Shown here: in pieces, positions 1-64,000 of the stretch
How positions within the stretch are numbered: position 1 is the stretch's first letter
Layout of the letters: each line of letters starts with the position of its first letter
Origin: Flavobacterium ranwuense
Lineage (GTDB): Bacteria > Bacteroidota > Bacteroidia > Flavobacteriales > Flavobacteriaceae
Assembly: GCF_004349315.1 (NCBI RefSeq)
Contig: NZ_SMLH01000007.1
Coordinates: forward strand, 62,001-126,000
Direction: 5' to 3'
Length of the DNA stretch: 64,000 nt
The notes under the pieces: model-generated
Databases searched by the model: none
What the model saw: the letters and a program-made list of their open reading frames with translations, nothing else
Told to the model about the DNA's origin: nothing
Position numbers and translations under genes: made by a program

Positions 1-1
1 C

Positions 2-667
2 GCTGATGATGAACGTTCGTATTATAATGTTGCCAAACGTTTGCACGAAGAAACAAAAGGTTCTGTTTATATCAATCAATATTTTAACCAATTGAATATT
101 GATGCACATTATAAATCCACAGGACCGGAAATTTGGAAACAAACTAATGGTAACATAACACATCTTATTGCTTGTAGTGGAACTGGAGGAACAATTTCCG
201 GAACTGCAAAATTCTTGAAAGAACAAAATCCTAATATTAGAATTCTTGGAGTAGATGCTTTTGGTTCAGTGCTAAAAAAATACCATGAAACCAGAGAATT
301 CGATAACGATGAGATTTATCCTTACAGAATTGAAGGTTTAGGTAAAAACTTAATTCCATCAGCAACTGATTTTGATCTTATTGATAAGTTCATGAAAGTT
401 ACCGATGAAGAAAGTGCCCATTCTGCAAGAGAAATAACTAGAAAAGAAGGTCTATTTGTAGGATATACATCGGGAGCAGTAATGCAAGCCATAAAACAAT
501 ACGCCGAAGAGGGAGAATTTGATGAGAACAGTAATATAATTGCTATTTTTCCAGACCACGGTTCTCGTTATATGAGTAAGGTATTTAGTGATAACTGGAT
601 GAACGAACAAGGTTTCTTTGACAGTATCAATGAAGAAGAGGCTCAAAAAATCGAATTTATTAAATAG
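2..667 (+). CDS. PLP-dependent cysteine synthase / cystathionine beta-synthase-like protein (5' truncated)
   Basis: The reading frame is open from the first complete codon of the window, so the N-terminus, including the PLP-binding lysine, lies outside. About 221 C-terminal residues remain. The phosphate-binding glycine loop [13 protein letters not shown] and the downstream segments [11 protein letters not shown] and [10 protein letters not shown] are typical of fold-type II PLP enzymes of the O-acetylserine sulfhydrylase/cystathionine beta-synthase group. Such enzymes exchange the beta-substituent of serine or O-acetylserine for a thiol in the cytoplasm. No CBS regulatory domain follows. A TTG codon at 41 is an internal codon, not the start. 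Substrate cannot be decided from this part. A strong terminator hairpin follows at 715-752. Confidence 0.8.
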
Positions 668-714
668 ACTTTCTTAGACAGTCAGATAATCAGAATTCTT
701 TGATTTTTAGACAT

Positions 715-752
715 AAAAAACTCCATTCATACTTATTTGAATGGAGTTTTTC
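715..752 (+). terminator. Rho-independent terminator after the cysteine synthase-like gene
   Basis: Inverted repeat AAAAAACTCCATTCA / TGAATGGAGTTTTT (715-729 and 738-751) with an 8-base loop and a following T-rich run on the + strand. It lies 48 bases past the stop codon. Confidence 0.8.
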
Positions 753-787
753 TTTTTAACAGAGTCATACAAGATAAAATTAGAAAC

Positions 788-813
788 AAAAAACTCCAGA
801 ATTATCTGGAGTT
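788..813 (-). terminator. Rho-independent terminator after yebC
   Basis: Inverted repeat AACTCCAG / CTGGAGTT (792-799 and 806-813). On the minus strand it is followed by a run of T residues. It lies just downstream of the yebC stop codon. Confidence 0.7.
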
Positions 814-835
814 AGTTTGAAATGAAATCTAAAAT

Positions 836-1549
836 CTATTCTTCTTCCATAGTATGATATACGTTCATCACGTCATCATCTTCCTCTATTTTTTCAATTA
901 GTTTCTCTACATCCGCTACCTGAGCTTCTGTAAGTTTCTTAGTGATTTGAGGGATTCTTTCAAATCCGGAAGAAAGAATTTCTAAACCTCTGTTTTCTAA
1001 TTCTTTTTGAATGGTTCCAAAACTTCCAAAAGGAGCATATATTAAAATACCGTCTTCATCTTCAAAAACCTCTTCAGCACCAAAATCGATTAATTCTAAT
1101 TCTAATTCTTCAGGATCGATTCCGTTTGCCGGAATTCTAAAATTACACGTATGATCAAACATAAATTCAACCGAACCTTGTGTTCCCATAGTTCCATTGC
1201 ATTTGTTAAAATAACTTCTAACATTGGCAACAGTTCTGTTGTTATTATCAGTAGCCGTTTCAACTAGAATTGCAATTCCATGAGGCGCATATCCTTCAAA
1301 TAAAACTTCTTTATAGTTGGCAGTATCTTTATCGGTAGCTTTTTTAATGGCACGTTCTACATTTTCTTTTGGCATATTTACTGCCTTGGAGTTCTGAATA
1401 ACGGCTCTTAATCTGGAGTTGGCATCAGGATTAGGTCCGCCTTCTTTTACAGCCATTACAATATCTTTACCAATTCTGGTAAATGCTTTGGCCATTGCCG
1501 ACCAACGTTTCATTTTTCTTCCTTTTCTAAACTCAAACGCTCTTCCCAT
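836..1549 (-). CDS. yebC: YebC/PmpR (TACO1) family protein
   Basis: 237 residues beginning MGRAFEFRKGRKMKRW, the characteristic YebC start, followed by IVMAVKEGGPNPDANSRLR and KENVERAIKKAT. The frame stays open to 1615, but those extra 22 residues are unlike the family and would overlap the upstream gene, so I chose the ATG at 1549. YebC proteins are about 240 residues. They were first described as DNA-binding regulators, and more recent work links the family to translation of difficult proline-containing motifs. The C-terminus is acidic (EEDDDVMNVYHTMEEE). It is the last gene of a minus-strand run from gcvT, 62 bases after its neighbour. Confidence 0.93.
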   Translation of the reverse strand: MGRAFEFRKGRKMKRWSAMAKAFTRIGKDIVMAVKEGGPNPDANSRLRAVIQNSKAVNMPKENVERAIKKATDKDTANYKEVLFEGYAPHGIAILVETATDNNNRTVANVRSYFNKCNGTMGTQGSVEFMFDHTCNFRIPANGIDPEELELELIDFGAEEVFEDEDGILIYAPFGSFGTIQKELENRGLEILSSGFERIPQITKKLTEAQVADVEKLIEKIEEDDDVMNVYHTMEEE

Positions 1550-1611
1550 TTCTAATTTATTATTTTGAACTGCAAAAATACAGCTATTAGTTATTTTTTC
1601 AAAAATTTTTA

Positions 1612-2646
1612 TCAATCAATTGGTACATGCTTTGAAATAAAAGCATCTCCTGTTACATTCCAAAAATTGATTGTATTGGCTCGCTCTGAATTGAATTTGT
1701 TGTTGATAGCATTATAATTCCCAACTTCTTTATTCAACTCGTTTACCAGTTTATTGAAATTATCGACTTCTTCCTTTGATCTGGAAGTGGCTGATTTGTT
1801 ATCCATTGTTTTTTTACTCTCTTGAAATTTTTGATTAAGCATCATAAAGGCAACTACTTTGGGACTAAATTCCAATGCTTCTTTTTTACTGAATTCCAAT
1901 ACTTTTTTGGTGGCATTTACCAGCATTAAATCCTTGTTGTAGGCTTTAAATGTTTTTAGCTTGTCCAAACCTTCGTTCGAATATTGCTCTAATGCATTAC
2001 TGTTTTGTTGAATGGCATTCAAATTGTTTTGAGCAACGGCATTCATCAAAAGTGATTCTGTGAAATTTACTTTGAAAAAAATCAGATATAATTGAGTATG
2101 ATTTTCAAAAACTTCATTAGAGATTTTCATTTTTTTACCCAGTTCACTTTTGTCTTCTCCAATTTGGATACCGTATTTAGTTGCAAATATTTTTTGGTTG
2201 GCATTCAATTTATCTACTTCTTCATTGATTTTAGTATTGACTAAATCTCTTGCCAAAATAAAAGCTTCCATAAAATCATACGATTGCTCAGCCACTTCCT
2301 GCATGTTTATGATTTTTTCATATTCCTGATTGATTTGTTTTTCAGAAATTGATAAATACGCCAGCAGTTGATCTTTATATTCAACATCGCCTTTATAGCC
2401 ATCCTTTAAAGCTTCAATTTTTTTAGTGGTATTCTGAATACTTTTTACTAATGTTTTACGGGTTATATCAATTCTTCGGGCATTTTTACTATGCGCAACT
2501 GCCGAAGTGTATTTCCATGTTGTTCGAGAAATGGCATCGGTTTCTTTGCCAATGTAATTTAAATAGTCAACAGGAGTTTTGAATTCTTGCGCATTAGAAA
2601 AGGTAATCGTAATTAAAAACAGGATCGAAGTAAAGGTTAATTTCAT
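1612..2646 (-). CDS. Secreted helical protein of unknown function
   Basis: 344 residues with a Sec signal peptide (MKLTFTSILFLITITFSNAQ, cleavage probably after the Ala-Gln). The mature part is rich in Lys, Asn, Glu and Leu and predicted by eye to be almost wholly alpha-helical, with no cysteine and no enzyme motif. It resembles helical surface proteins annotated in flavobacteria and leptospires under names such as the LIC11966 family, but I could not verify that assignment. It starts 11 bases after the S41 protease gene, so it is probably cotranscribed and exported to the periplasm or cell surface. A role as a substrate or partner of the protease is only a guess from position. Confidence 0.75.
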   Translation of the reverse strand: MKLTFTSILFLITITFSNAQEFKTPVDYLNYIGKETDAISRTTWKYTSAVAHSKNARRIDITRKTLVKSIQNTTKKIEALKDGYKGDVEYKDQLLAYLSISEKQINQEYEKIINMQEVAEQSYDFMEAFILARDLVNTKINEEVDKLNANQKIFATKYGIQIGEDKSELGKKMKISNEVFENHTQLYLIFFKVNFTESLLMNAVAQNNLNAIQQNSNALEQYSNEGLDKLKTFKAYNKDLMLVNATKKVLEFSKKEALEFSPKVVAFMMLNQKFQESKKTMDNKSATSRSKEEVDNFNKLVNELNKEVGNYNAINNKFNSERANTINFWNVTGDAFISKHVPID

Positions 2647-2657
2647 TTTTTTGCTGG

Positions 2658-4700
2658 TTATTTATTCAGATTCTTATAATCGTTTATTATGGCAATTGCT
2701 TCTTCTAAATAGGGATTGTTTTTCACCCCTTTGATTTTATAGCGATTAATATCCTGTTGGAAAACATCAAATTTTAATTTTTCCAAATCATAGGAATTAT
2801 TTGAAATCGTACTTTTACTTTGGCTGTCTACAATCTTTTTTACTTTTTTCCAAAGCGAATCAATTTCATGAATATCGTTGAATACATCTTTAAAAATCAA
2901 GCGTGTTGGTTTTTTTGGATTGTTATAAAGTGCATTTATTTGCTCGTTAGCCAAACTGATTTCATTGAAACAAGAGGCAGTTTTTACTCTTGAATTGCTT
3001 AATTCGACTATTTTTGGAAAATAGGTTTTTGAAAATGGATTAAATCTGGCTTTTGTAGCAATCACATCATATTTCAAAGCTGTTTTAAAACTAATCTCCC
3101 GCTGAATTATACTGTCAAACAAAACCGGAAGTACAATATCCGGAATGATTCCTTTTATTTGATGGCTGTCACCGGTAATTCGGTAGAATTTTTCAATGGT
3201 TAGTTTTACAAAATCTTGTTGATTATTTTCGTCCAATGGTAAAATGGTCTGCATAGAAGCTTTGCCCAATGATTTACTTCCAATAATGATCGCCCTGTTA
3301 TAATCCTGCATTGAGGCAGCAAAAAATTCACTGGCTGATGCTGAATTCCCATTGATTAACAGTACGATTGGACCATTATAAGCACTGCCACGATTGCCGT
3401 CTTTTAAAATGGTTTGCTTATTTTTATTATTAACCAAAACGGATACAGGACCAATATCTAAAAACATTCCGGCTAATTTAATAGCTTCTTCCATCGATCC
3501 TCCACCATTGTTTTGAAGATCGATCACTAAACCTTCAACATTGTCTTTTTGAAGTTTCACGATTTCTTTGGCAACATCATCGGCACAGCCTTGAAAGGAG
3601 TATCCGTCAAAATTAGAATAAAAACTAGGAATATTGATGTAACCAATTTTTGTTTCCGCTTCGGCAATATAACTGAAAACTGCATTCTCAGTGGTTTTCA
3701 TTACTTGCTTTCTGAGGAGGACAGATTGTATCGTCCCATTTTTTTTCTGAATGGTCAACTCAATTTCTATATTCGAATCAGAAAAAATCAATTCTCCAAT
3801 TTTTTCTATTGAGGCACATGAAACAGAATATTCATCTCCTTTGGTATTGGATACTTTTAGAATTACATCGTCTTTTTCAAACTTATCCGTTTTAGCGGCC
3901 GGACCACCTGGGACAATTTCTTCGATAATAATTTCCTCTTTTTCATTAAATCCAATATTCAATCCTAACGAAAGATTGCTCATTGATAAACCCGACATAA
4001 AACTGGATTTGGCATCCATTGAAAAATAATTGGAATGAGGATCAAAATAGGTGCAAAAAATATTCAAAAAATTATTTTGAAGGTCATTTTCCAATCTGTT
4101 ATTGCCTTCAAGAATACTATTTACTTTGCATAAATTGGTGTCAAATATTTTTACTTTGGCAGTTTTTTCGAGCTTTGAAAAATTTTGAGTGAGCGAATCT
4201 AAATTAGAACTTAACTTCGAAATATCTTCCAGAATATCATACCGGATTCTCTTTTTCCAGACTCTTTCGATATCAGTTAAAACCAAATCAAATGGGAAGT
4301 TTTTCTTCGAGAATTTAACGGAGTCATGCGTAGTATAATCAAAAGTCTCCTCTTGTATTTTCTCTAAAACTTTCTTCTTTCTGGTTAAAGCCAATTTATA
4401 AACAGCAACAAAATCATTCATAAAGGAACAATTGTTCTGTAAAATATAATTGTCTAGTTGGAGTCTATGTTTGCGTAGTTTTTGATATTCAATCTTGGTA
4501 AATAAGTTTCGGTTAGAATCTAAAGCATCCATAAAATTGTCAAAAACAAAAACCGATAAACTGTCGTCTACCGGTTTTGGATGATAATGTTCACGTTGTA
4601 TTAATGCATTTATTTTAGAAAGTGTTTCACAAGTTTTTGCCTCATTTTGACCAAAAAGTGAAAATGTAGCCAGCAACAATACGAGTGAAAGTTTCTTCAT
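2658..4700 (-). CDS. Carboxy-terminal processing peptidase (S41, Prc/Tsp-like)
   Basis: 680 residues, close to the 682 of E. coli Tsp/Prc. A signal peptide (MKKLSLVLLLATFSLFGQN) is followed by a helical N-terminal domain, a PDZ domain (LGLNIGFNEKEEIIIEEIVP, GGPAA) and the S41 catalytic core. The nucleophile segment NGNSASASEFFAASMQDYNR and the lysine segment SLGKASMQT carry the expected Ser-Lys dyad, so it should be active. A C-terminal helical DUF3340-like region follows. The family cleaves periplasmic or cell-envelope proteins at hydrophobic C-termini. It lies 6 bases after gcvT and 11 before the secreted helical protein. Confidence 0.9.
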   Translation of the reverse strand: MKKLSLVLLLATFSLFGQNEAKTCETLSKINALIQREHYHPKPVDDSLSVFVFDNFMDALDSNRNLFTKIEYQKLRKHRLQLDNYILQNNCSFMNDFVAVYKLALTRKKKVLEKIQEETFDYTTHDSVKFSKKNFPFDLVLTDIERVWKKRIRYDILEDISKLSSNLDSLTQNFSKLEKTAKVKIFDTNLCKVNSILEGNNRLENDLQNNFLNIFCTYFDPHSNYFSMDAKSSFMSGLSMSNLSLGLNIGFNEKEEIIIEEIVPGGPAAKTDKFEKDDVILKVSNTKGDEYSVSCASIEKIGELIFSDSNIEIELTIQKKNGTIQSVLLRKQVMKTTENAVFSYIAEAETKIGYINIPSFYSNFDGYSFQGCADDVAKEIVKLQKDNVEGLVIDLQNNGGGSMEEAIKLAGMFLDIGPVSVLVNNKNKQTILKDGNRGSAYNGPIVLLINGNSASASEFFAASMQDYNRAIIIGSKSLGKASMQTILPLDENNQQDFVKLTIEKFYRITGDSHQIKGIIPDIVLPVLFDSIIQREISFKTALKYDVIATKARFNPFSKTYFPKIVELSNSRVKTASCFNEISLANEQINALYNNPKKPTRLIFKDVFNDIHEIDSLWKKVKKIVDSQSKSTISNNSYDLEKLKFDVFQQDINRYKIKGVKNNPYLEEAIAIINDYKNLNK

Positions 4701-4706
4701 TTATTT

Positions 4707-5789
4707 TTATTTCTTGTAAAAAGGCGGTTTAACCACTTTCGCAGGGACATCATTTTTACGGATTCTGATAAAAATTTTGCTGTCCAAAGCACTGTGTTCC
4801 GTTGTTACGTAACCCATACCAATTCCTTTATTCATCGATGGCGACATTGTTCCAGAAGTTACAATTCCGATTACATTTCCTGAAGCATCCACAATTTCGT
4901 AATCGTGTCTTGGCACCGCACGTTCCAGCATTTCAAAAGCGACTAGCTTTTTAGTAACACCAGCTTCTTTTTGTTTTTTCAGGTTTTCAGAATTCGTGAA
5001 TTCTTTAGTAAATTTTGTAATCCATCCCAAACCAGCTTCTAATGGAGAAGTCGTGTCATTGATATCATTTCCGTACAAACAAAAACCCATTTCCAATCGC
5101 AACGTATCACGAGCCGCAAGACCAATTGGCTTGATACCAAAAGCCGCACCCGCTTCAAATACTTTATTCCAAATTTGTTCTGCTTCTGAGTTTTTACAAT
5201 AAATCTCAAAACCTCCGGAACCAGTATATCCAGTAGCCGAAATAATTACGTTTTCGATACCGGCAAAATCACCCACTTCAAAATGGTAATACGGAATCGC
5301 AGATAGATCTTTTGAGGTCAAGGATTGCATCGCTTCAACCGCTTTTGGTCCTTGAATTGCCAATAATGAATAATCATCGGATAAGTTTTTCATCTCCACA
5401 CCCAAATCATTATGAGCCGAAATCCAATCCCAATCCTTGTCAATATTCGAAGCATTTACCACTAATAAATACTGCTCGTCTTTCATTTTATAAACAATCA
5501 AATCGTCTACAATTCCACCTTCATTGTTCGGTAAACAAGAATATTGCGCTCTTCCGATGGTCAAAGTCGAAGCATCATTCGAAGTCACTTTTTGAATCAA
5601 AGCCAATGCATTTGGACCCGTAAGCAAGAATTCACCCATGTGAGAAACGTCAAAAACACCCACGGCATTTCGCACCGTTTCATGTTCCGCATTCACTCCT
5701 TCATATAAAATTGGCATATTGTATCCGGCAAACGGAAGCATTTTTGCTCCCAAACTCTCGTGTATGTGCGTAAGCGCAGTATTTTTCAT
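4707..5789 (-). CDS. gcvT: Glycine cleavage system aminomethyltransferase (T protein)
   Basis: 360 residues, full length for GcvT. The N-terminal segment with [10 protein letters not shown] and [11 protein letters not shown], the folate-binding region ([11 protein letters not shown]), [18 protein letters not shown] and the C-terminal barrel ([19 protein letters not shown]) are all typical. The enzyme transfers the methylene group from the aminomethyl-lipoyl H protein to tetrahydrofolate and releases ammonia. The P and H proteins are not in the window, which is common in flavobacteria. I looked for a glycine riboswitch upstream and saw none. It is the first gene of the run gcvT, protease, secreted protein, yebC. 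Confidence 0.95.
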
Positions 5790-5924
5790 TGTGTTTTTAT
5801 ATAAAATTTGAAGTCGCTAATTTATTGATTTTATTTCGGGTGACAAAGTCCGAGCGAAGCAAAGTTTAAACTTTCAAACGTTTTCGGAATAACTCGTACA
5901 GTAGGATTTATAACAATTATTTTT

Positions 5925-6035
5925 AGGAGCTATTTCCTGCTATTCGCTATATCTTTATTTAAAGCTTCCAGTCTTCAAAAGGCTGGAAGCTTTAAATAAA
6001 GGATGCCACTTTTATCAGGGCTAGGGAATTTCGGT
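5925..6035. repeat. Interspersed palindromic repeat, copy A (gap 5790-6090)
   Basis: The 301-base gap between divergent gcvT and nnrD holds a perfect 19-bp inverted repeat (5953-5971 and 5983-6001; arm CTTTATTTAAAGCTTCCAG) with an 11-base loop. It sits between the words GGAGCTATTT (about 5928) and GGATGCC (6001-6007), then ATCAGGGCTAGGG. The outer words recur in copy B at 11273-11412, whereas the palindrome core differs in sequence. The arrangement resembles intergenic repeats frequent in Flavobacterium genomes, recalled rather than checked. The rest of the gap holds no gene that I can see. Confidence 0.65.
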
Positions 6036-6090
6036 ACAATTAACGAATTTGTTTCTTATTAAATTCGTAATTTTAAACAAACAAATTTCC

Positions 6091-6945
6091 ATGACGAATT
6101 CCATTTACATCGACCAAAAACAAATCCTCAAACACTACAAACAGCCAGACAAACACACTCACAAAGGAATTCAGGGACACGCTTTAATCATTGGTGGAAG
6201 TTATGGAAAAATAGGAGCAGTGAGTTTGTCTGCCAAAGCGTGCTTGAAAACCGGTTGCGGATTAGTCACTGTTTTTATTCCCAAATGTGGTTATGATATT
6301 CTGCAAATTGCCATTCCCGAAGTAATGGTCATAACAGACAATCAAGAGAAATTAATCTCCAATATCACTTTCGACATAACGCCACAAGCCATCGGAATTG
6401 GTCCTGGTTTAGGTCAGAAAATTGAAACCCAAAACGCATTCCATCAGTTTTTGCAAACAAATAAAACGCCTTTAGTAATCGATGCCGATGCGTTGAATAT
6501 TTTATCCCAAAACAAAGAATGGCTTTCGTTATTACCGCCCAAAACTATTTTAACGCCACATCCCAAAGAACTGGAACGATTGATAGGAAAATGGCATTCC
6601 GAGGAAGAAAAAAGGAGTATGGCAATCTCCTTTTCAAAACAATACCAAGTTATAATCGTAATGAAAGGTGCGCCAAGCCGTATCATAGATGGAGAAACTC
6701 TCTACGAAAATACCACCGGAAATGCCGCTTTGGCAACCGCAGGAAGTGGCGATGTTTTGACGGGAATGATTACCAGTTTACTGGCGCAATCCTATGAACC
6801 CATTAGCGCCGCAATTCTTGGGGTGTACCTTCACGGATTAACCGCTGAAATTGCGTTACCGGAAACCGGTTATCAATCTTTTATCGCTTCAGATGTTATT
6901 GCGAATATTGGAAAAGCCTTTTTGAGTTTAGAAAAATTGGAGTAA
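6091..6945 (+). CDS. nnrD: ADP/ATP-dependent NAD(P)H-hydrate dehydratase
   Basis: 284 residues from the ATG at 6091. The frame extends upstream to a TTG, but the family begins at this point. It is a YjeF C-terminal (ribokinase-like) domain: [42 protein letters not shown] and the nucleotide/catalytic segment [17 protein letters not shown]. It dehydrates the damaged S-form of NAD(P)HX with ATP or ADP. The usual N-terminal NnrE epimerase domain is absent, so the epimerase must be a separate protein or elsewhere. It is followed by the HipA-like gene on the same strand. Confidence 0.9.
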
Positions 6946-7022
6946 ATAGTACTCATAAATGAATTTTATCCTACTTATTTGTAAGTTTGTATCCAAGCAA
7001 AATAGCTTTATCCAATTCGATT

Positions 7023-7817
7023 ATGGAAAAAACACCTCATCTTAGAACCGTAAACGTTACGCGATACATCACTCCTTTGCGGGAAGGCGGTTCTTTGCCT
7101 GCGCTCGCTGAAGCTGATGATGATTTTAAATATGTATTGAAATTCAAAGGTGCCGGACACGGTGTAAAAGCCTTGATTGCCGAATTAATTGGCGGGGAAA
7201 TTGCCCGTGTTTTAAATCTAAAAATGCCGGAACTTGTTTTCGCAAATCTTGACGAAGCTTTTGGACGTTCAGAAGGCGATGAAGAAATTCAGGACTTGCT
7301 TCAAGGCAGTCAGGGACTCAATTTGGCATTACATTATTTATCGGGAGCCATAAATTTTGATCCTGTTGTCACTTTGGTTGACCCAAAACTAGCTTCCCAA
7401 ATTGTTTGGTTAGATGCTTTTATTACAAACGTGGACAGAACATTTAGAAACACCAATATGTTGATTTGGCATAAAGAATTATGGCTGATCGATCATGGTG
7501 CAAGTCTTTATTTTCAGCATTCGTGGACCAATTGGGAAAAGCATGCGCAAAGTCCTTTTGCATTGATAAAAGATCATGTATTGTTGCCTCAAGCTTCCTT
7601 GTTGCCAGAAACTGATGTACTATTCAAAAAAATATTGACGAAAGAGGTATTACAGAATATCGTGAATCTTATTCCAGAAGTATGGTTAAATTGGGAAGAT
7701 ACCGATGAAACTCCCGAAGCCATTCGGGAAGTCTATTTTCAGTTTTTATCCATACGTTTGAACCATTCCGAAATTTTTATAAACGAAGCACAAAATGCAA
7801 GAGAAGCACTTATATGA
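7023..7817 (+). CDS. HipA-like kinase-fold protein
   Basis: 264 residues from the ATG at 7023, which matches the family start; the frame continues upstream to a weaker TTG. It is much shorter than true HipA (about 440 residues) and lacks its N-terminal subdomain. Kinase-like elements are visible: YVLKFKG (candidate ATP lysine, K40), the catalytic-loop-like NVDRTFRNTN (D138, N145) and the metal-binding-like IDHGAS (D157). All key positions appear intact. It overlaps the next gene, a DUF3037 protein, by 23 bases, which argues for translational coupling. The HipA-like/DUF3037 pairing is a recurring arrangement; its function is not known to me. No HipB-like antitoxin is present. Confidence 0.8.
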   Translation: MEKTPHLRTVNVTRYITPLREGGSLPALAEADDDFKYVLKFKGAGHGVKALIAELIGGEIARVLNLKMPELVFANLDEAFGRSEGDEEIQDLLQGSQGLNLALHYLSGAINFDPVVTLVDPKLASQIVWLDAFITNVDRTFRNTNMLIWHKELWLIDHGASLYFQHSWTNWEKHAQSPFALIKDHVLLPQASLLPETDVLFKKILTKEVLQNIVNLIPEVWLNWEDTDETPEAIREVYFQFLSIRLNHSEIFINEAQNAREALI

Positions 7818-8178
7818 GTATGCCGTAATCCGGGTTGTACCAATGGTAGAACGCGAAGAATTCCTCAATGTGGGTATTATTCTCTTTTGTAAAAAAGCGA
7901 AGTTTATAAAAGTGCTCTGCTCGATGAATGAAGCCAAATTACAACTATTTTCAGCCGATTTAGATTTAGAACAATTGCATTTAAATTTACAGGCATTTGA
8001 GAAAGTGGCGCATGGCGAAAAATCAGGCGGACCAATAGGACAATTTGATATTCCATCACGTTTCCGTTGGTTGACTGCACTTCGCAGCTCTGCCATTCAA
8101 ACCTCAAGACCACATCCGGGATTGTGTGATGATTTGGAACAAACAGCGCAACGTTTATTTGAAGAAATGGTATTGTAA
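7795..8178 (+). CDS. DUF3037 domain-containing protein
   Basis: 127 residues. The pattern YEYAVIRVVPMVEREEFLNVGIILFC at the N-terminus, the basic middle and the FDIPSRFRWLTALRSS segment are typical of DUF3037. It starts inside the HipA-like gene, overlapping by 23 bases in another frame. No catalytic motif is obvious. The C-terminal part (SRPHPGLCDDLEQTAQRLFE) is also family-typical. It is probably the partner of the HipA-like protein, either as a regulator or as a substrate; that is inference from the coupling. Confidence 0.85.
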   Translation: MQEKHLYEYAVIRVVPMVEREEFLNVGIILFCKKAKFIKVLCSMNEAKLQLFSADLDLEQLHLNLQAFEKVAHGEKSGGPIGQFDIPSRFRWLTALRSSAIQTSRPHPGLCDDLEQTAQRLFEEMVL

Positions 8179-8254
8179 ATAAATTTTAAAACTGTTGGAA
8201 AGTCATTTCGCAATTAAAATACTTTTTTGGAATCCACACTATAATCCATAAAAT

Positions 8255-9445
8255 TTAAGAGATGCTATTCAGGTGACGCGCAAGATGCATGCCCATACTA
8301 AAGCAAGCCTGCAGCAGATAGCCACCAGTGGGCGCATCCCAATCCAGCATTTCGCCAATACAATAATTGTGTTTTTTATTTTTCAATTGAAAATTTTCAT
8401 CCACGGCAATTAGTTGAACACCGCCTGTGGTAGATATAGCATCATTTAATAAGGAAGAACCGGTTATTTCGAGACTTAATTTTTTAATGTTTTGGGCCAA
8501 TAATTCCGGATTCAGGTAGGTTTCTTTCGAAAGGTATTTTTTCAAAAGCCCAATCTGTGCAGGGCTCAATTTTACCCCTTTTTGTAATGTTTCGCTCGTC
8601 TTTTTTAAGGTTGATTTTTTGATCTTTTGAAGCAAATCATCATAACGCAATGTTGGTTTCATATCCAGAAAAATGCTGGCCTTTTGTTGGCTTTCAAGTT
8701 CCTTCCTAATTTGTGGACTAAGAGCATAAATGGCATTGCCTTCTAAACCAAAACGAGTGATAACCGCTTCGCCTTTTTGCCTTTTGTTCAAACAACTAAT
8801 GGCTATGTTTTTAAGCGGACTGCCTTCGTGTTCCAAGATGAAATCTTCCGGCCAGTTCACACGATACGCACAATTTGATGATTGAAAAGGAACGATAGCA
8901 ATATCTTGCCTTTCGAATAAATCAAGCCAGATACCATCTGAACCGGTTACTTTCCAGCTCCCACCGCCGAGGGCAAAAATGGTATAGTCTGATTTTATTT
9001 CTGTATCCGTATTAAAAACGATATCATCGTTGTTCGTCCAACCCGTCCAAGTATGTTGATATTGAATGACAACACCTTGTTTATCGAGAACATTCAGAAT
9101 TGCGTTGAGCACCGTTATGGGTTTGATGCCGCTTTCGGGATACACACGTTTACTACTGCCGATAAAGGTTGGAATACCAATGGAATCAATCCAATTCCGG
9201 AAATCGTCGTTATCAAAATCAAGGAGTGCTTTTTCCAGAAAATGCGGTGGTGTATACCGTGCTATAAGTTCAGCAATCGGTTCCGAATGGGTGAGGTTAA
9301 ATCCTCCTTTTCCGGCCACCAGAAATTTTCTTCCCAGTGTTTTGTTTTTTTCGTAGATGGTAACCTTGAATTTCTGACAATCGAGTAATGCAGCGAGTAT
9401 AAGTGCTGCGGGTCCTCCTCCAATAATTGAAACTGATTTCTTCAC
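8255..9445 (-). CDS. HI0933-like NAD(P)/FAD-dependent flavoprotein
   Basis: 396 residues. The N-terminal FAD-binding Rossmann motif (VSIIGGGPAALILAALL), the GRKFLVAGKGGFNLTHSE segment and the late FAD motif (YCIGEMLDWDAPTGGYLLQ) define the HI0933/YhiN/BaiN group. The subgroup annotated as TIGR03862 fits best. These are cytoplasmic flavoproteins of poorly known physiological role. The gene is monocistronic and convergent with the DUF3037 gene; only 76 bases separate the two stops. No missing residue is obvious. Confidence 0.88.
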   Translation of the reverse strand: MKKSVSIIGGGPAALILAALLDCQKFKVTIYEKNKTLGRKFLVAGKGGFNLTHSEPIAELIARYTPPHFLEKALLDFDNDDFRNWIDSIGIPTFIGSSKRVYPESGIKPITVLNAILNVLDKQGVVIQYQHTWTGWTNNDDIVFNTDTEIKSDYTIFALGGGSWKVTGSDGIWLDLFERQDIAIVPFQSSNCAYRVNWPEDFILEHEGSPLKNIAISCLNKRQKGEAVITRFGLEGNAIYALSPQIRKELESQQKASIFLDMKPTLRYDDLLQKIKKSTLKKTSETLQKGVKLSPAQIGLLKKYLSKETYLNPELLAQNIKKLSLEITGSSLLNDAISTTGGVQLIAVDENFQLKNKKHNYCIGEMLDWDAPTGGYLLQACFSMGMHLARHLNSIS

Positions 9446-9522
9446 GCCACAAAAATAGGCTTTGTTTTACCCATTAAGGCTGATATGGATTTTTATATTA
9501 GTTATTGTAATTGTAAAGCAAA

Positions 9523-9559
9523 AAAAAGGCTGTTCAAAATCATTTTGAACAGCCTTTTT
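9523..9559. terminator. Terminator hairpin downstream of the S10 peptidase gene
   Basis: Near-perfect inverted repeat AAAGGCTGTTCAAAAT / ATTTTGAACAGCCTTT with a 1-base centre, flanked by A and T runs on both sides. It could work on either strand. It lies 19 bases from the stop of the minus-strand S10 peptidase gene. Confidence 0.85.
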
Positions 9560-9577
9560 ATAAAAATAATACCAAAC

Positions 9578-11107
9578 CTAATATTTTGCAGATTCTCCGG
9601 CTTTAGGCAAGGATTGTTTTATAAATTGTCTGATATCTTCGTTAGCAGTTTCCAAATCTACTTTTCTTAAGTACATCATGTGACCGCTTCTATAGCCTTT
9701 CCAAGACATTCTGTCATTTAGTCTTCCGCTTGGGTCCATTTGCCACATGTTGTATTTCGAGTTGAAATAATCGCAGGCTCCGTCATAATATCCGGACTGA
9801 ACCATTACATGTAAATACGGATTTTGCGCCATGGCCTGACGCAGGTTTTCTCCGGTTTTATCATTTGAATCATCCCAAGGTCTCACGGAGCCAAACATAT
9901 TGTATTTGAAATCGGTTTTGTAGTTTAGATTATTGCGCAAGTACATATTAATGGCAGGAGTAAAGGAGTGGAGCCAAGAAGTAAGTTCTGCGTTAAAATC
10001 GGGTCCGTCACCAGCCGCTTTACGGTCAATTCCTTTATAGCGGGAATCTAATCTTCCTACGGTAAACCCTTGATCGCGCAACAATTCTTTCCAAAAATAA
10101 TCATACGGTACATCTAAATTATTTTGCAAAACCACTTTTTCCGAAAGTCCGGAATAGCGTGCTATTTTAGCAGCCATTTCTTTTCTTTTTTGGTCGTCTA
10201 ATGCGCCTCCTTTGCTTAATGCGGGTAGCAGTTCATTTATCGTAAAGTCTTCTACTTCCGGTAACATGGCTGTTAAATCTTTATTCTGTAAATCAGAAGG
10301 CAGCATTTTATGATACCAGGCCGTAGCGGCAAAATAAGGCAGTTTCAATGCCGCTTCAGAAGCGACACCACGAGTGATTCCCAATTCAGTTGGCGATACT
10401 AAAATAACACCGTTCAGATACATCCATTCGCTGTTTTGCAACTCGAGAGCAAGTCCTGAAACTCGTGTGGTACCATAGCTTTCGCCAATAAGATATTTTG
10501 GCGAAGCCCAGCGATTGGTTCGGGATACAAATCCATTGATCCAATCGGCGAGGTATTTAATGTCGGCATTTACACCGAAGAATTTAGTTGTTGGTATTTC
10601 TTTGCTCGTAGCTCTTGAATACGCGGTATTGACCGGATTTACAAAAACAATATCGGCAACATCCAAAATCGAATACGGATTTTCCTTGATTCCATAAGGC
10701 TGTAACGGATAACCTTCATCATCAATATTGATTAAACTTGGACCTGTATACGCAATCTGCATCCAAACCGAAGCAGAGCCCGGACCGCCATTAAAGGAAA
10801 TAACCAAAGGGCGGGCGGCACGATCTTTTACATCGGAACGTTCGTAATAGGTGTAAAATAAACCGGCAATTGCTTTTCCATCTTCGTCCCAAACCGGCAT
10901 CGTACCAGTGGTGGCTTTGTAGGGCACTTTTTGACCTTTGATAGTCGTACTATGTTCCGTTACCACTTGCGAATCCGGATTGAAAGTAAGATTTGAAGCA
11001 GAATTTTCTTCTTTTGGAGCGACAGGTGTTGTAGGTGTTTTTTGTGGCTGAGCATGTAAAGCCGCAAAAAATCCAATGAAGACCAAGGATAGTACTGTTT
11101 TTTTCAT
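9578..11107 (-). CDS. Exported S10 family serine carboxypeptidase-like peptidase
   Basis: 509 residues from the ATG at 11107, where a clear signal peptide begins (MKKTVLSLVFIGFFAALHAQ). The 38 extra upstream residues of the open frame lack a signal peptide and I excluded them. Family landmarks are ISFNGGPGSASVWM (oxyanion region), IGESYGTTRV with nucleophile S210, VQSGYYDGACDYF with the Asp, and YRSGHMMYL with the His, so the Ser-Asp-His triad is complete. It should remove C-terminal residues from peptides in the periplasm. A proline-rich linker follows the signal peptide. The gene appears monocistronic, with its own terminator. Confidence 0.9.
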   Translation of the reverse strand: MKKTVLSLVFIGFFAALHAQPQKTPTTPVAPKEENSASNLTFNPDSQVVTEHSTTIKGQKVPYKATTGTMPVWDEDGKAIAGLFYTYYERSDVKDRAARPLVISFNGGPGSASVWMQIAYTGPSLINIDDEGYPLQPYGIKENPYSILDVADIVFVNPVNTAYSRATSKEIPTTKFFGVNADIKYLADWINGFVSRTNRWASPKYLIGESYGTTRVSGLALELQNSEWMYLNGVILVSPTELGITRGVASEAALKLPYFAATAWYHKMLPSDLQNKDLTAMLPEVEDFTINELLPALSKGGALDDQKRKEMAAKIARYSGLSEKVVLQNNLDVPYDYFWKELLRDQGFTVGRLDSRYKGIDRKAAGDGPDFNAELTSWLHSFTPAINMYLRNNLNYKTDFKYNMFGSVRPWDDSNDKTGENLRQAMAQNPYLHVMVQSGYYDGACDYFNSKYNMWQMDPSGRLNDRMSWKGYRSGHMMYLRKVDLETANEDIRQFIKQSLPKAGESAKY

Positions 11108-11272
11108 AAAGAGATTGGTTTGGGGTATTTCAATACTGTTTTTCTGATACAATTTTGAAAGCACTAATATATTGCTTTTTAATTGAGTGACAAAAGCGGA
11201 AAGCAGAATAGTAATTTTCAAACCTTGAAACTCTGTTCGTGAAAAATAGTTGCATGCAAATACTCTTTATTT

Positions 11273-11412
11273 GGGCGTAACCCCAAAGCAGAAAATTCCT
11301 TTTTCCATTTACGTATCTGGAGCTTTGGGGTCGGGCTTTTGGCTGTATCTTTATTTTTTTAAAGGAAAAAAATAAAGGATGCCGCCACAATCCCTTACGC
11401 GAGCAACCCGAA
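11273..11412. repeat. Interspersed palindromic repeat, copy B (gap 11108-11462)
   Basis: The 355-base gap holds two nested palindromes. ACCCCAAAGC (11280-11289) pairs with GCTTTGGGGT (11322-11331). CTTTATTTTTTT (11349-11360) pairs with AAAAAAATAAAG (11366-11377), followed by GATGCCGCCACAATCCCTTACG. The words GCTRTATCTTTATTT and AAATAAAGGATGCC also frame copy A near 5953-6007. The unit therefore looks like a diverged family of intergenic repeats with exchangeable stem sequences. No gene is visible in the gap. Confidence 0.65.
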
Positions 11413-11462
11413 GATGGAGAGAAATATCGATATCCGATTGATTATCGCTAGATTTTATTTTC

Positions 11463-11951
11463 TTAAAATAACGTTTCCAATTGCTCGAGACAAGCGGTAA
11501 TGCCTTGTTCAAAGCCCATTTCAATCATGGTTTGTATCTCTTTTTCATTGGAATAAAACATCTTGAATTCAACCAAAGTACCCGATTCTGTTGTAGCAAA
11601 AGCAATAGTTCCTGTAGAAACCGGCAAGGAATTGTTTATAGTTCCCTCTTCATCACAAAAACTATCTTTAATTTCAAAACTTAAATTTGGTGTTATGGCT
11701 GTATAGTCCATTCGTCCCCAATGTTTTTCATTTTCGGGACCCACCATAGCATACAACCAATACCCGCCAACAGAAAAGTTCATCGTTTTGGTTACGGCTT
11801 TCCAAGGTTGTGGTCCCCACCATTGTTCCAATAATTCACTTTCAGTATACGCACGCCAAACTTTTTCAAGCGGGGCACTAAATGTTCTGGATACAAGAAT
11901 TGATTTTTCTTTTAAATCTTTTACAACAAGTGTTTTGCTATTAGTTGCCAT
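11463..11951 (-). CDS. AHSA1/SRPBCC-domain protein
   Basis: 162 residues. The N-terminal segment VSRTFSAPLEKVWRAYTE followed by LLEQWWGPQPW is the hallmark of the AHSA1/START-like (SRPBCC) fold, a hydrophobic-ligand-binding cup. The C-terminal helix (MIEMGFEQGITACLEQLETL) is also typical. These small cytoplasmic proteins are found beside toxin, stress or ArsR-type genes, but here there is no obvious partner. Molecular function is unknown. Confidence 0.85.
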   Translation of the reverse strand: MATNSKTLVVKDLKEKSILVSRTFSAPLEKVWRAYTESELLEQWWGPQPWKAVTKTMNFSVGGYWLYAMVGPENEKHWGRMDYTAITPNLSFEIKDSFCDEEGTINNSLPVSTGTIAFATTESGTLVEFKMFYSNEKEIQTMIEMGFEQGITACLEQLETLF

Positions 11952-12099
11952 TTTATTTTGATTTATGATTGATTACTACTTGGTATAATTGATTGAAGCA
12001 GTGGTCATTCCTTTTTTTTCGGAATGAAAATGAACCATTAAAGTTAGTTTATTTTACTCAAATTAGTATCCAATTTCATGAATAATCAATTAATAAAGA

Positions 12100-12609
12100 C
12101 TATGAAATCCTTTTTTCCAATACAATAAATTCCAAAGGCTGTTCCGCAATAGCAATATGAACATCACTTACCGGAAAAGGTTCTCTTGCTCCAGTGTCAA
12201 CATAACCGTTGCGTTTGTACCATGAAATCAATTCTTCCCGAACAGATATTACAGTCATTACAATTTTAGGTAATCCCAATGCCGAAGCATGAATTTCTGC
12301 CTGTTGCAATAATTTTTTTCCTACGCCACTATTTTGTAGCTCAGGCGAAACCGTCAGCATTCCTAAATACAATTGCTGCTCGTTTTCAATCAACAATACA
12401 CAACCTATAATCTGATTGTTCTCCGTAAATTTTAGAATGGTATTTTTTGGGTCTTGAATCGTTTCAGTCAGTTCCTGTTCAGTTGTTCTGAGTCCTTCTA
12501 AAAGGTTCGCTTCAGTGGTCCATCCTTTTTTAGACGATTCCCCGCGATAGGCTGAATTGATTAATGTATTTAATAGGGAAACGTCTTCTACTGTTGCTTT
12601 TATAATCAT
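12100..12609 (-). CDS. GNAT family N-acetyltransferase
   Basis: 169 residues. The acetyl-CoA-binding motif A is visible as LGMLTVSPELQNSGVGKKLL, with the flanking motif B helix (AEIHASALGLPKIVMTVISV) and the ending WYKRNGYVDTG. The fold is that of a cytoplasmic Gcn5-related acetyltransferase. The substrate cannot be told from the sequence. The gene is single, on the minus strand, and divergent from the SYLF gene. Confidence 0.88.
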   Translation of the reverse strand: MIIKATVEDVSLLNTLINSAYRGESSKKGWTTEANLLEGLRTTEQELTETIQDPKNTILKFTENNQIIGCVLLIENEQQLYLGMLTVSPELQNSGVGKKLLQQAEIHASALGLPKIVMTVISVREELISWYKRNGYVDTGAREPFPVSDVHIAIAEQPLEFIVLEKRIS

Positions 12610-12775
12610 AGATAATACTTCTATTCTTGGGTTATTGCTTTGTTGTTCTTCAAAGGTAGAAAAAAGGGATTAATCACTTCTTTTTTTTGATAAAATAATT
12701 ATTTTTTAAACGAATAAAATTATTTATATAGTATTGATAATCAGTATATTTAGTCATTAAATAAGAAAATTTTTT

Positions 12776-12783
12776 TACCTTTG
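12776..12783 (+). promoter_or_regulatory. Candidate Bacteroidota promoter (-7 element) of the SYLF gene
   Basis: TACCTTTG matches the Bacteroidota -7 consensus TAnnTTTG and lies 39 bases before the ATG. A convincing -33 TTTG is lacking (only TTTAG about 22 bases upstream). The intergenic DNA around it is very AT-rich. Confidence 0.5.
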
Positions 12784-12821
12784 AATAAAGAAAATTTGCA
12801 ACAATTTAATAATATATAATT

Positions 12822-13361
12822 ATGAAAAATTTAAATATTATTTGGGTAATAGTGATGGCTTGCGTAATAAGCATAGCGCCAATATTCGGGCAATCGACCG
12901 CTAAAAAGAATAAAATTATTGCTGACAGCAAAACAGCAAAGGCGGAGTTCATTAAAAGTGACCCGCTGATGAAAGCACTTTTTGAAAAAGCGTCTGGCTA
13001 TGTCATCTTTCCCAATGTTGGAAAGGGAGGAATCGGTATTGGAGGAGCAGCAGGCAACGGGGTTGTCTATGAACAGAACAAGAGGATAGGCATGGCAAAG
13101 TTGACACAAGTGAGCATAGGATTCCAGGCCGGTGGACAGGCGTATAGAGAGGTAATATTTTTTGAGTCAAGAAAGGAATTGGAACGGTTTAAAGAGAGCA
13201 AATTCGAGTTTTCCGCACAAGCTTCCGCAGTAGCCGTGACGGAAGGCGCCTCAGCGAATGTAAAATATACGGAAGGCGTTATGGTGTTCACCATGCAGAA
13301 GGGTGGACTGATGTATGAGGCATCGATTGGTGGGCAGAAGTTTAAGTTTAATAAGCTGTAA
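12822..13361 (+). CDS. SYLF/YSC84-domain lipid-binding protein (secreted)
   Basis: 179 residues with a signal peptide (MKNLNIIWVIVMACVISIAPIFGQ). The mature part is a SYLF (DUF500/Ysc84) domain: ASGYVIFPNVGKGGIGIGGA, GNGVVYEQNKRIGMAKLTQ, GGQAYREVIFFE and the glycine-rich ending GGLMYEASIGGQKFKF. SYLF domains bind phosphoinositides in eukaryotes; bacterial members are exported proteins of unclear role. Its base composition is noticeably less AT-rich than its flanks. A TAnnTTTG promoter element lies 39 bases upstream. Confidence 0.88.
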   Translation: MKNLNIIWVIVMACVISIAPIFGQSTAKKNKIIADSKTAKAEFIKSDPLMKALFEKASGYVIFPNVGKGGIGIGGAAGNGVVYEQNKRIGMAKLTQVSIGFQAGGQAYREVIFFESRKELERFKESKFEFSAQASAVAVTEGASANVKYTEGVMVFTMQKGGLMYEASIGGQKFKFNKL

Positions 13362-13427
13362 CACTATTTTTGCTGTTGAAATCCGAGCGATTTAGGCAAA
13401 AAATGTGTTTTATTCTGCTAGCGCGAA

Positions 13428-13604
13428 CGCAATGTCAGTAAGTTAAGATATTTTAGATTGAAGAGTAACGATTGCAGATTTCTGATTTTGTATTGGTAAA
13501 TATAAGATTGTCGATTTTAAGGGGACTATCACGTCTGAAATCAAGAATCGTTAATCAAAAATCAGCAATCATTGGATTTTTTTTCTTAAATTAATGACAT
13601 TGCG
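13428..13604. repeat. Long imperfect palindrome in the gap after the SYLF gene
   Basis: The gap 13362-13693 has no gene. Its ends pair: 13428-13447 (CGCAATGTCAGTAAGTTAAG) against the complement of 13585-13604, with two mismatches. Inside, AACGATTGCAGATTTCTGAT pairs with the complement of a segment around 13550-13573, with about three mismatches. The whole could fold into a stem of 50-60 bp with interior loops. A 19-base internal word (13546-13564) recurs exactly at 43975-43993. It behaves like a mobile-looking intergenic repeat, but there is no coding capacity. Confidence 0.55.
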
Positions 13605-13627
13605 CTGGTCCTATCTGGGAGAAATAT

Positions 13628-13650
13628 TTCTCAGCCGTTTTGTTTTTTAG
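13628..13650 (+). repeat. 23-bp direct repeat, copy 1
   Basis: The word TTCTCAGCCGTTTTGTNTTTTAG occurs here (N=T) and at 14463-14485 (N=G) in the same orientation, 835 bases apart. The two copies bracket the minus-strand membrane-protein gene at 13694-14167. Confidence 0.6.
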
Positions 13651-13693
13651 CGAGTAAATTTTAGTTTCCACAAGAAGTAATTTTATTTATAAA

Positions 13694-14167
13694 TCATTTC
13701 TTCTCTATCAAAATGTATTTTTGGAATACATATTTCCATGGCATGAAAAGTATCGGTATGATAATTCCCGAGAACACATAGGTCATTTCTTCGGCTGGTG
13801 AACCTTTGAGCGTGCCGGCTGACCATAAAGGATAAGCGACAACAATAAGCCAAAGTCCTTTGTAGAAAATCATAAAAAGCATAATGGGTAACATTCGAAG
13901 TGTGTGGAAAACGCCTAAAATCGCAAGTGTTGAGTAAGCCGTCCAAGTGCACCAGGCAACAGCTCTTGTAGGATCCCACGCACCTTCATGGCTAAGAATA
14001 ACTTTCCATGATTCTGGGGCAAGAAAAACAAACATAAGGGCGAAGAACAGCCGCATGACATAAATATTGATTCTGCGAACACCTTCGTAGTTTTCGTAGT
14101 CAGGAAGAAAAATATTTTTGATACTGAACTTTGATTGCTTTTGTGTTGTCTGCTCTGTTGTATTCAT
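13694..14167 (-). CDS. Small integral membrane protein, unknown function
   Basis: 157 residues, not a family I recognise. After a polar N-terminus there are about four hydrophobic helices: roughly 38-56, 68-88, 90-110 and 128-150. Conserved-looking motifs are PDYENYEGVRRINIYVMRL near the start and the loop GSPAEEMTYVFSGI. There is no signal peptide. The gene is alone between two gene-poor gaps and is flanked by 23-bp direct repeats. Similar uncharacterised four-helix proteins occur in Bacteroidota. Confidence 0.7.
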   Translation of the reverse strand: MNTTEQTTQKQSKFSIKNIFLPDYENYEGVRRINIYVMRLFFALMFVFLAPESWKVILSHEGAWDPTRAVAWCTWTAYSTLAILGVFHTLRMLPIMLFMIFYKGLWLIVVAYPLWSAGTLKGSPAEEMTYVFSGIIIPILFMPWKYVFQKYILIEKK

Positions 14168-14710
14168 AATTTTCCTAATTAGTTATTAAAATTGCTGAAT
14201 GCCTATTTTATGAGTGTAGTTATGGTTTTATTTTAAAGCCAAGGTATAAAAAAAGCTAGATCCTTTTAAGTCAGTAGCTTATTTTGGTTTTTTATCAGAA
14301 ACAACACCGAACGGAACATCTCTGTGAGTGTCTTTGCAATAAATTACGTATCCATTTAGTTCTTTATTCATGTTACATCGTGCTTTCTAATAATATTAAA
14401 TTCAAACTTAATGATTTTACTTACAGAAAACTAATTCTCATAAAAAACCAACTAAAAATCACTTCTCAGCCGTTTTGTGTTTTAGAATAAATCTTTAAAT
14501 ACTATGCAAATAAAGCTTTCAATTCCTTCTAAATCTTAACTTGCACGCTCCCCTTTTTCTTCGGGCTAAATAGGACTCATTATTGCCGTTTGGCACTATT
14601 GGTTTTTAGAATTAGTTCTAAAAAAATCTTAAAATAATGGTTATCTATGGTGCTTTCTTGGTTGTTTTTAGTATTTTGGCAGTAGAATCATTTATAATGA
14701 ACTGATTAGT
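14168..14710. other. Gene-poor gap of 543 bases
   Basis: No convincing gene. The open frame at 14284-14490 has no start context and a composition like noncoding DNA. The gap holds the second 23-bp direct repeat (14463-14485) and a short hairpin-like word GCCGTTTGGC near 14594. Both strands are AT-rich and must carry the promoters of the two divergent neighbours, but I could not fix them. Confidence 0.5.
14463..14485 (+). repeat. 23-bp direct repeat, copy 2
   Basis: Second copy of TTCTCAGCCGTTTTGTNTTTTAG (N=G); 22 of 23 bases match copy 1 at 13628-13650. Confidence 0.6.
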
Positions 14711-15619
14711 ATGAAATATAGAGTCGCTACCACGTCATTAAATCTCAGAGATTTTCCGGCAACGCATGATAATTCCAAAATTTTAATACAAATACCTTTT
14801 AGACATACCGTTAAATTAATTGAGAAAACAGCATCGGATTGGTGGAAAGTAAAACTTTTAAACACTGAAAAAGAGGGATTTGTGTTTTCAAAAGACATTG
14901 AGCTCGTTGATGAAACCAATGAAAAAAGTACGGATATTGAAGTACCTAATTTTGAACCGGGTGCGAAAGCAAGTCTGGATAGCAAAGAGGAAACATACAA
15001 ACCTATTGGCGATCCTTCAATTCCTTTTAGGGATTTAACAAGTCTTGAATCTAAACTGACGTCAATTCGTAAGATAATCAATGTGCTGAATGTTTCAAAA
15101 AGTTTCCGGTATCAGAAAGATGCATCGGATACCTATTGTAATATTTATACTTTTGATTATTGTTTTTTTGCCAAGGTCTATATCCCCAGATTGAGATGGA
15201 CTGATACCGCAATCGAGCAGCTTGAAAAAGGCAACGAAGTGGCTGTGGTTTTTGATGGTACGGTAAAACCTTTTTATTCAAATTATATCTATGATTGGTT
15301 TTTGCAATCATCGAAGGAGTTTGGATGGGAAAGAATCGATGATGTTGATGAACTTCAAAAAAAAGTAAATGCCAATGGTGGAGTGGGAATCATCTGTGCC
15401 AAAAGATTTGTCTTGAATAAATCAGGGCATATTGTAGTGGTGGTTCCGGAAACTGATACTGACAAAGCCTATAGGAAAGACGGCAAAGTAATTTATCCGT
15501 TACAATCCCAAGCAGGTGCTGATAATTATAATTATTTTTCAGAAATCAGAGAAGATTGGTGGAACAATAAAGATCCAGAAAAAGGGTATTCTTCTGTGAT
15601 CTTTTATTATCATAATTAG
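14711..15619 (+). CDS. SH3-domain protein with a possible papain-fold cysteine peptidase/amidase domain
   Basis: 302 residues, no signal peptide or membrane segment. Residues 1-66 form a bacterial SH3 domain (LNLRDFPATHD, DWWKVKLLNTEKEGFVFS). After a linker, residues 135-300 contain TYCNIYTFDYC (C143) and, about 97 residues later, SGHIVVVVPET (H240). A TxCN motif followed by a GH(I/V)xVV strand is how several NlpC/P60- and CHAP-like amidases present their catalytic Cys and His, so I infer a cysteine amidase or peptidase. The family itself I do not recognise. It is convergent with the amidoligase-like gene, with a shared terminator between them. Confidence 0.6.
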   Translation: MKYRVATTSLNLRDFPATHDNSKILIQIPFRHTVKLIEKTASDWWKVKLLNTEKEGFVFSKDIELVDETNEKSTDIEVPNFEPGAKASLDSKEETYKPIGDPSIPFRDLTSLESKLTSIRKIINVLNVSKSFRYQKDASDTYCNIYTFDYCFFAKVYIPRLRWTDTAIEQLEKGNEVAVVFDGTVKPFYSNYIYDWFLQSSKEFGWERIDDVDELQKKVNANGGVGIICAKRFVLNKSGHIVVVVPETDTDKAYRKDGKVIYPLQSQAGADNYNYFSEIREDWWNNKDPEKGYSSVIFYYHN

Positions 15620-15635
15620 ATAAATCCTTGTAAAC

Positions 15636-15677
15636 AATTACACTTCTTGTAGGTTTGTGTCTGCAAGAAGTGTAATT
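15636..15677. terminator. Bidirectional terminator between convergent genes
   Basis: Perfect 14-bp inverted repeat AATTACACTTCTTG (15636-15649) / CAAGAAGTGTAATT (15664-15677) with a 14-base loop. It lies 17 bases after the SH3 gene stop and 26 bases from the stop of the opposing gene. Confidence 0.7.
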
Positions 15678-15702
15678 ATGTAGGGCTTGTTTTAAAAAGG
15701 CG

Positions 15703-17133
15703 CTATTGCATTTGTAATGCGGCTTGTTTTTTAATTAGTAAAGAACTACAAAAGCCTTTTTCATAATAGGCAACGTGTAAACTGCTGTATATTTGATCGT
15801 AAATTAATAAAGGATCATTCGATTCTATTTTAATAGACAATATCTTTTCTAAAAGAACGATAAGGTTCGATGGTACACAGGTTTCTTTGCCGTGTATAAT
15901 AGATTCGTAGACAAAGTTATTCCATTCCAAATCGCAAATAGGATTTTCGATTTCATTTAACAGGGCATGATCCATAATAAAAACAAGAAAATTCAAAACC
16001 TCCTGCAAGTGTTTTTCGTCGAAATAATCAAATATTCTAAACTCAATGCCATGATTTTTGTGCTTGTGAAAATTGATGTCAAGCCCAATTTTATCAATTT
16101 TTTCATAATCTGATATTTCAGAATAACGGTTCACCCACCACATTGGATTCTCATGCATGGGATGTTCGTCAAAATTCATCTGGACAATTTTTCCGGTTTT
16201 CATCACATTGGTGTCATAAGTGCCCACCCCAATGTATCTTGACATAGCACATCGTTGTGATGCCTTTGTTAAATTGACGCTGCTGTCATTATGCGATAAA
16301 TAATCAGAAGAACCGAATTTTATCATAAATAATGGACTCAACCATTGGAATAATCGAATAGCCTTCTGGTGTTTTTTTATAAAATCTATTTTGTCCTTAA
16401 TTTCACCGTCCTTATTTAACTCAGTAGGAATAGTTAAATTGAAATGATAAGTCATATTATTAAAAACAGAATAATTAGTGTCGTTTGAAATAAATATGGC
16501 AAAGGGATGGTTTTCAGAACATATTTTTATGGGGCCGTATTCCGTAAAGATTTTCTCTTTATGAAAAGCGCTTTGCAAATTGTTTATGAAACCTTGTTTT
16601 ATTGTAGCCAGTTCAGTAATGGCCGAGTCAATATCTGTTTTGTAAAATTTTTGTGTAACAAATTCAACTGTGTCGCCGTCAAAAATGAATTCTTTTTGAA
16701 GCTCGTCTATAAAATAAGGGTTGTTTTTTTGTAATATTTCAAAGATACTTTCCCCTGAATATTCAGGATTCGCTTCATTGTCTATGGGGTCAAAAGTCTT
16801 ATGCTGATTGTTGATGTCCGTTTTTGTAAACGAATGGGAGTTCATCAGTACCGGCAAATAATATTCTTTATCGGATAATATTTTTTGCAATGAATTCTGG
16901 TATATATTTTCTTTGTAATTCTTAAAATGATTCACACTATACTTTTCATGAAGTCCTTTAGTCAGCAAAAAATGTTTGTCCACCACACGATGATTTTCAA
17001 ACTCTAAATAACATTCATTTTCGATTCCTATGCCCCAATACAAATCATTTGATCTATATTGATTCCTATAATCTTTGTGCTTATCCAATAATTCAATTTC
17101 AAAACTAACAGCATTCATGCTATGATCCGTCAT
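15703..17133 (-). CDS. Glutamine-synthetase-fold amidoligase-like protein (GCS2-like)
   Basis: 476 residues, cytoplasmic. Landmarks of the carboxylate-amine ligase/glutamate-cysteine ligase superfamily are visible: YWGIGIENECYLEF (residues about 32-45, metal-binding Glu), NNMTYHFNLTIPT (metal/substrate strand) and NHGIEFRIFDYF (substrate Arg). CAMSRYIGVGTYDTN and EHPMHENPMWWVNRY are also distinctive. Members join a carboxylate to an amine with ATP. It is not a standard GshA, GCS2 or EgtA by length and motif spacing; similar proteins occur in viruses and scattered bacteria. An alternative start is the Met at codon 6 (17118). Substrate is unknown. The neighbour across the terminator may be an amidase. 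Confidence 0.6.
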   Translation of the reverse strand: MTDHSMNAVSFEIELLDKHKDYRNQYRSNDLYWGIGIENECYLEFENHRVVDKHFLLTKGLHEKYSVNHFKNYKENIYQNSLQKILSDKEYYLPVLMNSHSFTKTDINNQHKTFDPIDNEANPEYSGESIFEILQKNNPYFIDELQKEFIFDGDTVEFVTQKFYKTDIDSAITELATIKQGFINNLQSAFHKEKIFTEYGPIKICSENHPFAIFISNDTNYSVFNNMTYHFNLTIPTELNKDGEIKDKIDFIKKHQKAIRLFQWLSPLFMIKFGSSDYLSHNDSSVNLTKASQRCAMSRYIGVGTYDTNVMKTGKIVQMNFDEHPMHENPMWWVNRYSEISDYEKIDKIGLDINFHKHKNHGIEFRIFDYFDEKHLQEVLNFLVFIMDHALLNEIENPICDLEWNNFVYESIIHGKETCVPSNLIVLLEKILSIKIESNDPLLIYDQIYSSLHVAYYEKGFCSSLLIKKQAALQMQ

Positions 17134-17597
17134 ACACTTTTTTCTCCTTCTTTTAATAAATTATGTTGATATGGGAAGCTACTTTATCAGGTAGTTTTTT
17201 TGAAGTATTTTTTTAATCTGTTGCTTTTTAGTAAAGTTCAAACAGCTTCTTAAATACTTAGTTGTTTTTTTAATGGGGTTCAAGTTGCTTTTTTGCCTCG
17301 TACAAGACTTGAATGGACAACTCGATTTTTTTGCAAAAGTAGGTATAATAAATCATTATTCAAGCTATATTTTCAGAACTGGAATTTTATTTTTTTGTGA
17401 CGAAATTTATTGCTTTGTTTTCCTGTAAATTACTCATAATTATATATTTAAAATTGATGTATAAAACCGGTAGAATTGTTTTTTGTGTTCTAAAATACAA
17501 GTTTAGAACCATTTTATAACTGGATTTATTTAGGTACAAAAAAACGACTAAAATTGAATTCTTAGTCGTTTTTTTATTTGTTTTAGAGGAACTAATT
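17134..17597. other. Gap upstream of the amidoligase-like gene and downstream of thrC
   Basis: 464 bases with no gene. It must hold the promoter of the amidoligase-like gene (minus strand) near 17134-17250; I found no clean TAnnTTTG. The thrC end contains a strong terminator (17538-17575). The middle is AT-rich sequence without recognisable structure. Confidence 0.5.
17538..17575. terminator. Terminator of the thr operon
   Basis: Perfect inverted repeat AAAAAAACGACTAA (17538-17551) / TTAGTCGTTTTTTT (17562-17575) with a 10-base loop and T runs on both strands. It lies 22 bases after the thrC stop. Confidence 0.85.
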
Positions 17598-18887
17598 TTA
17601 TCCTAAAAAAGCTTTCAATTCCTCGTAGGTTTTAATTTTAGTACTTACTTTTTCCTTTCCTAAAACACTTTCAATTTGTGCAGGAATTGGCAGTTTTACG
17701 TTTAAAGTGGGTTCTACGATATCCAAAAATTTAATTGGGTGGGCGGTTTCTAAGAAAATCCCAATCGCATCCGTGTGGTTTTGTAATTCTTTTTTCAAAC
17801 CAAGATATCCAACTGCTCCGTGAGGTTCTGCAATGTAACCGTCTGTATTGTAGATGGTTTTCATCGCACCTAAAGTTTCCTCATCAGAGAAAGTAAAGGA
17901 TGAAAAATCTTTTTTGAACTGCTCCAAATCATTGTGGTACATTTCCTGAATTCGGATAAAATTACTTGGATTCCCAACATCCATTGCATTCGAAATTGTG
18001 GCGATAGAAGGTTTTGGGTCATAAATTCCGTTTTCTAAAAATCTCGGCACAGTATCGTTCACATTCGTAGCCGCTACAAAATGTTCGATTGGTAATCCCA
18101 TTTTTTTAGCAATGATACCCGCGCAAATGTTTCCAAAATTCCCACTTGGGCAAGAGAAAACTAACGGTTTGTTTTGTTTTTTTAATACTTTGTACGCAAA
18201 GAAAAAATAAAACATTTGTGGCAACCAGCGTGCAATATTAATCGAATTCGCCGAAGTCAAGTTTTTATGTTTTAAGCTGTCATCCAAGAACGCTTTCTTT
18301 ACCATATCCTGACAATCATCAAAAACGCCGTCTACTTCAAGCGCTTTAATATTCTGACCTAAAGTGGTCAATTGCCGTTCCTGAATATCGCTCACTTTTC
18401 CGGACGGATACAGGATAATCACTTCAACGCCTTTTACGCCAAGAAAACCGCTGGCTACAGCACCACCAGTATCACCGGAAGTAGCGACAAGAACCGTGTT
18501 TTTACTTTCTTTGTTGTCTTTATTGAAATAACCCAAACAACGCGACATGAAGCGCGCGCCTACATCTTTGAAAGCCATAGTCGGGCCATGAAATAGTTCA
18601 AGGGAATAGATGCCTTTTTCGACTTCCACCACAGGGAAATCAAAACACAAGGTTTCTGCTATGATTTCTTTTAAAGTGTCGGTGGGAATTTCGTCACCCA
18701 CAAATTGTTGGATGGCTTCAAAAGCGATTTCTTCATTGCTTAAATTTTCTATAGTATCAAAAAAAGCAGGAGCTAACGGGGTAATTGTTTCCGGAAAATA
18801 CAATCCTTTATCAGTTGCTAATCCTTGTATTACGGCTTGTTGGAAAGAAACTTTGGGTGCGTTATGGTTTAAACTGTAATATTTCAT
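17598..18887 (-). CDS. thrC: Threonine synthase
   Basis: 429 residues, the usual length of the shorter threonine synthase class. The PLP lysine is K107 in GPTMAFKDVGARFM. The phosphate-binding loop TSGDTGGAVASGF, FSCPSGNFGNICAG and ETAHPIKF are all in place. It converts O-phosphohomoserine to threonine in the cytoplasm. It is the last gene of thrA-thrB-thrC, 67 bases after thrB; the spacer contains a 14-bp tandem repeat. Followed by a strong terminator. Confidence 0.96.
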   Translation of the reverse strand: MKYYSLNHNAPKVSFQQAVIQGLATDKGLYFPETITPLAPAFFDTIENLSNEEIAFEAIQQFVGDEIPTDTLKEIIAETLCFDFPVVEVEKGIYSLELFHGPTMAFKDVGARFMSRCLGYFNKDNKESKNTVLVATSGDTGGAVASGFLGVKGVEVIILYPSGKVSDIQERQLTTLGQNIKALEVDGVFDDCQDMVKKAFLDDSLKHKNLTSANSINIARWLPQMFYFFFAYKVLKKQNKPLVFSCPSGNFGNICAGIIAKKMGLPIEHFVAATNVNDTVPRFLENGIYDPKPSIATISNAMDVGNPSNFIRIQEMYHNDLEQFKKDFSSFTFSDEETLGAMKTIYNTDGYIAEPHGAVGYLGLKKELQNHTDAIGIFLETAHPIKFLDIVEPTLNVKLPIPAQIESVLGKEKVSTKIKTYEELKAFLG

Positions 18888-18895
18888 TTTTTATT

Positions 18896-18954
18896 TGCTT
18901 TACGCAGTATGCTTTATGCAGTAAGCTTTTTGCTTAATGCCTAATGCTTATTGC
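18896..18954. repeat. Tandem 14-bp words in the thrB-thrC spacer
   Basis: TGCTTTACGCAGTA (18896-18909) is followed directly by TGCTTTATGCAGTA (18910-18923). Degenerate versions (TGCTTAATGCC, TGCTTATTGC) continue to the thrB stop codon. The array fills nearly the whole spacer between two genes of one operon. Confidence 0.6.
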
Positions 18955-19878
18955 TTATAAAATTATTTTCATTCCTTCATCATTTACTTTTGAAACGTGA
19001 ATTTCATACGGTAAATTCATTTCTTCATAAACTGCACTCATGACTTTGGCGATTTTATCAGCGGTTTCCTTTCCTTTGCTTAAAGCAAAAATAGAAGGAC
19101 CTGAACCCGAAATTCCTGAACCTAAAGCTCCGTTTTCTAAAGCCGTTTGCTTGATTAAATCAAAACCCGGAATCAAGACACTGCGCAACGGTTCCACGAT
19201 TTCGTCGTGCAACGAACGTCCGATTAACTCATAATCTTTCGTGTACAATCCAGCGATTAATCCGCCGACATTTCCCCATTGCATGATGGCGCTTTTGAGT
19301 GAAACGTTCTGCTTCAATACCGAACGGGCATCCGAAGTTTTCAATTCAATCTGAGGATGAACCACAGTGGCATACAATTCGGATGGGCTTTCAATTTTTA
19401 TAATATCCAAAGGATTATAACTTCTTACCAACGTAAATCCACCCAAAAGGGCAGGAGCAACGTTATCGGCATGAGCGTTTCCACTGGCTAGTTTTTCGCC
19501 TTGCATGGCAAATTGCACCAATTCTTTTCTTGTAAATGGTCGTCCGAGTAATTCATTGATGCCAAAAACAGCACCCGCTGAACTGGCTGCACTGCTGCCA
19601 ATTCCGCTGCCGGCTTTGATGTGTTTGTAGATTTCTATTTCGAATCCATATTCCGTTTCAACAGCTTCCAACATCGCCAAAGCAGATACTCCGGCCACAT
19701 TTTTTTCGGTTTCCAAAGGCAAGTCGGCACCCACTATTTTAGTGATGCGAATGCCTTTTATAGCTGATTTTCGAATAATCATTTCATCACCAGCAGTTTC
19801 TAAACAAAGCCCCAGGACATCAAATCCACAGGAAAGATTAGCGATTGTAGCGGGGCAAAATATTTTAATAGTTGTCAT
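18955..19878 (-). CDS. thrB: Homoserine kinase
   Basis: 307 residues, a typical GHMP kinase. The N-terminus KIFCPATIANLSCGFDVLG, the ATP-binding loop AGSGIGSSAASSAGAVFG and the C-terminal GSGISGSGPSIFALS match ThrB. It phosphorylates homoserine at the hydroxyl using ATP, supplying thrC. It is the middle gene of the operon, 96 bases after thrA and 67 before thrC. No residue appears to be missing. Confidence 0.96.
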   Translation of the reverse strand: MTTIKIFCPATIANLSCGFDVLGLCLETAGDEMIIRKSAIKGIRITKIVGADLPLETEKNVAGVSALAMLEAVETEYGFEIEIYKHIKAGSGIGSSAASSAGAVFGINELLGRPFTRKELVQFAMQGEKLASGNAHADNVAPALLGGFTLVRSYNPLDIIKIESPSELYATVVHPQIELKTSDARSVLKQNVSLKSAIMQWGNVGGLIAGLYTKDYELIGRSLHDEIVEPLRSVLIPGFDLIKQTALENGALGSGISGSGPSIFALSKGKETADKIAKVMSAVYEEMNLPYEIHVSKVNDEGMKIIL

Positions 19879-19886
19879 AAAGTTTT

Positions 19887-19965
19887 AAAGTCTTAACGTC
19901 ATAAAGTCTTTGGAATGTGGATAAAATCAAGTGGTTAACTTTCAGACTTTACGACATTCGACTTT
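19887..19965. repeat. Imperfect inverted repeat in the thrA-thrB spacer
   Basis: 19887-19908 (AAAGTCTTAACGTCATAAAG and on) is an imperfect reverse complement of 19945-19965 (GACTTTACGACATTCGACTTT). The words GACTTTACGAC and its complement recur. It could form an RNA hairpin within the operon transcript. Confidence 0.5.
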
Positions 19966-19974
19966 ACGACTGAA

Positions 19975-22422
19975 TTATATGTTTCCAATTCTAATCACAT
20001 CAGCAAATATTCCTGAAGCCGTAACTGCAGCTCCGGCACCGGCACCTTTTATCAATAAAGGTTGGTCAACATAACGGTCCGTGAAAAATAATACGATATT
20101 ATCTTTTCCTTCCAGATTGTAAAAAGGATGGTCTTTCGGGATAAAACGCAAACCAACATTTGCTTTTCCGTTTTCGAATTGCGCTACGTATTTCAAACGG
20201 GAATCTTTACTCAATGCTTCCTTATAAATAGTTTCAAAATGGGAAGCGTGTGTAATTAAAGAGTTAAAAAAGGCTTCGTTATTTGTAGTATCCAAACATT
20301 CAGCAGGCATGAATGACTCGTTTGTGATTTCGTCAATTTCCATTTTATAACCGCTTTCTCGTATCAGGATCAATATCTTTCTGGCAACGTCAATTCCGCT
20401 CAAATCAATTTTTGGGTCTGGTTCTGTAAATCCTTGTATGCCAGCTTCTTTGACGACATTATGAAAAGTGTTATTTTCATTGAAATTATTGAAAATAAAG
20501 TTCAAACTTCCCGATAAAACTGCCTGAATTTTATTCACTTTATCACCTGAAGCAATCAGGTTTTTTACGGTATCGATGATGGGTAATCCAGCTCCAACAT
20601 TGGTTTCAAAAAGGAAAGGGGCATTGAATTTTCTGGATAATTTCTTTAGATTTTTATAATTGTCGTATTCTGATGCACAGGCAATTTTGTTGCAAGTCAC
20701 TACGGCAATATTGCGTTTTAAATACTGTTCGTAGGTTTTAGATACGCTTTCATTTGCAGTAATATCAACAAAAATACTGTTGCGTAAATTGAGCTCTTTT
20801 ACATTGTAAAGAAACTTTTCTTTGTCTGCTACTTGGCCGTTTTCTAAAATTGATTGCCAATTCTTTAAGGAAATTCCGTCCTCGTCAAAATGCATTTTTC
20901 TGGAATTAGACAGCGCAATAACCCTTACGTTTATTTTTAGATTGTCTTTTAGGAATTTATTTTGCTGGTAAATTTGTTCAATGAATTTCTCCCCCACATT
21001 TCCAACGCCCATTACAAATAGGTTTAATTGTTTGGTGTTTTCTTCGAAAAAGTTTTCATGCAACGAATTCAGTGCTTTTTTTACATCTCTTTCGTTGATT
21101 ACTGCCGAAATATTTCTTTCGGAAGCACCTTGCGCAATCGCTCGGATGTTCACGTTATTTTTACCCAAAGTGCTGAACATTCGACCGCTTAAACCTTGAT
21201 GATTTTTCATGTTTTCGCCAACCAAAGCAATGATGCACAGGTTTTTTTCAACAATACAAGGATCGATTTTGTTTTGCAAAATTTCCACTTCAAAAGCGCA
21301 GTTGATCGCATCTTCAGCAACATCAGCGTCAGAATTTAGAATTCCGATACAAATAGAATGTTCCGATGAGGCTTGTGTAATAAAAATCACATTGATATTT
21401 TCATATGACAATACTTCAAAAAGTCTTTTGGATGAACCGGCAACACCAATCATTCCTGACCCTTCAAGCGTAATTAAAGTTATATTGTCAATATGGCTAA
21501 TTCCTTTTACAGGATTTGTGTGATCCATTTCTTGATTTGAAATATAGGTTCCTTCGGCTTCCGGTTCAAAAGTATTTTTGATAAGAATTGGAATGTTTTT
21601 TTTCAACACCGGTTGAATGGTTGGCGGATATAAAACTTTGGCACCAAAATGTGACAATTCCATAGCTTCCTGATAGGAAATGAATGCAATAGGTTGTGCC
21701 TGTTTTACAATTTTTGGATTGGCAGTATACATTCCGTTGACATCAGTCCAAATTTCTAAGTCAGTTGCATTCAGAGCTCCGGCGAGAATGGCGGCAGTAT
21801 AATCAGAACCACCGCGACCTAAAGTGGTGTTGATTCCGTCCAGCGATGCGGCAATAAATCCGGGCATTACAACTACTTGATTCTCATTCGAAGCAAAAAA
21901 ATCAGCAATTAATTGATTAGAAATTTCAAAATTAACTACCGCTTTTCCAAAATGATTATTTGTTTTTATCAATTCGCGACTGTCTTTATAAGCACTATTT
22001 TTTAGATTTTGTTTTAATGCTTCAGCGATAATGTAAGAAGACAATAATTCGCCAAAACTTAAAATGGTATCCGAGGTTCTAGGAGATAATTCACCTAAAA
22101 GAAAACAACCGTCTAACAGTGTTTCAAGATGATTGATAATTCTTTTGATATGACTTAACAGGCTGCTCTGTTCGCTTACTGGGATAAGTTCTTTTAAAGC
22201 GTCTAAATGTTTTTTCTCTAAATCGGCAAGAATTTCTTTAAAGCTTTCATCGCCGGCAGCGGCTTTTTGGGAAGCAAGTTGAAGCAAATCAGTGACTTTG
22301 CTAAAAGCAGAAACTACAACGATTAATTTTTCTTCTTTTGCTTTATTGATGACGATATCTAAAACCCGTTTTATGTTTTGTGCATTGGCAACCGAAGTCC
22401 CACCAAATTTTAATACTTTCAT
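19975..22422 (-). CDS. thrA: Bifunctional aspartate kinase / homoserine dehydrogenase I
   Basis: 815 residues. Residues 1-290 are the aspartate kinase (MKVLKFGGTSVANAQNIKRV; GFIAASLDGINTTLGRGGSD), then a tandem ACT regulatory region (ITLEGSGMIGVAGSSKRLFE), then homoserine dehydrogenase from about 460 (LFVMGVGNVGEKF for NAD(P); FLFETNVGAGLPIIDT; EPDPKIDLSGIDVARK). It performs the first and third steps from aspartate to threonine and methionine. The ACT region suggests threonine feedback. It is the first structural gene of the operon and is preceded by a threonine-rich leader peptide, so expression is probably attenuated. Confidence 0.96.
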   Translation of the reverse strand: MKVLKFGGTSVANAQNIKRVLDIVINKAKEEKLIVVVSAFSKVTDLLQLASQKAAAGDESFKEILADLEKKHLDALKELIPVSEQSSLLSHIKRIINHLETLLDGCFLLGELSPRTSDTILSFGELLSSYIIAEALKQNLKNSAYKDSRELIKTNNHFGKAVVNFEISNQLIADFFASNENQVVVMPGFIAASLDGINTTLGRGGSDYTAAILAGALNATDLEIWTDVNGMYTANPKIVKQAQPIAFISYQEAMELSHFGAKVLYPPTIQPVLKKNIPILIKNTFEPEAEGTYISNQEMDHTNPVKGISHIDNITLITLEGSGMIGVAGSSKRLFEVLSYENINVIFITQASSEHSICIGILNSDADVAEDAINCAFEVEILQNKIDPCIVEKNLCIIALVGENMKNHQGLSGRMFSTLGKNNVNIRAIAQGASERNISAVINERDVKKALNSLHENFFEENTKQLNLFVMGVGNVGEKFIEQIYQQNKFLKDNLKINVRVIALSNSRKMHFDEDGISLKNWQSILENGQVADKEKFLYNVKELNLRNSIFVDITANESVSKTYEQYLKRNIAVVTCNKIACASEYDNYKNLKKLSRKFNAPFLFETNVGAGLPIIDTVKNLIASGDKVNKIQAVLSGSLNFIFNNFNENNTFHNVVKEAGIQGFTEPDPKIDLSGIDVARKILILIRESGYKMEIDEITNESFMPAECLDTTNNEAFFNSLITHASHFETIYKEALSKDSRLKYVAQFENGKANVGLRFIPKDHPFYNLEGKDNIVLFFTDRYVDQPLLIKGAGAGAAVTASGIFADVIRIGNI

Positions 22423-22486
22423 TTTTGTTTGTTTTATTTTAAAAATGCAAATGTTTATTATATATTCAAATACTTTCTTTCTTTAG

Positions 22487-22514
22487 AAAAAAAATATAAC
22501 AAATAGGATTATAT
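22487..22514 (-). terminator. Possible attenuator terminator in the thr leader
   Basis: On the minus strand ATATAA and TTATAT (22509-22514 and 22494-22499) can pair across a 9-base loop and are followed by eight T. The stem is short and made only of A-T pairs, so it is weak. A GC-rich hairpin TACCCC/GGGGTA (22525-22539) lies just upstream, over the leader stop codon. How these compete in attenuation cannot be settled by eye. Confidence 0.35.
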
Positions 22515-22529
22515 GTAAAATGTATACCC

Positions 22530-22625
22530 CTAAGGGGTAGTAGTTGTTGTAGTAAATGTAACAGAAGAAGCAACCCAAAGTTGAGTTGTTATCGAAGTGT
22601 GATATGTTGTTCTGTTGTTTGTCAT
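22530..22625 (-). CDS. Threonine-rich leader peptide of the thr operon
   Basis: 31 codons between ATG (22625-22623) and TAG (22532-22530), 107 bases upstream of thrA on the same strand. The peptide begins MTNNRTTYHTSITTQLW and ends VTFTTTTTTP. Thirteen of 31 residues are Thr, six of them consecutive near the end, with one Ile. This is the signature of a ribosome-stalling leader as in E. coli thrL, but the sequence is not homologous. The stop codon lies in a perfect palindrome, TACCCCTTAGGGGTA. A TACTTTTG promoter element ends only 9 bases before the ATG, so the transcript is nearly leaderless. I infer regulation by charged tRNA-Thr. Confidence 0.8.
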   Translation of the reverse strand: MTNNRTTYHTSITTQLWVASSVTFTTTTTTP

Positions 22626-22634
22626 TTGATTTCT

Positions 22635-22642
22635 CAAAAGTA
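22635..22642 (-). promoter_or_regulatory. Candidate promoter (-7 element) of the thr leader and operon
   Basis: TACTTTTG on the minus strand matches TAnnTTTG and ends 9 bases before the leader ATG. This predicts transcription starting within a few bases of the leader start codon. I saw no clear -33 TTTG. Confidence 0.5.
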
Positions 22643-22763
22643 CAGTTTTTTATAAAAAGGGAAGCCTTTAATTGTATTTTTTGCGAATATTTTAATTTTT
22701 TAATTCCAATTAGAGGATTATTGAATATTGGTTAATTTTTAGCGTCTATGTTGGAGTTATTCG

Positions 22764-22821
22764 TATTTTTATTAAAGTTATTAAACGATTTGCAATTCAT
22801 TTAATAACTTTAATAAAAATA
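22764..22821. repeat. Perfect 22-bp inverted repeat between thrL and hutH (gap 22626-23060)
   Basis: The arms 22764-22785 (starting TATTTTTATTAAAGTTATTA) and 22800-22821 are exact reverse complements, with a 14-base loop. A related word CTTTAATAAAG follows at about 22833-22843. The 435-base gap holds no gene and separates the divergent thr operon and hutH. The element could be a regulator binding site or an RNA hairpin. Confidence 0.7.
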
Positions 22822-22975
22822 TTTAGTTCCTTTAATAAAGCTGATTTGAATAGTTATATTGACTATTTCTAAATTTATTATGGCAACTCGTATTAATTTC
22901 AGGACCTTATATCTCAGATCTTAAGTTAATTAATTTGTAACTGTTTATGCATAAAACCTAATGTTAGTTAGTTTT

Positions 22976-22983
22976 TAGATTTG
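22976..22983 (+). promoter_or_regulatory. Weak candidate promoter of hutH
   Basis: TAGATTTG fits TAnnTTTG and lies 77 bases before the hutH start. No matching -33 element was found, so this is only a suggestion. Confidence 0.3.
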
Positions 22984-23060
22984 AATTTTAAATTATCATC
23001 AATAAATGTTGTTTATTAATATAGATTTATTGAATTTTACCCTTTAATTAGAAAATAAAA

Positions 23061-24575
23061 ATGGACAATACACACTATATAAGTACTCAGTTACTCAGTT
23101 TTGAAACGTTAGAAGAAATTATTTCACATCATAAATCATTGGCTTTGTCTGAAGAAGCCAAAGTTAATATCCAAAAATGCAGGGATTATTTAGACAAAAA
23201 AATGGCTTCTCATTCTGAACCTATTTATGGTATAAATACAGGTTTTGGTTCGCTATGTAATGTAAAAATATCAAATGAGAACTTATCCAAACTACAGGAA
23301 AATTTAGTTAAATCGCATTCTTGTGGGACGGGAGAGGAAGCGCCAGCCGAAATTGTAAAATTGATGTTGTTGCTAAAAATCCAATCCTTGAGTTATGGAC
23401 ATTCCGGAATCCAATTGCAAACCGTGGAACGTTTAATTGAATTTTATAATAATGATATTCTTCCGGTAATTTATACGCAAGGTTCTCTTGGAGCTTCGGG
23501 AGATTTGGCTCCTTTGGCACATTTATCTTTACCATTATTGGGTGAAGGCGATGTGTATTTTGAAGGTAAAAAAGTACATTCAAGTGAAGTTTTAAAACAT
23601 TTTGACTGGAAACCAATTGTGCTGCAGTCTAAAGAAGGATTGGCTTTATTAAATGGTACCCAATTTATGAGTGCGTATGGCGCGCATATTTTGATGAAAA
23701 CCAGCAAATTTTCTTATTTAGCAGATTTGATTGGAGCTATTTCATTGGAAGCTTTTGATGGAAGAATAGAACCTTTTCATGAGTTGATTCATTTTATTAG
23801 ACCTCATAAAGGTCAAATAGTAACGGCAAATCGTATAAAAGGATTTTTGGAAGGAAGCGAAATCATCGAACGAGTAAAAATACATGTTCAAGATCCGTAT
23901 TCTTTCAGATGTATGCCGCAAGTTCACGGAGCATCAAAAGATGCTTTTGATTACGTAAAGAAAGTTTTCAAAACAGAGATTAATTCGGTTACGGATAATC
24001 CAAATATATTTATTGAAAGTAATCAAATCATTTCCGGAGGTAATTTTCATGGACAGCCATTGGCATTAGCGTTAGATTTCATGGCAATTGCGTTGGCTGA
24101 ATTAGGAAGTATATCGGAACGTAGAACCTATCAATTGATTTCTGGGTTGCGAAATCTTCCTGCATTTTTAGTAGATAATCCGGGATTGAATTCCGGCTTG
24201 ATGATTCCGCAATACACAGCAGCGAGTATTGCCAGTCAAAATAAACAATTAGCGACTCCTGCCAGTATTGACAGTATTGTTTCCAGTAACGGACAAGAAG
24301 ATCATGTAAGCATGGGAGCAAATGCTGCTACAAAAGCCTTACGCGTTTTGGATAATTTAGAACGAATTTTAGCTATCGAACTGATGAATGCTTCTCAAGC
24401 TATAGAATACAGACGACCGTTGCAATCCAGTGATTTTATAGAAATGTTTTTAAGTGCGTATCGTGAAGAAGTTCCTTTGATAAAAGAAGACAGAATTTTA
24501 CATTACGATATTGAGAAGACGGTTTCTTTTTTAAATAGTTTTCAAATCGAAGACGATTTGTTAACATTAGCTTAA
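23061..24575 (+). CDS. hutH: Histidine ammonia-lyase (aromatic amino acid lyase family)
   Basis: 504 residues. The MIO-forming triad A145-S146-G147 sits in GSLGASGDLAPLAHL. YGINTGFG, HGQPLALALDF and GQEDHVSMGANAATKA are family motifs. The selectivity region reads KSHSCGTGE with H86, as in histidine lyases rather than tyrosine or phenylalanine lyases. It deaminates histidine to urocanate. The other hut genes are not adjacent; an isolated lyase gene is usual in flavobacteria, and a role in another pathway such as aryl-polyene or flexirubin pigment cannot be excluded. Its last codons overlap a Pho-box-like repeat of the next gene. Confidence 0.87.
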   Translation: MDNTHYISTQLLSFETLEEIISHHKSLALSEEAKVNIQKCRDYLDKKMASHSEPIYGINTGFGSLCNVKISNENLSKLQENLVKSHSCGTGEEAPAEIVKLMLLLKIQSLSYGHSGIQLQTVERLIEFYNNDILPVIYTQGSLGASGDLAPLAHLSLPLLGEGDVYFEGKKVHSSEVLKHFDWKPIVLQSKEGLALLNGTQFMSAYGAHILMKTSKFSYLADLIGAISLEAFDGRIEPFHELIHFIRPHKGQIVTANRIKGFLEGSEIIERVKIHVQDPYSFRCMPQVHGASKDAFDYVKKVFKTEINSVTDNPNIFIESNQIISGGNFHGQPLALALDFMAIALAELGSISERRTYQLISGLRNLPAFLVDNPGLNSGLMIPQYTAASIASQNKQLATPASIDSIVSSNGQEDHVSMGANAATKALRVLDNLERILAIELMNASQAIEYRRPLQSSDFIEMFLSAYREEVPLIKEDRILHYDIEKTVSFLNSFQIEDDLLTLA

Positions 24576-24604
24576 CATTAGCTTTAAATAATGAAGTAAT
24601 TTTG
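24561..24604 (+). promoter_or_regulatory. Pho-box-like direct repeat and promoter of the DUF47-Pit operon
   Basis: The 11-bp unit TTAACATTAGC occurs twice in tandem, exactly (24561-24571 and 24572-24582). The word TTAACA repeating every 11 bases is the arrangement of PhoP/PhoB boxes. A -7 element TAATTTTG (24597-24604) follows 14 bases later, 21 bases before the start codon. The repeat sits where a -33 element would be, as expected for an activator-dependent promoter. The first 15 bases also encode the end of hutH. Confidence 0.5.
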
Positions 24605-24624
24605 CCGAACTAAATTTTAATGAA

Positions 24625-25269
24625 ATGAATATAAATAATTTTTTCCAATTTTTGGTTCCTAAAGATAAAAAGTTCTTCCCTCTTTTTGAGGAAGCTTCTA
24701 GTAATTTAATTGAAATTGCTACAAACTTGCATGAAGCAGTAAATCTTCCTTTGAAGGAACGTGATGTTCTTTTTCAAAAAATTGATGCTTTAGAGCAAAA
24801 AGGAGAAGACATAACTCGTCAAACAAATTTAGAGTTAAGTAGAAACTTTATTACTCCATTCGATAGAGAAGATATACACGCACTAATTACTTCAATAGAC
24901 AATGTTGCGGATAACCTTCAGGGTGCATCAAGTAGAATGAAGTTGTATCAAGTGGATAAAATCACAAAATCGATCAGAAAATTAACTGAAATCAATCTTG
25001 AAGCTTGTCAAAATATTGATGTTGCGGTAAGAGAATTAAGAGATTTAAAAAAAATTAAGAATATTACTGATGCTTGTGTTAGAATTAACAAGTTAGAAAA
25101 TAAATCAGATAATGTTTATGATAAAGCAGTTCTTGATTTATTTGAAAACGAAACGGATGCGAAAAACATTATTAAGTACAAAGAAGTGTTGTCAGTTTTA
25201 GAAACTGCAGCGGATAAATGTAAAAGTGTAGCGAGTGTTTTAGAATCAATTTCTGTAAAACATTCTTAA
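24625..25269 (+). CDS. DUF47 / PhoU-like protein
   Basis: 214 residues, all helical. The sequence matches the DUF47 family, a PhoU-related three-helix repeat: ITPFDREDIHALITSIDNVADN is the classic motif, followed by KLENKSDNVYDKAV. Members are always next to Pit transporters and are thought to regulate phosphate uptake. It lies 30 bases before the transporter gene, and both probably share the promoter at 24561-24604. Confidence 0.93.
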   Translation: MNINNFFQFLVPKDKKFFPLFEEASSNLIEIATNLHEAVNLPLKERDVLFQKIDALEQKGEDITRQTNLELSRNFITPFDREDIHALITSIDNVADNLQGASSRMKLYQVDKITKSIRKLTEINLEACQNIDVAVRELRDLKKIKNITDACVRINKLENKSDNVYDKAVLDLFENETDAKNIIKYKEVLSVLETAADKCKSVASVLESISVKHS

Positions 25270-25299
25270 TTCAATCGGTTTTATTCTGAAATTATAATT

Positions 25300-26592
25300 A
25301 TGGAATTTACTTTACTTATAGTTATTATAGTTCTGGCTTTAATTTTTGATTACATTAATGGTTTTCATGATGCTGCCAATGCTATAGCAACCGTTGTTGC
25401 CACAAAAGTACTAAGCCCTTTCCAAGCAGTAGTTTGGGCGGCTTTTTTTAACTTTTTGGCGTATTGGGTTTTTGGTTTTGGTGTAGCAGATACTGTTGCA
25501 AAAACAGCCAATACCATGGATATCAACTTGGTTGTAATCCTGGCCGGTGTAATAGCGGCTATCATCTGGAATTTATTTACTTGGTGGCAAGGAATTCCAT
25601 CCAGTTCATCACATACCTTAATTGGTGGTTTTGCCGGAGCAGCAATTGCTCATGCAGGTTTTGGTGTAGTTTCTTGGTACAAAGAAGGAAAAGATGGTGG
25701 TATGCCTTCAGGAGTTTTAATCATTGTTGCTTTTATTATATTGGCACCATTGTTAGGGGCTTTAATCTCTTACTTGATATCGATATGGCTTCTTAATGCC
25801 TCTAAAAAGAGTATTTACCCAAAGATTTTTACAACTTCTTTAATGGTCTTGACAATTTGGTTTGTGGAAAGTCAGATGCATTATTATGAAGATATAATAA
25901 AGAAAGGACATCCTCGTTTCGAATCTCATTTTTGGAGTGTCGCTTTTGAAGCACATAATATCAAATGGTTTTTGGTGGCTTTTATAGTCCTGTCAATAAG
26001 CACATTCTGTTTAATATTCAGTAGTTTAAATTTACATCAAGCTACGGCATGGTTGAAAAAAATGCAATTATTGTCTTCAGCAGCCTTTAGTTTAGGACAT
26101 GGTGGGAATGATTCACAAAAAGTGATGGGTATTATTGCTGCAGCTGTTGCTGTTTATATTCATACTAGTGGAGTAGCACAAGAAACCTTACCAGCTTGGT
26201 TAGATGTAGTGCTGCCAAACGATGAAGGTGCATTTAAAATGCCAGGTTGGATTCCTTTAGCTTGTTATTCTGCTATTGCGGCAGGAACCTTAAGCGGAGG
26301 ATGGAAAATCGTCAAAACAATGGGGTCAAAAATTACAAAAGTGACTTCTTTTGAAGGTGTTGCCGCAGAAACTGCTGGAGCATTGACATTATATTTTACA
26401 GAACATTTTAAAGTGCCTGTAAGTACAACGCATACTATTACTGGATCTATCATTGGAGTTGGGCTTACTAAAAGAGTATCAGCCGTACGTTGGGGGATGA
26501 CTGTTAGCTTATTATGGGCTTGGGTTTTAACTATTCCAATTTCGGCAATTTTGGCTGCAATATTGTACTATATTTTTAGTATTTTTCTTTAA
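25300..26592 (+). CDS. pit: Inorganic phosphate transporter, PiT family
   Basis: 430 residues with about 10-12 membrane helices. The two PiT signatures are present: DYINGFHDAANAIATVVATK at the N-terminus and SLGHGGNDSQKVMGI in the second half; PSSSSHTLIGGFAGA and VPVSTTHTITGSIIGVG are the paired substrate loops. It carries metal-phosphate into the cytoplasm by ion symport. A cytoplasmic insert (KKGHPRFESHFWSVAFEAH) separates the halves, as is frequent in Bacteroidota. It forms an operon with the DUF47 gene and ends at a strong terminator. Confidence 0.95.
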   Translation: MEFTLLIVIIVLALIFDYINGFHDAANAIATVVATKVLSPFQAVVWAAFFNFLAYWVFGFGVADTVAKTANTMDINLVVILAGVIAAIIWNLFTWWQGIPSSSSHTLIGGFAGAAIAHAGFGVVSWYKEGKDGGMPSGVLIIVAFIILAPLLGALISYLISIWLLNASKKSIYPKIFTTSLMVLTIWFVESQMHYYEDIIKKGHPRFESHFWSVAFEAHNIKWFLVAFIVLSISTFCLIFSSLNLHQATAWLKKMQLLSSAAFSLGHGGNDSQKVMGIIAAAVAVYIHTSGVAQETLPAWLDVVLPNDEGAFKMPGWIPLACYSAIAAGTLSGGWKIVKTMGSKITKVTSFEGVAAETAGALTLYFTEHFKVPVSTTHTITGSIIGVGLTKRVSAVRWGMTVSLLWAWVLTIPISAILAAILYYIFSIFL

Positions 26593-26612
26593 TGCTAAAA
26601 TAACAATCATAA

Positions 26613-26644
26613 AAAAAAACCATTCGTCAACGAATGGTTTTTTT
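26613..26644. terminator. Terminator between pit and the GNAT gene
   Basis: Inverted repeat AAAAAAACCATTCG (26613-26626) / CGAATGGTTTTTTT (26631-26644) with a 4-base loop, U-rich on both strands. It serves the convergent pit and GNAT genes. Confidence 0.85.
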
Positions 26645-26666
26645 ATGTTTTAAAAAATTAAATTTT

Positions 26667-26948
26667 TTAAAACAGAAGATCCTGTATTTCTTTAGTTTTG
26701 TCAAAAACGCTTTTCGCAAAAGGACATAGAGGCATGATTTTAAGATTGTTTTCCCTAGCGAATTCTACCGCTGCCATTACCAGTTTTTTACCCACACTTT
26801 GACCTGCAAAACCGGGGTTTACTTCGGTATGGTCGATAATGAATTTATCGATTCCAGCCCAGGTATACGTCATTCTTCCGGCTTCTATTTCATTAAGAAT
26901 AGCTTTAAAATAGCCGTTTTTGGTTTCGTTTATTTGTTCAATTATCAT
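26667..26948 (-). CDS. Small GNAT-family (YjdJ-like) N-acetyltransferase
   Basis: 93 residues, the mini-GNAT type. Acetyl-CoA-binding features are seen in FIIDHTEVNPGFAGQSVGKK with the ending LKIMPLCPFAKSVFDK, typical of the YjdJ/AtAct-like group. It lies 6 bases after the OsmC gene and ends the minus-strand set pirin, pirin, OsmC, GNAT. The substrate is unknown. Confidence 0.88.
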   Translation of the reverse strand: MIIEQINETKNGYFKAILNEIEAGRMTYTWAGIDKFIIDHTEVNPGFAGQSVGKKLVMAAVEFARENNLKIMPLCPFAKSVFDKTKEIQDLLF

Positions 26949-26954
26949 GAGTTT

Positions 26955-27347
26955 CTAATTTAATTCTGTTGTTATTTCGATAGGATTGGTTAAAATTTTG
27001 TGTATAGGACATTTATCTGCTATGTTTAATAATCGGGCTTTTTGATCATTGTCTAAATCTCCGAAGAATTGAATGTTGCGAATTATTTTAAATTTGTTTT
27101 CTGCTGGATCCGTATCAAAAGTGATTTCAACTTTTACATCGGTTAAATCCCATCCTTTTCGGTTCGCATACATCCGTATTGTAATACTCGTGCAAGCCGC
27201 CAATGATGAAGCCAATAATTCCTTAGGTTCAAAGCCTAAATCCTTTCCTCCACTACTTTCAGGTTCATCAGAAATAATAGTATGGTTAGCCAATTTTATT
27301 TCTGTTTTGTACAGTTCTGTGCCAGTATGTGCTATTATTTTAATCAT
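26955..27347 (-). CDS. OsmC family peroxiredoxin-like protein
   Basis: 130 residues. The OsmC fold is indicated by GGKDLGFEPKELLASSLAACTSITIRM, which carries the first redox Cys, and by the second Cys in NIADKCPIHKIL. Such proteins reduce organic hydroperoxides with a conserved Cys pair. Its ATG overlaps the stop of the upstream pirin gene by 4 bases (ATGA), so the two are translationally coupled. Confidence 0.9.
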   Translation of the reverse strand: MIKIIAHTGTELYKTEIKLANHTIISDEPESSGGKDLGFEPKELLASSLAACTSITIRMYANRKGWDLTDVKVEITFDTDPAENKFKIIRNIQFFGDLDNDQKARLLNIADKCPIHKILTNPIEITTELN

Positions 27348-28234
27348 AATCGAAAATTTTTATTTTGCTCCGGAAGCGGAACAAATTCGTTTTCGCCCGG
27401 AACTTTATCAAAAGTCTGCGCTAGCCATTTTTCTTTTGCTTTTTCAATCAATTCTTTGCTTGAAGCCACAAAATTCCAATAGATAATTCTTTCTTCAGGA
27501 AAAGGTTCTCCTCCAAAAATATAAATGGTGGTATTTTCTGCCATTTCGAAAGTGCAGAGTTTACTGTCTTTGGCTATTAAAAGTTGTTTTGGACCAAAAA
27601 CATTTCCTTCACTTTCTATACTGCCTTCTAAAATATACAAACCGCTTTCGCCAAATAAATGGTCACCAATAGTGACTGTTTGGCGGGTGGTACTTTTTAA
27701 TTCTAAAAGATAAAGCGGACTATAAACCGGAACGGCAGATTTTTTGCCAAGAACTTCGCCTGCTATGAGTTTAAATGAAACATTATCCAGTTTCCATTCT
27801 GGAATTTCCTTTTCCTGAACATGAAAAAAGGAAGGTTCCATTTCTTCTAAATCCTTTGGTAATGCTACCCAAATTTGAAGTCCGTGTAACATTTTATCGG
27901 AATTACGCAAATACTGAGGTGTTCGTTCGGAATGAACAATTCCTTTTCCAGCGGTCATCCAATTGATTTGCCCGGGTTTGATTTCCATTTCAGTTCCCAG
28001 GCTGTCTTTGTGCATAATACTTCCTTCAAACAAATAGGTCAAAGTAGAAAGTCCAATATGTGGATGCGGCGGGACATCTAGGTTCTCGTAATCGCTCATG
28101 CAGGTTGGTCCCATGTGGTCAATGAATGCAAATGGTCCAACCATTCTCTTTTCTCTAAAGGGAAGCAATCGCCCAACCATAAAGTTGCCAATGTTGCTTG
28201 GGCGTTCTTCTATTATCAGTTTTATGTTTGACAT
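27344..28234 (-). CDS. Pirin family protein (second of a pair)
   Basis: 296 residues, a bicupin. The N-terminal cupin with metal-binding residues is visible in DVPPHPHIGLSTLTYLFEG and MHKDSLGTEMEIKPGQINWM; GKGIVHSERTP follows. Pirins bind iron and some oxidise quercetin-like flavonoids; bacterial roles vary. It lies 32 bases after the other pirin and overlaps OsmC. The two pirins here are clearly different from one another. Confidence 0.9.
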   Translation of the reverse strand: MSNIKLIIEERPSNIGNFMVGRLLPFREKRMVGPFAFIDHMGPTCMSDYENLDVPPHPHIGLSTLTYLFEGSIMHKDSLGTEMEIKPGQINWMTAGKGIVHSERTPQYLRNSDKMLHGLQIWVALPKDLEEMEPSFFHVQEKEIPEWKLDNVSFKLIAGEVLGKKSAVPVYSPLYLLELKSTTRQTVTIGDHLFGESGLYILEGSIESEGNVFGPKQLLIAKDSKLCTFEMAENTTIYIFGGEPFPEERIIYWNFVASSKELIEKAKEKWLAQTFDKVPGENEFVPLPEQNKNFRL

Positions 28235-28266
28235 TTTTTTTGTTTTTAAACTATAAATTTAAGGAA

Positions 28267-29145
28267 TTAATCTTCCAGAAATCCAAATTTGCCCATATTC
28301 ACATCATTGAATGCTTGCATGATTTCGGCTTGGGTGTTCATCACAAACGGACCGTGAGCTGCAATAGGTTCATCGATGGGTTCTCCACTTAAAATCAAAA
28401 CGATTGTATTTTCAGTGGCTTCAATGATAAATTCTTCTCCTTCGTTTTCGAATAATGCAAAATGGTTTGCAGGAACATTTTTCACATCATTAACTTTTAT
28501 ACTTCCTTCAATCACCAATAATGCGGTGTTGTAGTTTGCCGGAAAATTAAAAGATGATTTTGCGCCTTTATCCAATTTGGCATTTAGTAAATGCACTGGT
28601 GTAAATGTTGAAGCGGTACCTTTCACATTTTCGTATTGTCCTGCTATGACTTCAATCTCACCGCCATTTTCAGGAAGCTCAAATTTATTGATTTGGTCGT
28701 TGGTAATTCCTTGGTATTTTGGGGTTGACATTTTATCTTTTGCCGGAAGGTTGACCCAAAGTTGTACCATTTGAAAATCGCCACCATTTTTACTGAACTC
28801 TTCTTCATGGTATTCTTTGTGTAAAATTCCCGAAGCTGCAGTCATCCATTGTACGTCACCTTCGCCAATAATCCCGCTATTTCCTGAACTGTCATGGTGT
28901 GCCACTTTACCTTTATAGGCAATTGTAACGGTTTCAAAACCTCTATGTGGATGGACGCTTACGCCTCTGGGTTGATCTGTTGGAGGAAAATAAAATTTAG
29001 AATTATAATCCATCATAATAAATGGACTCATTCTTTTCATATCTAAATTACGACCACTCGGAATAAAGTTATGGACTCTAAATCCGTCACCAACCATATG
29101 TGGTGTAGGCGGAGCTAATACTAATTCTACGTTTTTTGTTTTCAT
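28267..29145 (-). CDS. Pirin family protein (first of a pair)
   Basis: 292 residues from the ATG at 29145 (MKTKNVELVLAPPTPHMVGD), which I prefer over an upstream in-frame ATG with no family match. Cupin metal ligands are in VSVHPHRGFETVTIAYKG and the pirin signature region in GEGDVQWMTAASGILHKEYH. It heads the run pirin, pirin, OsmC, GNAT. A candidate promoter lies at 29170-29177, and a Crp/Fnr gene on the same strand lies upstream. Confidence 0.9.
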   Translation of the reverse strand: MKTKNVELVLAPPTPHMVGDGFRVHNFIPSGRNLDMKRMSPFIMMDYNSKFYFPPTDQPRGVSVHPHRGFETVTIAYKGKVAHHDSSGNSGIIGEGDVQWMTAASGILHKEYHEEEFSKNGGDFQMVQLWVNLPAKDKMSTPKYQGITNDQINKFELPENGGEIEVIAGQYENVKGTASTFTPVHLLNAKLDKGAKSSFNFPANYNTALLVIEGSIKVNDVKNVPANHFALFENEGEEFIIEATENTIVLILSGEPIDEPIAAHGPFVMNTQAEIMQAFNDVNMGKFGFLED

Positions 29146-29169
29146 TTCTATAGTATTTAAATTATAGTA

Positions 29170-29177
29170 CAAATTTA
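29170..29177 (-). promoter_or_regulatory. Candidate promoter (-7 element) of the pirin operon
   Basis: TAAATTTG on the minus strand matches TAnnTTTG and lies 24 bases before the pirin ATG. No clean -33 TTTG was found. The rest of the 273-base gap holds a poly-A run near 29280 and no gene. Confidence 0.4.
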
Positions 29178-29418
29178 CTATGATTTAATACTAGACGCAT
29201 TGATGTAGGATAAGAAATGAATGGGCAAGGAAATTAATAACCTGAACTTGATTAATATCAAAATGTAAAACACATTGTAAAAAAAAAAAATCTAAACCAC
29301 ATAGAAACATAGAATTTTGCATTTTAAAAAAGTCGCGTTGCTCTATTTCAGATAGTATAATTATGTTTAAAAATATTTTTTCTATGTATCTGGTTAAAAA
29401 TTGATAATCTAACTGAGG

Positions 29419-30012
29419 TTAATAAGGTTTAAAATTCCTTTTGGCTAATTCCTTGCGAACTCTGCTTAAAGTTTCGGGTGTAATGCCTAAATAGGAAGCA
29501 ATCATCCACTGCGAAATCCGTAAAGTAAGCTTTGGGTAAATGGCTATGAAATCCAAATACCGTTGTTCAGCTGTGGCTCCCAGTAAAAGATTGACTCGTT
29601 TTTGAAGTTGGCGAATGTGATTGTGCAAAGCAATATTGTCCTGTTGTCGAAAAGAAACGCTGATTTCTGCTGCGGCATTAATGAAGTTTTTATCGATAAA
29701 AACAATTTCCGTTTCTTCAATGGCATCAATAAATAATTCAGAAGGTTCATTGAAATAAAAGCTGCTTCTATCCGAAATTATCCAATTTTCAGGCGCAAAT
29801 TGAATGATATGTTCTTTTCCGGTTTCGTCTATGGTGTAGGAACGCAATAATCCTTTGGATACAAAAAAAGAGTGATGACAAATGTCACCTTGATGGAGTA
29901 GAATGGAACCTTTTTCTACTTTTTTGGATTGCAACGTATCCGTAATCGAATGGAATTGTTCATCGGTTAAATCTGTTTTCGATTGAAAATAAGTTTTGAA
30001 GGAATCGAGCAT
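29419..30012 (-). CDS. Crp/Fnr family transcriptional regulator
   Basis: 197 residues. An N-terminal cyclic-nucleotide-binding-like jelly roll (VEKGSILLHQGDICHHSFFV; KGLLRSYTIDETGKEHI) is followed by a helix-turn-helix with the recognition region LRISQWMIASYLGITPETLS. It lacks the cysteines of an iron-sulphur Fnr. It lies upstream of the pirin/OsmC operon on the same strand with a 273-base gap. Regulation of that redox-type operon by this protein is plausible from position only. Confidence 0.88.
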   Translation of the reverse strand: MLDSFKTYFQSKTDLTDEQFHSITDTLQSKKVEKGSILLHQGDICHHSFFVSKGLLRSYTIDETGKEHIIQFAPENWIISDRSSFYFNEPSELFIDAIEETEIVFIDKNFINAAAEISVSFRQQDNIALHNHIRQLQKRVNLLLGATAEQRYLDFIAIYPKLTLRISQWMIASYLGITPETLSRVRKELAKRNFKPY

Positions 30013-30091
30013 AATTATTTCAGGGCTACAGTGATACTTCTGTTTTATATTTTTTTATAACTCCTTTAAATATTTTTTGTGTTCTTTAGGT

Positions 30092-30607
30092 CTAATTTAT
30101 TCCACTCAAATTTTTGTGATTGCGTTTGCGTTTATAATGGGTTTGTTTTAAATTTTTGTCTCCGGATATAATACTAATATTTCCGTCTATTTCTAGCATC
30201 GCCAATTTTACATCTTTAAAAAATTCAATGCCATGTTCACGCATCGCTTCTTTTAATTCATCAGAAGAAATGTTTAATTTGCTTAATACTTTAAAATCCA
30301 AATTGCCATTATGAATTAGAATTTCTGGTTTTTCCTGCATAAAAGCACCGAATTTCTTGTATTTGTATATCAATTTCTTTAAAATAAAATTGATGGTAAA
30401 CAATACAGTTGCCGCAGCTAATCCTCCATAAAGACTCGTGTTATTTCCCACCATAGCATTCTGAACGGAGTTGCTTATCAGTAATATCAATATCACGTCG
30501 GCAGTGTTCAGTTGAGACAATTCTTTCTTGCCAAAAATGCGCAAGGCGATAACCATAAAAAAATAAACGGCAGTACTTCGAAGTATTATATCAAGATATT
30601 CGTTCAT
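30092..30607 (-). CDS. DUF421 (YetF-like) membrane protein
   Basis: 171 residues from the ATG at 30607, the family-like start (MNEYLDIILRSTAVYFFMVI). The open frame begins 12 residues earlier. About three hydrophobic helices lie in the first 90 residues (ALRIFGKKELSQLNTADVIL; SVQNAMVG), then a soluble C-terminal DUF421 domain with the FKVLSKLNISSDEL motif. The C-terminal tail is strongly basic (KRKRNHKN). Role unknown; some YetF members affect spore or membrane properties. It lies 57 bases after the RimK fusion gene. Confidence 0.85.
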   Translation of the reverse strand: MNEYLDIILRSTAVYFFMVIALRIFGKKELSQLNTADVILILLISNSVQNAMVGNNTSLYGGLAAATVLFTINFILKKLIYKYKKFGAFMQEKPEILIHNGNLDFKVLSKLNISSDELKEAMREHGIEFFKDVKLAMLEIDGNISIISGDKNLKQTHYKRKRNHKNLSGIN

Positions 30608-30664
30608 TTTTTTGTTTAATATATAAAGTTCAAAGTTTCTCAATAGGCTGAAAACTGAGGCTGA

Positions 30665-32038
30665 TTACTGTTTTAGCTTAAAATTCTTCTCAATCGCTTT
30701 TATCATTTCTCCTGCAATGTCTTTATTGGTAGCGCCTTCAATGCCTTCCAATCCTGGCGATGAATTTACTTCCAATAATAATGGTCCTTTTGAAGAACGA
30801 ATGATATCGACTCCTGCCACTTTTAGGTCCATTGCTTTCGTTGCTTTTATGGCAATTTTCTTTTCTTCCGCAGTTACTTTTATAATCGATGCAGTTCCTC
30901 CAAGATGAATGTTAGCCCTAAATTCGCCAGGCATCGCTTCACGCTGAATGGCAGCAACTACTTTTCCGTCAATCACAAAACAACGAATGTCTTTTCCGTT
31001 GGCTTCCTTGATGAATTCCTGAACTAGTATATTGGCATTTAAGCTTTTGAAAGCATTAATAACACTTTCGGCTGCTTTTTTTGTTTCCGCTAATACAACT
31101 CCTTTTCCTTGCGTGCCTTCCAATAATTTTACAATTAAAGGAGAACCACCAACCATTTTTATCAAATCATCGGTATCCAATGGAGAATTAGCAAAACCAG
31201 TAGTAGGAATTTCTACGCCATGATTCAACAGTAATTGCAAAGAGTATAATTTATCGCGTGATTGTGTAATTGCGTTAGATGAATTTAAACAATATACTTT
31301 TAATGCCTCAAACTGTCGCGTCAAAGCGCAACCGTAAAAAGTAATGCTAGGCCTGATTCTGGGTATAATGGCATCAAATTGATTTAGTATTTTACCCCCA
31401 CGATAATGAATTTCAGGCGTTTTTGCATCCAGTTTCATGTAACATTCCTTGATGTTCAGAAAATGCATTTCGTGACCACGCATTTCACCCGCTTCCATAA
31501 TACGTTTGTTGCTGTACAATTCAGGATTACTTGCCAAAAGCCCGATCCGCAAACCAGAGCTTGCTTTCTCAGAGTTTTTATACAATTCTTTTAAAGCATC
31601 TGAAGTAGGCTGCCCTAAAAGATATTTTTGTTCCGGATCAACCAGCACTCTTCCGCTCATGGCTTCACGGCCTAAAAGCATTCTGAAACCCATAGAATCT
31701 CGATTGGTTAACGTCATTTCAATAGGCCATTTTGAACTTCCTATTTGTAGATTTGTTTGAATAACATAGCGCTGTTCTCTAAAACCACTCGAACTTTTAA
31801 CGATGCGTTTGTCAATTAAAGGTGCTTCACAATGAATTACCGTCTTTAGATTATTTTGTATCGGGTTAATGTCAAATTTCACCCAGTTGCTTTCATTTTT
31901 AATAAATGGAGCAATGTTTATAGCATGTAAAGCGGATGTTTTTGCACCTGAATCTACTCGGGCTTTAATAGTAGGAATCCCTAATTCTGGAAAGGAACAC
32001 CATTCTTCACTACCTAGAATAACTTTGTTATCTGACAT
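30665..32038 (-). CDS. RimB-like aspartic protease fused to RimK-type ATP-grasp ligase
   Basis: 457 residues. Residues 1-145 form a retropepsin-like domain as in RimB (DUF615 'ATP-dependent zinc protease'), with the catalytic-type motif [14 protein letters not shown] (D29) and [18 protein letters not shown]. Residues 165-455 are a RimK-type ATP-grasp ligase: [54 protein letters not shown] and [20 protein letters not shown] (Mg and ATP ligands). RimK adds glutamates to ribosomal S6 and RimB trims them. Fusion of maker and trimmer in one chain is notable. It lies 57 bases upstream of DUF421. Confidence 0.88.
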
Positions 32039-32121
32039 AAATTAATTTTAATTAACCTTTTTTATAAAAATCAAATGTAAATATTTGTTTTCAAAAAAAG
32101 TGTGTTTACTGTAAAGAATAA

Positions 32122-32150
32122 ACCCGTTATGTTATAAAAACGTAACGGGT
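32122..32150 (-). terminator. Probable terminator after clpC
   Basis: Inverted repeat ACCCGTTA (32122-32129) / TAACGGGT (32143-32150) with a 13-base loop, 27 bases past the clpC stop. The U tract is weak (TTATTCTT) on the minus strand. Confidence 0.55.
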
Positions 32151-32176
32151 CTATTTTGCTATAATTGGTTATAAAT

Positions 32177-34723
32177 TTAAGGATTTGTTGGTTCCCCAGC
32201 TTTATGAATTTGCACAGTTAATTCTTGTGAGCCTTCTTCGATATCCATAAAAATCTCATCTCCTATAGTAATTTTCGAAGTGATAATTTCTTCTGCAAGG
32301 GCATCTTCAACATATTTTTGAATGGCTCTTTTTAATGGTCTGGCGCCAAATTGTCTATCGAAACCTTTCTCTGCAATAAAAGCTTTTGCTTTGTCAGAAA
32401 GATTCAATTGGTAGCCTAATTCAGCTACACGAGCGAATAATTTTTTTAATTCGATTTCGATAATCAAATCAATATCATGTTTTTCTAAAGCATTGAATAC
32501 AATTACATCGTCAATTCTATTAAGGAATTCAGGAGCAAAAGTTTTTTTCAATGCGTTTTCGATGATGCTTTTCGAATTATCGTCAGCCTGAGCAACTTTG
32601 GCAGCAGTTCCAAAACCAACACCTTGTCCAAAATCTTTTAATTGTCTGGCTCCAACATTCGAAGTCATGATAATTATAGTGTTCTTGAAATCAATTTTTC
32701 GACCTAAACTATCTGTCAAATAACCATCATCTAAAACTTGTAATAGCATATTGAAAACATCAGGATGTGCTTTTTCAATCTCATCCAATAAGACAACACA
32801 ATATGGTTTTCTTCTGACTTTCTCTGTCAATTGACCACCTTCTTCATATCCTACATATCCCGGAGGTGCTCCAACTAAACGAGAGATTGCAAATTTTTCC
32901 ATGTATTCACTCATGTCAATTCGAATCAAGGCATCTTCAGAATCGAATAACTCTTTCGCTAATACTTTCGCTAATTGGGTTTTACCAACACCGGTTTGAC
33001 CTAAGAAAATAAAAGAACCAATTGGACGATTCGGATCTTTTAATCCGGCACGATTTCTTTGAATAGAACGAGCGATTTTCATTACAGCTTCTCTTTGTCC
33101 AATCACCTTACCTTCAATAAGTTCTGGCAATTTAGCTAGTTTGTTGCTTTCAGTTTGAGCTATACGATTTACGGGTATTCCGCTCATCATAGAAACGACA
33201 TCGGCAACATTGTCTTCAGTAACTTCAATCCTGTTGTTTTTTGCGTCTTCTTCCCATTGTTCCTGAGCAATGGCTAAATCTTTTTCAATACGTTTTTCAT
33301 CATCACGAAGTTTAGCGGCCTCTTCATATTTTTGTTTTTTCACAACAACATTCTTCAATTCACGTACGTCTTCTAATTGACGTTCCAAATCTAAAATTTC
33401 TTTAGGAACTTCAATGTTGGTAATGTGAACTCTTGAACCTGCTTCGTCTAATGCGTCAATAGCCTTGTCCGGCAAGAAACGTTCGGACATGTATCTATCG
33501 GTTAATTTTACACACGCTTCGATTGCTTCTTGTGTATACGTAACGTTGTGATGGTCTTCATATTTGTTTTTGATGTTGTTCAAAATGGTAATTGTTTCTG
33601 CAACAGAAGTTGGTTCTACGATTATTTTTTGAAAACGTCTTTCTAATGCTCCGTCTTTTTCTATGTATTGTCTGTATTCGTCTAATGTTGTAGCACCAAT
33701 ACATTGAATCTCTCCACGAGCTAATGCAGGTTTGAACATGTTAGAAGCATCGAGTGAGCCTGTTGCGCCACCAGCGCCAACAATAGTGTGAATTTCATCT
33801 ATAAAAAGAATGATATCATCATTTTTTTCAAGTTCGTTCATTACCGCTTTCATGCGCTCTTCAAACTGGCCACGGTATTTTGTACCTGCAACAAGGCTGG
33901 CTAAATCCAAGGTAACGACACGTTTATTGAATAAAGTACGAGATACTTTTTTCTGAATAATTCGCAACGCTAAACCTTCGGCAATAGCTGATTTTCCCAC
34001 TCCCGGTTCACCTATAAGTAAAGGATTATTTTTTTTACGACGGCTCAAAATTTGAGAAACGCGTTCAATTTCTTTCTCGCGTCCCACAACAGGATCTAGT
34101 TTTCCTTCTTCGGCCATTTCAGTTAAATCCCTTCCAAAATTATCCAAAACAGGTGTTTTGGATTTTTTATTTGATTTATTGGCTGGATTGTTGAAAGTTC
34201 CTTCTTTTAGACTGTCATCTTGTCCTGAATCGTCATTATATGATTCGTTTCGTGGCAAATTTTCTGTAAAATCTTCTTCGTTTGGAGTCATGTTTAGATA
34301 TTGTTCTTTAGCTATATCATAATCAATTTTTAATTTATTCAATAGCTTGGTTGTTGGATCGTTTTCATTTCTTAAAATACACAACAATAAATGCGCTGTG
34401 CTGATAGACGAACTTTGAAATACTTTTGCTTCCAGAAAAGTGGTTTTAAGCGCTCGTTCTGCTTGGCGTGTCAGGTGTAGGTTTTTCTTTTCGACATTAA
34501 CTTCTACACTAGGGCTTGCAGGGCTTAGAATCTCTACCTTTCTGCGTAAATGATCTAAATCGACAGATAGGTTGTTCAATATTTGAATTGCTTTCCCATT
34601 ACCATCTCTTAAGATACCCAGCATTAAGTGCTCAGTTCCTATAAAGTCATGACCTAGTCGCAAAGCTTCTTCTTTGCTGTAAGTAATAACGTCTTTTACT
34701 CTTGGTGAAAAATTATCATCCAT
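32177..34723 (-). CDS. clpC: ClpC-type AAA+ protease ATPase subunit
   Basis: 848 residues. Two N-terminal Clp_N repeats (VITYSKEEALRLGHDFIGTE; HLTRQAERALKTTFLEA), AAA-1 with Walker A GEPGVGKSA and Walker B ILFIDEIH, a UVR middle domain (KQKYEEAAKLRDDEKRIEKD), and AAA-2 with GQTGVGKT and VVLLDEIEKAHPDV. The UVR domain and lack of a long coiled coil distinguish it from ClpB. It unfolds proteins for ClpP. It is divergent from gyrA with a 262-base intergenic region. Confidence 0.96.
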   Translation of the reverse strand: MDDNFSPRVKDVITYSKEEALRLGHDFIGTEHLMLGILRDGNGKAIQILNNLSVDLDHLRRKVEILSPASPSVEVNVEKKNLHLTRQAERALKTTFLEAKVFQSSSISTAHLLLCILRNENDPTTKLLNKLKIDYDIAKEQYLNMTPNEEDFTENLPRNESYNDDSGQDDSLKEGTFNNPANKSNKKSKTPVLDNFGRDLTEMAEEGKLDPVVGREKEIERVSQILSRRKKNNPLLIGEPGVGKSAIAEGLALRIIQKKVSRTLFNKRVVTLDLASLVAGTKYRGQFEERMKAVMNELEKNDDIILFIDEIHTIVGAGGATGSLDASNMFKPALARGEIQCIGATTLDEYRQYIEKDGALERRFQKIIVEPTSVAETITILNNIKNKYEDHHNVTYTQEAIEACVKLTDRYMSERFLPDKAIDALDEAGSRVHITNIEVPKEILDLERQLEDVRELKNVVVKKQKYEEAAKLRDDEKRIEKDLAIAQEQWEEDAKNNRIEVTEDNVADVVSMMSGIPVNRIAQTESNKLAKLPELIEGKVIGQREAVMKIARSIQRNRAGLKDPNRPIGSFIFLGQTGVGKTQLAKVLAKELFDSEDALIRIDMSEYMEKFAISRLVGAPPGYVGYEEGGQLTEKVRRKPYCVVLLDEIEKAHPDVFNMLLQVLDDGYLTDSLGRKIDFKNTIIIMTSNVGARQLKDFGQGVGFGTAAKVAQADDNSKSIIENALKKTFAPEFLNRIDDVIVFNALEKHDIDLIIEIELKKLFARVAELGYQLNLSDKAKAFIAEKGFDRQFGARPLKRAIQKYVEDALAEEIITSKITIGDEIFMDIEEGSQELTVQIHKAGEPTNP

Positions 34724-34985
34724 AATATTATTGGTAATTTGGTACTGTAAATTTAGTGAATTAGTGATTCAAAAACAAAAACCATTCCCTTAAGAAGTGG
34801 TGTCAGCTAATAGACAAAAATAATAATGATTTTAAAGTTAAATTTCCCTTAATTTATTAACCAAAAGCGAAGTTAATTTTGTTAATAAATCATTGAAATA
34901 AGTATAATGAAATAGGCTGAAAAATTTCAAAAAGCCGTATATTGGCACGTTTTGAAACTAATATAATTTTTTAATATAACAACTT

Positions 34986-37607
34986 ATGTCTGAAGGAGAA
35001 AAGTTAATTCCTATTAACATAGAAGATGAAATGAAAACGGCCTATATCGATTATTCGATGTCGGTAATTGTATCAAGAGCACTTCCAGATGTTAGAGATG
35101 GCTTGAAACCAGTACATCGAAGAGTACTATTTGGAATGCATGATTTGGGTGTTAACTCGAGGTCAGCCCACAAAAAATCCGCAAGAATTGTCGGGGAAGT
35201 TCTGGGTAAATACCACCCTCATGGTGATACTTCTGTTTATGATGCCATGGTTCGTATGGCTCAAGAATGGAGCATGCGTTATTTATTGATTGATGGCCAG
35301 GGTAATTTTGGGTCTGTGGACGGGGATAGTCCTGCAGCAATGCGTTATACAGAGGCTAGAATGCGAAAAATTTCGGAAGAAATCCTGGCAGATATAGATA
35401 AAGAAACCGTAGATTTTAAATTAAATTTTGACGATACGCTAGAAGAGCCAACAGTTATGCCAACTCGTGTTCCTACCTTATTAATAAATGGGGCAACAGG
35501 AATTGCGGTAGGTATGGCTACCAATATGCCGCCTCACAACTTAACCGAGGTGATCAATGGTACATTGGCTTTCATGGATAATAATGATATTGAGATTGAT
35601 GAATTGATGACGCATATCAAAGCCCCGGATTTTCCTACTGGGGGTATTATATATGGGTATGAAGGGGTTCGTGAAGCATTCAAAACTGGTAGAGGACGTA
35701 TTGTAATGCGTGCTAAAGTAGGTTTTGAAGAGGTTGACGGAAGAGAATGTATTATCGTTACTGAAATTCCTTATCAAGTCAACAAAGCCGATATGATTAA
35801 GCGTACAGCTGATTTGGTTAATGACAAAAAAATTGATGGAATTGCAAATATTCGAGATGAATCCGATAGAAACGGGATGCGTATCGTTTATATTTTAAAA
35901 CGTGATGCGACACCAAACGTGGTTTTAAACACGCTTTATAAATTTACACAATTACAATCTTCGTTTAGTGTAAACAATATTGCAATTGTAAAAGGGCGTC
36001 CGCAAATGTTGAATCTGAAAGATTTGATTCATTATTTTATCGAACACCGTCATGATGTTGTGACTCGCAGAACGCAATTTGAATTAAAAAAAGCGGAAGC
36101 AAGAGCGCATATATTAGAAGGTTTGATTATCGCTTCGGATAATATTGATGAAGTAATTGCTTTAATCAAAGCTTCAAAAAGTACCGAAGAAGCCAGAGAA
36201 AAATTAATCGAAAGATTTAAATTATCAGATATTCAATCTCGTGCCATTGTAGAAATGCGTTTGCGACAATTAACAGGTCTGGAACAAGATAAGTTAAGAA
36301 CAGAATACGATGAAATCATGAAGTTAATCGAGCATTTGAAAGCTTTATTAGCGGATGTAAACTTGAGAATTGCCTTGATTAAAGAAGAACTAACTGAAAT
36401 TCGTGAGAAATATGGAGATGAGCGCCGTTCTGTAATAGAATATTCAGGAGGAGATGTAAGCATTGAAGATTTAATTGCTGATGAAAATGTAGTTATTACG
36501 ATTTCGCATGCAGGTTATATTAAACGTACGAATCTTACGGAATACAAAACTCAGAATAGAGGAGGAGTAGGTCAAAAAAGTGCAGGAACAAGAGATCAAG
36601 ATTTCTTAGAACACATGTTTGTGGCAACGAATCACCAATATATGATGTTCTTTACTCAAAAAGGAAAATGTTTCTGGATGCGTGTTTATGAAATACCGGA
36701 AGGAAGTAAAACCGCTAAAGGTAGAGCAATCCAAAATCTTGTAAATATTGAAAGTGACGATAAAGTAAAAGCGTTTATTTGTACTCAAGATTTAAAAGAC
36801 CAAGAATACATCAAAAGTCATAATTTGATTATGGTGACTAAAAAAGGTCAGGTTAAGAAAACTTCTTTAGAGAAATATTCTAAACCAAGGGTAAATGGTG
36901 TTGCTGCAATTACGATTAAAGAAGGCGATGAATTATTGGAAGCTAAATTAACTAATGGCGAAAGTCAAATTATTTTGGCTGTGAAATCTGGTAAATTAGT
37001 TCGTTTTGAAGAAACTAAAACCCGTCCAATGGGAAGAACAGCTTCTGGAGTACGTGGAATTACACTAAAAGACGATACTGACGAAGTAATTGGCATGGTT
37101 ACTGTTAATGACATGAGCAGTGAAATTTTAGTTGTTGCCGAAAACGGTTACGGAAAACGTTCAAGCCTAGACGAATACAGAATTACAAATCGTGGTGGAA
37201 AAGGAGTTAAAACCTTAAATATTACCGAGAAAACAGGGAAACTTATTTCGATAAATGCCGTTACAGATGCTGATGATTTAATGATTATCAACAAATCTGG
37301 ATTGACTATCAGAATGGCTGTGGAAGATTTAAGAGTTATGGGACGCGCTACACAAGGTGTGAAACTGATTAATATTAAAGGAAACGATTCGATTGCAGCG
37401 GTTACAAAAGTAATGAAAGACGATGTAAATGAAGTTGTTGTTGATGAAGATGGGAATGTCATCGAAACAGAAGCTATCGAAAGAGTGAAACCGGTCTTAG
37501 AAGTTCTTGAGGAAGAAGGTGCTGAAGATGATGACGAGGACGATTCTGAAGAAGATGAAGCTAATGATGAGGCTGAAGAAGAAGAAGAAGATGATGACGA
37601 AGCATAA
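34986..37607 (+). CDS. gyrA: DNA gyrase subunit A
   Basis: 873 residues. The catalytic tyrosine is Y121 in AMRYTEARM. The quinolone region reads [18 protein letters not shown] with T82 and D86 at the positions equivalent to E. coli S83 and D87. The C-terminal DNA-wrapping domain has six beta-pinwheel blades. The GyrA box in blade 1 is QNRGGVG rather than QRRGGKG; a second box-like TNRGGKG appears in a later blade. The last 50 residues are almost all Asp and Glu, as in E. coli GyrA, which has an acidic regulatory tail. It is followed by a TPR gene. Confidence 0.97.
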
Positions 37608-37655
37608 ATAAAAATTGGAAAACCAAGAATAATTATTAAACAAAAATAGAATATT

Positions 37656-38927
37656 ATGAAAAGTAAATATGTATTACTAGCATCAGCATTATTGATATCA
37701 GTAGCTACTTTTGCTCAAAAAGATCAAATTAAAGCCGCTGAAAAAGCCTTGAAAGCTGGTAAATCTCAAGAAGCAGTAACCATTTTGATGGAGGCGGAAT
37801 CTTTAATAGCTAATGCTCCAGATGCTGAGAAAGCACAATTTTTCTTTGTAAAAGGAAATTCTTTATTGGATTTAGCAAATAAAAATGTTGATGCAAATAC
37901 CAATCTTTCGCTTGCTGCAAAAGCATACCAAGATTTAATTGCTGTTGAAAAAACTTCTGGAAAAGTGAAATTTTCAACTCAAGCTGCAGTTTCTATTACA
38001 GACATTAAATTCAAATTGATTAATGGTGCAATTGCTGATTCGAAAGTAGATAAGCATTCTGATAGTGCTAAAAAATTATATGACGCTTATTTGTTAGATA
38101 AAAAAGACACTATCAATTTATATTACGCGGCTTCTACTTATGTAAATGCTAAAGATTATGATGCAGCGCTTAAATTGTATGATGATTTAAAAACCTTAAA
38201 CTATTCTGGAAAAGGAACTAGTTATTTTGCGGTTAATAAATTAACAAGTCAAGAAGACTTTTTTATCACGCTTCAAGAAAGAGACAGAATGGTGAAAATG
38301 GGAACACATGAAAAACCAAGAACGGAAACTGTTTCTTCTAAAAGGGGTGAAATTTATAAAAATATGGCTTTGATTTTAGTTGAAAAAGGTAAAACGGAAG
38401 AAGCTAAAAAAGCAATCTCTGAAGCAAGAAAAGCAAATCCGGAGGATACTTCTTTGACTTTAACAGAAGCTAATCTTTACTTGGAAACAAAGGATTTTGA
38501 AATGTACAAAAAGCTTATTGCTGAAGTATTGGAAAAAAATCCTAATGATGCTGATTTGATTTTTAACTTGGGAGTATTAAGTGCAAATGCTAAAAATGTT
38601 GCAGATGCTGAAAAATATTATAAAAGAGTTTTAGAAATTAACCCAAAATATATTAATGGGTATATCAATTTAGCTGCCTTGAAATTAGAAAATGAGAAAG
38701 TAATCATTGATGAAATGAACAAACTTGGAACGTCTACAAAGGATATGAAGCGTTATGATGAATTGAAAAAGAAAAGAGAAGATCTTTTTAAAGCAACAAT
38801 TCCTTATCTTGAAAAAGCAGTAGAATTAGATCCTAAAAATGTTGATGTTTCGAAAACTCTTTTAGGAGTTTACAGTGCATTAGAAATGACTGCAGAATAC
38901 AAAGCATTGAAAGCTAAGATTCAATAG
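37656..38927 (+). CDS. Secreted tetratricopeptide-repeat protein
   Basis: 423 residues with a signal peptide (MKSKYVLLASALLISVATFA). TPR-like helix pairs fill the mature part; the clearest are MALILVEKGKTEEAKKAISE, IFNLGVLSANAKNVADAEKY and IPYLEKAVELDPKNVDVSKT. It is probably a periplasmic scaffold protein. It lies 48 bases after gyrA and is most likely cotranscribed, an arrangement often seen in Flavobacteriia. No enzyme domain is present. Confidence 0.88.
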   Translation: MKSKYVLLASALLISVATFAQKDQIKAAEKALKAGKSQEAVTILMEAESLIANAPDAEKAQFFFVKGNSLLDLANKNVDANTNLSLAAKAYQDLIAVEKTSGKVKFSTQAAVSITDIKFKLINGAIADSKVDKHSDSAKKLYDAYLLDKKDTINLYYAASTYVNAKDYDAALKLYDDLKTLNYSGKGTSYFAVNKLTSQEDFFITLQERDRMVKMGTHEKPRTETVSSKRGEIYKNMALILVEKGKTEEAKKAISEARKANPEDTSLTLTEANLYLETKDFEMYKKLIAEVLEKNPNDADLIFNLGVLSANAKNVADAEKYYKRVLEINPKYINGYINLAALKLENEKVIIDEMNKLGTSTKDMKRYDELKKKREDLFKATIPYLEKAVELDPKNVDVSKTLLGVYSALEMTAEYKALKAKIQ

Positions 38928-38943
38928 TTTTATTTTTAAATTT

Positions 38944-38985
38944 AAAAAAGCCTATCTCGAATATTATTCTGGATAGGCTTTTTTT
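38944..38985. terminator. Terminator between the TPR and NlpC/P60 genes
   Basis: Inverted repeat AAAAAAGCCTATC (38944-38956) / GATAGGCTTTTTT (38972-38984) with a 15-base loop and T runs. It serves both convergent genes. Confidence 0.85.
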
Positions 38986-39745
38986 ATATTATTTTTTTGA
39001 TAACCCGTAATTTGTGAGTATGCTTGTTTGTATCGGCATTAAATATTCCTAAATGATCCAGCCGATCAATTCGCACTTTTCCGCTGGCGTGAATGATATA
39101 ATTATCGGCCATTATTATTCCTACATGGATGATATTACCTTCTTCATTGTCAAAAAAGGCTAAGTCTCCAGGTTCACTTTCTTCAATAAAACTTAAAGCT
39201 TCTCCTTGTGTTGACTGTTGAGAAGCATCTCGTAATAATTTGTATCCATTGAGTTTGTACACCATTTGAGTAAATCCGGAACAATCAATACCAAAAGTAG
39301 TTTTTCCTCCCCAAAGATAAGGAGCATTCAAGTACATAAATGAAGTATTTATTAAGCTTTCTTTAGTTTTCTCTCCACTAGTTTTAGTCCCTTCAAAATC
39401 AAAGTTTGAGATATTTATATCATTATGATGTATAAAAGATAGAGAAGAGCCAAGCGGGATTGGTATCAATACATTATTTGGTGCCGTAATGTATTCTATT
39501 AAATCAGCATTTAGAATGATGGCTTCGTTAGATAACTGATTAAAACTAGATTCGGAAATCAGTTGTAGTTGTTTGGAATCTATCCAGCCTTCATAATCAT
39601 CATATTGCATTCTGATTCTGGACCATTGTCTCAGTTGTTCTAAAATTTCAAAATGTTCACCAAATAAAACTTGAGAAACGATTTCGCTTCTATCACTGGG
39701 TTCAAAGCGGAGTGGGATTATGGCCAGGTTACAAATTCCGAACAT
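38984..39745 (-). CDS. C40 family (NlpC/P60) peptidase with SH3-like N-terminus
   Basis: 253 residues. The N-terminal part has an SH3-like segment (LRQWSRIRMQYDDYEGWIDS). The C-terminal NlpC/P60 domain has the catalytic Cys in FGIDCSGFTQMVY, the His in IIHVGIIM and a third polar residue in YIIHASG. No signal peptide is visible, so it may be cytoplasmic or exported by other means. Such enzymes cleave peptide stems of cell-wall peptides. It is divergent in architecture from the other SH3 protein at 14711. Confidence 0.9.
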   Translation of the reverse strand: MFGICNLAIIPLRFEPSDRSEIVSQVLFGEHFEILEQLRQWSRIRMQYDDYEGWIDSKQLQLISESSFNQLSNEAIILNADLIEYITAPNNVLIPIPLGSSLSFIHHNDINISNFDFEGTKTSGEKTKESLINTSFMYLNAPYLWGGKTTFGIDCSGFTQMVYKLNGYKLLRDASQQSTQGEALSFIEESEPGDLAFFDNEEGNIIHVGIIMADNYIIHASGKVRIDRLDHLGIFNADTNKHTHKLRVIKKII

Positions 39746-39769
39746 TTAGGTTCTTTTATGAGTTAAGAA

Positions 39770-39806
39770 TTAAGAGTTATAAGTTTTTTAAACCTATAAC
39801 TCTTAA
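39770..39806. terminator. Hairpin after the thiolase gene
   Basis: TTAAGAGTTATA (39770-39781) pairs with TATAACTCTTAA (39795-39806); the words GTTAAGA and its complement recur around it. It lies 12 bases past the thiolase stop and may act as a terminator, though the flanks are not a clean T run. Confidence 0.4.
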
Positions 39807-39817
39807 CTTATAATTAT

Positions 39818-40996
39818 TTAAGCTCTTTCAATTACAATTGCTGAAGCACCGCCACCGCCATTGCAAATTGCTGCGGCACCAATTTTACCGTTATTTTGCT
39901 CTAAAACGTTTAGTAAGGTAACAATTATTCGAACACCAGAACATCCTAGTGGATGTCCTAAAGATACAGCACCACCGTTTACATTTATTTTATCGTTTTC
40001 TAATTCTAGAATTTTAGCATTGGCTAAGCCTACAACAGCAAAAGCTTCATTAAATTCAAAATAGTCTACATCATCAATGGATAATCCTGCTTTTTTTAAT
40101 GCCTTAGGAAGTGCTTTTGCAGGACTTGTGGTAAACCATTTTGGTTCTTGAGCATAATCCGCATACCCTTTAATATAAGCCAAAGGTTTTAGTCCTAGTG
40201 AAATTGCTTTTTCTTCGCTCATTAATATTACTGCTGCTGCTCCATCGTTTATTGTTGATGCATTGGCGGCAGTTACAGTTCCGTCTTTTGTAAAAACGGC
40301 ATTTAGTGATGGAATTTTATCTAATTTCACATTTGTGAATTCTTCATCTTTAGAAACTATGATAGGATCTCCTTTTCTTTGTGGAACAGGAACAGGAACA
40401 ATTTCATTATCAAATTTCCCTGAATCCCATGCTTTAGCACTACGCTCATACGATTGAATTGCGAAGTTATCTTGATCTTCGCGGGTGAAATTATATTCTG
40501 CAGCACATAAGTCAGCACACACTCCCATAGCGCTGTTATCGTAAGCATCAGTAAGTCCGTCTTTCTGCATACCGTCAATCATGGTTGCAGGACCAAATTT
40601 AGTTCCATTTCTTAAATTCAAGTAATGTGGAATCAGACTCATGTTCTCCATTCCTCCGGCAACTACAATTTCGGCATCACCACATTGAATAGCTTGTGCA
40701 CCTAACATAACTGCTTTCATTCCGGAAGCACATACTTTATTTATTGTGGTACAGGCAACGGAATTTGGTAAACCGGCAAATATTGCGGCTTGACGAGCAG
40801 GAGCTTGACCTACGCCAGCCTGGACAACGTTGCCCATGAATACTTCATCAATTAAATTCGGATCTAACTTTATTTTATCTAAAGCACCTTTAATAGCGAT
40901 TGCTCCTAATTTTGGAGCAGTAACTGTAGATAATCCCCCCATAAAACTTCCGATAGGTGTCCTAACGGCAGAAACGATAACAACTCTTTTGTTCAT
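39818..40996 (-). CDS. Acetyl-CoA C-acyltransferase (thiolase)
   Basis: 392 residues, full-length thiolase. The nucleophile is C89 in INKVCASGMKAVM; H348 lies in VSLGHPLGCSG and C378 in CNGGGGASA, so all three catalytic residues are present. It condenses two acetyl-CoA or cleaves 3-ketoacyl-CoA in the cytoplasm. No other beta-oxidation gene is adjacent. A Bacteroidota promoter (TTTG, 18 bases, TAAATTTG) lies just upstream. Confidence 0.93.
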   Translation of the reverse strand: MNKRVVIVSAVRTPIGSFMGGLSTVTAPKLGAIAIKGALDKIKLDPNLIDEVFMGNVVQAGVGQAPARQAAIFAGLPNSVACTTINKVCASGMKAVMLGAQAIQCGDAEIVVAGGMENMSLIPHYLNLRNGTKFGPATMIDGMQKDGLTDAYDNSAMGVCADLCAAEYNFTREDQDNFAIQSYERSAKAWDSGKFDNEIVPVPVPQRKGDPIIVSKDEEFTNVKLDKIPSLNAVFTKDGTVTAANASTINDGAAAVILMSEEKAISLGLKPLAYIKGYADYAQEPKWFTTSPAKALPKALKKAGLSIDDVDYFEFNEAFAVVGLANAKILELENDKINVNGGAVSLGHPLGCSGVRIIVTLLNVLEQNNGKIGAAAICNGGGGASAIVIERA

Positions 40997-41023
40997 GACT
41001 TTTTATAATGTTGGTTTATGTAG

Positions 41024-41053
41024 CAAATTTAATCTTTTTTAAACAATTTCAAA
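41024..41053 (-). promoter_or_regulatory. Promoter of the thiolase gene
   Basis: On the minus strand TTTG (41053-41050) is followed after 18 bases by TAAATTTG (41031-41024), a good match to TTTG-N19-TAnnTTTG. It lies 28 bases before the ATG. Confidence 0.6.
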
Positions 41054-41162
41054 TTTTGATTTTGTCATTATCTTTTTTTAAATTTATTTTTATTCTATAT
41101 ATTTGATTGTGAACTGTTTTTGTAAAAATGATAAAAAATATTAAAAAAAAGACTTTAAATAG

Positions 41163-41193
41163 TTGTGAGAAACGTAAAGATGTCTTAAATTTG
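41163..41193 (+). promoter_or_regulatory. Promoter of the tRNA cluster
   Basis: TTG at 41163-41165, 20 bases, then TAAATTTG at 41186-41193. This closely fits the Bacteroidota consensus. The first tRNA begins 33 bases later. Confidence 0.6.
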
Positions 41194-41226
41194 CAACCGC
41201 AAAACAGGACACGTTTCTTTGAGCTT

Positions 41227-41310
41227 GGAGGGGTGCCAGAGTGGTAATGGAGCAGTTTGCTAAACTGTCATCGAGCAATCGGTGCCAGGGTTCGAGTCCC
41301 TGTCCCTCCG
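41227..41310 (+). tRNA. tRNA-Ser (anticodon GCT)
   Basis: 84 bases. The acceptor GGAGGGG pairs with TCCCTCC, the discriminator is G, and the T arm is CAGGG TTCGAGT CCCTG. The anticodon loop TTGCTAA gives GCT, reading AGC and AGT codons. The long variable arm between 41265 and 41285 fits a class II serine tRNA. CCA is not encoded. Confidence 0.93.
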
Positions 41311-41328
41311 CTTTATAATTTTGCTTTT

Positions 41329-41403
41329 CGGGGTGTAGCGTAGCTCGGTTATCGCGCCTGCTTTGGGAGCAGGAGGCCGCAGGTTCGAATCCTGCCACCC
41401 CGA
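41329..41403 (+). tRNA. tRNA-Pro (anticodon TGG)
   Basis: 75 bases. Acceptor CGGGGTG / CACCCCG, discriminator A, anticodon stem CCTGC / GCAGG with loop TTTGGGA, so anticodon TGG. T arm GCAGG TTCGAAT CCTGC. CCA is not encoded. Confidence 0.93.
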
Positions 41404-41425
41404 CTAATTTTTTTACATGAGCAAT

Positions 41426-41499
<74 letters not shown>

Positions 41500-41503
41500 C
41501 AAC

Positions 41504-41531
41504 AAAACCCACTGTTTTCAGTGGGTTTTTT
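41504..41531 (+). terminator. Terminator of the tRNA cluster
   Basis: Inverted repeat AAAACCCACTG (41504-41514) / CAGTGGGTTTT (41519-41529) with a 4-base loop, followed by T residues. It starts 5 bases after tRNA-Arg. Confidence 0.85.
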
Positions 41532-41612
41532 GCGTTTAATGATTTTTGCGTTTCTTAATTTACAACAACAAAACGCAACATTTTGCGACATTTTCACGAA
41601 CAAATCACAAAC

Positions 41613-42049
41613 ATGAAAATTGAAATCAAGCTTATTACCTCTCGAAAAGAAAATCAAGATGGTATCCTTTAGTGGAAATTGCGCACCAAAACAAACGTAA
41701 ATCTAAAACAATTACTTTTTGTAAAGCGAATCATTTTATTACCGACGGAAAAACGATTTCAAGTAAACATCCGGATTATGATATTTTGGCTCCTATTATA
41801 ATGGAGTTGAAAATCAGAGCACGAAAATTGATTTTGAGCGGTATTGTTGATGTCGAAAAAACGTATCAAGATATGTTAGCGATAGATTTTTCGCAAATTG
41901 GATTTTTGGATTATGCAGATAAGCTGATTACTGTCATTGGATTTTCCTGTAAAAATGAAACGCAAATAAGTAACTACTACCGTGATTCCGATTATGGAGA
42001 TGATTATGGTTGTTTTAAATTGTTTCTTTTTCATAGCTGTATAGCATAG
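41613..42049 (+). pseudogene. Frameshifted N-terminal fragment of a tyrosine recombinase/integrase
   Basis: An ATG at 41613 starts MKIEIKLITSRKENQDG and then reaches a stop at 41670-41672. Removal of one base near 41661 explains this: in the other frame the sequence continues YPLVVEIAHQNKRKSKTITF, then ISSKHPDYDILAPIIMELKI and RARKLILSG. This resembles the arm-binding N-terminus of flavobacterial phage-type integrases, recalled from known sequences rather than checked. The catalytic domain is absent; from about 41950 the frame encodes a different-looking tail (RDSDYGDDYG) up to the stop at 42049. It is probably the relic of an element once inserted at tRNA-Arg. Confidence 0.65.
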
Positions 42050-42113
42050 AGTTATAAAAAGATGATTTATTATGGTCTATTCAAGAATATAGGATAGATT
42101 TTAAAAAAAGCAA

Positions 42114-42142
42114 CTGCCTAATTTTAAATTAAAACTAGACAG
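42114..42142 (-). terminator. Terminator at the end of the polysaccharide locus
   Basis: CTGCCTAATTTTAA pairs with the downstream TTAAAACTAGACAG with two G-T pairs (42114-42142). On the minus strand it is followed by a run of seven T. It lies 31 bases past the stop of the last PUL gene. Confidence 0.65.
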
Positions 42143-42172
42143 CTACCAGGAATAAATTGTGGTATTTAAGGT

Positions 42173-43894
42173 TTATTTCTGGGTTTGTGAGTTATAGTCT
42201 ACTACAATATTATTAACGAGCATTTTTGCCCCTTTGTATTTGATTTTGCCTCCAGCGGGTACGCATACAATTACAGCAGAGTTCAACGCTCCAATTTTTA
42301 TTTTAGCGGAAGTGGTAACCTTTTTAGCTACAAAAGTCCCAGAAACCGTATTGTATAAATCTACTTTTTTACCTTTTTCAACAGTAATAGTTACCGTTTT
42401 AGTTTCATTATACGGATTGTAATACAAGAACGAAGGATACGCTTTATCATGGAAGAAATCGGTTGCCAATAAGTTTAATTGTAAAATTCCGTCAACATCG
42501 GTTGTTTTAATAATACTCCCAAAGATTCCAACATGACCACTACCATAAACACTTAGCTGAGATTCTTCAGGATTTTGTCCCAGTACCCAAAGAGGTCCAT
42601 CACCTTGTGCTACTGGAGCTTCAACATAAGAATACTTGTCGTAATTCGATTTTTTGATAATTCCTTCATAGGCAATTACCCCTTTTCCTGCGCTAGCTAA
42701 TTGCGGGATGGTTTCGTGCTCATCTGGCATGTACTGCGGATAAAAATAACGGGAGGCATTTGCTGCGTTCAACATCCATTTTCCTATAGCGGAGGCATAC
42801 GATTGATCGTAGCGTACCATCGGAACCATTGGCCAAGCCATATCATAAGTATTCATCAAAAAGCCATAACCACCATGGTCAACAGTACTTCCAACGGTAC
42901 CTGAAATATCGAATCCATTCCAGTTTCCTACCAATACACCCCAACCTTCGCGGCATATAGCGGTTCCGTCAAAAGTCCAACCCAGCATCTTATCCGTGTC
43001 ATAGTGAGTCCCTTCTTCGGCATTGATTCTCGCTGATAAGTAAGCTCCAAACGGCATTAATAATTCATACGTTGGGTTTATCTTTTGTGATTCTAAAGCA
43101 GCCAAGGCACTTTTTGCTCCTTTTAAATATTTAGGATCGCCAAATTTTTTATAAGCAGAGTATAGAACCCAAGCATGTCCAGCTGCGGCATCAGGTTGTG
43201 CACATATGGAGTTCTTCATGGGTTTCATTTTGGCGTAATCAAAAAAGGAATAGTCATAATTCCCATTCAATACTACATCGGCCTCATAAAATTTATCGGC
43301 AATTTTTCTAGCCATTTTTTCTAATCCGGGCTCATTTGGGTATTTGTCATATATGGCATAAAACAATAAATTAGGGTATACATCATACCACCAGTCACGA
43401 CCGTAACCGCCACCCAGTAAGGCTACTTCGGGACAGGTATTATTCATCATAATGTCCCAACTGGTTTCGCTGTTGAAATAATTTTTTGTCATCCCAACAT
43501 AATTCAGGTCTTGCTGATTTCTTTTGTCAATCCCTACCAAAGTTGCACCTAATGTGGCACCCATAGTGGCTAGAGCTTCGTGGAACATTCCTTTGTTGTT
43601 CGTTCCTTGACGTACATCTGCTATGGCGGTATATAATCCCACCACGGTTTGAGGGTAATTTTTCTGGCTATCGTCCATCCAAACTAATGGCCAATATTTG
43701 CCTTTGGCATTAAAATCGAACACTGTTTTATCAAAATCAAGTGCTAATTTTTTATAATCGATGATTTCTAGCTGAGCAGGAATATTGGGCATTTGCTCTA
43801 CACGAGCTATTTTTTTCTGGATTACTTGTGCTTCTGTATTGATGGTGAAAAACAGCAGACCCGCAATGGCGATTTTAAAATAAGTTTTTTTCAT
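42173..43894 (-). CDS. Exported PUL protein of unrecognised family, possible (alpha/alpha)6-type enzyme
   Basis: 573 residues with a signal peptide (MKKTYFKIAIAGLLFFTINT, then EAQ). I do not recognise the family. The region 130-440 is rich in Trp, Tyr and Gly motifs such as VALLGGGYGRDWWYDVYP, SICAQPDAAAGHAWVLYSAY, AICREGWGVLVGNWNGFD and TYDMAWPMVPMVRYDQSYAS. This helix-plus-aromatic pattern is common in (alpha/alpha)-toroid glycosidases and lyases. The last 110 residues are beta-rich (TKTVTITVEKGKKVDLY). As the only secreted enzyme candidate in the locus it may release the saccharide that GH130 consumes. It lies 109 bases after the MFS gene. Confidence 0.7.
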   Translation of the reverse strand: MKKTYFKIAIAGLLFFTINTEAQVIQKKIARVEQMPNIPAQLEIIDYKKLALDFDKTVFDFNAKGKYWPLVWMDDSQKNYPQTVVGLYTAIADVRQGTNNKGMFHEALATMGATLGATLVGIDKRNQQDLNYVGMTKNYFNSETSWDIMMNNTCPEVALLGGGYGRDWWYDVYPNLLFYAIYDKYPNEPGLEKMARKIADKFYEADVVLNGNYDYSFFDYAKMKPMKNSICAQPDAAAGHAWVLYSAYKKFGDPKYLKGAKSALAALESQKINPTYELLMPFGAYLSARINAEEGTHYDTDKMLGWTFDGTAICREGWGVLVGNWNGFDISGTVGSTVDHGGYGFLMNTYDMAWPMVPMVRYDQSYASAIGKWMLNAANASRYFYPQYMPDEHETIPQLASAGKGVIAYEGIIKKSNYDKYSYVEAPVAQGDGPLWVLGQNPEESQLSVYGSGHVGIFGSIIKTTDVDGILQLNLLATDFFHDKAYPSFLYYNPYNETKTVTITVEKGKKVDLYNTVSGTFVAKKVTTSAKIKIGALNSAVIVCVPAGGKIKYKGAKMLVNNIVVDYNSQTQK

Positions 43895-43904
43895 TGGATT
43901 TTAG

Positions 43905-43995
43905 ATTTTAGATTAACTGTTTTAGATTTTAGAATGAAGATTAACGATTTTTGACCTGAACGATAGCGAATAATAATCGTTAATCAAAAATCAAT
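43905..43995. repeat. Word repeats between the MFS gene and the exported PUL protein gene
   Basis: The spacer holds TTTTAGATTTTAGA words repeated (43907-43935), then GATTAACGATTTTTGA (43939-43954) and an exact 19-base word AATCGTTAATCAAAAATCA at 43975-43993 that also occurs at 13546-13564. Both contain reverse-complementary segments (GATTAACGATT). It separates two genes that otherwise look cotranscribed. Confidence 0.55.
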
Positions 43996-44003
43996 TTTTA
44001 TTA

Positions 44004-45296
44004 CTACACGATGTGCTCTGCCACTTGATCTAAAGCTTTAATATCAATAGACTCTTCTTTTTCTGGAGAAAGTATATTCCCTTCGACAATGATCTTTTTA
44101 CTGATGTAAATAGAACACAATTGCAAAAGCGCAATAATACCTATGGCATAACGGAGAGCAAAATCTTCTGAAAGGGTGTAATACAAAACCAAAAATGTTC
44201 CGGCTCCGCAAAGTCTTCCAACATATAAACCAGCTTCGTGATTCAATATGTAGGTGAATTCACCTCTTTTTTCAATATGAGAAACAATATCTATGACTCT
44301 TAACTGAATAGGGAAGTAGGCTAAATCCATTAATGGTTTGGCAATTAGCAATAGCAATAAGAATATAATCACTCCTGTTTTATTGTAAAAGAATCCATTT
44401 AAACATGCACCCAAAGCAAAAAGTATAAGTCCTGCGGCAAATGTTTTTATTCTGTCAGACGGCTTAGAAAAGCGCCCGATGAAATAAATGATAATAGCCG
44501 CCAAAATTGCTCCTATAGATTGTGCACTCCCCAAGGCGCCCTCTTCTCCCAATAATTTAAAAATAAGCATAGCTGGAGCGGTTACCAAGAATCCTTGTGC
44601 CAAACCTTTGAAGGTTGCCAAAGACAATAATTTGTACCACAGCGGATGAAACTTGAAAAAGATATATTGCTTTTGCACTGGGTTTTCAAATTTACCTCTG
44701 AAACAAACAACGGAAGCCAAAATAGTAATGGCGAAAACAATTCCTGTGATGATGAGATAGGCATCGTGTTTCTCTGCTTCCCCTGATTTCGACTGAATAA
44801 ACCAACCGATTGTTGCTGGGATTACAATAGCTATTATGGTATAGATAAAAGTCTCTAAACCGTAATAATAGTTACGATTTTTATCATTTGTAATAGCCAA
44901 TGCCAAATAGTCGCGGTTTGACCAATACAATCCAAAAGACATACCCATCGTGATTCCGGCAATTCCGATTCCAGTTAAATCCAATATTTTGAATGACATC
45001 ATGATAATCATGGAAACGCCACTCATCATCATTCCTAAGGAATATAACTTACGAATATTAAAATGTTTCAACAGAAAGCCATTCAATATAAAAGTAAGCG
45101 GAATCCCAGTATAAATTGCCAATTGATAAATAACCACTTTAGAAGTGTCATTGGAGTTTCTCATGATGTATGCTGCCACGAAAATATCGATTACAGGTAA
45201 CACCAAAGCATAAACCAGATTGGTAAAAATTAAGATGCGAAAATTATGGGTCTGACTTTGAAAATGATCAATTTCAGTTTGGATTTTTTTAAACAT
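44004..45296 (-). CDS. MFS-type inner-membrane transporter of the PUL
   Basis: 430 residues with about 12 membrane helices; an MFS arrangement with a central loop (KFENPVQKQYIFFKFHP). It overlaps the GH130 gene by 8 bases, so the two are translationally coupled. In Bacteroidota this pair (MFS plus GH130) carries disaccharides of mannose across the inner membrane for cytoplasmic phosphorolysis. Substrate is therefore probably a beta-mannoside, by association. Confidence 0.85.
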   Translation of the reverse strand: MFKKIQTEIDHFQSQTHNFRILIFTNLVYALVLPVIDIFVAAYIMRNSNDTSKVVIYQLAIYTGIPLTFILNGFLLKHFNIRKLYSLGMMMSGVSMIIMMSFKILDLTGIGIAGITMGMSFGLYWSNRDYLALAITNDKNRNYYYGLETFIYTIIAIVIPATIGWFIQSKSGEAEKHDAYLIITGIVFAITILASVVCFRGKFENPVQKQYIFFKFHPLWYKLLSLATFKGLAQGFLVTAPAMLIFKLLGEEGALGSAQSIGAILAAIIIYFIGRFSKPSDRIKTFAAGLILFALGACLNGFFYNKTGVIIFLLLLLIAKPLMDLAYFPIQLRVIDIVSHIEKRGEFTYILNHEAGLYVGRLCGAGTFLVLYYTLSEDFALRYAIGIIALLQLCSIYISKKIIVEGNILSPEKEESIDIKALDQVAEHIV

Positions 45297-46353
45297 GGCT
45301 AAATTTTAAAAGTGAATAGATTTCTTTAATAGAAAATTTAGCCCCACAAACAAATTCATCCGAAGCGCCGTAGTATATTGTAACCGTATCTCCATCTGGT
45401 TCTAGAATGTGACCGTTTGTAAATACTACATTTCCGAAGAAACCGCTTAATTCGTACTCTGTCGTAGGGACCATTATTGGTAATTCTGTTCTTGCAATTA
45501 CTTTTGTAGGATCATTCAAATCCATTAAAAATGCACCCAAACAATATTGATGATTTTCATTGGCACCATGATAAATTTCTAACCAGCCTTTATCTGTTTT
45601 TATGGGAGCAGCTCCGGCACCAACTCTTTTACTATCCCAAAGTCCTTTTCTTGTTTTAATGATACAATGATGATTCCCCCAATGAATCCCATCGGGTGAA
45701 GAAGCAATCCAAATATAATTTCCACCAATATCAACACTGCTCGGACGGTGTAAAGCATAGAACAAACCATTAATTTTTTCTTCAAAAATGGCACAATCCT
45801 TATTGTGCGCTGGTAGTATCATACCGTGTTTTTCAAAGTCTTTCCAATCAGTAGTCGTACGCAAACCAACACCTACTCCATTATCTGATACCGAAGTGAA
45901 AGTCAGATAATATTTCCCATCTATCAAAGCCACCCTGCAATCTTCTATACCAAATGTTTCTAGGATCCCTTCACCAACTAATGGCGGATAATTCTCAGGT
46001 TCATAAAATTGGCGACCATCCTCACTGCATAACAATCGAAGATGTGATAATGTTGTTAAATAATCAACTCCTTTATAATTAATTACTCTTGCGTCGGTTG
46101 CTATTAATTCAGGATCATCTTTTGGAATCTCAATAATTTTAATAGTACCTGTTTCCGTTAATATGGGAAAAGAAATTATATTATTTTTTTGCTCAGGTCT
46201 TTCTGCAACTCTGACTAAAAGCCAAGTTTTACCTTCAAATTTAAATACCCCTGGATTAAGAAGACAGGTAATTTCTAAGCCTTCGCTACTGGCAGGTATA
46301 TCTGCCGGTGATAATAAAGGGTTTTCTGTAAAACGTTTTGCTATATCTTTCAT
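45289..46353 (-). CDS. Glycoside hydrolase family 130 (beta-mannoside phosphorylase or mannosidase)
   Basis: 354 residues, no signal peptide, so cytoplasmic. GH130 hallmarks: five-bladed propeller start ENPLLSPADIP, the catalytic Asp D138 in FGIEDCRVAL, LHRPSSVD (R203), LWDSKRVGAGAAPI (K242, R243) and IYHGANENHQY (H262). The Arg-Lys-Arg-His set is what phosphate-dependent members use, so phosphorolysis to mannose 1-phosphate is more likely than hydrolysis. The linkage (beta-1,2 or beta-1,4) cannot be told. It overlaps the MFS gene by 8 bases and follows susD. Confidence 0.88.
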   Translation of the reverse strand: MKDIAKRFTENPLLSPADIPASSEGLEITCLLNPGVFKFEGKTWLLVRVAERPEQKNNIISFPILTETGTIKIIEIPKDDPELIATDARVINYKGVDYLTTLSHLRLLCSEDGRQFYEPENYPPLVGEGILETFGIEDCRVALIDGKYYLTFTSVSDNGVGVGLRTTTDWKDFEKHGMILPAHNKDCAIFEEKINGLFYALHRPSSVDIGGNYIWIASSPDGIHWGNHHCIIKTRKGLWDSKRVGAGAAPIKTDKGWLEIYHGANENHQYCLGAFLMDLNDPTKVIARTELPIMVPTTEYELSGFFGNVVFTNGHILEPDGDTVTIYYGASDEFVCGAKFSIKEIYSLLKFSHV

Positions 46354-46381
46354 ACTTCTTAGTAATGTTTATTGTAATTTA

Positions 46382-46427
46382 AAAGGCTAACTCAAATCCA
46401 TATTAGAGTAAATTTGGGTTAACCTTT
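46382..46427 (-). terminator. Hairpin between susD and the GH130 gene
   Basis: AAAGGCTAACTCAAAT (46382-46397) pairs with ATTTGGGTTAACCTTT (46412-46427) with two G-T pairs and a 14-base loop. No T run follows, so it may be an attenuating or mRNA-stabilising stem that sets the ratio of surface proteins to enzymes. Confidence 0.5.
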
Positions 46428-46437
46428 ATTTGGAATA

Positions 46438-47919
46438 TTAATATCCGGTATTTTGTTTCAAAGTTCCGGCTGATGCATCAATTTCTGATTGAGGGATTGG
46501 ATACAACATGTGCTTATCTTGGAAATTTTTCCCGTGTGCGGTCATAACAGCTTTTGCGATTCCCCATCTTTTTAAATCAAGCATTCTTTGATTTTCGAAA
46601 CCAAGTTCTGCTCTTCTTTCTGAAATCAACCAGCCTTTTATAGTCGCTTTATCTGTAGAAGGTAGTCTGTTAAGCAAAGTCCCAACTGGTGCAATTCCGC
46701 CTGTAGTTGTTACAGTAGTTCTTGCTCTATTTCTTATTTGGTTGATTATAGCAATCGCTCCTGAATAATTTCCGGTTTCGTTTAGTGCTTCTGCTTTCCA
46801 AAGTAAGGCATCTGCGTAACGCATGTATACTTTATTAGTAACTGCATCATCATTTCCTTTATTGCCACCATCTAGAGTTCCTAGAATTTTATTTACATTC
46901 TGATTGGCTGCATCTACTGTATAAAGTTTTCTCGGATCATTTGGTTCAAATGAATTTAAGAAATCGGCGCTTGGAGCAAAAAATCCCCATCCTAAAGGAG
47001 CACAAATTCCATTACCTTTTCTTGGAGTTGTATTGGTTTGATGGTCATAAGAAAAAATGACTTCATTATCTGTATACTCTTTAGAAGTACTGAAATTATC
47101 GAAATAATTGGCATTTAAGCTATATCCAAGCGGTGTTAACTCGTCAACTAAAGTTACGACTTCTGACCATTTTTCAGTATACAAAGCGGCTTTTGCCTGA
47201 AGTGCTATCACAGCACCTTTAGAAACTCTCCATTTTTCGGGAGTAGACGAATATTTACTGTTTGGCAATAATCCTTTTGCTAAAACTAAATCTGCTTTAA
47301 GTCTTTCCCAAACCAATGCCTTATCAGCTCTCACTGCAACATCAAAAGCTTCCTGGTATGTTTTTACAGGAGCTAAAATTAATGGCACATCCCCAAAATT
47401 ATTAACCAAAGAGAAATAGTAGTACGATCTTAAGAAATATGCCTCACCCAGCAATTGGTTTTTTCTGGCAGTAGTAATTCCCGTAATAGCTTCAATATCC
47501 GATTTTGTTAATAATTCAATCGCAATATTTAGTCTTTTAATCCCTTCATAGTTATATTTCCATAATCCGTTTGGACCACCATTGGTTGAAGTGTAACTGA
47601 AATTGTTGATTTCGTCCATCCAGGGCTGATCACCATCTGAAGCCCATTTTTTCTCCATATCATCCGATGCGATATCCTGCATGATGTAATCATTTTGAAA
47701 AACAAGACCTCCGCCCCAATCCCATTGTGCCAATATGTTCAATCGGTTTGAGAGCAGTTGATAAGAAGAGTTTACAGAACTTTCTACTGTATTTAATGTT
47801 GGAGTGCTGTTTGCCTGGTCCAAAGTCGTTAATCCGATAGGCTCTTGTGTAAGCGCATCTTCACAACTTACCAATACCATCAAGCTCATTAGAATACCGG
47901 TTTTAAATAAATTTTTCAT
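46438..47919 (-). CDS. SusD/RagB-family surface glycan-binding lipoprotein
   Basis: 493 residues. A lipoprotein signal (MKNLFKTGILMSLMVLVSC, lipid on the Cys in VSCEDAL) is followed by the SusD helical TPR-like scaffold: YFLRSYYYFSLVNNFGDVPL, LVWERLKADL, MRYADALLWKAEALNETGNY and SERRAELGFENQRMLDLKRW. It caps the SusC barrel and captures glycans at the cell surface. It is 24 bases after the susC stop. Confidence 0.95.
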   Translation of the reverse strand: MKNLFKTGILMSLMVLVSCEDALTQEPIGLTTLDQANSTPTLNTVESSVNSSYQLLSNRLNILAQWDWGGGLVFQNDYIMQDIASDDMEKKWASDGDQPWMDEINNFSYTSTNGGPNGLWKYNYEGIKRLNIAIELLTKSDIEAITGITTARKNQLLGEAYFLRSYYYFSLVNNFGDVPLILAPVKTYQEAFDVAVRADKALVWERLKADLVLAKGLLPNSKYSSTPEKWRVSKGAVIALQAKAALYTEKWSEVVTLVDELTPLGYSLNANYFDNFSTSKEYTDNEVIFSYDHQTNTTPRKGNGICAPLGWGFFAPSADFLNSFEPNDPRKLYTVDAANQNVNKILGTLDGGNKGNDDAVTNKVYMRYADALLWKAEALNETGNYSGAIAIINQIRNRARTTVTTTGGIAPVGTLLNRLPSTDKATIKGWLISERRAELGFENQRMLDLKRWGIAKAVMTAHGKNFQDKHMLYPIPQSEIDASAGTLKQNTGY

Positions 47920-47943
47920 AATTTATATTTTTTAATTTTTTAT

Positions 47944-50900
47944 TTAAAGTTTAACTCTTACTCCAAAAATAAACGACCTAGATTGAGGATATGTTCCTTT
48001 GTCAATCAACGAAGTAGATTCCGGATCTAAGCCTGTATAGTCAGTTATTGTAAATAAATTTTGACCTGACGCGTACAAACGCATGTCTTTTATACCAAGA
48101 GCAGATTTATTAAAAGTATACCCAATTTCTAAATTTTTCAATCTCAAATAAGAAGCATCCTCCACAAAAACACTAGAAACATTACCACCACCATTATTAT
48201 TAAAAGTAACGCGAGGAGTTGTATTACTTGTTCCTTCACCATTCCAGCTATCCAATACGGCGGTTGTAGAATTGAACGGACGGCTATCATAATTTAAGAT
48301 TTGTTTCAAATCATTGTAACGATCTACCCCTTCTACTCCTTGCAATAAGAAAGAGATGTCAAAGTTTTTGTAACTCGCATTAAAATTGACACCGTAAGTT
48401 ACTTTTGGAATTGGATTTCCAATAAAAGTTCTGTCATCAGCATTTATTTGTCCATCACTATTTATATCTTTAAACTTAATGTCCCCAGGTTGAGTTGCAT
48501 TAGTATTTGAAAATAAATGAGAACTAACTTCACCTGTATTTTGATAAATACCATCAAATTGATAGCCATAATACGAACTTATTGCTTGACCAACTTCTGT
48601 TTTAGTATGCGTAAAATCGTCAGAAATATTTTTTACAAATTCATGAAGTTTGTTCACTTTGTTTGTTAGCGTAGCAATGTTTGCATTTATACCGTATTTA
48701 AACTCATGGTCGTTGTTTTGAAAATTTACTCCAAATTCAAGTCCTTTATTGTTTACTTCCCCAGCATTTACGTAAGTTCTTTCTATAACTCCCACTGATA
48801 CTGCAGGTAAGCCCACGGTTAATAAAATATCATCGGTAGTTTTTGTAAAATAATCAGCTGTAAAAGTCAATTTGTTATTCAAGATTCCTAAATCAACTCC
48901 AAAGTTAGTTTGCGTAGTAGTTTCCCATTTCAAATCTGGATTACCATAACGTACTACATTTACAACTCCTCCTGTAGAAGATACCAATGTTTCGTAAGCA
49001 TTATTTGGTAATTCTTGATTTCCGGCTTGGCCCCAGCTTGCTCTCAATTTCAAATTAGATATCCAATCTGCTTTCTCCAAAAAATTTTCTTTAGAAACAA
49101 CCCAACCGGCAGAAACCGAAGGAAAATAGCCCCATTTATTGTTAGGACCGAAACGAGAAGAAGCATCCGCTCTCATTGTCGCAGTAGCAAAATATTTGTT
49201 GTCATATCCATAAGTCCCAGAAGCAAAATAAGATAACAAACTCCAGTTACTTGCAGATCCTGAACTGAAAGCATTAGTTGTACTTCCATAATCAAGATAT
49301 CTAAAAGGATCTGTAGTATTGTCAAAATTTTGTCTGCTACCACCTATTGCTGCCTCTTTGCTATTGATATTTTCCATGCCAAGCAATGCATTTACGCTAT
49401 GCAATTCTTTGAATGTTTTAACATAATTCAATGTGTTCGTAAAAGTAAATGTCATTCCCTGACCTCTATTTTCATCTAAACCATTAGGCCTATTGTTTCT
49501 TCCCAAACCATAATATTGATTAGAAGTGTCATTGATATTAGCATCACCAAAATTTTCACTAAAATTTTTGTTATGAGAAAATTTGATATCTACACCTAAA
49601 TTACTTTTGAATTTCAAAGATTTATCGCCTAAGAAAGTATACTCTCCGTATAAATTTCCAAAGGTTTGGAATGTATTGCGTTTATCATCCGTAAAATTAA
49701 CAATGGCAATTGGGTTTGAACCATATTCATAAATTTTGCTCCAACCATCATTTGGACCGGTATAAAAAGGTAAATCAGTATATGGATTTCTTTGAGAATA
49801 CGTTGGATCATTTACATCTTTATAAACTCCCAAAACCGGCGGACGAATCAATGCATTACGTATAACTCCAGGAGCATCACCGCTGGAAGATAATTTATCT
49901 TGTTTTGCGTAGCTCAGCTGTACATTGGTACCCACTTTAAAACGACTGGAAATATCCGCATTAACGTTTGTTCTAAAATTAAACCGTTGGTATTTATCAT
50001 TGTCTTCTACCACAATACCGTCTTGTCCAAAATAACCTCCCGAAATTAAATATTGCATGTTTTCAGAAGCTCCACTTGCCGAAGCTTGGAAATTTTTAGA
50101 TATCCCTGTAGTGAATAACTCATCTTGCCAATCGGTATTGGCCAAGTCGGTTCTGTTTCTGTCTGCTGCATAAGGACTAATAGCCGATGCCGCATTTCCT
50201 GCTGTATTATGCCAAGCCTGATCTTTTACCGTTAAGTACTGATCCGTATTCAACATTTTAGGAAGATTAGTGGCAAAGTGTATTCCTGAGTACATCTCAA
50301 CATCAAAACTGGTCATCCCTTTTATTCCATTTTTAGTCGTAATCAAAACAACACCACCTGCAGCTCTAGATCCATAAATAGCACCTGCAGCAGCATCTTT
50401 CAATACAGTCATTGTTTTCACATCCGATTGATTAAGGAAAGAAATATCACGGGTAGGAACTCCGTCTATAACATACAATACATCATTGTTTCCAAGTGTA
50501 CCTTCTCCTCTAATACGTAATTTTATCCCATCACCAGGAGCTCCAGTATTGGCAGCTACAAAAACACCGGCAATCTGTCCTTGCAAGGCTTGAGCTACAT
50601 CGGCAACCCTTGTTTTGGATAAATCATCCATATCAACGGTACTAACTGCTCCAGTTATGGAAGCTTTCTTTTGACTGGTATACCCTACAATAACTATCTC
50701 ATCTAATTTTTGTGAATCACTAGTTAATATTGCATTGATAATGCTGTTTCCTTTTACCGGAATTTCTTTGGTTAAATATCCTATATAACTAAAAATTAAA
50801 ACAGCATTAGAGTCTACTTTGTTAATTGTAAAATTACCATCAAAATCAGTTACGGTATTTATAGCTGTTCCCTTGACAGTAACATTTACTTGTGGCAATG

Positions 50901-51009
50901 GACCACTACTATCCGAAACAACACCTTTAACGGTTTGGGCATGCATGATACTCCCTGATAAAATTATTCCTAATAGAACTAAATTATAAATGATATTTTT
51001 TCTCATCAT
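47944..51009 (-). CDS. SusC/RagA-family TonB-linked outer-membrane transporter
   Basis: 1021 residues. Signal peptide (ending SIMHAQ), an N-terminal carboxypeptidase-regulatory-like domain (GVVSDSSGPLPQVNVTVKGT), the TonB-dependent plug with VIDGVPTRDISFLNQSDVKT and DAAAGAIYGSRAAGGVVLIT, then a 22-strand barrel ending in SRSFIFGVRVKL. It moves oligosaccharides through the outer membrane using TonB energy with its SusD partner. It is the first gene transcribed after the regulator. Confidence 0.96.
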   Translation of the reverse strand: MMRKNIIYNLVLLGIILSGSIMHAQTVKGVVSDSSGPLPQVNVTVKGTAINTVTDFDGNFTINKVDSNAVLIFSYIGYLTKEIPVKGNSIINAILTSDSQKLDEIVIVGYTSQKKASITGAVSTVDMDDLSKTRVADVAQALQGQIAGVFVAANTGAPGDGIKLRIRGEGTLGNNDVLYVIDGVPTRDISFLNQSDVKTMTVLKDAAAGAIYGSRAAGGVVLITTKNGIKGMTSFDVEMYSGIHFATNLPKMLNTDQYLTVKDQAWHNTAGNAASAISPYAADRNRTDLANTDWQDELFTTGISKNFQASASGASENMQYLISGGYFGQDGIVVEDNDKYQRFNFRTNVNADISSRFKVGTNVQLSYAKQDKLSSSGDAPGVIRNALIRPPVLGVYKDVNDPTYSQRNPYTDLPFYTGPNDGWSKIYEYGSNPIAIVNFTDDKRNTFQTFGNLYGEYTFLGDKSLKFKSNLGVDIKFSHNKNFSENFGDANINDTSNQYYGLGRNNRPNGLDENRGQGMTFTFTNTLNYVKTFKELHSVNALLGMENINSKEAAIGGSRQNFDNTTDPFRYLDYGSTTNAFSSGSASNWSLLSYFASGTYGYDNKYFATATMRADASSRFGPNNKWGYFPSVSAGWVVSKENFLEKADWISNLKLRASWGQAGNQELPNNAYETLVSSTGGVVNVVRYGNPDLKWETTTQTNFGVDLGILNNKLTFTADYFTKTTDDILLTVGLPAVSVGVIERTYVNAGEVNNKGLEFGVNFQNNDHEFKYGINANIATLTNKVNKLHEFVKNISDDFTHTKTEVGQAISSYYGYQFDGIYQNTGEVSSHLFSNTNATQPGDIKFKDINSDGQINADDRTFIGNPIPKVTYGVNFNASYKNFDISFLLQGVEGVDRYNDLKQILNYDSRPFNSTTAVLDSWNGEGTSNTTPRVTFNNNGGGNVSSVFVEDASYLRLKNLEIGYTFNKSALGIKDMRLYASGQNLFTITDYTGLDPESTSLIDKGTYPQSRSFIFGVRVKL

Positions 51010-51141
51010 AGTGAAGTGTTAAATTTATTAATAATTTGAGTTAATTTTTTCATGTTAATAAAAATTTGGTTAATTAAATGCAATAATGGTTTTTTTTGAT
51101 TCAAAAATCATTTTATAAAAGTAATTTCAGAGTACAAAAAA

Positions 51142-51174
51142 AGGTGTACACTATTTCATCAAAAGTGTACACCT
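51142..51174 (-). terminator. Terminator of the HTCS gene
   Basis: AGGTGTACACT (51142-51152) pairs with AGTGTACACCT (51164-51174), 11-base loop, followed on the minus strand by TTTTTTTG. It isolates the regulator from susC; the remaining 132 bases before the susC start (51010-51141) should hold the glycan-induced promoter. Confidence 0.85.
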
Positions 51175-51215
51175 GTATTAAATCATGTTGTTTTTCAGTA
51201 TTTTACAAAAACAAT

Positions 51216-54200
51216 CTAAAACTTAGCTTTGTATTTCAATTGGTAATTTTTAGGAGTGGTATTATATATTTTTTTAAACTCACGGTAAAAATAGGAACGG
51301 TTATTAAAACCCGATTGGTAGCAAACTTCAGAAACGGTCAATACATTTTTACGCAAAAGTTCCGCTGCATACTTCAATCGTATAGTCCGAATTAAATCAC
51401 CGGGAGTAAACCCGAAAAGCTGTTTAATTTTTCGATACAATTGCGAATTACTGATCCCTAATTCTTTCTCAATAAATAAACTTTGAAGATTTTCATTGTC
51501 AATATTATTACGGATAAGTTCAATCACCTTTTTTATAAAATCTTTTTCCTCGTTATTTATGGGAAGAGCAGATAAATTTTCAACCAAAGTATCTTGGGAA
51601 AAATGTTTTAATATGAGTTCTTTTTCTTCCAGCAATTTTTGGATTCGCACTAATAAATGATCGGGATAAAAAGGTTTCGGAATATAAGAATTAGCACCGC
51701 TTTCCAAACCTTCAATTCTATGTATAACCGAATCTTTTGCCGTAAGCATAATAAACGGAATATGACAGGTTTTGATGTCTGTTTTGATTTTTTTACAAAG
51801 TTCTACACCATCCATCAAAGGCATCATTACATCGCTAATGATAATATCAGGGATTTCTTTTTCAAGAATTTCTAAGGCTGCAACACCATTATAGGCTGTA
51901 ATAATTTTATATTTTTCTCCTAATAAATCATCCAAAAACAGATGAATTTCTTTCTCATCTTCGACTATTAAAACCGTTTTACGATTGTCTTCAAGACCTT
52001 CAAGCGATGAAATTTTATTTGGAGTATCATCAGACTTGCTTGGAATTTCTTCAAGGATATTTTTAAGATGCTGAGAAATCAAAATCGGGCTTGCTTCTAC
52101 ATCCAATTCTTTTTCGCTGAATGCGTCTTTGCTGCAAGGCACCAGAATGATAAAGGTGGTCTTCTCATTGGCAACGCTTGAAACCAAAATTTCGCCTCTT
52201 AATACTGTAACCAGTTTTTTAATATAGGCCAATCCAATACCTGTTCTAAACATATCATGATCAATCCCTTTATTCGTATCAGACAGAAAAAATCGATCAA
52301 AGAGAGAATCTAATTTCTCTTTTGGAATTCCTTTACCGGTATTTACAATAGTGATGGTTAATCTTTTTGAACCCTCATCCTGAATGTGGAATTTAAGATC
52401 AATCTTTCCATATACAGGAGTATATTTAAAAGCATTTGACATTAAGTTAAATACTATTTTTTCAATTTTATCCTTATCAAACCATCCGGGTAATGAAGAC
52501 GGAATATCGAGATTATAATCTATATTTTTATCTAATGCCCATTCATCAAACAATTCGGCGATTTGCTCTATCAAGTTAACCAAATCAAATTCCCTTGCAG
52601 TCACTTCTAAATAATCATATTCCGCTTTTCTGAATTCCAATAATTGCTGTGTTAGAAACAATAATCTTGAAGAATTACGCTGAATCATCTGAATGAACTT
52701 CTGATTTCTTTCGCTGAGATTTGCTGTTTCTGATAGTTTTTGAACAGGCCCAACAATCAAAGTTAAAGGAGTTTGAAATTCATGGGCGACATTCGTAAAA
52801 AAGGTAAGCCTGTTTTCGTGAAGTTCTTCTTCTCTTTGTCTAAGCAGCATATTTTGGCTCAATGATTGGCGTTTTTTATAATAACTCAAGACAAAGAGTA
52901 TAAAAAGTGCAATCAATACTAAATAGATTACAGTAGCAAGATTTGATTGCCAGAACACTGGTTTGATACGAATATCAATAGCATGAACCGGTTTACTCCA
53001 AACCCCATCGCTATTAGTCCATTTTATCCACAAGGAATAATTTCCCTTAGGAACATTGGTAAAAGATATAATTCTTCGATTATTAATTGCGTTCCAGTCC
53101 TTATCAAAATTCATCAATAGATAGGCATATTGGCATTTTTCGTTATTGATATATGTCAAAGCCGCTAATTCAATGTCAAAAAAGTTTTGATCGTGATTTA
53201 AAACGATTGAAGGGTGAGTATTAGAATTGGGAGCTATCACTAATCCCTGATAATATGGAATCGCTTGATTTTGTCCGCTAATTTTATCAATAAGAATATC
53301 TGGAACAAGAGAGGATTCTTTTATTTTTTGAGGCAAAAAATAATTAAATCCTTTTATTCCTCCCATAAAAACAAAATCCGACTTAAGATCTTGGTAAAAA
53401 GCCCCATCTGCAAATTCATTATTTTGCAGTCCTTCGTTTTTTGTATAATTAATAAATTTAGAACTATTAAGTATAAAATTTGACAGCCCGAAATTGGTAC
53501 TTATCCAGAGATTAGATTTTTTATCAGAGACAATTCCATGAATGGTATTATTGGGAAGTCCATCTTTAACAGTAAAACTTTTAAAAACGGCGCTTCCGTC
53601 ACTTTTTAAATCTTCCAATAAGTTCAACCCAAAACTGGTTCCTATCCAAAGTCTGTTATTAGCATCCTTCTGCAAACACAAAATATCATTATTGGATAGA
53701 CTTTTGGGGTCATTCTTGATGTTTTTATAAGTGCGAAATTGACCTGATTCTTTATCAAATAGATTCAAACCTCCCAATCGGGTTCCTATCCAAAGCTGAT
53801 TGTCATTCTTCGGAATTATCGAAAAAACAATATTGCTACTTAACGATTTATCACCAGTGTTATTCGCCAGATATTTCTTGAATTCGGTTACTTTTAATTT
53901 TTCTCCTGAACGCTCTATTTTACAACGAACCATCCCATAGCCATTAGTTCCAAGCCAAATAAATCCTTTTTTATCCTGATAAATAGAATAGGTTGACTTA
54001 AAATAATCACATTGTTCATTTCCATCAATTTCTGACCAACTGATAAGCCTTGATTTTTTTAAGTCAAAAACAGTAATGCCATCTCCGTCAGTTCCTATAA
54101 AAACCATATTATCTTGCCCTTTGCATAAAGCAAATACGGCATTATTAATGGAGCTGTTACTTTCATTAAAGTTTTCATATTGTAACGCTTTCTCCGGGTT

Positions 54201-55421
54201 TAGATAAAAATTAGACGGAAAGCGAAATAATCCTTTCCCTTTTATTCCAACTAAGAAAGAATGGCCTTCCACTTCCAAAAATGTTCTGACAATACCTCCA
54301 TCAAGATCAGGAACCTGAGCTTTAGAAATTAAATTAAAGGCTTTTTTTAGCGGATACATTTTAAATAATCCATCGCCATCAGTTCCTGTCCAAAGCACAT
54401 TTTCTGTCCCTTGAATTAATGTTGTGATCTTTTGATTATTCAGGTATTTCAACCATGGTTTGGCAATACTCTTTCCTGAGTTATCGATAATAAAATATCC
54501 TGATTCGCCAGAAATCACCAGTCCTTCAGAAATATGCCCGATGATGGTTTTAATTTTTTTATCTGGAAGTGCCTGAGTTTTTTTATCCGCCAAAGAATGT
54601 AAAACTGCGTTTCCTGTTGTTGAGATACTGCAGATTTTCTGATTGGATATGATTCCAAACGTCCGAATATTTTTTGAAACTAATTCCGCTTTTGAAATTA
54701 TTTTTTTGCCGTTATTCGTAGTTTTAAGCGATAAAGCATAAAGTTCATTGTTCTCAAACAAGACCAATAGTTCGCCTGTAGGCGAGAACTCCATTTTTTT
54801 AACTGCTTTTTTTGAAAGATTTTTAGCGATTAACAATTGAAAAACAGCACCATCGTAGTAACCAATTCCCCAGTCTTTTACAGCACAAAATACTTTTTTT
54901 GAAGTATCAAGTGCCATATTAAATTCTGATTCTGACAACGGAGGCTTATTTTCTCTGGAAAAATAATACTTTTGAAATGTATCCGTTTTTTTGTCATACC
55001 TATTAATTCCATGAATAGTCAATATCCAAATTCTTCCCTTATCATCTTCATCAATTTTAAGGATCACCTGATTACTCAGGCTGTTTTCATTATCTAATTC
55101 AGGTCTGAAAATTTTAAAACTATTTCCGTCATATCGATTCAAACCATCCCAAGTACCAATCCAAAGCAAATTTTCAGAATCCTGAAAAATAGAATTAACA
55201 GAACTATTTGACAATCCCTTGGTATTATCAAGTTGTTCCAAGGAATATTTTTGGTCTAAAGTTTTAGATGAATCTATAAGCGGTTTATTATTATGGATTT
55301 CAGATTTCTTATCTCTCTGATGATGAGCCAATGAATTATCTAAAGATGCAGATTTTTCTTTATTGTTGCAAGAAACAAGTCCTATAAAAACAAGGCTGAT
55401 GAATAAATTTTTAAATTTCAA
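51216..55421 (-). CDS. Hybrid two-component system regulator (HTCS)
   Basis: 1401 residues. An N-terminus with a lipobox-like end (FIGLVSC, C18) precedes two seven-bladed propellers (GLSNSSVNSIFQDSENLLWI; LWIGTRLGGLNLFD), a Y_Y_Y domain (residues about 735-815), a membrane helix near 823-845 (VIYLVLIALFILFVLS), HisKA with H880 in AHEFQTPLTL, an HATPase domain (NLMSNAFKYTP; RTGIGLAYIKKL), a receiver with D1197 in IISDVMMPLMDG, and an AraC-type DNA-binding domain at the end (SEVCYQSGFNNRSYFYREF). It senses a glycan in the periplasm and activates the locus. A lipoprotein-type signal would be unusual for HTCS proteins. Confidence 0.93.
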   Translation of the reverse strand: MKFKNLFISLVFIGLVSCNNKEKSASLDNSLAHHQRDKKSEIHNNKPLIDSSKTLDQKYSLEQLDNTKGLSNSSVNSIFQDSENLLWIGTWDGLNRYDGNSFKIFRPELDNENSLSNQVILKIDEDDKGRIWILTIHGINRYDKKTDTFQKYYFSRENKPPLSESEFNMALDTSKKVFCAVKDWGIGYYDGAVFQLLIAKNLSKKAVKKMEFSPTGELLVLFENNELYALSLKTTNNGKKIISKAELVSKNIRTFGIISNQKICSISTTGNAVLHSLADKKTQALPDKKIKTIIGHISEGLVISGESGYFIIDNSGKSIAKPWLKYLNNQKITTLIQGTENVLWTGTDGDGLFKMYPLKKAFNLISKAQVPDLDGGIVRTFLEVEGHSFLVGIKGKGLFRFPSNFYLNPEKALQYENFNESNSSINNAVFALCKGQDNMVFIGTDGDGITVFDLKKSRLISWSEIDGNEQCDYFKSTYSIYQDKKGFIWLGTNGYGMVRCKIERSGEKLKVTEFKKYLANNTGDKSLSSNIVFSIIPKNDNQLWIGTRLGGLNLFDKESGQFRTYKNIKNDPKSLSNNDILCLQKDANNRLWIGTSFGLNLLEDLKSDGSAVFKSFTVKDGLPNNTIHGIVSDKKSNLWISTNFGLSNFILNSSKFINYTKNEGLQNNEFADGAFYQDLKSDFVFMGGIKGFNYFLPQKIKESSLVPDILIDKISGQNQAIPYYQGLVIAPNSNTHPSIVLNHDQNFFDIELAALTYINNEKCQYAYLLMNFDKDWNAINNRRIISFTNVPKGNYSLWIKWTNSDGVWSKPVHAIDIRIKPVFWQSNLATVIYLVLIALFILFVLSYYKKRQSLSQNMLLRQREEELHENRLTFFTNVAHEFQTPLTLIVGPVQKLSETANLSERNQKFIQMIQRNSSRLLFLTQQLLEFRKAEYDYLEVTAREFDLVNLIEQIAELFDEWALDKNIDYNLDIPSSLPGWFDKDKIEKIVFNLMSNAFKYTPVYGKIDLKFHIQDEGSKRLTITIVNTGKGIPKEKLDSLFDRFFLSDTNKGIDHDMFRTGIGLAYIKKLVTVLRGEILVSSVANEKTTFIILVPCSKDAFSEKELDVEASPILISQHLKNILEEIPSKSDDTPNKISSLEGLEDNRKTVLIVEDEKEIHLFLDDLLGEKYKIITAYNGVAALEILEKEIPDIIISDVMMPLMDGVELCKKIKTDIKTCHIPFIMLTAKDSVIHRIEGLESGANSYIPKPFYPDHLLVRIQKLLEEKELILKHFSQDTLVENLSALPINNEEKDFIKKVIELIRNNIDNENLQSLFIEKELGISNSQLYRKIKQLFGFTPGDLIRTIRLKYAAELLRKNVLTVSEVCYQSGFNNRSYFYREFKKIYNTTPKNYQLKYKAKF

Positions 55422-56297
55422 TATAATATTTTTTTGGTTTTTCTGAAATGAATAATGCTATTATAAAACTATTGTATCTATTATTTTTATTTTGTTGTTG
55501 CAACATATATCAAGTTAGTATCCCAATCATTTTGACGGTATATAACTTATACAAAAAAAATAAAATTTAATAAAATCGAAGTAATTATTAAGTAATCAAA
55601 TGTACAAAAAAAGTCATCATTAGAATAAGATTGATGGGCAAGCAACATATGTAAGAATTCAACTATTTTAACTTAAAATTGTTCTGAAAAAATTAAATGA
55701 ACATAGCTAATTGATTACAAAAGACGTAATATGCTTTTAGAATTTTCATGAACTTGTTCTACAATTAGCTCATCTCTTAATAGAACACGAAAACTATAAC
55801 TGTCTGCTTTTAGACATTGTTATCAATGATGCTTCTGATCTCTATATAAACTTATTATATACTTAGCATTTCCTCTAAAATAGCAAACCATGTTGAATTC
55901 CACATTGCCAATTTATTTAAATCATATATAAAATGGTTTGCAATTACACTATCAAGGTCAGTTATAAGAGAATCAGTGAGCATGTTTGGTGAGCTAGATG
56001 ATGCTGCGCGAAATGATTTTAGTCATTAATTGCAAAATTTTTAAAGCATCAAAAAATGTCAAAATAAGCATAAGGTTTTTGGCTGTAATCCCTATTGAAA
56101 CCGGAATCGAAATGCCCTCCAATAATCCTTTTAAACTTCTGACGCTTCACTCAAAAGGTTCAAATCTTCCAATAAAAGGTTCTAGTTTTGTACCAAGTGG
56201 TTCACTTAAAACGATACTAGAAATAGTATCGTTTTTTTTGTTTTTATATTTCCTGAAATTCCTTTAATTATTCTATTTTTATAAAAAAATAGCGTTT
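55422..56297. other. 876-base region without an intact gene; decayed coding fragments
   Basis: The HTCS upstream region lies at 55422-55650. Beyond it I saw only fragments. On the minus strand, an apparent C-terminal piece reads CLKADSYSFRVLLRDE and on to EQVHENSKSILRLL with a stop near 55719. A 42-codon frame at 55855-55983 starts MLTDSLITDLDSVIAN. The nearby plus-strand frame at 55998-56267 runs through a terminator stem and is not convincing. This looks like the remains of one or more degraded genes, of unknown family. Confidence 0.4.
56208..56235 (+). terminator. Terminator hairpin in the decayed region
   Basis: AAAACGATACT (56208-56218) pairs with AGTATCGTTTT (56225-56235) and is followed by four more T. 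It is a good plus-strand terminator with no intact plus-strand gene before it, which supports a lost gene here. Confidence 0.7.
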
Positions 56298-56957
56298 ATG
56301 ATTTCCTGCTTCAAACCATTTATACTCCTTTGTTCTGTTTTTTGTATTGTTTCCTGCAAATCGCAAACCATCATTTCTGATGCTCAAGAAAAAAACAGTT
56401 CAATTATCAATGATACTACATTTGTAAATTTAAAAGAATACAGCCAGGATTTTATCTATGATATGAAATATGCTACAACCGATAATTTCCTAAAAGCAAA
56501 AGTGTATGATTGTGCGGAATGTTTTTTACGGTTAAAAACCGTTACTGCACTTGTTGAAGCTAATAAGAAGTTTATAAAAAAGGGCTATAAAATCAAAATT
56601 TTTGACTGTTACCGCCCTTTGGATATTCAGAAAAAAATGTGGAAAATAGTATCTAACCCGGAATATGTAGCAAATCCTGCTAAAGGCTCTATCCACAATA
56701 GAGGAGGAGCAGTAGATATTACTCTGGTTGATAGCAATGGGAAAGAGTTGGATATGGGGACTTCTTTTGATTTTTTTGGAATTGAAGCGAGCCACAATTA
56801 TCCAAATGTTTCAGATGAAGTAAAACAAAACAGAATAGTATTGAAAACAGTTATGACAAATAGTGGTTTCAATTCTTTTGATTCAGAATGGTGGCATTAC
56901 AATTTGAAGTCAGGTTTGAATGATAAAGTCTCTAATACTAAATGGGACTGTAAATAG
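56298..56957 (+). CDS. M15 family D-Ala-D-Ala dipeptidase (VanX/DdpX-like) lipoprotein
   Basis: 219 residues. A lipoprotein signal with C20 (FCIVSCKSQ). The M15D core has a zinc ligand His and Asp in SIHNRGGAVDITLVD and the catalytic Glu and His in DSEWWHYN. Also YDMKYATTDNFLKAKVYD and FDCYRPLDIQKKMW are family motifs. It hydrolyses D-alanyl-D-alanine dipeptide, probably for wall recycling in the periplasm. No van genes are near. It is convergent with the next small gene, 3 bases between stops. Confidence 0.92.
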   Translation: MISCFKPFILLCSVFCIVSCKSQTIISDAQEKNSSIINDTTFVNLKEYSQDFIYDMKYATTDNFLKAKVYDCAECFLRLKTVTALVEANKKFIKKGYKIKIFDCYRPLDIQKKMWKIVSNPEYVANPAKGSIHNRGGAVDITLVDSNGKELDMGTSFDFFGIEASHNYPNVSDEVKQNRIVLKTVMTNSGFNSFDSEWWHYNLKSGLNDKVSNTKWDCK

Positions 56958-56960
56958 CCG

Positions 56961-57527
56961 CTATTCAATACATTTTAAATTGTCAATGAAATACGTTTCC
57001 GGATTGTAAATTTCATTTGTTAATTCTGATTTAAACTCTTTTTTGAGGATATAATCTTCGGTATCTGTCAAATATTTAATACGCATCATTGATACTGGAG
57101 AGCTTTTTAATTCTTCAAAGCTATCTTTCATAAACATGAAAATACCGGTATTAACTCTATTATCAAATCCTTTATCATCGCGTAACATGGTACCGCAATT
57201 TTCTTGATCGATATGTACCAATGTGATTATTTTTCCATTATTTAACTGTAAAAATAATTTAGAATTTTTATCAAAACAATTCGCTTTCAAAAAGTCTTTA
57301 CTTTTTTGAATTAACTGCACACTCAATGTTGGTAATCCATCTGTTAATGCCAAAGAATAAAAAATATAACTGGAATTCCCCGCGAAATTTTTCTCGTTAA
57401 TTATGTATTCTTTTGTTGATTTGTATGTGCCTAAAGAATCGGTAACATTTGTACTGTAATCACAAGGTTTTTGAGCAAATATATGCAGACTGAAGAACAA
57501 TAAAGTTAGTGTAATAACGTATTTCAT
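56961..57527 (-). CDS. Secreted protein of unknown function
   Basis: 188 residues from the ATG at 57527, where a signal peptide starts (MKYVITLTLLFFSLHIFAQ). An upstream in-frame ATG adds seven residues without changing the conclusion, and I rejected it. No family is recognised. The mature part has three cysteines (CDYST, NCFDKNSK, ENCGTML), beta-strand-like alternation and no catalytic motif. It lies 2 bases after the methyltransferase gene. Confidence 0.75.
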   Translation of the reverse strand: MKYVITLTLLFFSLHIFAQKPCDYSTNVTDSLGTYKSTKEYIINEKNFAGNSSYIFYSLALTDGLPTLSVQLIQKSKDFLKANCFDKNSKLFLQLNNGKIITLVHIDQENCGTMLRDDKGFDNRVNTGIFMFMKDSFEELKSSPVSMMRIKYLTDTEDYILKKEFKSELTNEIYNPETYFIDNLKCIE

Positions 57528-57529
57528 TT

Positions 57530-58711
57530 TTATGATATTTTGGTGCAAATTAAAACTATTTTATGATTATTTTCATCAGTTGTGAAAAAACAATATGCAT
57601 TTCCTCCATCTTTTATTTTCCATTTTTTTCGAATGGTTTCTACGCTGTCAGGAAAATTACGGGTTGTGATATTTGCCTGAGTCTTTTCTAAATGACTTTT
57701 CATTTCCGTTTTGTTATAAGGAAATGTCTTTTGAATTTCAAAAATGCGCCCTGGAAAGGATATTAAGGCAGTTGATGTGTATAAATGAGAATGTTTTTGT
57801 AGTTTGTTTAGATTATAAAATGAGCTTACTTCATCAAATCCACCTGATTTCATAATAGCGCTATTGGGTTCATATAAATATCTTTGAGGTAAACTAAAGT
57901 TTGGAAATTGAGAATCCTCGCCCAAAATAAAATCAAATGTTTCGGTTTGATCCTTAACAATGTTAACGGTTTTGATATTTATATTTCCAAAATAATCTTT
58001 GTGCAATTCCCATAATAATTCTTTTACTTCATTCTCTAAGGCTACGATATGAATGGTTTTTACATGTTTTAATTCAGATAAACCCGCTGATATATCAAGA
58101 AGAGGGGCAGTTTTTATTAGAACAGCATTTGAATTGGTAAAATAAAAATCAAGATTTTCCGGAACATTAGGTAAACAATCTTTAAGCATAAATACTTTTC
58201 CCTTGTCATCATTTCGTCTGGAAGGATCAATGTAAATCCAGTCCCATTTTAAATTTAAAGAAGACAAAGTTGCTAAGCTGTCTCCAGTGTAACAGGTGAT
58301 ATTGGAAACATTTAATTGTTTGAAATTGTGTTTTACTAGATTTGACAGCTCTGGATTGATTTCGCAATGTGCAACTGTTTTTATTTTTTTTGCAAAATAG
58401 TAATCATCAACTCCAAAACCTCCTGTTAAATCAATTAGAGATTCGCCATTTACAATTGAAGCTTTATAGGCTGCTGTTTTTTCGGATGAAGTTTGTTCTA
58501 TTGAAATTTTACTTGGATAAATAATGTTTTTGGTTGAGAACCAATTCGGCAATTTATCTTTTGCTTTTGTTTTAGCTTCAATTTGGTTCAAAATAGAAAT
58601 CCAATCTACATCTGGAAATGGATTTTTTTGCAGTGCTAACTTCGAAATGCTTTTGCTAATATTGTCATTGATAAACGTCTGTATTTCGACATTTAGAATC
58701 CTTATATCCAA
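57530..58711 (-). CDS. Class I SAM-dependent methyltransferase with THUMP-like domain (PG_1098 type)
   Basis: 393 residues. An N-terminal ferredoxin-like part is followed by the SAM-binding motif SLIDLTGGFGVDDYYFAK, the acidic loop HCEINPEL, and the substrate-binding motif DWIYIDPSRRND (a DPPY variant). The C-terminal THUMP-like domain includes ITTRNFPDSVETIRKKWKI. The family is conserved across Bacteroidota; the substrate is probably RNA but unproven. It is 2 bases after the AI-2E gene and 2 before the secreted protein. Confidence 0.85.
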   Translation of the reverse strand: MDIRILNVEIQTFINDNISKSISKLALQKNPFPDVDWISILNQIEAKTKAKDKLPNWFSTKNIIYPSKISIEQTSSEKTAAYKASIVNGESLIDLTGGFGVDDYYFAKKIKTVAHCEINPELSNLVKHNFKQLNVSNITCYTGDSLATLSSLNLKWDWIYIDPSRRNDDKGKVFMLKDCLPNVPENLDFYFTNSNAVLIKTAPLLDISAGLSELKHVKTIHIVALENEVKELLWELHKDYFGNINIKTVNIVKDQTETFDFILGEDSQFPNFSLPQRYLYEPNSAIMKSGGFDEVSSFYNLNKLQKHSHLYTSTALISFPGRIFEIQKTFPYNKTEMKSHLEKTQANITTRNFPDSVETIRKKWKIKDGGNAYCFFTTDENNHKIVLICTKIS

Positions 58712-58713
58712 AA

Positions 58714-59805
58714 TTAAATATCTTTAGTTAATAGTTGAATGATTTTGTTTTCCGGGAAGAATTCTTTACCTATTACTTTAATTATGGTGTATAAAGGAAC
58801 TGCCACAATCATTCCTAGTATTCCAAAAAGGAAACCTGCAATTAAGATTACAAGAAATATTTCCAGCGGATGTGAACTTACGCTTTTAGAAAAAATAATT
58901 GGCTGAGATAAATTATTATCGATAATTTGAACAATCCAAAAACCAATTAAAACATAAATGGTGGTCGGTAAAATTTCAGATTGGAAATCACTTCCCAGAT
59001 TGCTTAACATAGTTAGAATTGCCGCTAAAAAGGATGCTATAAGAGGACCAATGTATGGGATAATGTTCAAAACCGCACATAAAAATGCAATAACAAGGGC
59101 ATTTGGAACTCCAAAAATAAACAATACAATTAGGTATAAAAGGAATACAATAAATAATTGAAGTAATAATCCAATAAAATAACGCGACAACAAGTAGTTT
59201 ATTTTTTCTAAAGAATTTAAAATCTGATCTTCATGGTTATTTTGGATTAATTTTTTTGCTCCTAAAATGAATATTAACCGGTCTTTCAGAAAGAAAAAAG
59301 TAATAAATAGTACTGAACCTAATCCTACACTCAAACTACTAATTGTGCCTAGAATTGTATTTAAAAAGTTAGGGATGAAATTAAAATTTATTTTAGAGGT
59401 AATGTTTGCTTCCTTTAAAACTTGTGCGGAATCAATTTGGTGGTTGTCTAAAAAAACAGTGATTTGATTGATTAACTGGACTATGTTTTTTTCAATTTCT
59501 GTTGTATTTAAAAGCGACAAATTTTCTCCTTGAGATAAAATCAAAGGAATGAACATCATTATAAAACCGAATATGATTAGTATAAAAATAAACAAAGTTG
59601 CTATTGTTGCAAAGAGATGATTGAACTTTAATCTTTTTTTGAAAAAGTCTAAAATAGGATTTCCAATTAATGTAAGTATAAAAGATACAACTAGATAAAT
59701 TAGTACAGATTGAATTTTATAGAAGAAGAACAAGATTAAACCAACTAAAACCGTTGTTATTAATGCTTTGAGAATGCCATTTGAAATGGTTTTAGATGTA
59801 ATCAT
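58714..59805 (-). CDS. AI-2E family (PerM-like) membrane permease
   Basis: 363 residues with eight predicted helices. Family features include FILTLIGNPILDFFKKRL near the start, the central loop, and VLNIIPYIGPLIASFLAAIL and GILGMIVAVPLYTIIKV near the end. Despite the name, members carry varied substrates such as Na+/H+ or small molecules. It is 2 bases upstream of the methyltransferase gene, probably cotranscribed. Confidence 0.88.
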   Translation of the reverse strand: MITSKTISNGILKALITTVLVGLILFFFYKIQSVLIYLVVSFILTLIGNPILDFFKKRLKFNHLFATIATLFIFILIIFGFIMMFIPLILSQGENLSLLNTTEIEKNIVQLINQITVFLDNHQIDSAQVLKEANITSKINFNFIPNFLNTILGTISSLSVGLGSVLFITFFFLKDRLIFILGAKKLIQNNHEDQILNSLEKINYLLSRYFIGLLLQLFIVFLLYLIVLFIFGVPNALVIAFLCAVLNIIPYIGPLIASFLAAILTMLSNLGSDFQSEILPTTIYVLIGFWIVQIIDNNLSQPIIFSKSVSSHPLEIFLVILIAGFLFGILGMIVAVPLYTIIKVIGKEFFPENKIIQLLTKDI

Positions 59806-59833
59806 ATTGCTATTTTAGGTTATAAAGATAAAA

Positions 59834-59860
59834 AAAACTCGCTAACAAGTAGCGAGTTTT
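59834..59860 (-). terminator. Terminator of the first M43 gene
   Basis: AAAACTCGCT / AGCGAGTTTT with a 7-base loop, followed by T residues on the minus strand. Nearly the same stem recurs after the second M43 gene. Confidence 0.85.
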
Positions 59861-59881
59861 AAATTCTAAAAAATTAAAAAA

Positions 59882-60829
59882 TTATATTCCGAAACCTGCT
59901 CTTGCTCCGCCTGAAACAAAAATTGCAGCCATTCTTGATTTTTGACCGTTAGAGAACATGTACATTCCTGCATCATCAGTATAATCCATGTAGTTCATTG
60001 TCATTTCTACTGGATTACCAGTACAAGTGCTATAATGTGGGTAAGCTGGAACACCATAATTAGCCGTGTTGTGTGTAGGTGTGTCAGAAACCAAATCACT
60101 TCCGCAAGTTGCATCGCCCCAAATGTGACGTAAGTTCATCCAGTGGCCCACTTCGTGGGTTGCAGTTCGTCCTAAATCAAATGGTGCAGAAGCTGTTCCT
60201 GTATTTCCGAATGCATTATCATCGATAACAATTCCGTCTGTAGAAGGAGCTCCGCCTGGGAACTGTGCATAACCTAAAATACCTCCACCCATATTACAAG
60301 ACCACATGTTCAATACGGTTGTAGGTGTTGTAGGAGCGATTCCTTTTGCTGACTTCTTCATGGCGTTATTTGTCGACCATGAAGTTGTATTTGTAGATTT
60401 TCTAACGACACTTTGCAATACAAAAGTAATTCCTACATTGGCTTTTACACCTGAAAATAAAGCAGGAACTGAATTATAATCTGAGTTAGTCGCATTGAAA
60501 TCTTGATTCAACACATCAATTTGAGACTGAATTTGTGCCAATGAAATGTTTTGAGCTGCTGTTCTGTACAATACATTCACTACAACCGGAATTTCAACTT
60601 TACCGTTTACCAAACGATTGGTTAACATCGCTTTTTGTGTAAAAGCTTCAATTTCGTTCATTCTTAAAGCTAATGTTGGATCGGCTTTCAATTGCGCTTC
60701 CAGTACTTCGTGTGAGGCACAACCACGTTGAACGATTGAGTTTGTTGATGGAGCGGTTGATTCGGTTTCTTCATTTTGACATGAAAAAAGCATTATAAAT
60801 GCCGTTGCGGATAAAATAATTTTTTTCAT
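59882..60829 (-). CDS. M43 (pappalysin-like) zinc metalloprotease lipoprotein, paralogue 1
   Basis: 315 residues with lipobox C17 (MLFSCQNEE). The zinc motif is HEVGHWMNLRH (H225, E226, H229, H235) and the Met-turn M281 lies in MTMNYMDYTDD, so the metzincin site is intact. It should be a periplasmic or surface-anchored endopeptidase. No type 9 sorting domain is at the C-terminus. It is about 85 percent identical, by eye, to the adjacent paralogue, from which it probably arose by tandem duplication. Confidence 0.93.
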   Translation of the reverse strand: MKKIILSATAFIMLFSCQNEETESTAPSTNSIVQRGCASHEVLEAQLKADPTLALRMNEIEAFTQKAMLTNRLVNGKVEIPVVVNVLYRTAAQNISLAQIQSQIDVLNQDFNATNSDYNSVPALFSGVKANVGITFVLQSVVRKSTNTTSWSTNNAMKKSAKGIAPTTPTTVLNMWSCNMGGGILGYAQFPGGAPSTDGIVIDDNAFGNTGTASAPFDLGRTATHEVGHWMNLRHIWGDATCGSDLVSDTPTHNTANYGVPAYPHYSTCTGNPVEMTMNYMDYTDDAGMYMFSNGQKSRMAAIFVSGGARAGFGI

Positions 60830-61000
60830 AATTGCAGTTTTTTATGTTGTAAATTGCTCTTTATCAGGTTAATGATAAGCAATTTACGATTATTTTCTCA
60901 TTATAATGCTAAGGAGGCGTAAAATAATTGACTGCAAATCAAGGTTTTAGAAATTGTTTTTTTATAAATCACAAATTGATTGTTCATTATTCAAAACAAA

Positions 61001-61027
61001 AAAACTCGCTAACAAGTAGCGAGTTTT
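61001..61027 (-). terminator. Terminator of the second M43 gene
   Basis: Same stem as at 59834-59860 (AAAACTCGCT / AGCGAGTTTT). It was duplicated with its gene. Confidence 0.85.
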
Positions 61028-61048
61028 AAATTCTAAAAGACTAAAAAA

Positions 61049-61993
61049 TTATATTCCGAAACCTGCTCTTGCTCCACCTGAAACAAAAATTGCAGCCATT
61101 CTTGATTTTTGACCGTTAGAGAACATGTACATTCCTCTATCGTCAGTATAATCCATGTAGTTCATTGTCATTTCTACTGGAGTACCAGTACAAGTGCTGT
61201 AATGTGGGTAAGCTGGAACACCATAGTTAGCAGTGTTGTGTGTAGGTGTGTCAGAAACTAAATCACTTCCGCAAGTTGCATCACCCCAAATGTGACGTAA
61301 GTTCATCCAGTGACCTACTTCGTGAGTAGCTGTTCTTCCTAAATTGTAAACACCAGAAACTGTTCCGACACGTCCAAAAGCATTGTTGTCCATTACAACT
61401 CCATCAGTAGCAGAAGCTCCGCCAGGAAATTGTGCATAACCAAGAATACCACCACCCATATTACATGACCACATGTTTAAAACTGTAGTAGGTGTTGTAG
61501 GAGCAATCCCTTTTGGTAATTTTTTCATAGCATCATTTGTAGACCATGATGTTGTAGTAGTAGATTTTCTAACAACACTTTGTAAAACGAAAGTTATACC
61601 AACATTTGCAGCAACTCCAGAGAATAAAGCAGGAGTACTGCTGAAATCTGAATTAGTTGCATTGAAATCTTCATTCAATACATCAATTTGAGATTGGATT
61701 TGAGCATCAGAAATGTTTTCTGCAGCAGTTTTGTACAATACATTTACTACTACAGGAATTTCAACTTTTCCATTTACTAAACGACCAGTTACCATTGCTT
61801 TTTGAGTAAATGCTTCAATTTCGTTCATTCTTAAAGCTAATTTTGGGTCAGCTTTTAGTTGTGCAGCTAGAACTTCTTGAGATGCACAACCGCGTCGTGC
61901 TAAAGCACTAGTTTCTGGTGCTGCTTCTGTTGTGTCATTTTGACAAGAGAAAAGCATCAATAATGCTCCGGCAGATAAAAGAATTTTTTTCAT
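61049..61993 (-). CDS. M43 (pappalysin-like) zinc metalloprotease lipoprotein, paralogue 2
   Basis: 314 residues with lipobox C17 (MLFSCQNDT). Zinc ligands H224, H228, H234 with E225, and Met-turn M280, all intact. The C-terminal 100 residues are nearly identical to paralogue 1; differences cluster in the N-terminal 30 residues and in the loop after residue 195 (GASATDGVVMDNNAFGRVGT). This pattern suggests conversion of the catalytic part or selection on the loop. It has its own upstream AT-rich region. Confidence 0.93.
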   Translation of the reverse strand: MKKILLSAGALLMLFSCQNDTTEAAPETSALARRGCASQEVLAAQLKADPKLALRMNEIEAFTQKAMVTGRLVNGKVEIPVVVNVLYKTAAENISDAQIQSQIDVLNEDFNATNSDFSSTPALFSGVAANVGITFVLQSVVRKSTTTTSWSTNDAMKKLPKGIAPTTPTTVLNMWSCNMGGGILGYAQFPGGASATDGVVMDNNAFGRVGTVSGVYNLGRTATHEVGHWMNLRHIWGDATCGSDLVSDTPTHNTANYGVPAYPHYSTCTGTPVEMTMNYMDYTDDRGMYMFSNGQKSRMAAIFVSGGARAGFGI

Positions 61994-62502
61994 AAAATTT
62001 TTGTTATAAATTAATAGATTTGGTTAATTATTTCACAATTTTATAACAATTTTTTCACAAAAAAAATTTTATTAAAAAAAAAATTAAAAAAAAATTTAAA
62101 AAAAAAATCATTCTATTGATTTTACTGCTTTTAGCTAATTTCACGATTTTTGATTTAGAAGTACTTTCATACAATTTTTTTTAGTAAAATTCTAAATCTA
62201 AAAAATATAGTTATAATGAAGTCATTTAAGAGATGTTTTGCCATTAAATAAAATAATGTCATAAATGTATATGAAATTAATGTTTTTTATTTTTGTTGGA
62301 AGTAAACTTTTGGATGTTATTTTTAATAATTGTAGGTGTAACATCTATTTCTTTGAGAGATTTTTTTGTCCATCCGAATTCGGAATTTTTTTTAAATTAT
62401 TTAGATCAAACAAATAAAAAAATATCATTTATAAAGAAAACGACCTATTCAAATCTAAATTTGAATAGGTCGTTTTGAAATGGAATCTTGAAAACAGAAC
62501 TC
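61994..62502. other. 509-base AT-rich gap with an A-tract block
   Basis: No gene. The block 62056-62115 is almost pure A on the + strand with a few T. The open frame at 62293-62478 reads straight into the terminator stem and is rejected. The block sits about 65-120 bases upstream of the M43 start and could act as an UP-type element or a bent-DNA segment. Confidence 0.5.
62437..62476. terminator. Terminator of the tsaD-rsmE-DUF4159 operon
   Basis: Perfect 18-bp inverted repeat AAAACGACCTATTCAAAT (62437-62454) / ATTTGAATAGGTCGTTTT (62459-62476) with a 4-base loop and T run on the minus strand. Confidence 0.88.
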
Positions 62503-63141
62503 TTAATTATTAAAAATATAACTAATAATATTGGCACCCATTTTTAATGCTTTATCCCGAACATCAATCGGGTCGTTATTGACTTCTGGATCTTCCCAAC
62601 CGTCCCCTAAATCACATTCATAGGTGTAAAGCAACACTAATTTATTTTCTACAAATATTCCAAAGGCTTGTGGTCGTTTTCCATCGTGCTCATGTATTTT
62701 TGGCAATCCGTTTGGGAATGAATACGGTTTTTGAAAAATGGCATGATTGGCTGGGATTTCGATTAAGTCACTATTGGGGAATATTTTTTTTATTTCTTTT
62801 CGAATATATTGATCCATACCATAGTTATCATCAATATGAAGAAACCCTCCGGCGAGTAAATAATTTTTAAGATTATTAGTGTCAGCATCATTAAAAACAA
62901 CATTTCCATGTCCTGTCATGTGGATGTACGGATACGAAAATAAATCTGGGCTGCTGGGTTCAACAGTTGACGGTTTTATTTTTATTTTGGTATTGATATT
63001 GGCATTGCAATATTTTATCAAATTGGGTAAAGAAGTAGGATTTGCATACCAATCACCACCACCGCTATATTTAACCAAAGCAATTTCTTGTGAAAATGTT
63101 GGTATTGAAAATAATAACAGTAGATAAAATATTTTTTTCAT
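62503..63141 (-). CDS. DUF4159 domain-containing secreted protein
   Basis: 212 residues with a signal peptide (MKKIFYLLLLFSIPTFSQ). DUF4159 features: GGGDWYANPTSLPNLIKYCN, YIHMTGHGNVVFND, LLAGGFLHIDDNYGM and the ending LYTYECDLGDGWEDPEV. The fold is thought to be ThuA/glutamine-amidotransferase-like; no catalytic cysteine of that type is seen. It is 19 bases after rsmE and probably shares its transcript. Confidence 0.9.
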   Translation of the reverse strand: MKKIFYLLLLFSIPTFSQEIALVKYSGGGDWYANPTSLPNLIKYCNANINTKIKIKPSTVEPSSPDLFSYPYIHMTGHGNVVFNDADTNNLKNYLLAGGFLHIDDNYGMDQYIRKEIKKIFPNSDLIEIPANHAIFQKPYSFPNGLPKIHEHDGKRPQAFGIFVENKLVLLYTYECDLGDGWEDPEVNNDPIDVRDKALKMGANIISYIFNN

Positions 63142-63160
63142 AATTATATAAAATCAGTTC

Positions 63161-63871
63161 TTATTTTTCTTCATTGACAAAAATTACACTATGACAGGCA
63201 ACAATTGCTGCGGTTTCAGTTCTTAATCTAGTATTGCCTAATGAAACTGGTATAAAATTATTTTCAAGTGCTAAAGCAATTTCTTTTTCCGAAAAGTCAC
63301 CTTCTGGACCTATGAGTAATGTTATATTCTCATTGGGTTTCAAAACTGATTTTAGTGTTTTTTTCTCTGTTTCTTCGCAATGTGCAATCAGTTTTAAACC
63401 TCCTTTTTCAAGTTTAATAAATTCTTTGAAAGTTACAGCATCATTTAATTTGGGCAAATATAATTCATTAGATTGCTTCATAGCTACCAACAAAATTTTA
63501 TCAAATCGTTCATTATTAATGACTTTTCGCTCAGAATGATCACAGATAATAGGTGTGATTTCGTGTATGCCTATTTCGGTTGCTTTCTCCAGAAACCATT
63601 CATAACGATCATTCATTTTAGTTGGTGCTACCGCCAAATGCAAATGAAATTTTGAAGCTGGTGCTTTTTCAAATGAAAGAATTTTAACGGTGCATTTGCT
63701 ATCCGAAGCTAATGTAATTTCTGTTTTAAATAAAAAACCTAATCCATTGGTTACAAATAATATATCTGTATCTTTCTTGCGTAGTACTTTAATGATATGT
63801 TTGCTTTCTTCTTTTTCAAAAGAAAAAGTTTCTGTAGATTCAGTAATATTTGGATTGTAGAATAATTGCAT
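63161..63871 (-). CDS. rsmE: 16S rRNA (uracil(1498)-N(3))-methyltransferase
   Basis: 236 residues. SPOUT knot motifs: LLIGPEGDFSEKEIALAL and VSLGNTRLRTETAAIVAC, both complete, with the N-terminal PUA-like part (KEESKHIIKVLRKKDTDILFV). It methylates U1498 of 16S rRNA in the 30S decoding region. It starts 3 bases after the tsaD stop. Confidence 0.93.
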   Translation of the reverse strand: MQLFYNPNITESTETFSFEKEESKHIIKVLRKKDTDILFVTNGLGFLFKTEITLASDSKCTVKILSFEKAPASKFHLHLAVAPTKMNDRYEWFLEKATEIGIHEITPIICDHSERKVINNERFDKILLVAMKQSNELYLPKLNDAVTFKEFIKLEKGGLKLIAHCEETEKKTLKSVLKPNENITLLIGPEGDFSEKEIALALENNFIPVSLGNTRLRTETAAIVACHSVIFVNEEK

Positions 63872-63874
63872 AAT

Positions 63875-64000
63875 TTATAATTGTATTCTTGCTTTAGAAA
63901 CGACAGAAGAAGTTTCAAATTTTTGTGATAAAAACTTTTGATAACCTACAATTCCAATCATTGCAGCATTATCGGTAGTGTATTCAAATTTAGGAATAAA
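63875..64000 (-). CDS. tsaD: tRNA N6-adenosine threonylcarbamoyltransferase (C-terminal part only)
   Basis: The last 41 codons are in the window, reading FIPKFEYTTDNAAMIGIVGY and ending in SSVVSKARIQL with a stop at 63875-63877. The TDNAAMI motif near the C-terminus is diagnostic for TsaD. It makes the t6A37 modification of ANN-decoding tRNAs. The gene continues beyond the window edge; rsmE follows after 3 bases. Confidence 0.85.
   Translation of the reverse strand, partial: FIPKFEYTTDNAAMIGIVGYQKFLSQKFETSSVVSKARIQL

Follow-up and report, generated by a model that had tools for sequence, protein, structure and literature searches.

A threonine-rich leader frame upstream of thrABC in Flavobacterium: a probable starvation attenuator without an intrinsic terminator

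In the window, by which we mean the whole 64,000-nt stretch of DNA analysed here, the thrABC operon is preceded by a short threonine-rich frame that, judging from its sequence and its conservation, very probably uses stalled ribosomes to sense a shortage of threonine. We consider it fairly probable that this leader is a Thr attenuator (a Thr/Ile attenuator elsewhere) whose output is something other than intrinsic termination, with Rho or pausing as the candidates.

The leader frame, its promoter box and the operon

Our account is built on features read from the sequence, namely the ORF, its codons, its linkage to thrA, a promoter box, an in-frame hairpin, a hairpin at the stop codon (P1), a conserved motif and a further hairpin (B). 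In the order of transcription they are placed as follows:

22635..22642, minus strand: TACTTTTG, a sigma-A type -7 box (TAnnTTTG), conserved near the ATG in the genus
22530..22625, minus strand: leader ORF, 31 aa with 13 Thr, from reading the frame and from the Thr-rich frame in relatives
22571..22588, minus strand: in-frame hairpin CAACTCA-ACTT-TGGGTTG, from folding z-scores and an all-pairs column scan
22525..22539, minus strand: P1 hairpin TACCCC-TTA-GGGGTA, whose loop and 3' arm contain the stop codon UAG
22506..22515, minus strand: conserved motif CATATAATCC (AUAU-N0-6-UC[C/U]), from counts against mononucleotide shuffling
22463..22505, minus strand: hairpin B, with the U-run in its 5' arm and no U-tract behind it
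19975..22422, minus strand: thrA, bifunctional aspartate kinase/homoserine dehydrogenase I (NF006959, 1050 bits, over cut-off)
18955..19878, minus strand: thrB, homoserine kinase (TIGR00191, 232 bits, over cut-off)
17598..18887, minus strand: thrC, threonine synthase (TIGR00260, 299 bits, over cut-off)

The leader peptide, MTNNRTTYHTSITTQLWVASSVTFTTTTTTP, is read on the minus strand from an ATG at 22625-22623 to a TAG at 22532-22530, and its frame closes with six consecutive Thr codons, a Pro codon and the stop (CCT TAG). Reading the frame confirmed the preliminary description of this DNA, in which a 31-codon minus-strand frame with 13 Thr, six of them consecutive near the end, had been reported. 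The distance of 107 nt to thrA given there is also correct, but it belongs to the end of the frame and not to its beginning, which lies 203 nt from the thrA ATG (22422). The stop codon does lie inside a palindrome, as had been claimed (ACCCC-TTA-GGGGT), and the promoter element said to end 9 bases before the ATG is found exactly there, as TACTTTTG at 22642-22635.

Is such a frame likely to arise by chance? Among the window's 677 ORFs of 20-60 aa the leader ORF has the highest Thr fraction (13/35 when counted from its TTG, with 7/30 for the runner-up), and when the 260 nt before thrA were dinucleotide-shuffled 5000 times, 8 rounds yielded an ORF that was no longer than 60 aa and had 10 or more Thr. 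The leader would add a small gene and a predicted start site before thrABC, and no NCBIfam or Pfam family was matched, three leader peptides having been compared with both collections; Thr_leader was absent from the 12 Rfam hits obtained up to E 10 in positions 22200-23100.

A TAnnTTTG box is present within -30..+20 of the script-chosen ATG in 54 of 57 genus leaders. Because PMC9723704 places the box of F. psychrophilum at positions -12 to -5, transcription is predicted to start at 22630, which would leave about 5 nt of 5' UTR. The distance from box to ATG in this genome is 9 nt for thr, and 30, 28, 19 and 16 nt for the his, phe, ilv and trp leaders, respectively. We rejected a second promoter between the element and thrA, as no TAnnTTTG was found between P1 + 30 nt and thrA in any of the 57 genus leaders. 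The genome also has a second thrA-like gene (L002, G000:C1:52349-54751) that is 35% identical; by eye, no Thr-rich leader was seen in the 300 nt upstream of it.

Conservation in the genus and across the family

We searched 101 genomes of the genus with thrA and obtained a hit of any kind at 1e-100 in 84. Counting from the match table, 70 of the 101 carry this thrA, defined by at least 59% identity over the matched part, and the other hits represent a paralogue at 34-38% identity. The preliminary description had staked its reading on close relatives having a Thr-rich frame upstream of thrA, and in 57 of the 61 genus upstreams read there is such a frame, ending beside a CCC/GGG hairpin. A covariance model built from those 57 leaders was then searched against the 101 genomes, under stricter filters by which weak matches can be lost. 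It matched once in each of 66 of the 70 genomes with this thrA (9 of the 66 being outside the model-building set) and in 0 of the 31 genomes without it, and a comparison of coordinates placed all 66 matches upstream of thrA. The four genomes that have this thrA and no model match are G001, G095, G016 (contig end) and G020. Some absences of the element are perhaps technical: L065 is at a contig end, and a leader can be made out by eye in L158 and L189. In one genome (G068, locus L056) a 138-aa ORF lies between thrA and the element, which is about 640 nt upstream, and because of this intervening ORF the frame scan overlooked the element. Additionally, in the best 80 of 221 thrA relatives from named records, a set that overlaps partly with the 101 genus genomes, the element was found in 80/80, as was a frame of 22-60 aa rich in Thr; the closest among these 80 is Flavobacterium (F. 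rhamnosiphilum, 98%), as are most of the others. Two Flavobacterium-like thrA loci (L323, L325) come from records labelled Lentimicrobium and Klebsiella MAGs, and their contigs are probably mis-binned.

For the wider family we searched 120 genomes, 88 of which, the window's included and one per genus, had thrA at 1e-200. A permissive pattern, consisting of a Thr/Ile-rich end next to a CC[CT]...[GA]GG hairpin, was passed by 70 of the 87 other genera and failed by 17, while dinucleotide-shuffled upstreams passed in a mean of 5.7/87 cases (20 rounds, maximum 10). A stricter cut of the pattern gave 68/87, versus 1.0 after shuffling, and the genus-built model matched 31/87 at E 0.1 and 21/87 at E 0.01. 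Two of the 17 pattern failures have a leader by eye, further upstream in L158 and with a canonical terminator in L189.

The codons themselves are conserved in kind. Thr occupies each of codons -1 to -4 before the hairpin in 52-54 of 57 genus leaders, and Thr or Ile each of codons -1 to -6 in 32-57 of 68 leaders from other genera. Over the whole frame, Thr makes up 34% and Ile 8% in the genus, and 19% and 12%, respectively, in 65 other genera. The Thr codons of the genus leaders are drawn from the entire box (ACT 143, ACA 129, ACC 70, ACG 7). An in-frame ATG and stop are present in 122/125 leaders, and each of the 125 rows read has its stop codon beginning 6-27 nt downstream of the first base of P1's ACC codon.

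Hairpins, the conserved motif and the terminator scan

The in-frame hairpin is a candidate pause hairpin that, on folding evidence, may synchronise ribosome and polymerase. Its mean z is -1.94 in the genus (46/57 below -1) and -0.93 in 69 other genera (33/69 below -1). It also ranked first in an all-pairs column scan that was not given the site beforehand, and one of its five pairs varies strongly, with minor compensatory types at the rest. P1 ranked third in that scan. A helix between the GGGG of P1 and the U-run ranked second and, consisting mostly of G-U pairs, was set aside as a G-U artefact.

P1 is present in 126/126 rows, but the pattern that picked the rows itself demands it. Support independent of that pattern comes from the second pair outside the C:G core, where the 69 other genera have A-U in 19 cases and U-A in 16 (p 0.0065 versus swapped arms); outward positions 3-5 had no pairing excess over swapped arms. 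With RNAalifold on the genus only, 1/5 pairs of P1 varies, and it is for this reason that we took the question of covariation to the wider family. By eye, another family of the class (L250, L252, L255) has the arms of the stop-codon hairpin exchanged (ACGGG...CCCGT), the stop codon lying either between these arms or next to them.

The AUAU-N0-6-UC[C/U] motif follows about 13-17 nt after the first G of P1's 3' arm. It is present in 49/57 genus leaders and in 41/69 other genera, where mononucleotide shuffling leads one to expect 9.4 and 7.9, respectively. Hairpin B comes next, with z -3.2 in the window, a genus mean of -2.08 (-1.78 in another cut) and a mean of -1.35 in 69 other genera (45/69 below -1). 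In the column scan it did not emerge as a positive-scoring helix, appearing only partially and with a negative score, in a region that aligns poorly. In one set of genera (L133, L134, L136, L141, L143, L145, L160, L164) the 5' arm of B is of a UUGUAAU type that, by eye, could pair with the last leader codons (AUUACAA), a possible alternative fold. Between hairpin B and thrA there are insertions of about 80 nt, containing repeat-like TTTGAACCTTTG sequence, in L023, L024, L029-L031, L035, L036, L038, L040-L042, L044 and others, and 160 nt of other sequence in L009.

We found no evidence for an intrinsic terminator as a general component of the thr leaders. A scan for a single hairpin with a U-tract, at -8 kcal/mol or better and no more than 110 nt after the stop-codon hairpin, detected one in 1/57 genus leaders and 3/69 other genera (0 and 0 in shuffled thr sequences). 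The same scan found strong terminators in the sister leaders of the genus, in his 21/21, phe 20/21, ilv 8/8 and trp 9/10, with medians of -12 to -17 kcal/mol; the trp leader that it missed (L218) has its terminator outside the scanned stretch. These sister leaders (L072, L100, L209 and L224 in this genome, with relatives among L068-L110 and L198-L234) carry HHHH before hisG, FYF before pheA, an Ile/Val-rich stretch before ilvD and WWW before trpE. No hairpin with a U-tract of any strength was present in 47/57 genus thr leaders, versus 46/57 after shuffling. The weak terminator that the preliminary description placed at 22487-22514 reduces to an A/U stem of -0.6 kcal/mol at best, which is background level, and the U-run there is taken up by the 5' arm of hairpin B, which has no U-tract behind it. 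Hairpin B itself is unlike a terminator, because the 8 nt behind the best hairpin of its region contain at least 5 T in just 15/125 leaders. The scan therefore led us to reject a weak intrinsic terminator at the U-run as a general device.

Within the family, strong terminators do follow the thr leaders of L183 (by the scan) and L189 (by eye), and a by-eye survey of 27 upstreams from other families of the class, many of them without a clear leader, revealed canonical thr attenuators in L251, L253, L254, L257 and L258. These cases suggest that the loss or replacement of the terminator in the other thr leaders may be derived.

A proposed mechanism, its rivals and its relatives

How, then, might a leader of this kind control thrABC? 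We propose that a nearly leaderless mRNA would start at about 22630, so that the Thr-rich peptide would be translated at once. If charged tRNA-Thr were scarce, the ribosome would stall in the Thr codons beside P1, and transcription would continue into thrABC. If Thr were plentiful, the ribosome would finish and leave, P1 would fold, and most transcripts would end ahead of thrA or soon after entering it. Since an intrinsic terminator is lacking, we infer that this stop would be factor-dependent, with Rho the most likely factor, perhaps aided by pausing at P1, the motif or hairpin B. Translation of the frame, stalling and the direction of control likewise have the standing of inferences, stalling and direction being argued from the established cases of leader-peptide attenuation and from the sister operons.

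The genome encodes Rho (TIGR00767, 642.5 bits, over cut-off). A Rho loading site would be expected to be C-rich and G-poor, and base composition gives no proof of one. Counting from the first G of P1's 3' arm, genus base content is C 0.325 and G 0.053 at -40..0, and C 0.167 and G 0.04 at +4..+30; beyond +30 the C-over-G excess is gone in the genus and continues in other genera. Inside the Thr run part of the excess is forced by the Thr codons themselves. The insertions of about 80-160 nt and the 138-aa ORF of G068 (L056) point to a switch located upstream of the start region of thrA, and insertions between hairpin B and thrA count against control at thrA's own ribosome site. The expected antiterminator (P2), in which GGGGU would pair with UCC, found no clear support: it forms, with the 5' arm of P1 masked, in many but not all of the species listed, and it was no better than shuffled sequence (genus -4.34 versus -4.29; other genera -3.98 versus -4.43). 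It also counts against our proposal that a ribosome positioned on the stop codon would be covering P1, and that the scans found the element absent from 4/70 genus genomes and 17/87 other genera.

One alternative is a classical attenuator in which the A/U stem ATATAA/TTATAT before the U-run would be a weak terminator, active at the low temperatures at which flavobacteria grow. The window does have ATATAA...TTATAT followed by eight T, similar A/U stems can be seen by eye in several relatives, and there are the canonical thr attenuators of L183, L189 and other families of the class. However, the genus leaders lack a hairpin with a U-tract as often as their shuffled versions do, the stem in the window reaches -0.6 kcal/mol, and part of the genus has CTTTC in place of a U-run yet keeps hairpin B, so we regard this reading as rather unlikely. 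To much the same degree we doubt a second alternative, in which translation of the leader would alter the folding or decay of thrA mRNA and any Rho termination would be secondary, as the authors of PMC12121999 describe for E. coli toiL-topAI. It is favoured by the missing terminator, by hairpin B being the structure nearest thrA and by the short spacing in many genera, where the leader stop is about 58-100 nt from thrA, but it does not sit well with the toleration, between hairpin B and thrA, of about 80-160 nt of in part repeat-like sequence or even of a whole ORF (L056).

Could the frame be no stalling sensor at all, and the element a conserved structured RNA or protein-binding site that is ACN-rich by chance? 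The motif and hairpin B are indeed conserved outside the frame, but such an element would have no need of Thr/Ile content with variable third bases, of an in-frame ATG and stop in almost every leader, of a promoter box near the ATG or of the cognate codon runs in the sister operons, and we consider it very improbable. Stalling control, the core of the preliminary description, is well supported by conservation, exclusive linkage to thrA, codons, promoter position and conserved hairpins. Its attenuator in classical form is not, there being no intrinsic terminator behind the U-run. More tentatively, and with somewhat more doubt than confidence, we extend the proposal of a threonine-starvation attenuator to the family: in most Flavobacteriaceae the thr leader would sense starvation for Thr (or Thr and Ile), with P1, the AUAU-UCC motif and hairpin B replacing the terminator of a canonical ancestor.

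The E. coli thr operon is controlled by the thrL attenuator, which belongs to the Rfam Thr_leader family. The leader described here resembles thrL in having a short Thr frame (outside the genus also Ile) before thrABC, an in-frame hairpin and a hairpin around the stop codon, but differs in having no intrinsic terminator, no supported antiterminator and no Thr_leader match, a predicted 5' UTR of only about 5 nt, and its longest Thr run at the very end of the frame. We therefore keep it out of the intrinsic thrL type, since its terminator scan was negative, and treat it as a variant set apart. It shares cognate codon runs in short frames and, in this genome, TAnnTTTG boxes with the his, phe, ilv and trp leaders of the genus, but these have terminators and an ATG 16-30 nt behind the box rather than 9. 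Leader peptides can also be linked to Rho, as tnaC is. Like tnaC and toiL (the latter in PMC12121999), the thr leader has a frame that would control without an intrinsic terminator of its own, but its signal would be a starved codon, whereas theirs is an antibiotic or free Trp, and its dependence on Rho is hypothetical.

The preliminary description knew of no such leader in flavobacteria. That holds for thrA by name, as neither "thrA" nor "threonine" appears in the main text of PMC9723704 (2021), but not for attenuation in general, because the same text offers strong clues for leader-peptide attenuation upstream of F. psychrophilum amino-acid operons, and its list of conserved structured 5' elements includes hisG and pheA; these regions resemble ours in belonging to the same genus and in the attenuation inferred for amino-acid operons. 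No thr leader in Bacteroidetes was named in the literature searched, in which subscription journals are largely missing. A comparative study by Lopatovskaya et al. from 2010, cited in PMC4833913, may include Bacteroidetes. The main text of PMC2965389 contains neither "Bacteroid-" nor "thrA", and PMC7366714 reports that short ORFs occur within long 5' UTRs in B. thetaiotaomicron.

If our reading is correct, leader-peptide control would span five amino-acid operons of a single genus, and thr leader control would cover most genera examined in one family. It would also mean that an attenuator responding to amino-acid starvation operates without an intrinsic terminator. Single genomes already contain the natural comparison, four leaders with strong terminators and one, equally conserved, without, so that what might take the place of an intrinsic terminator in starvation attenuation can be put to the test directly.
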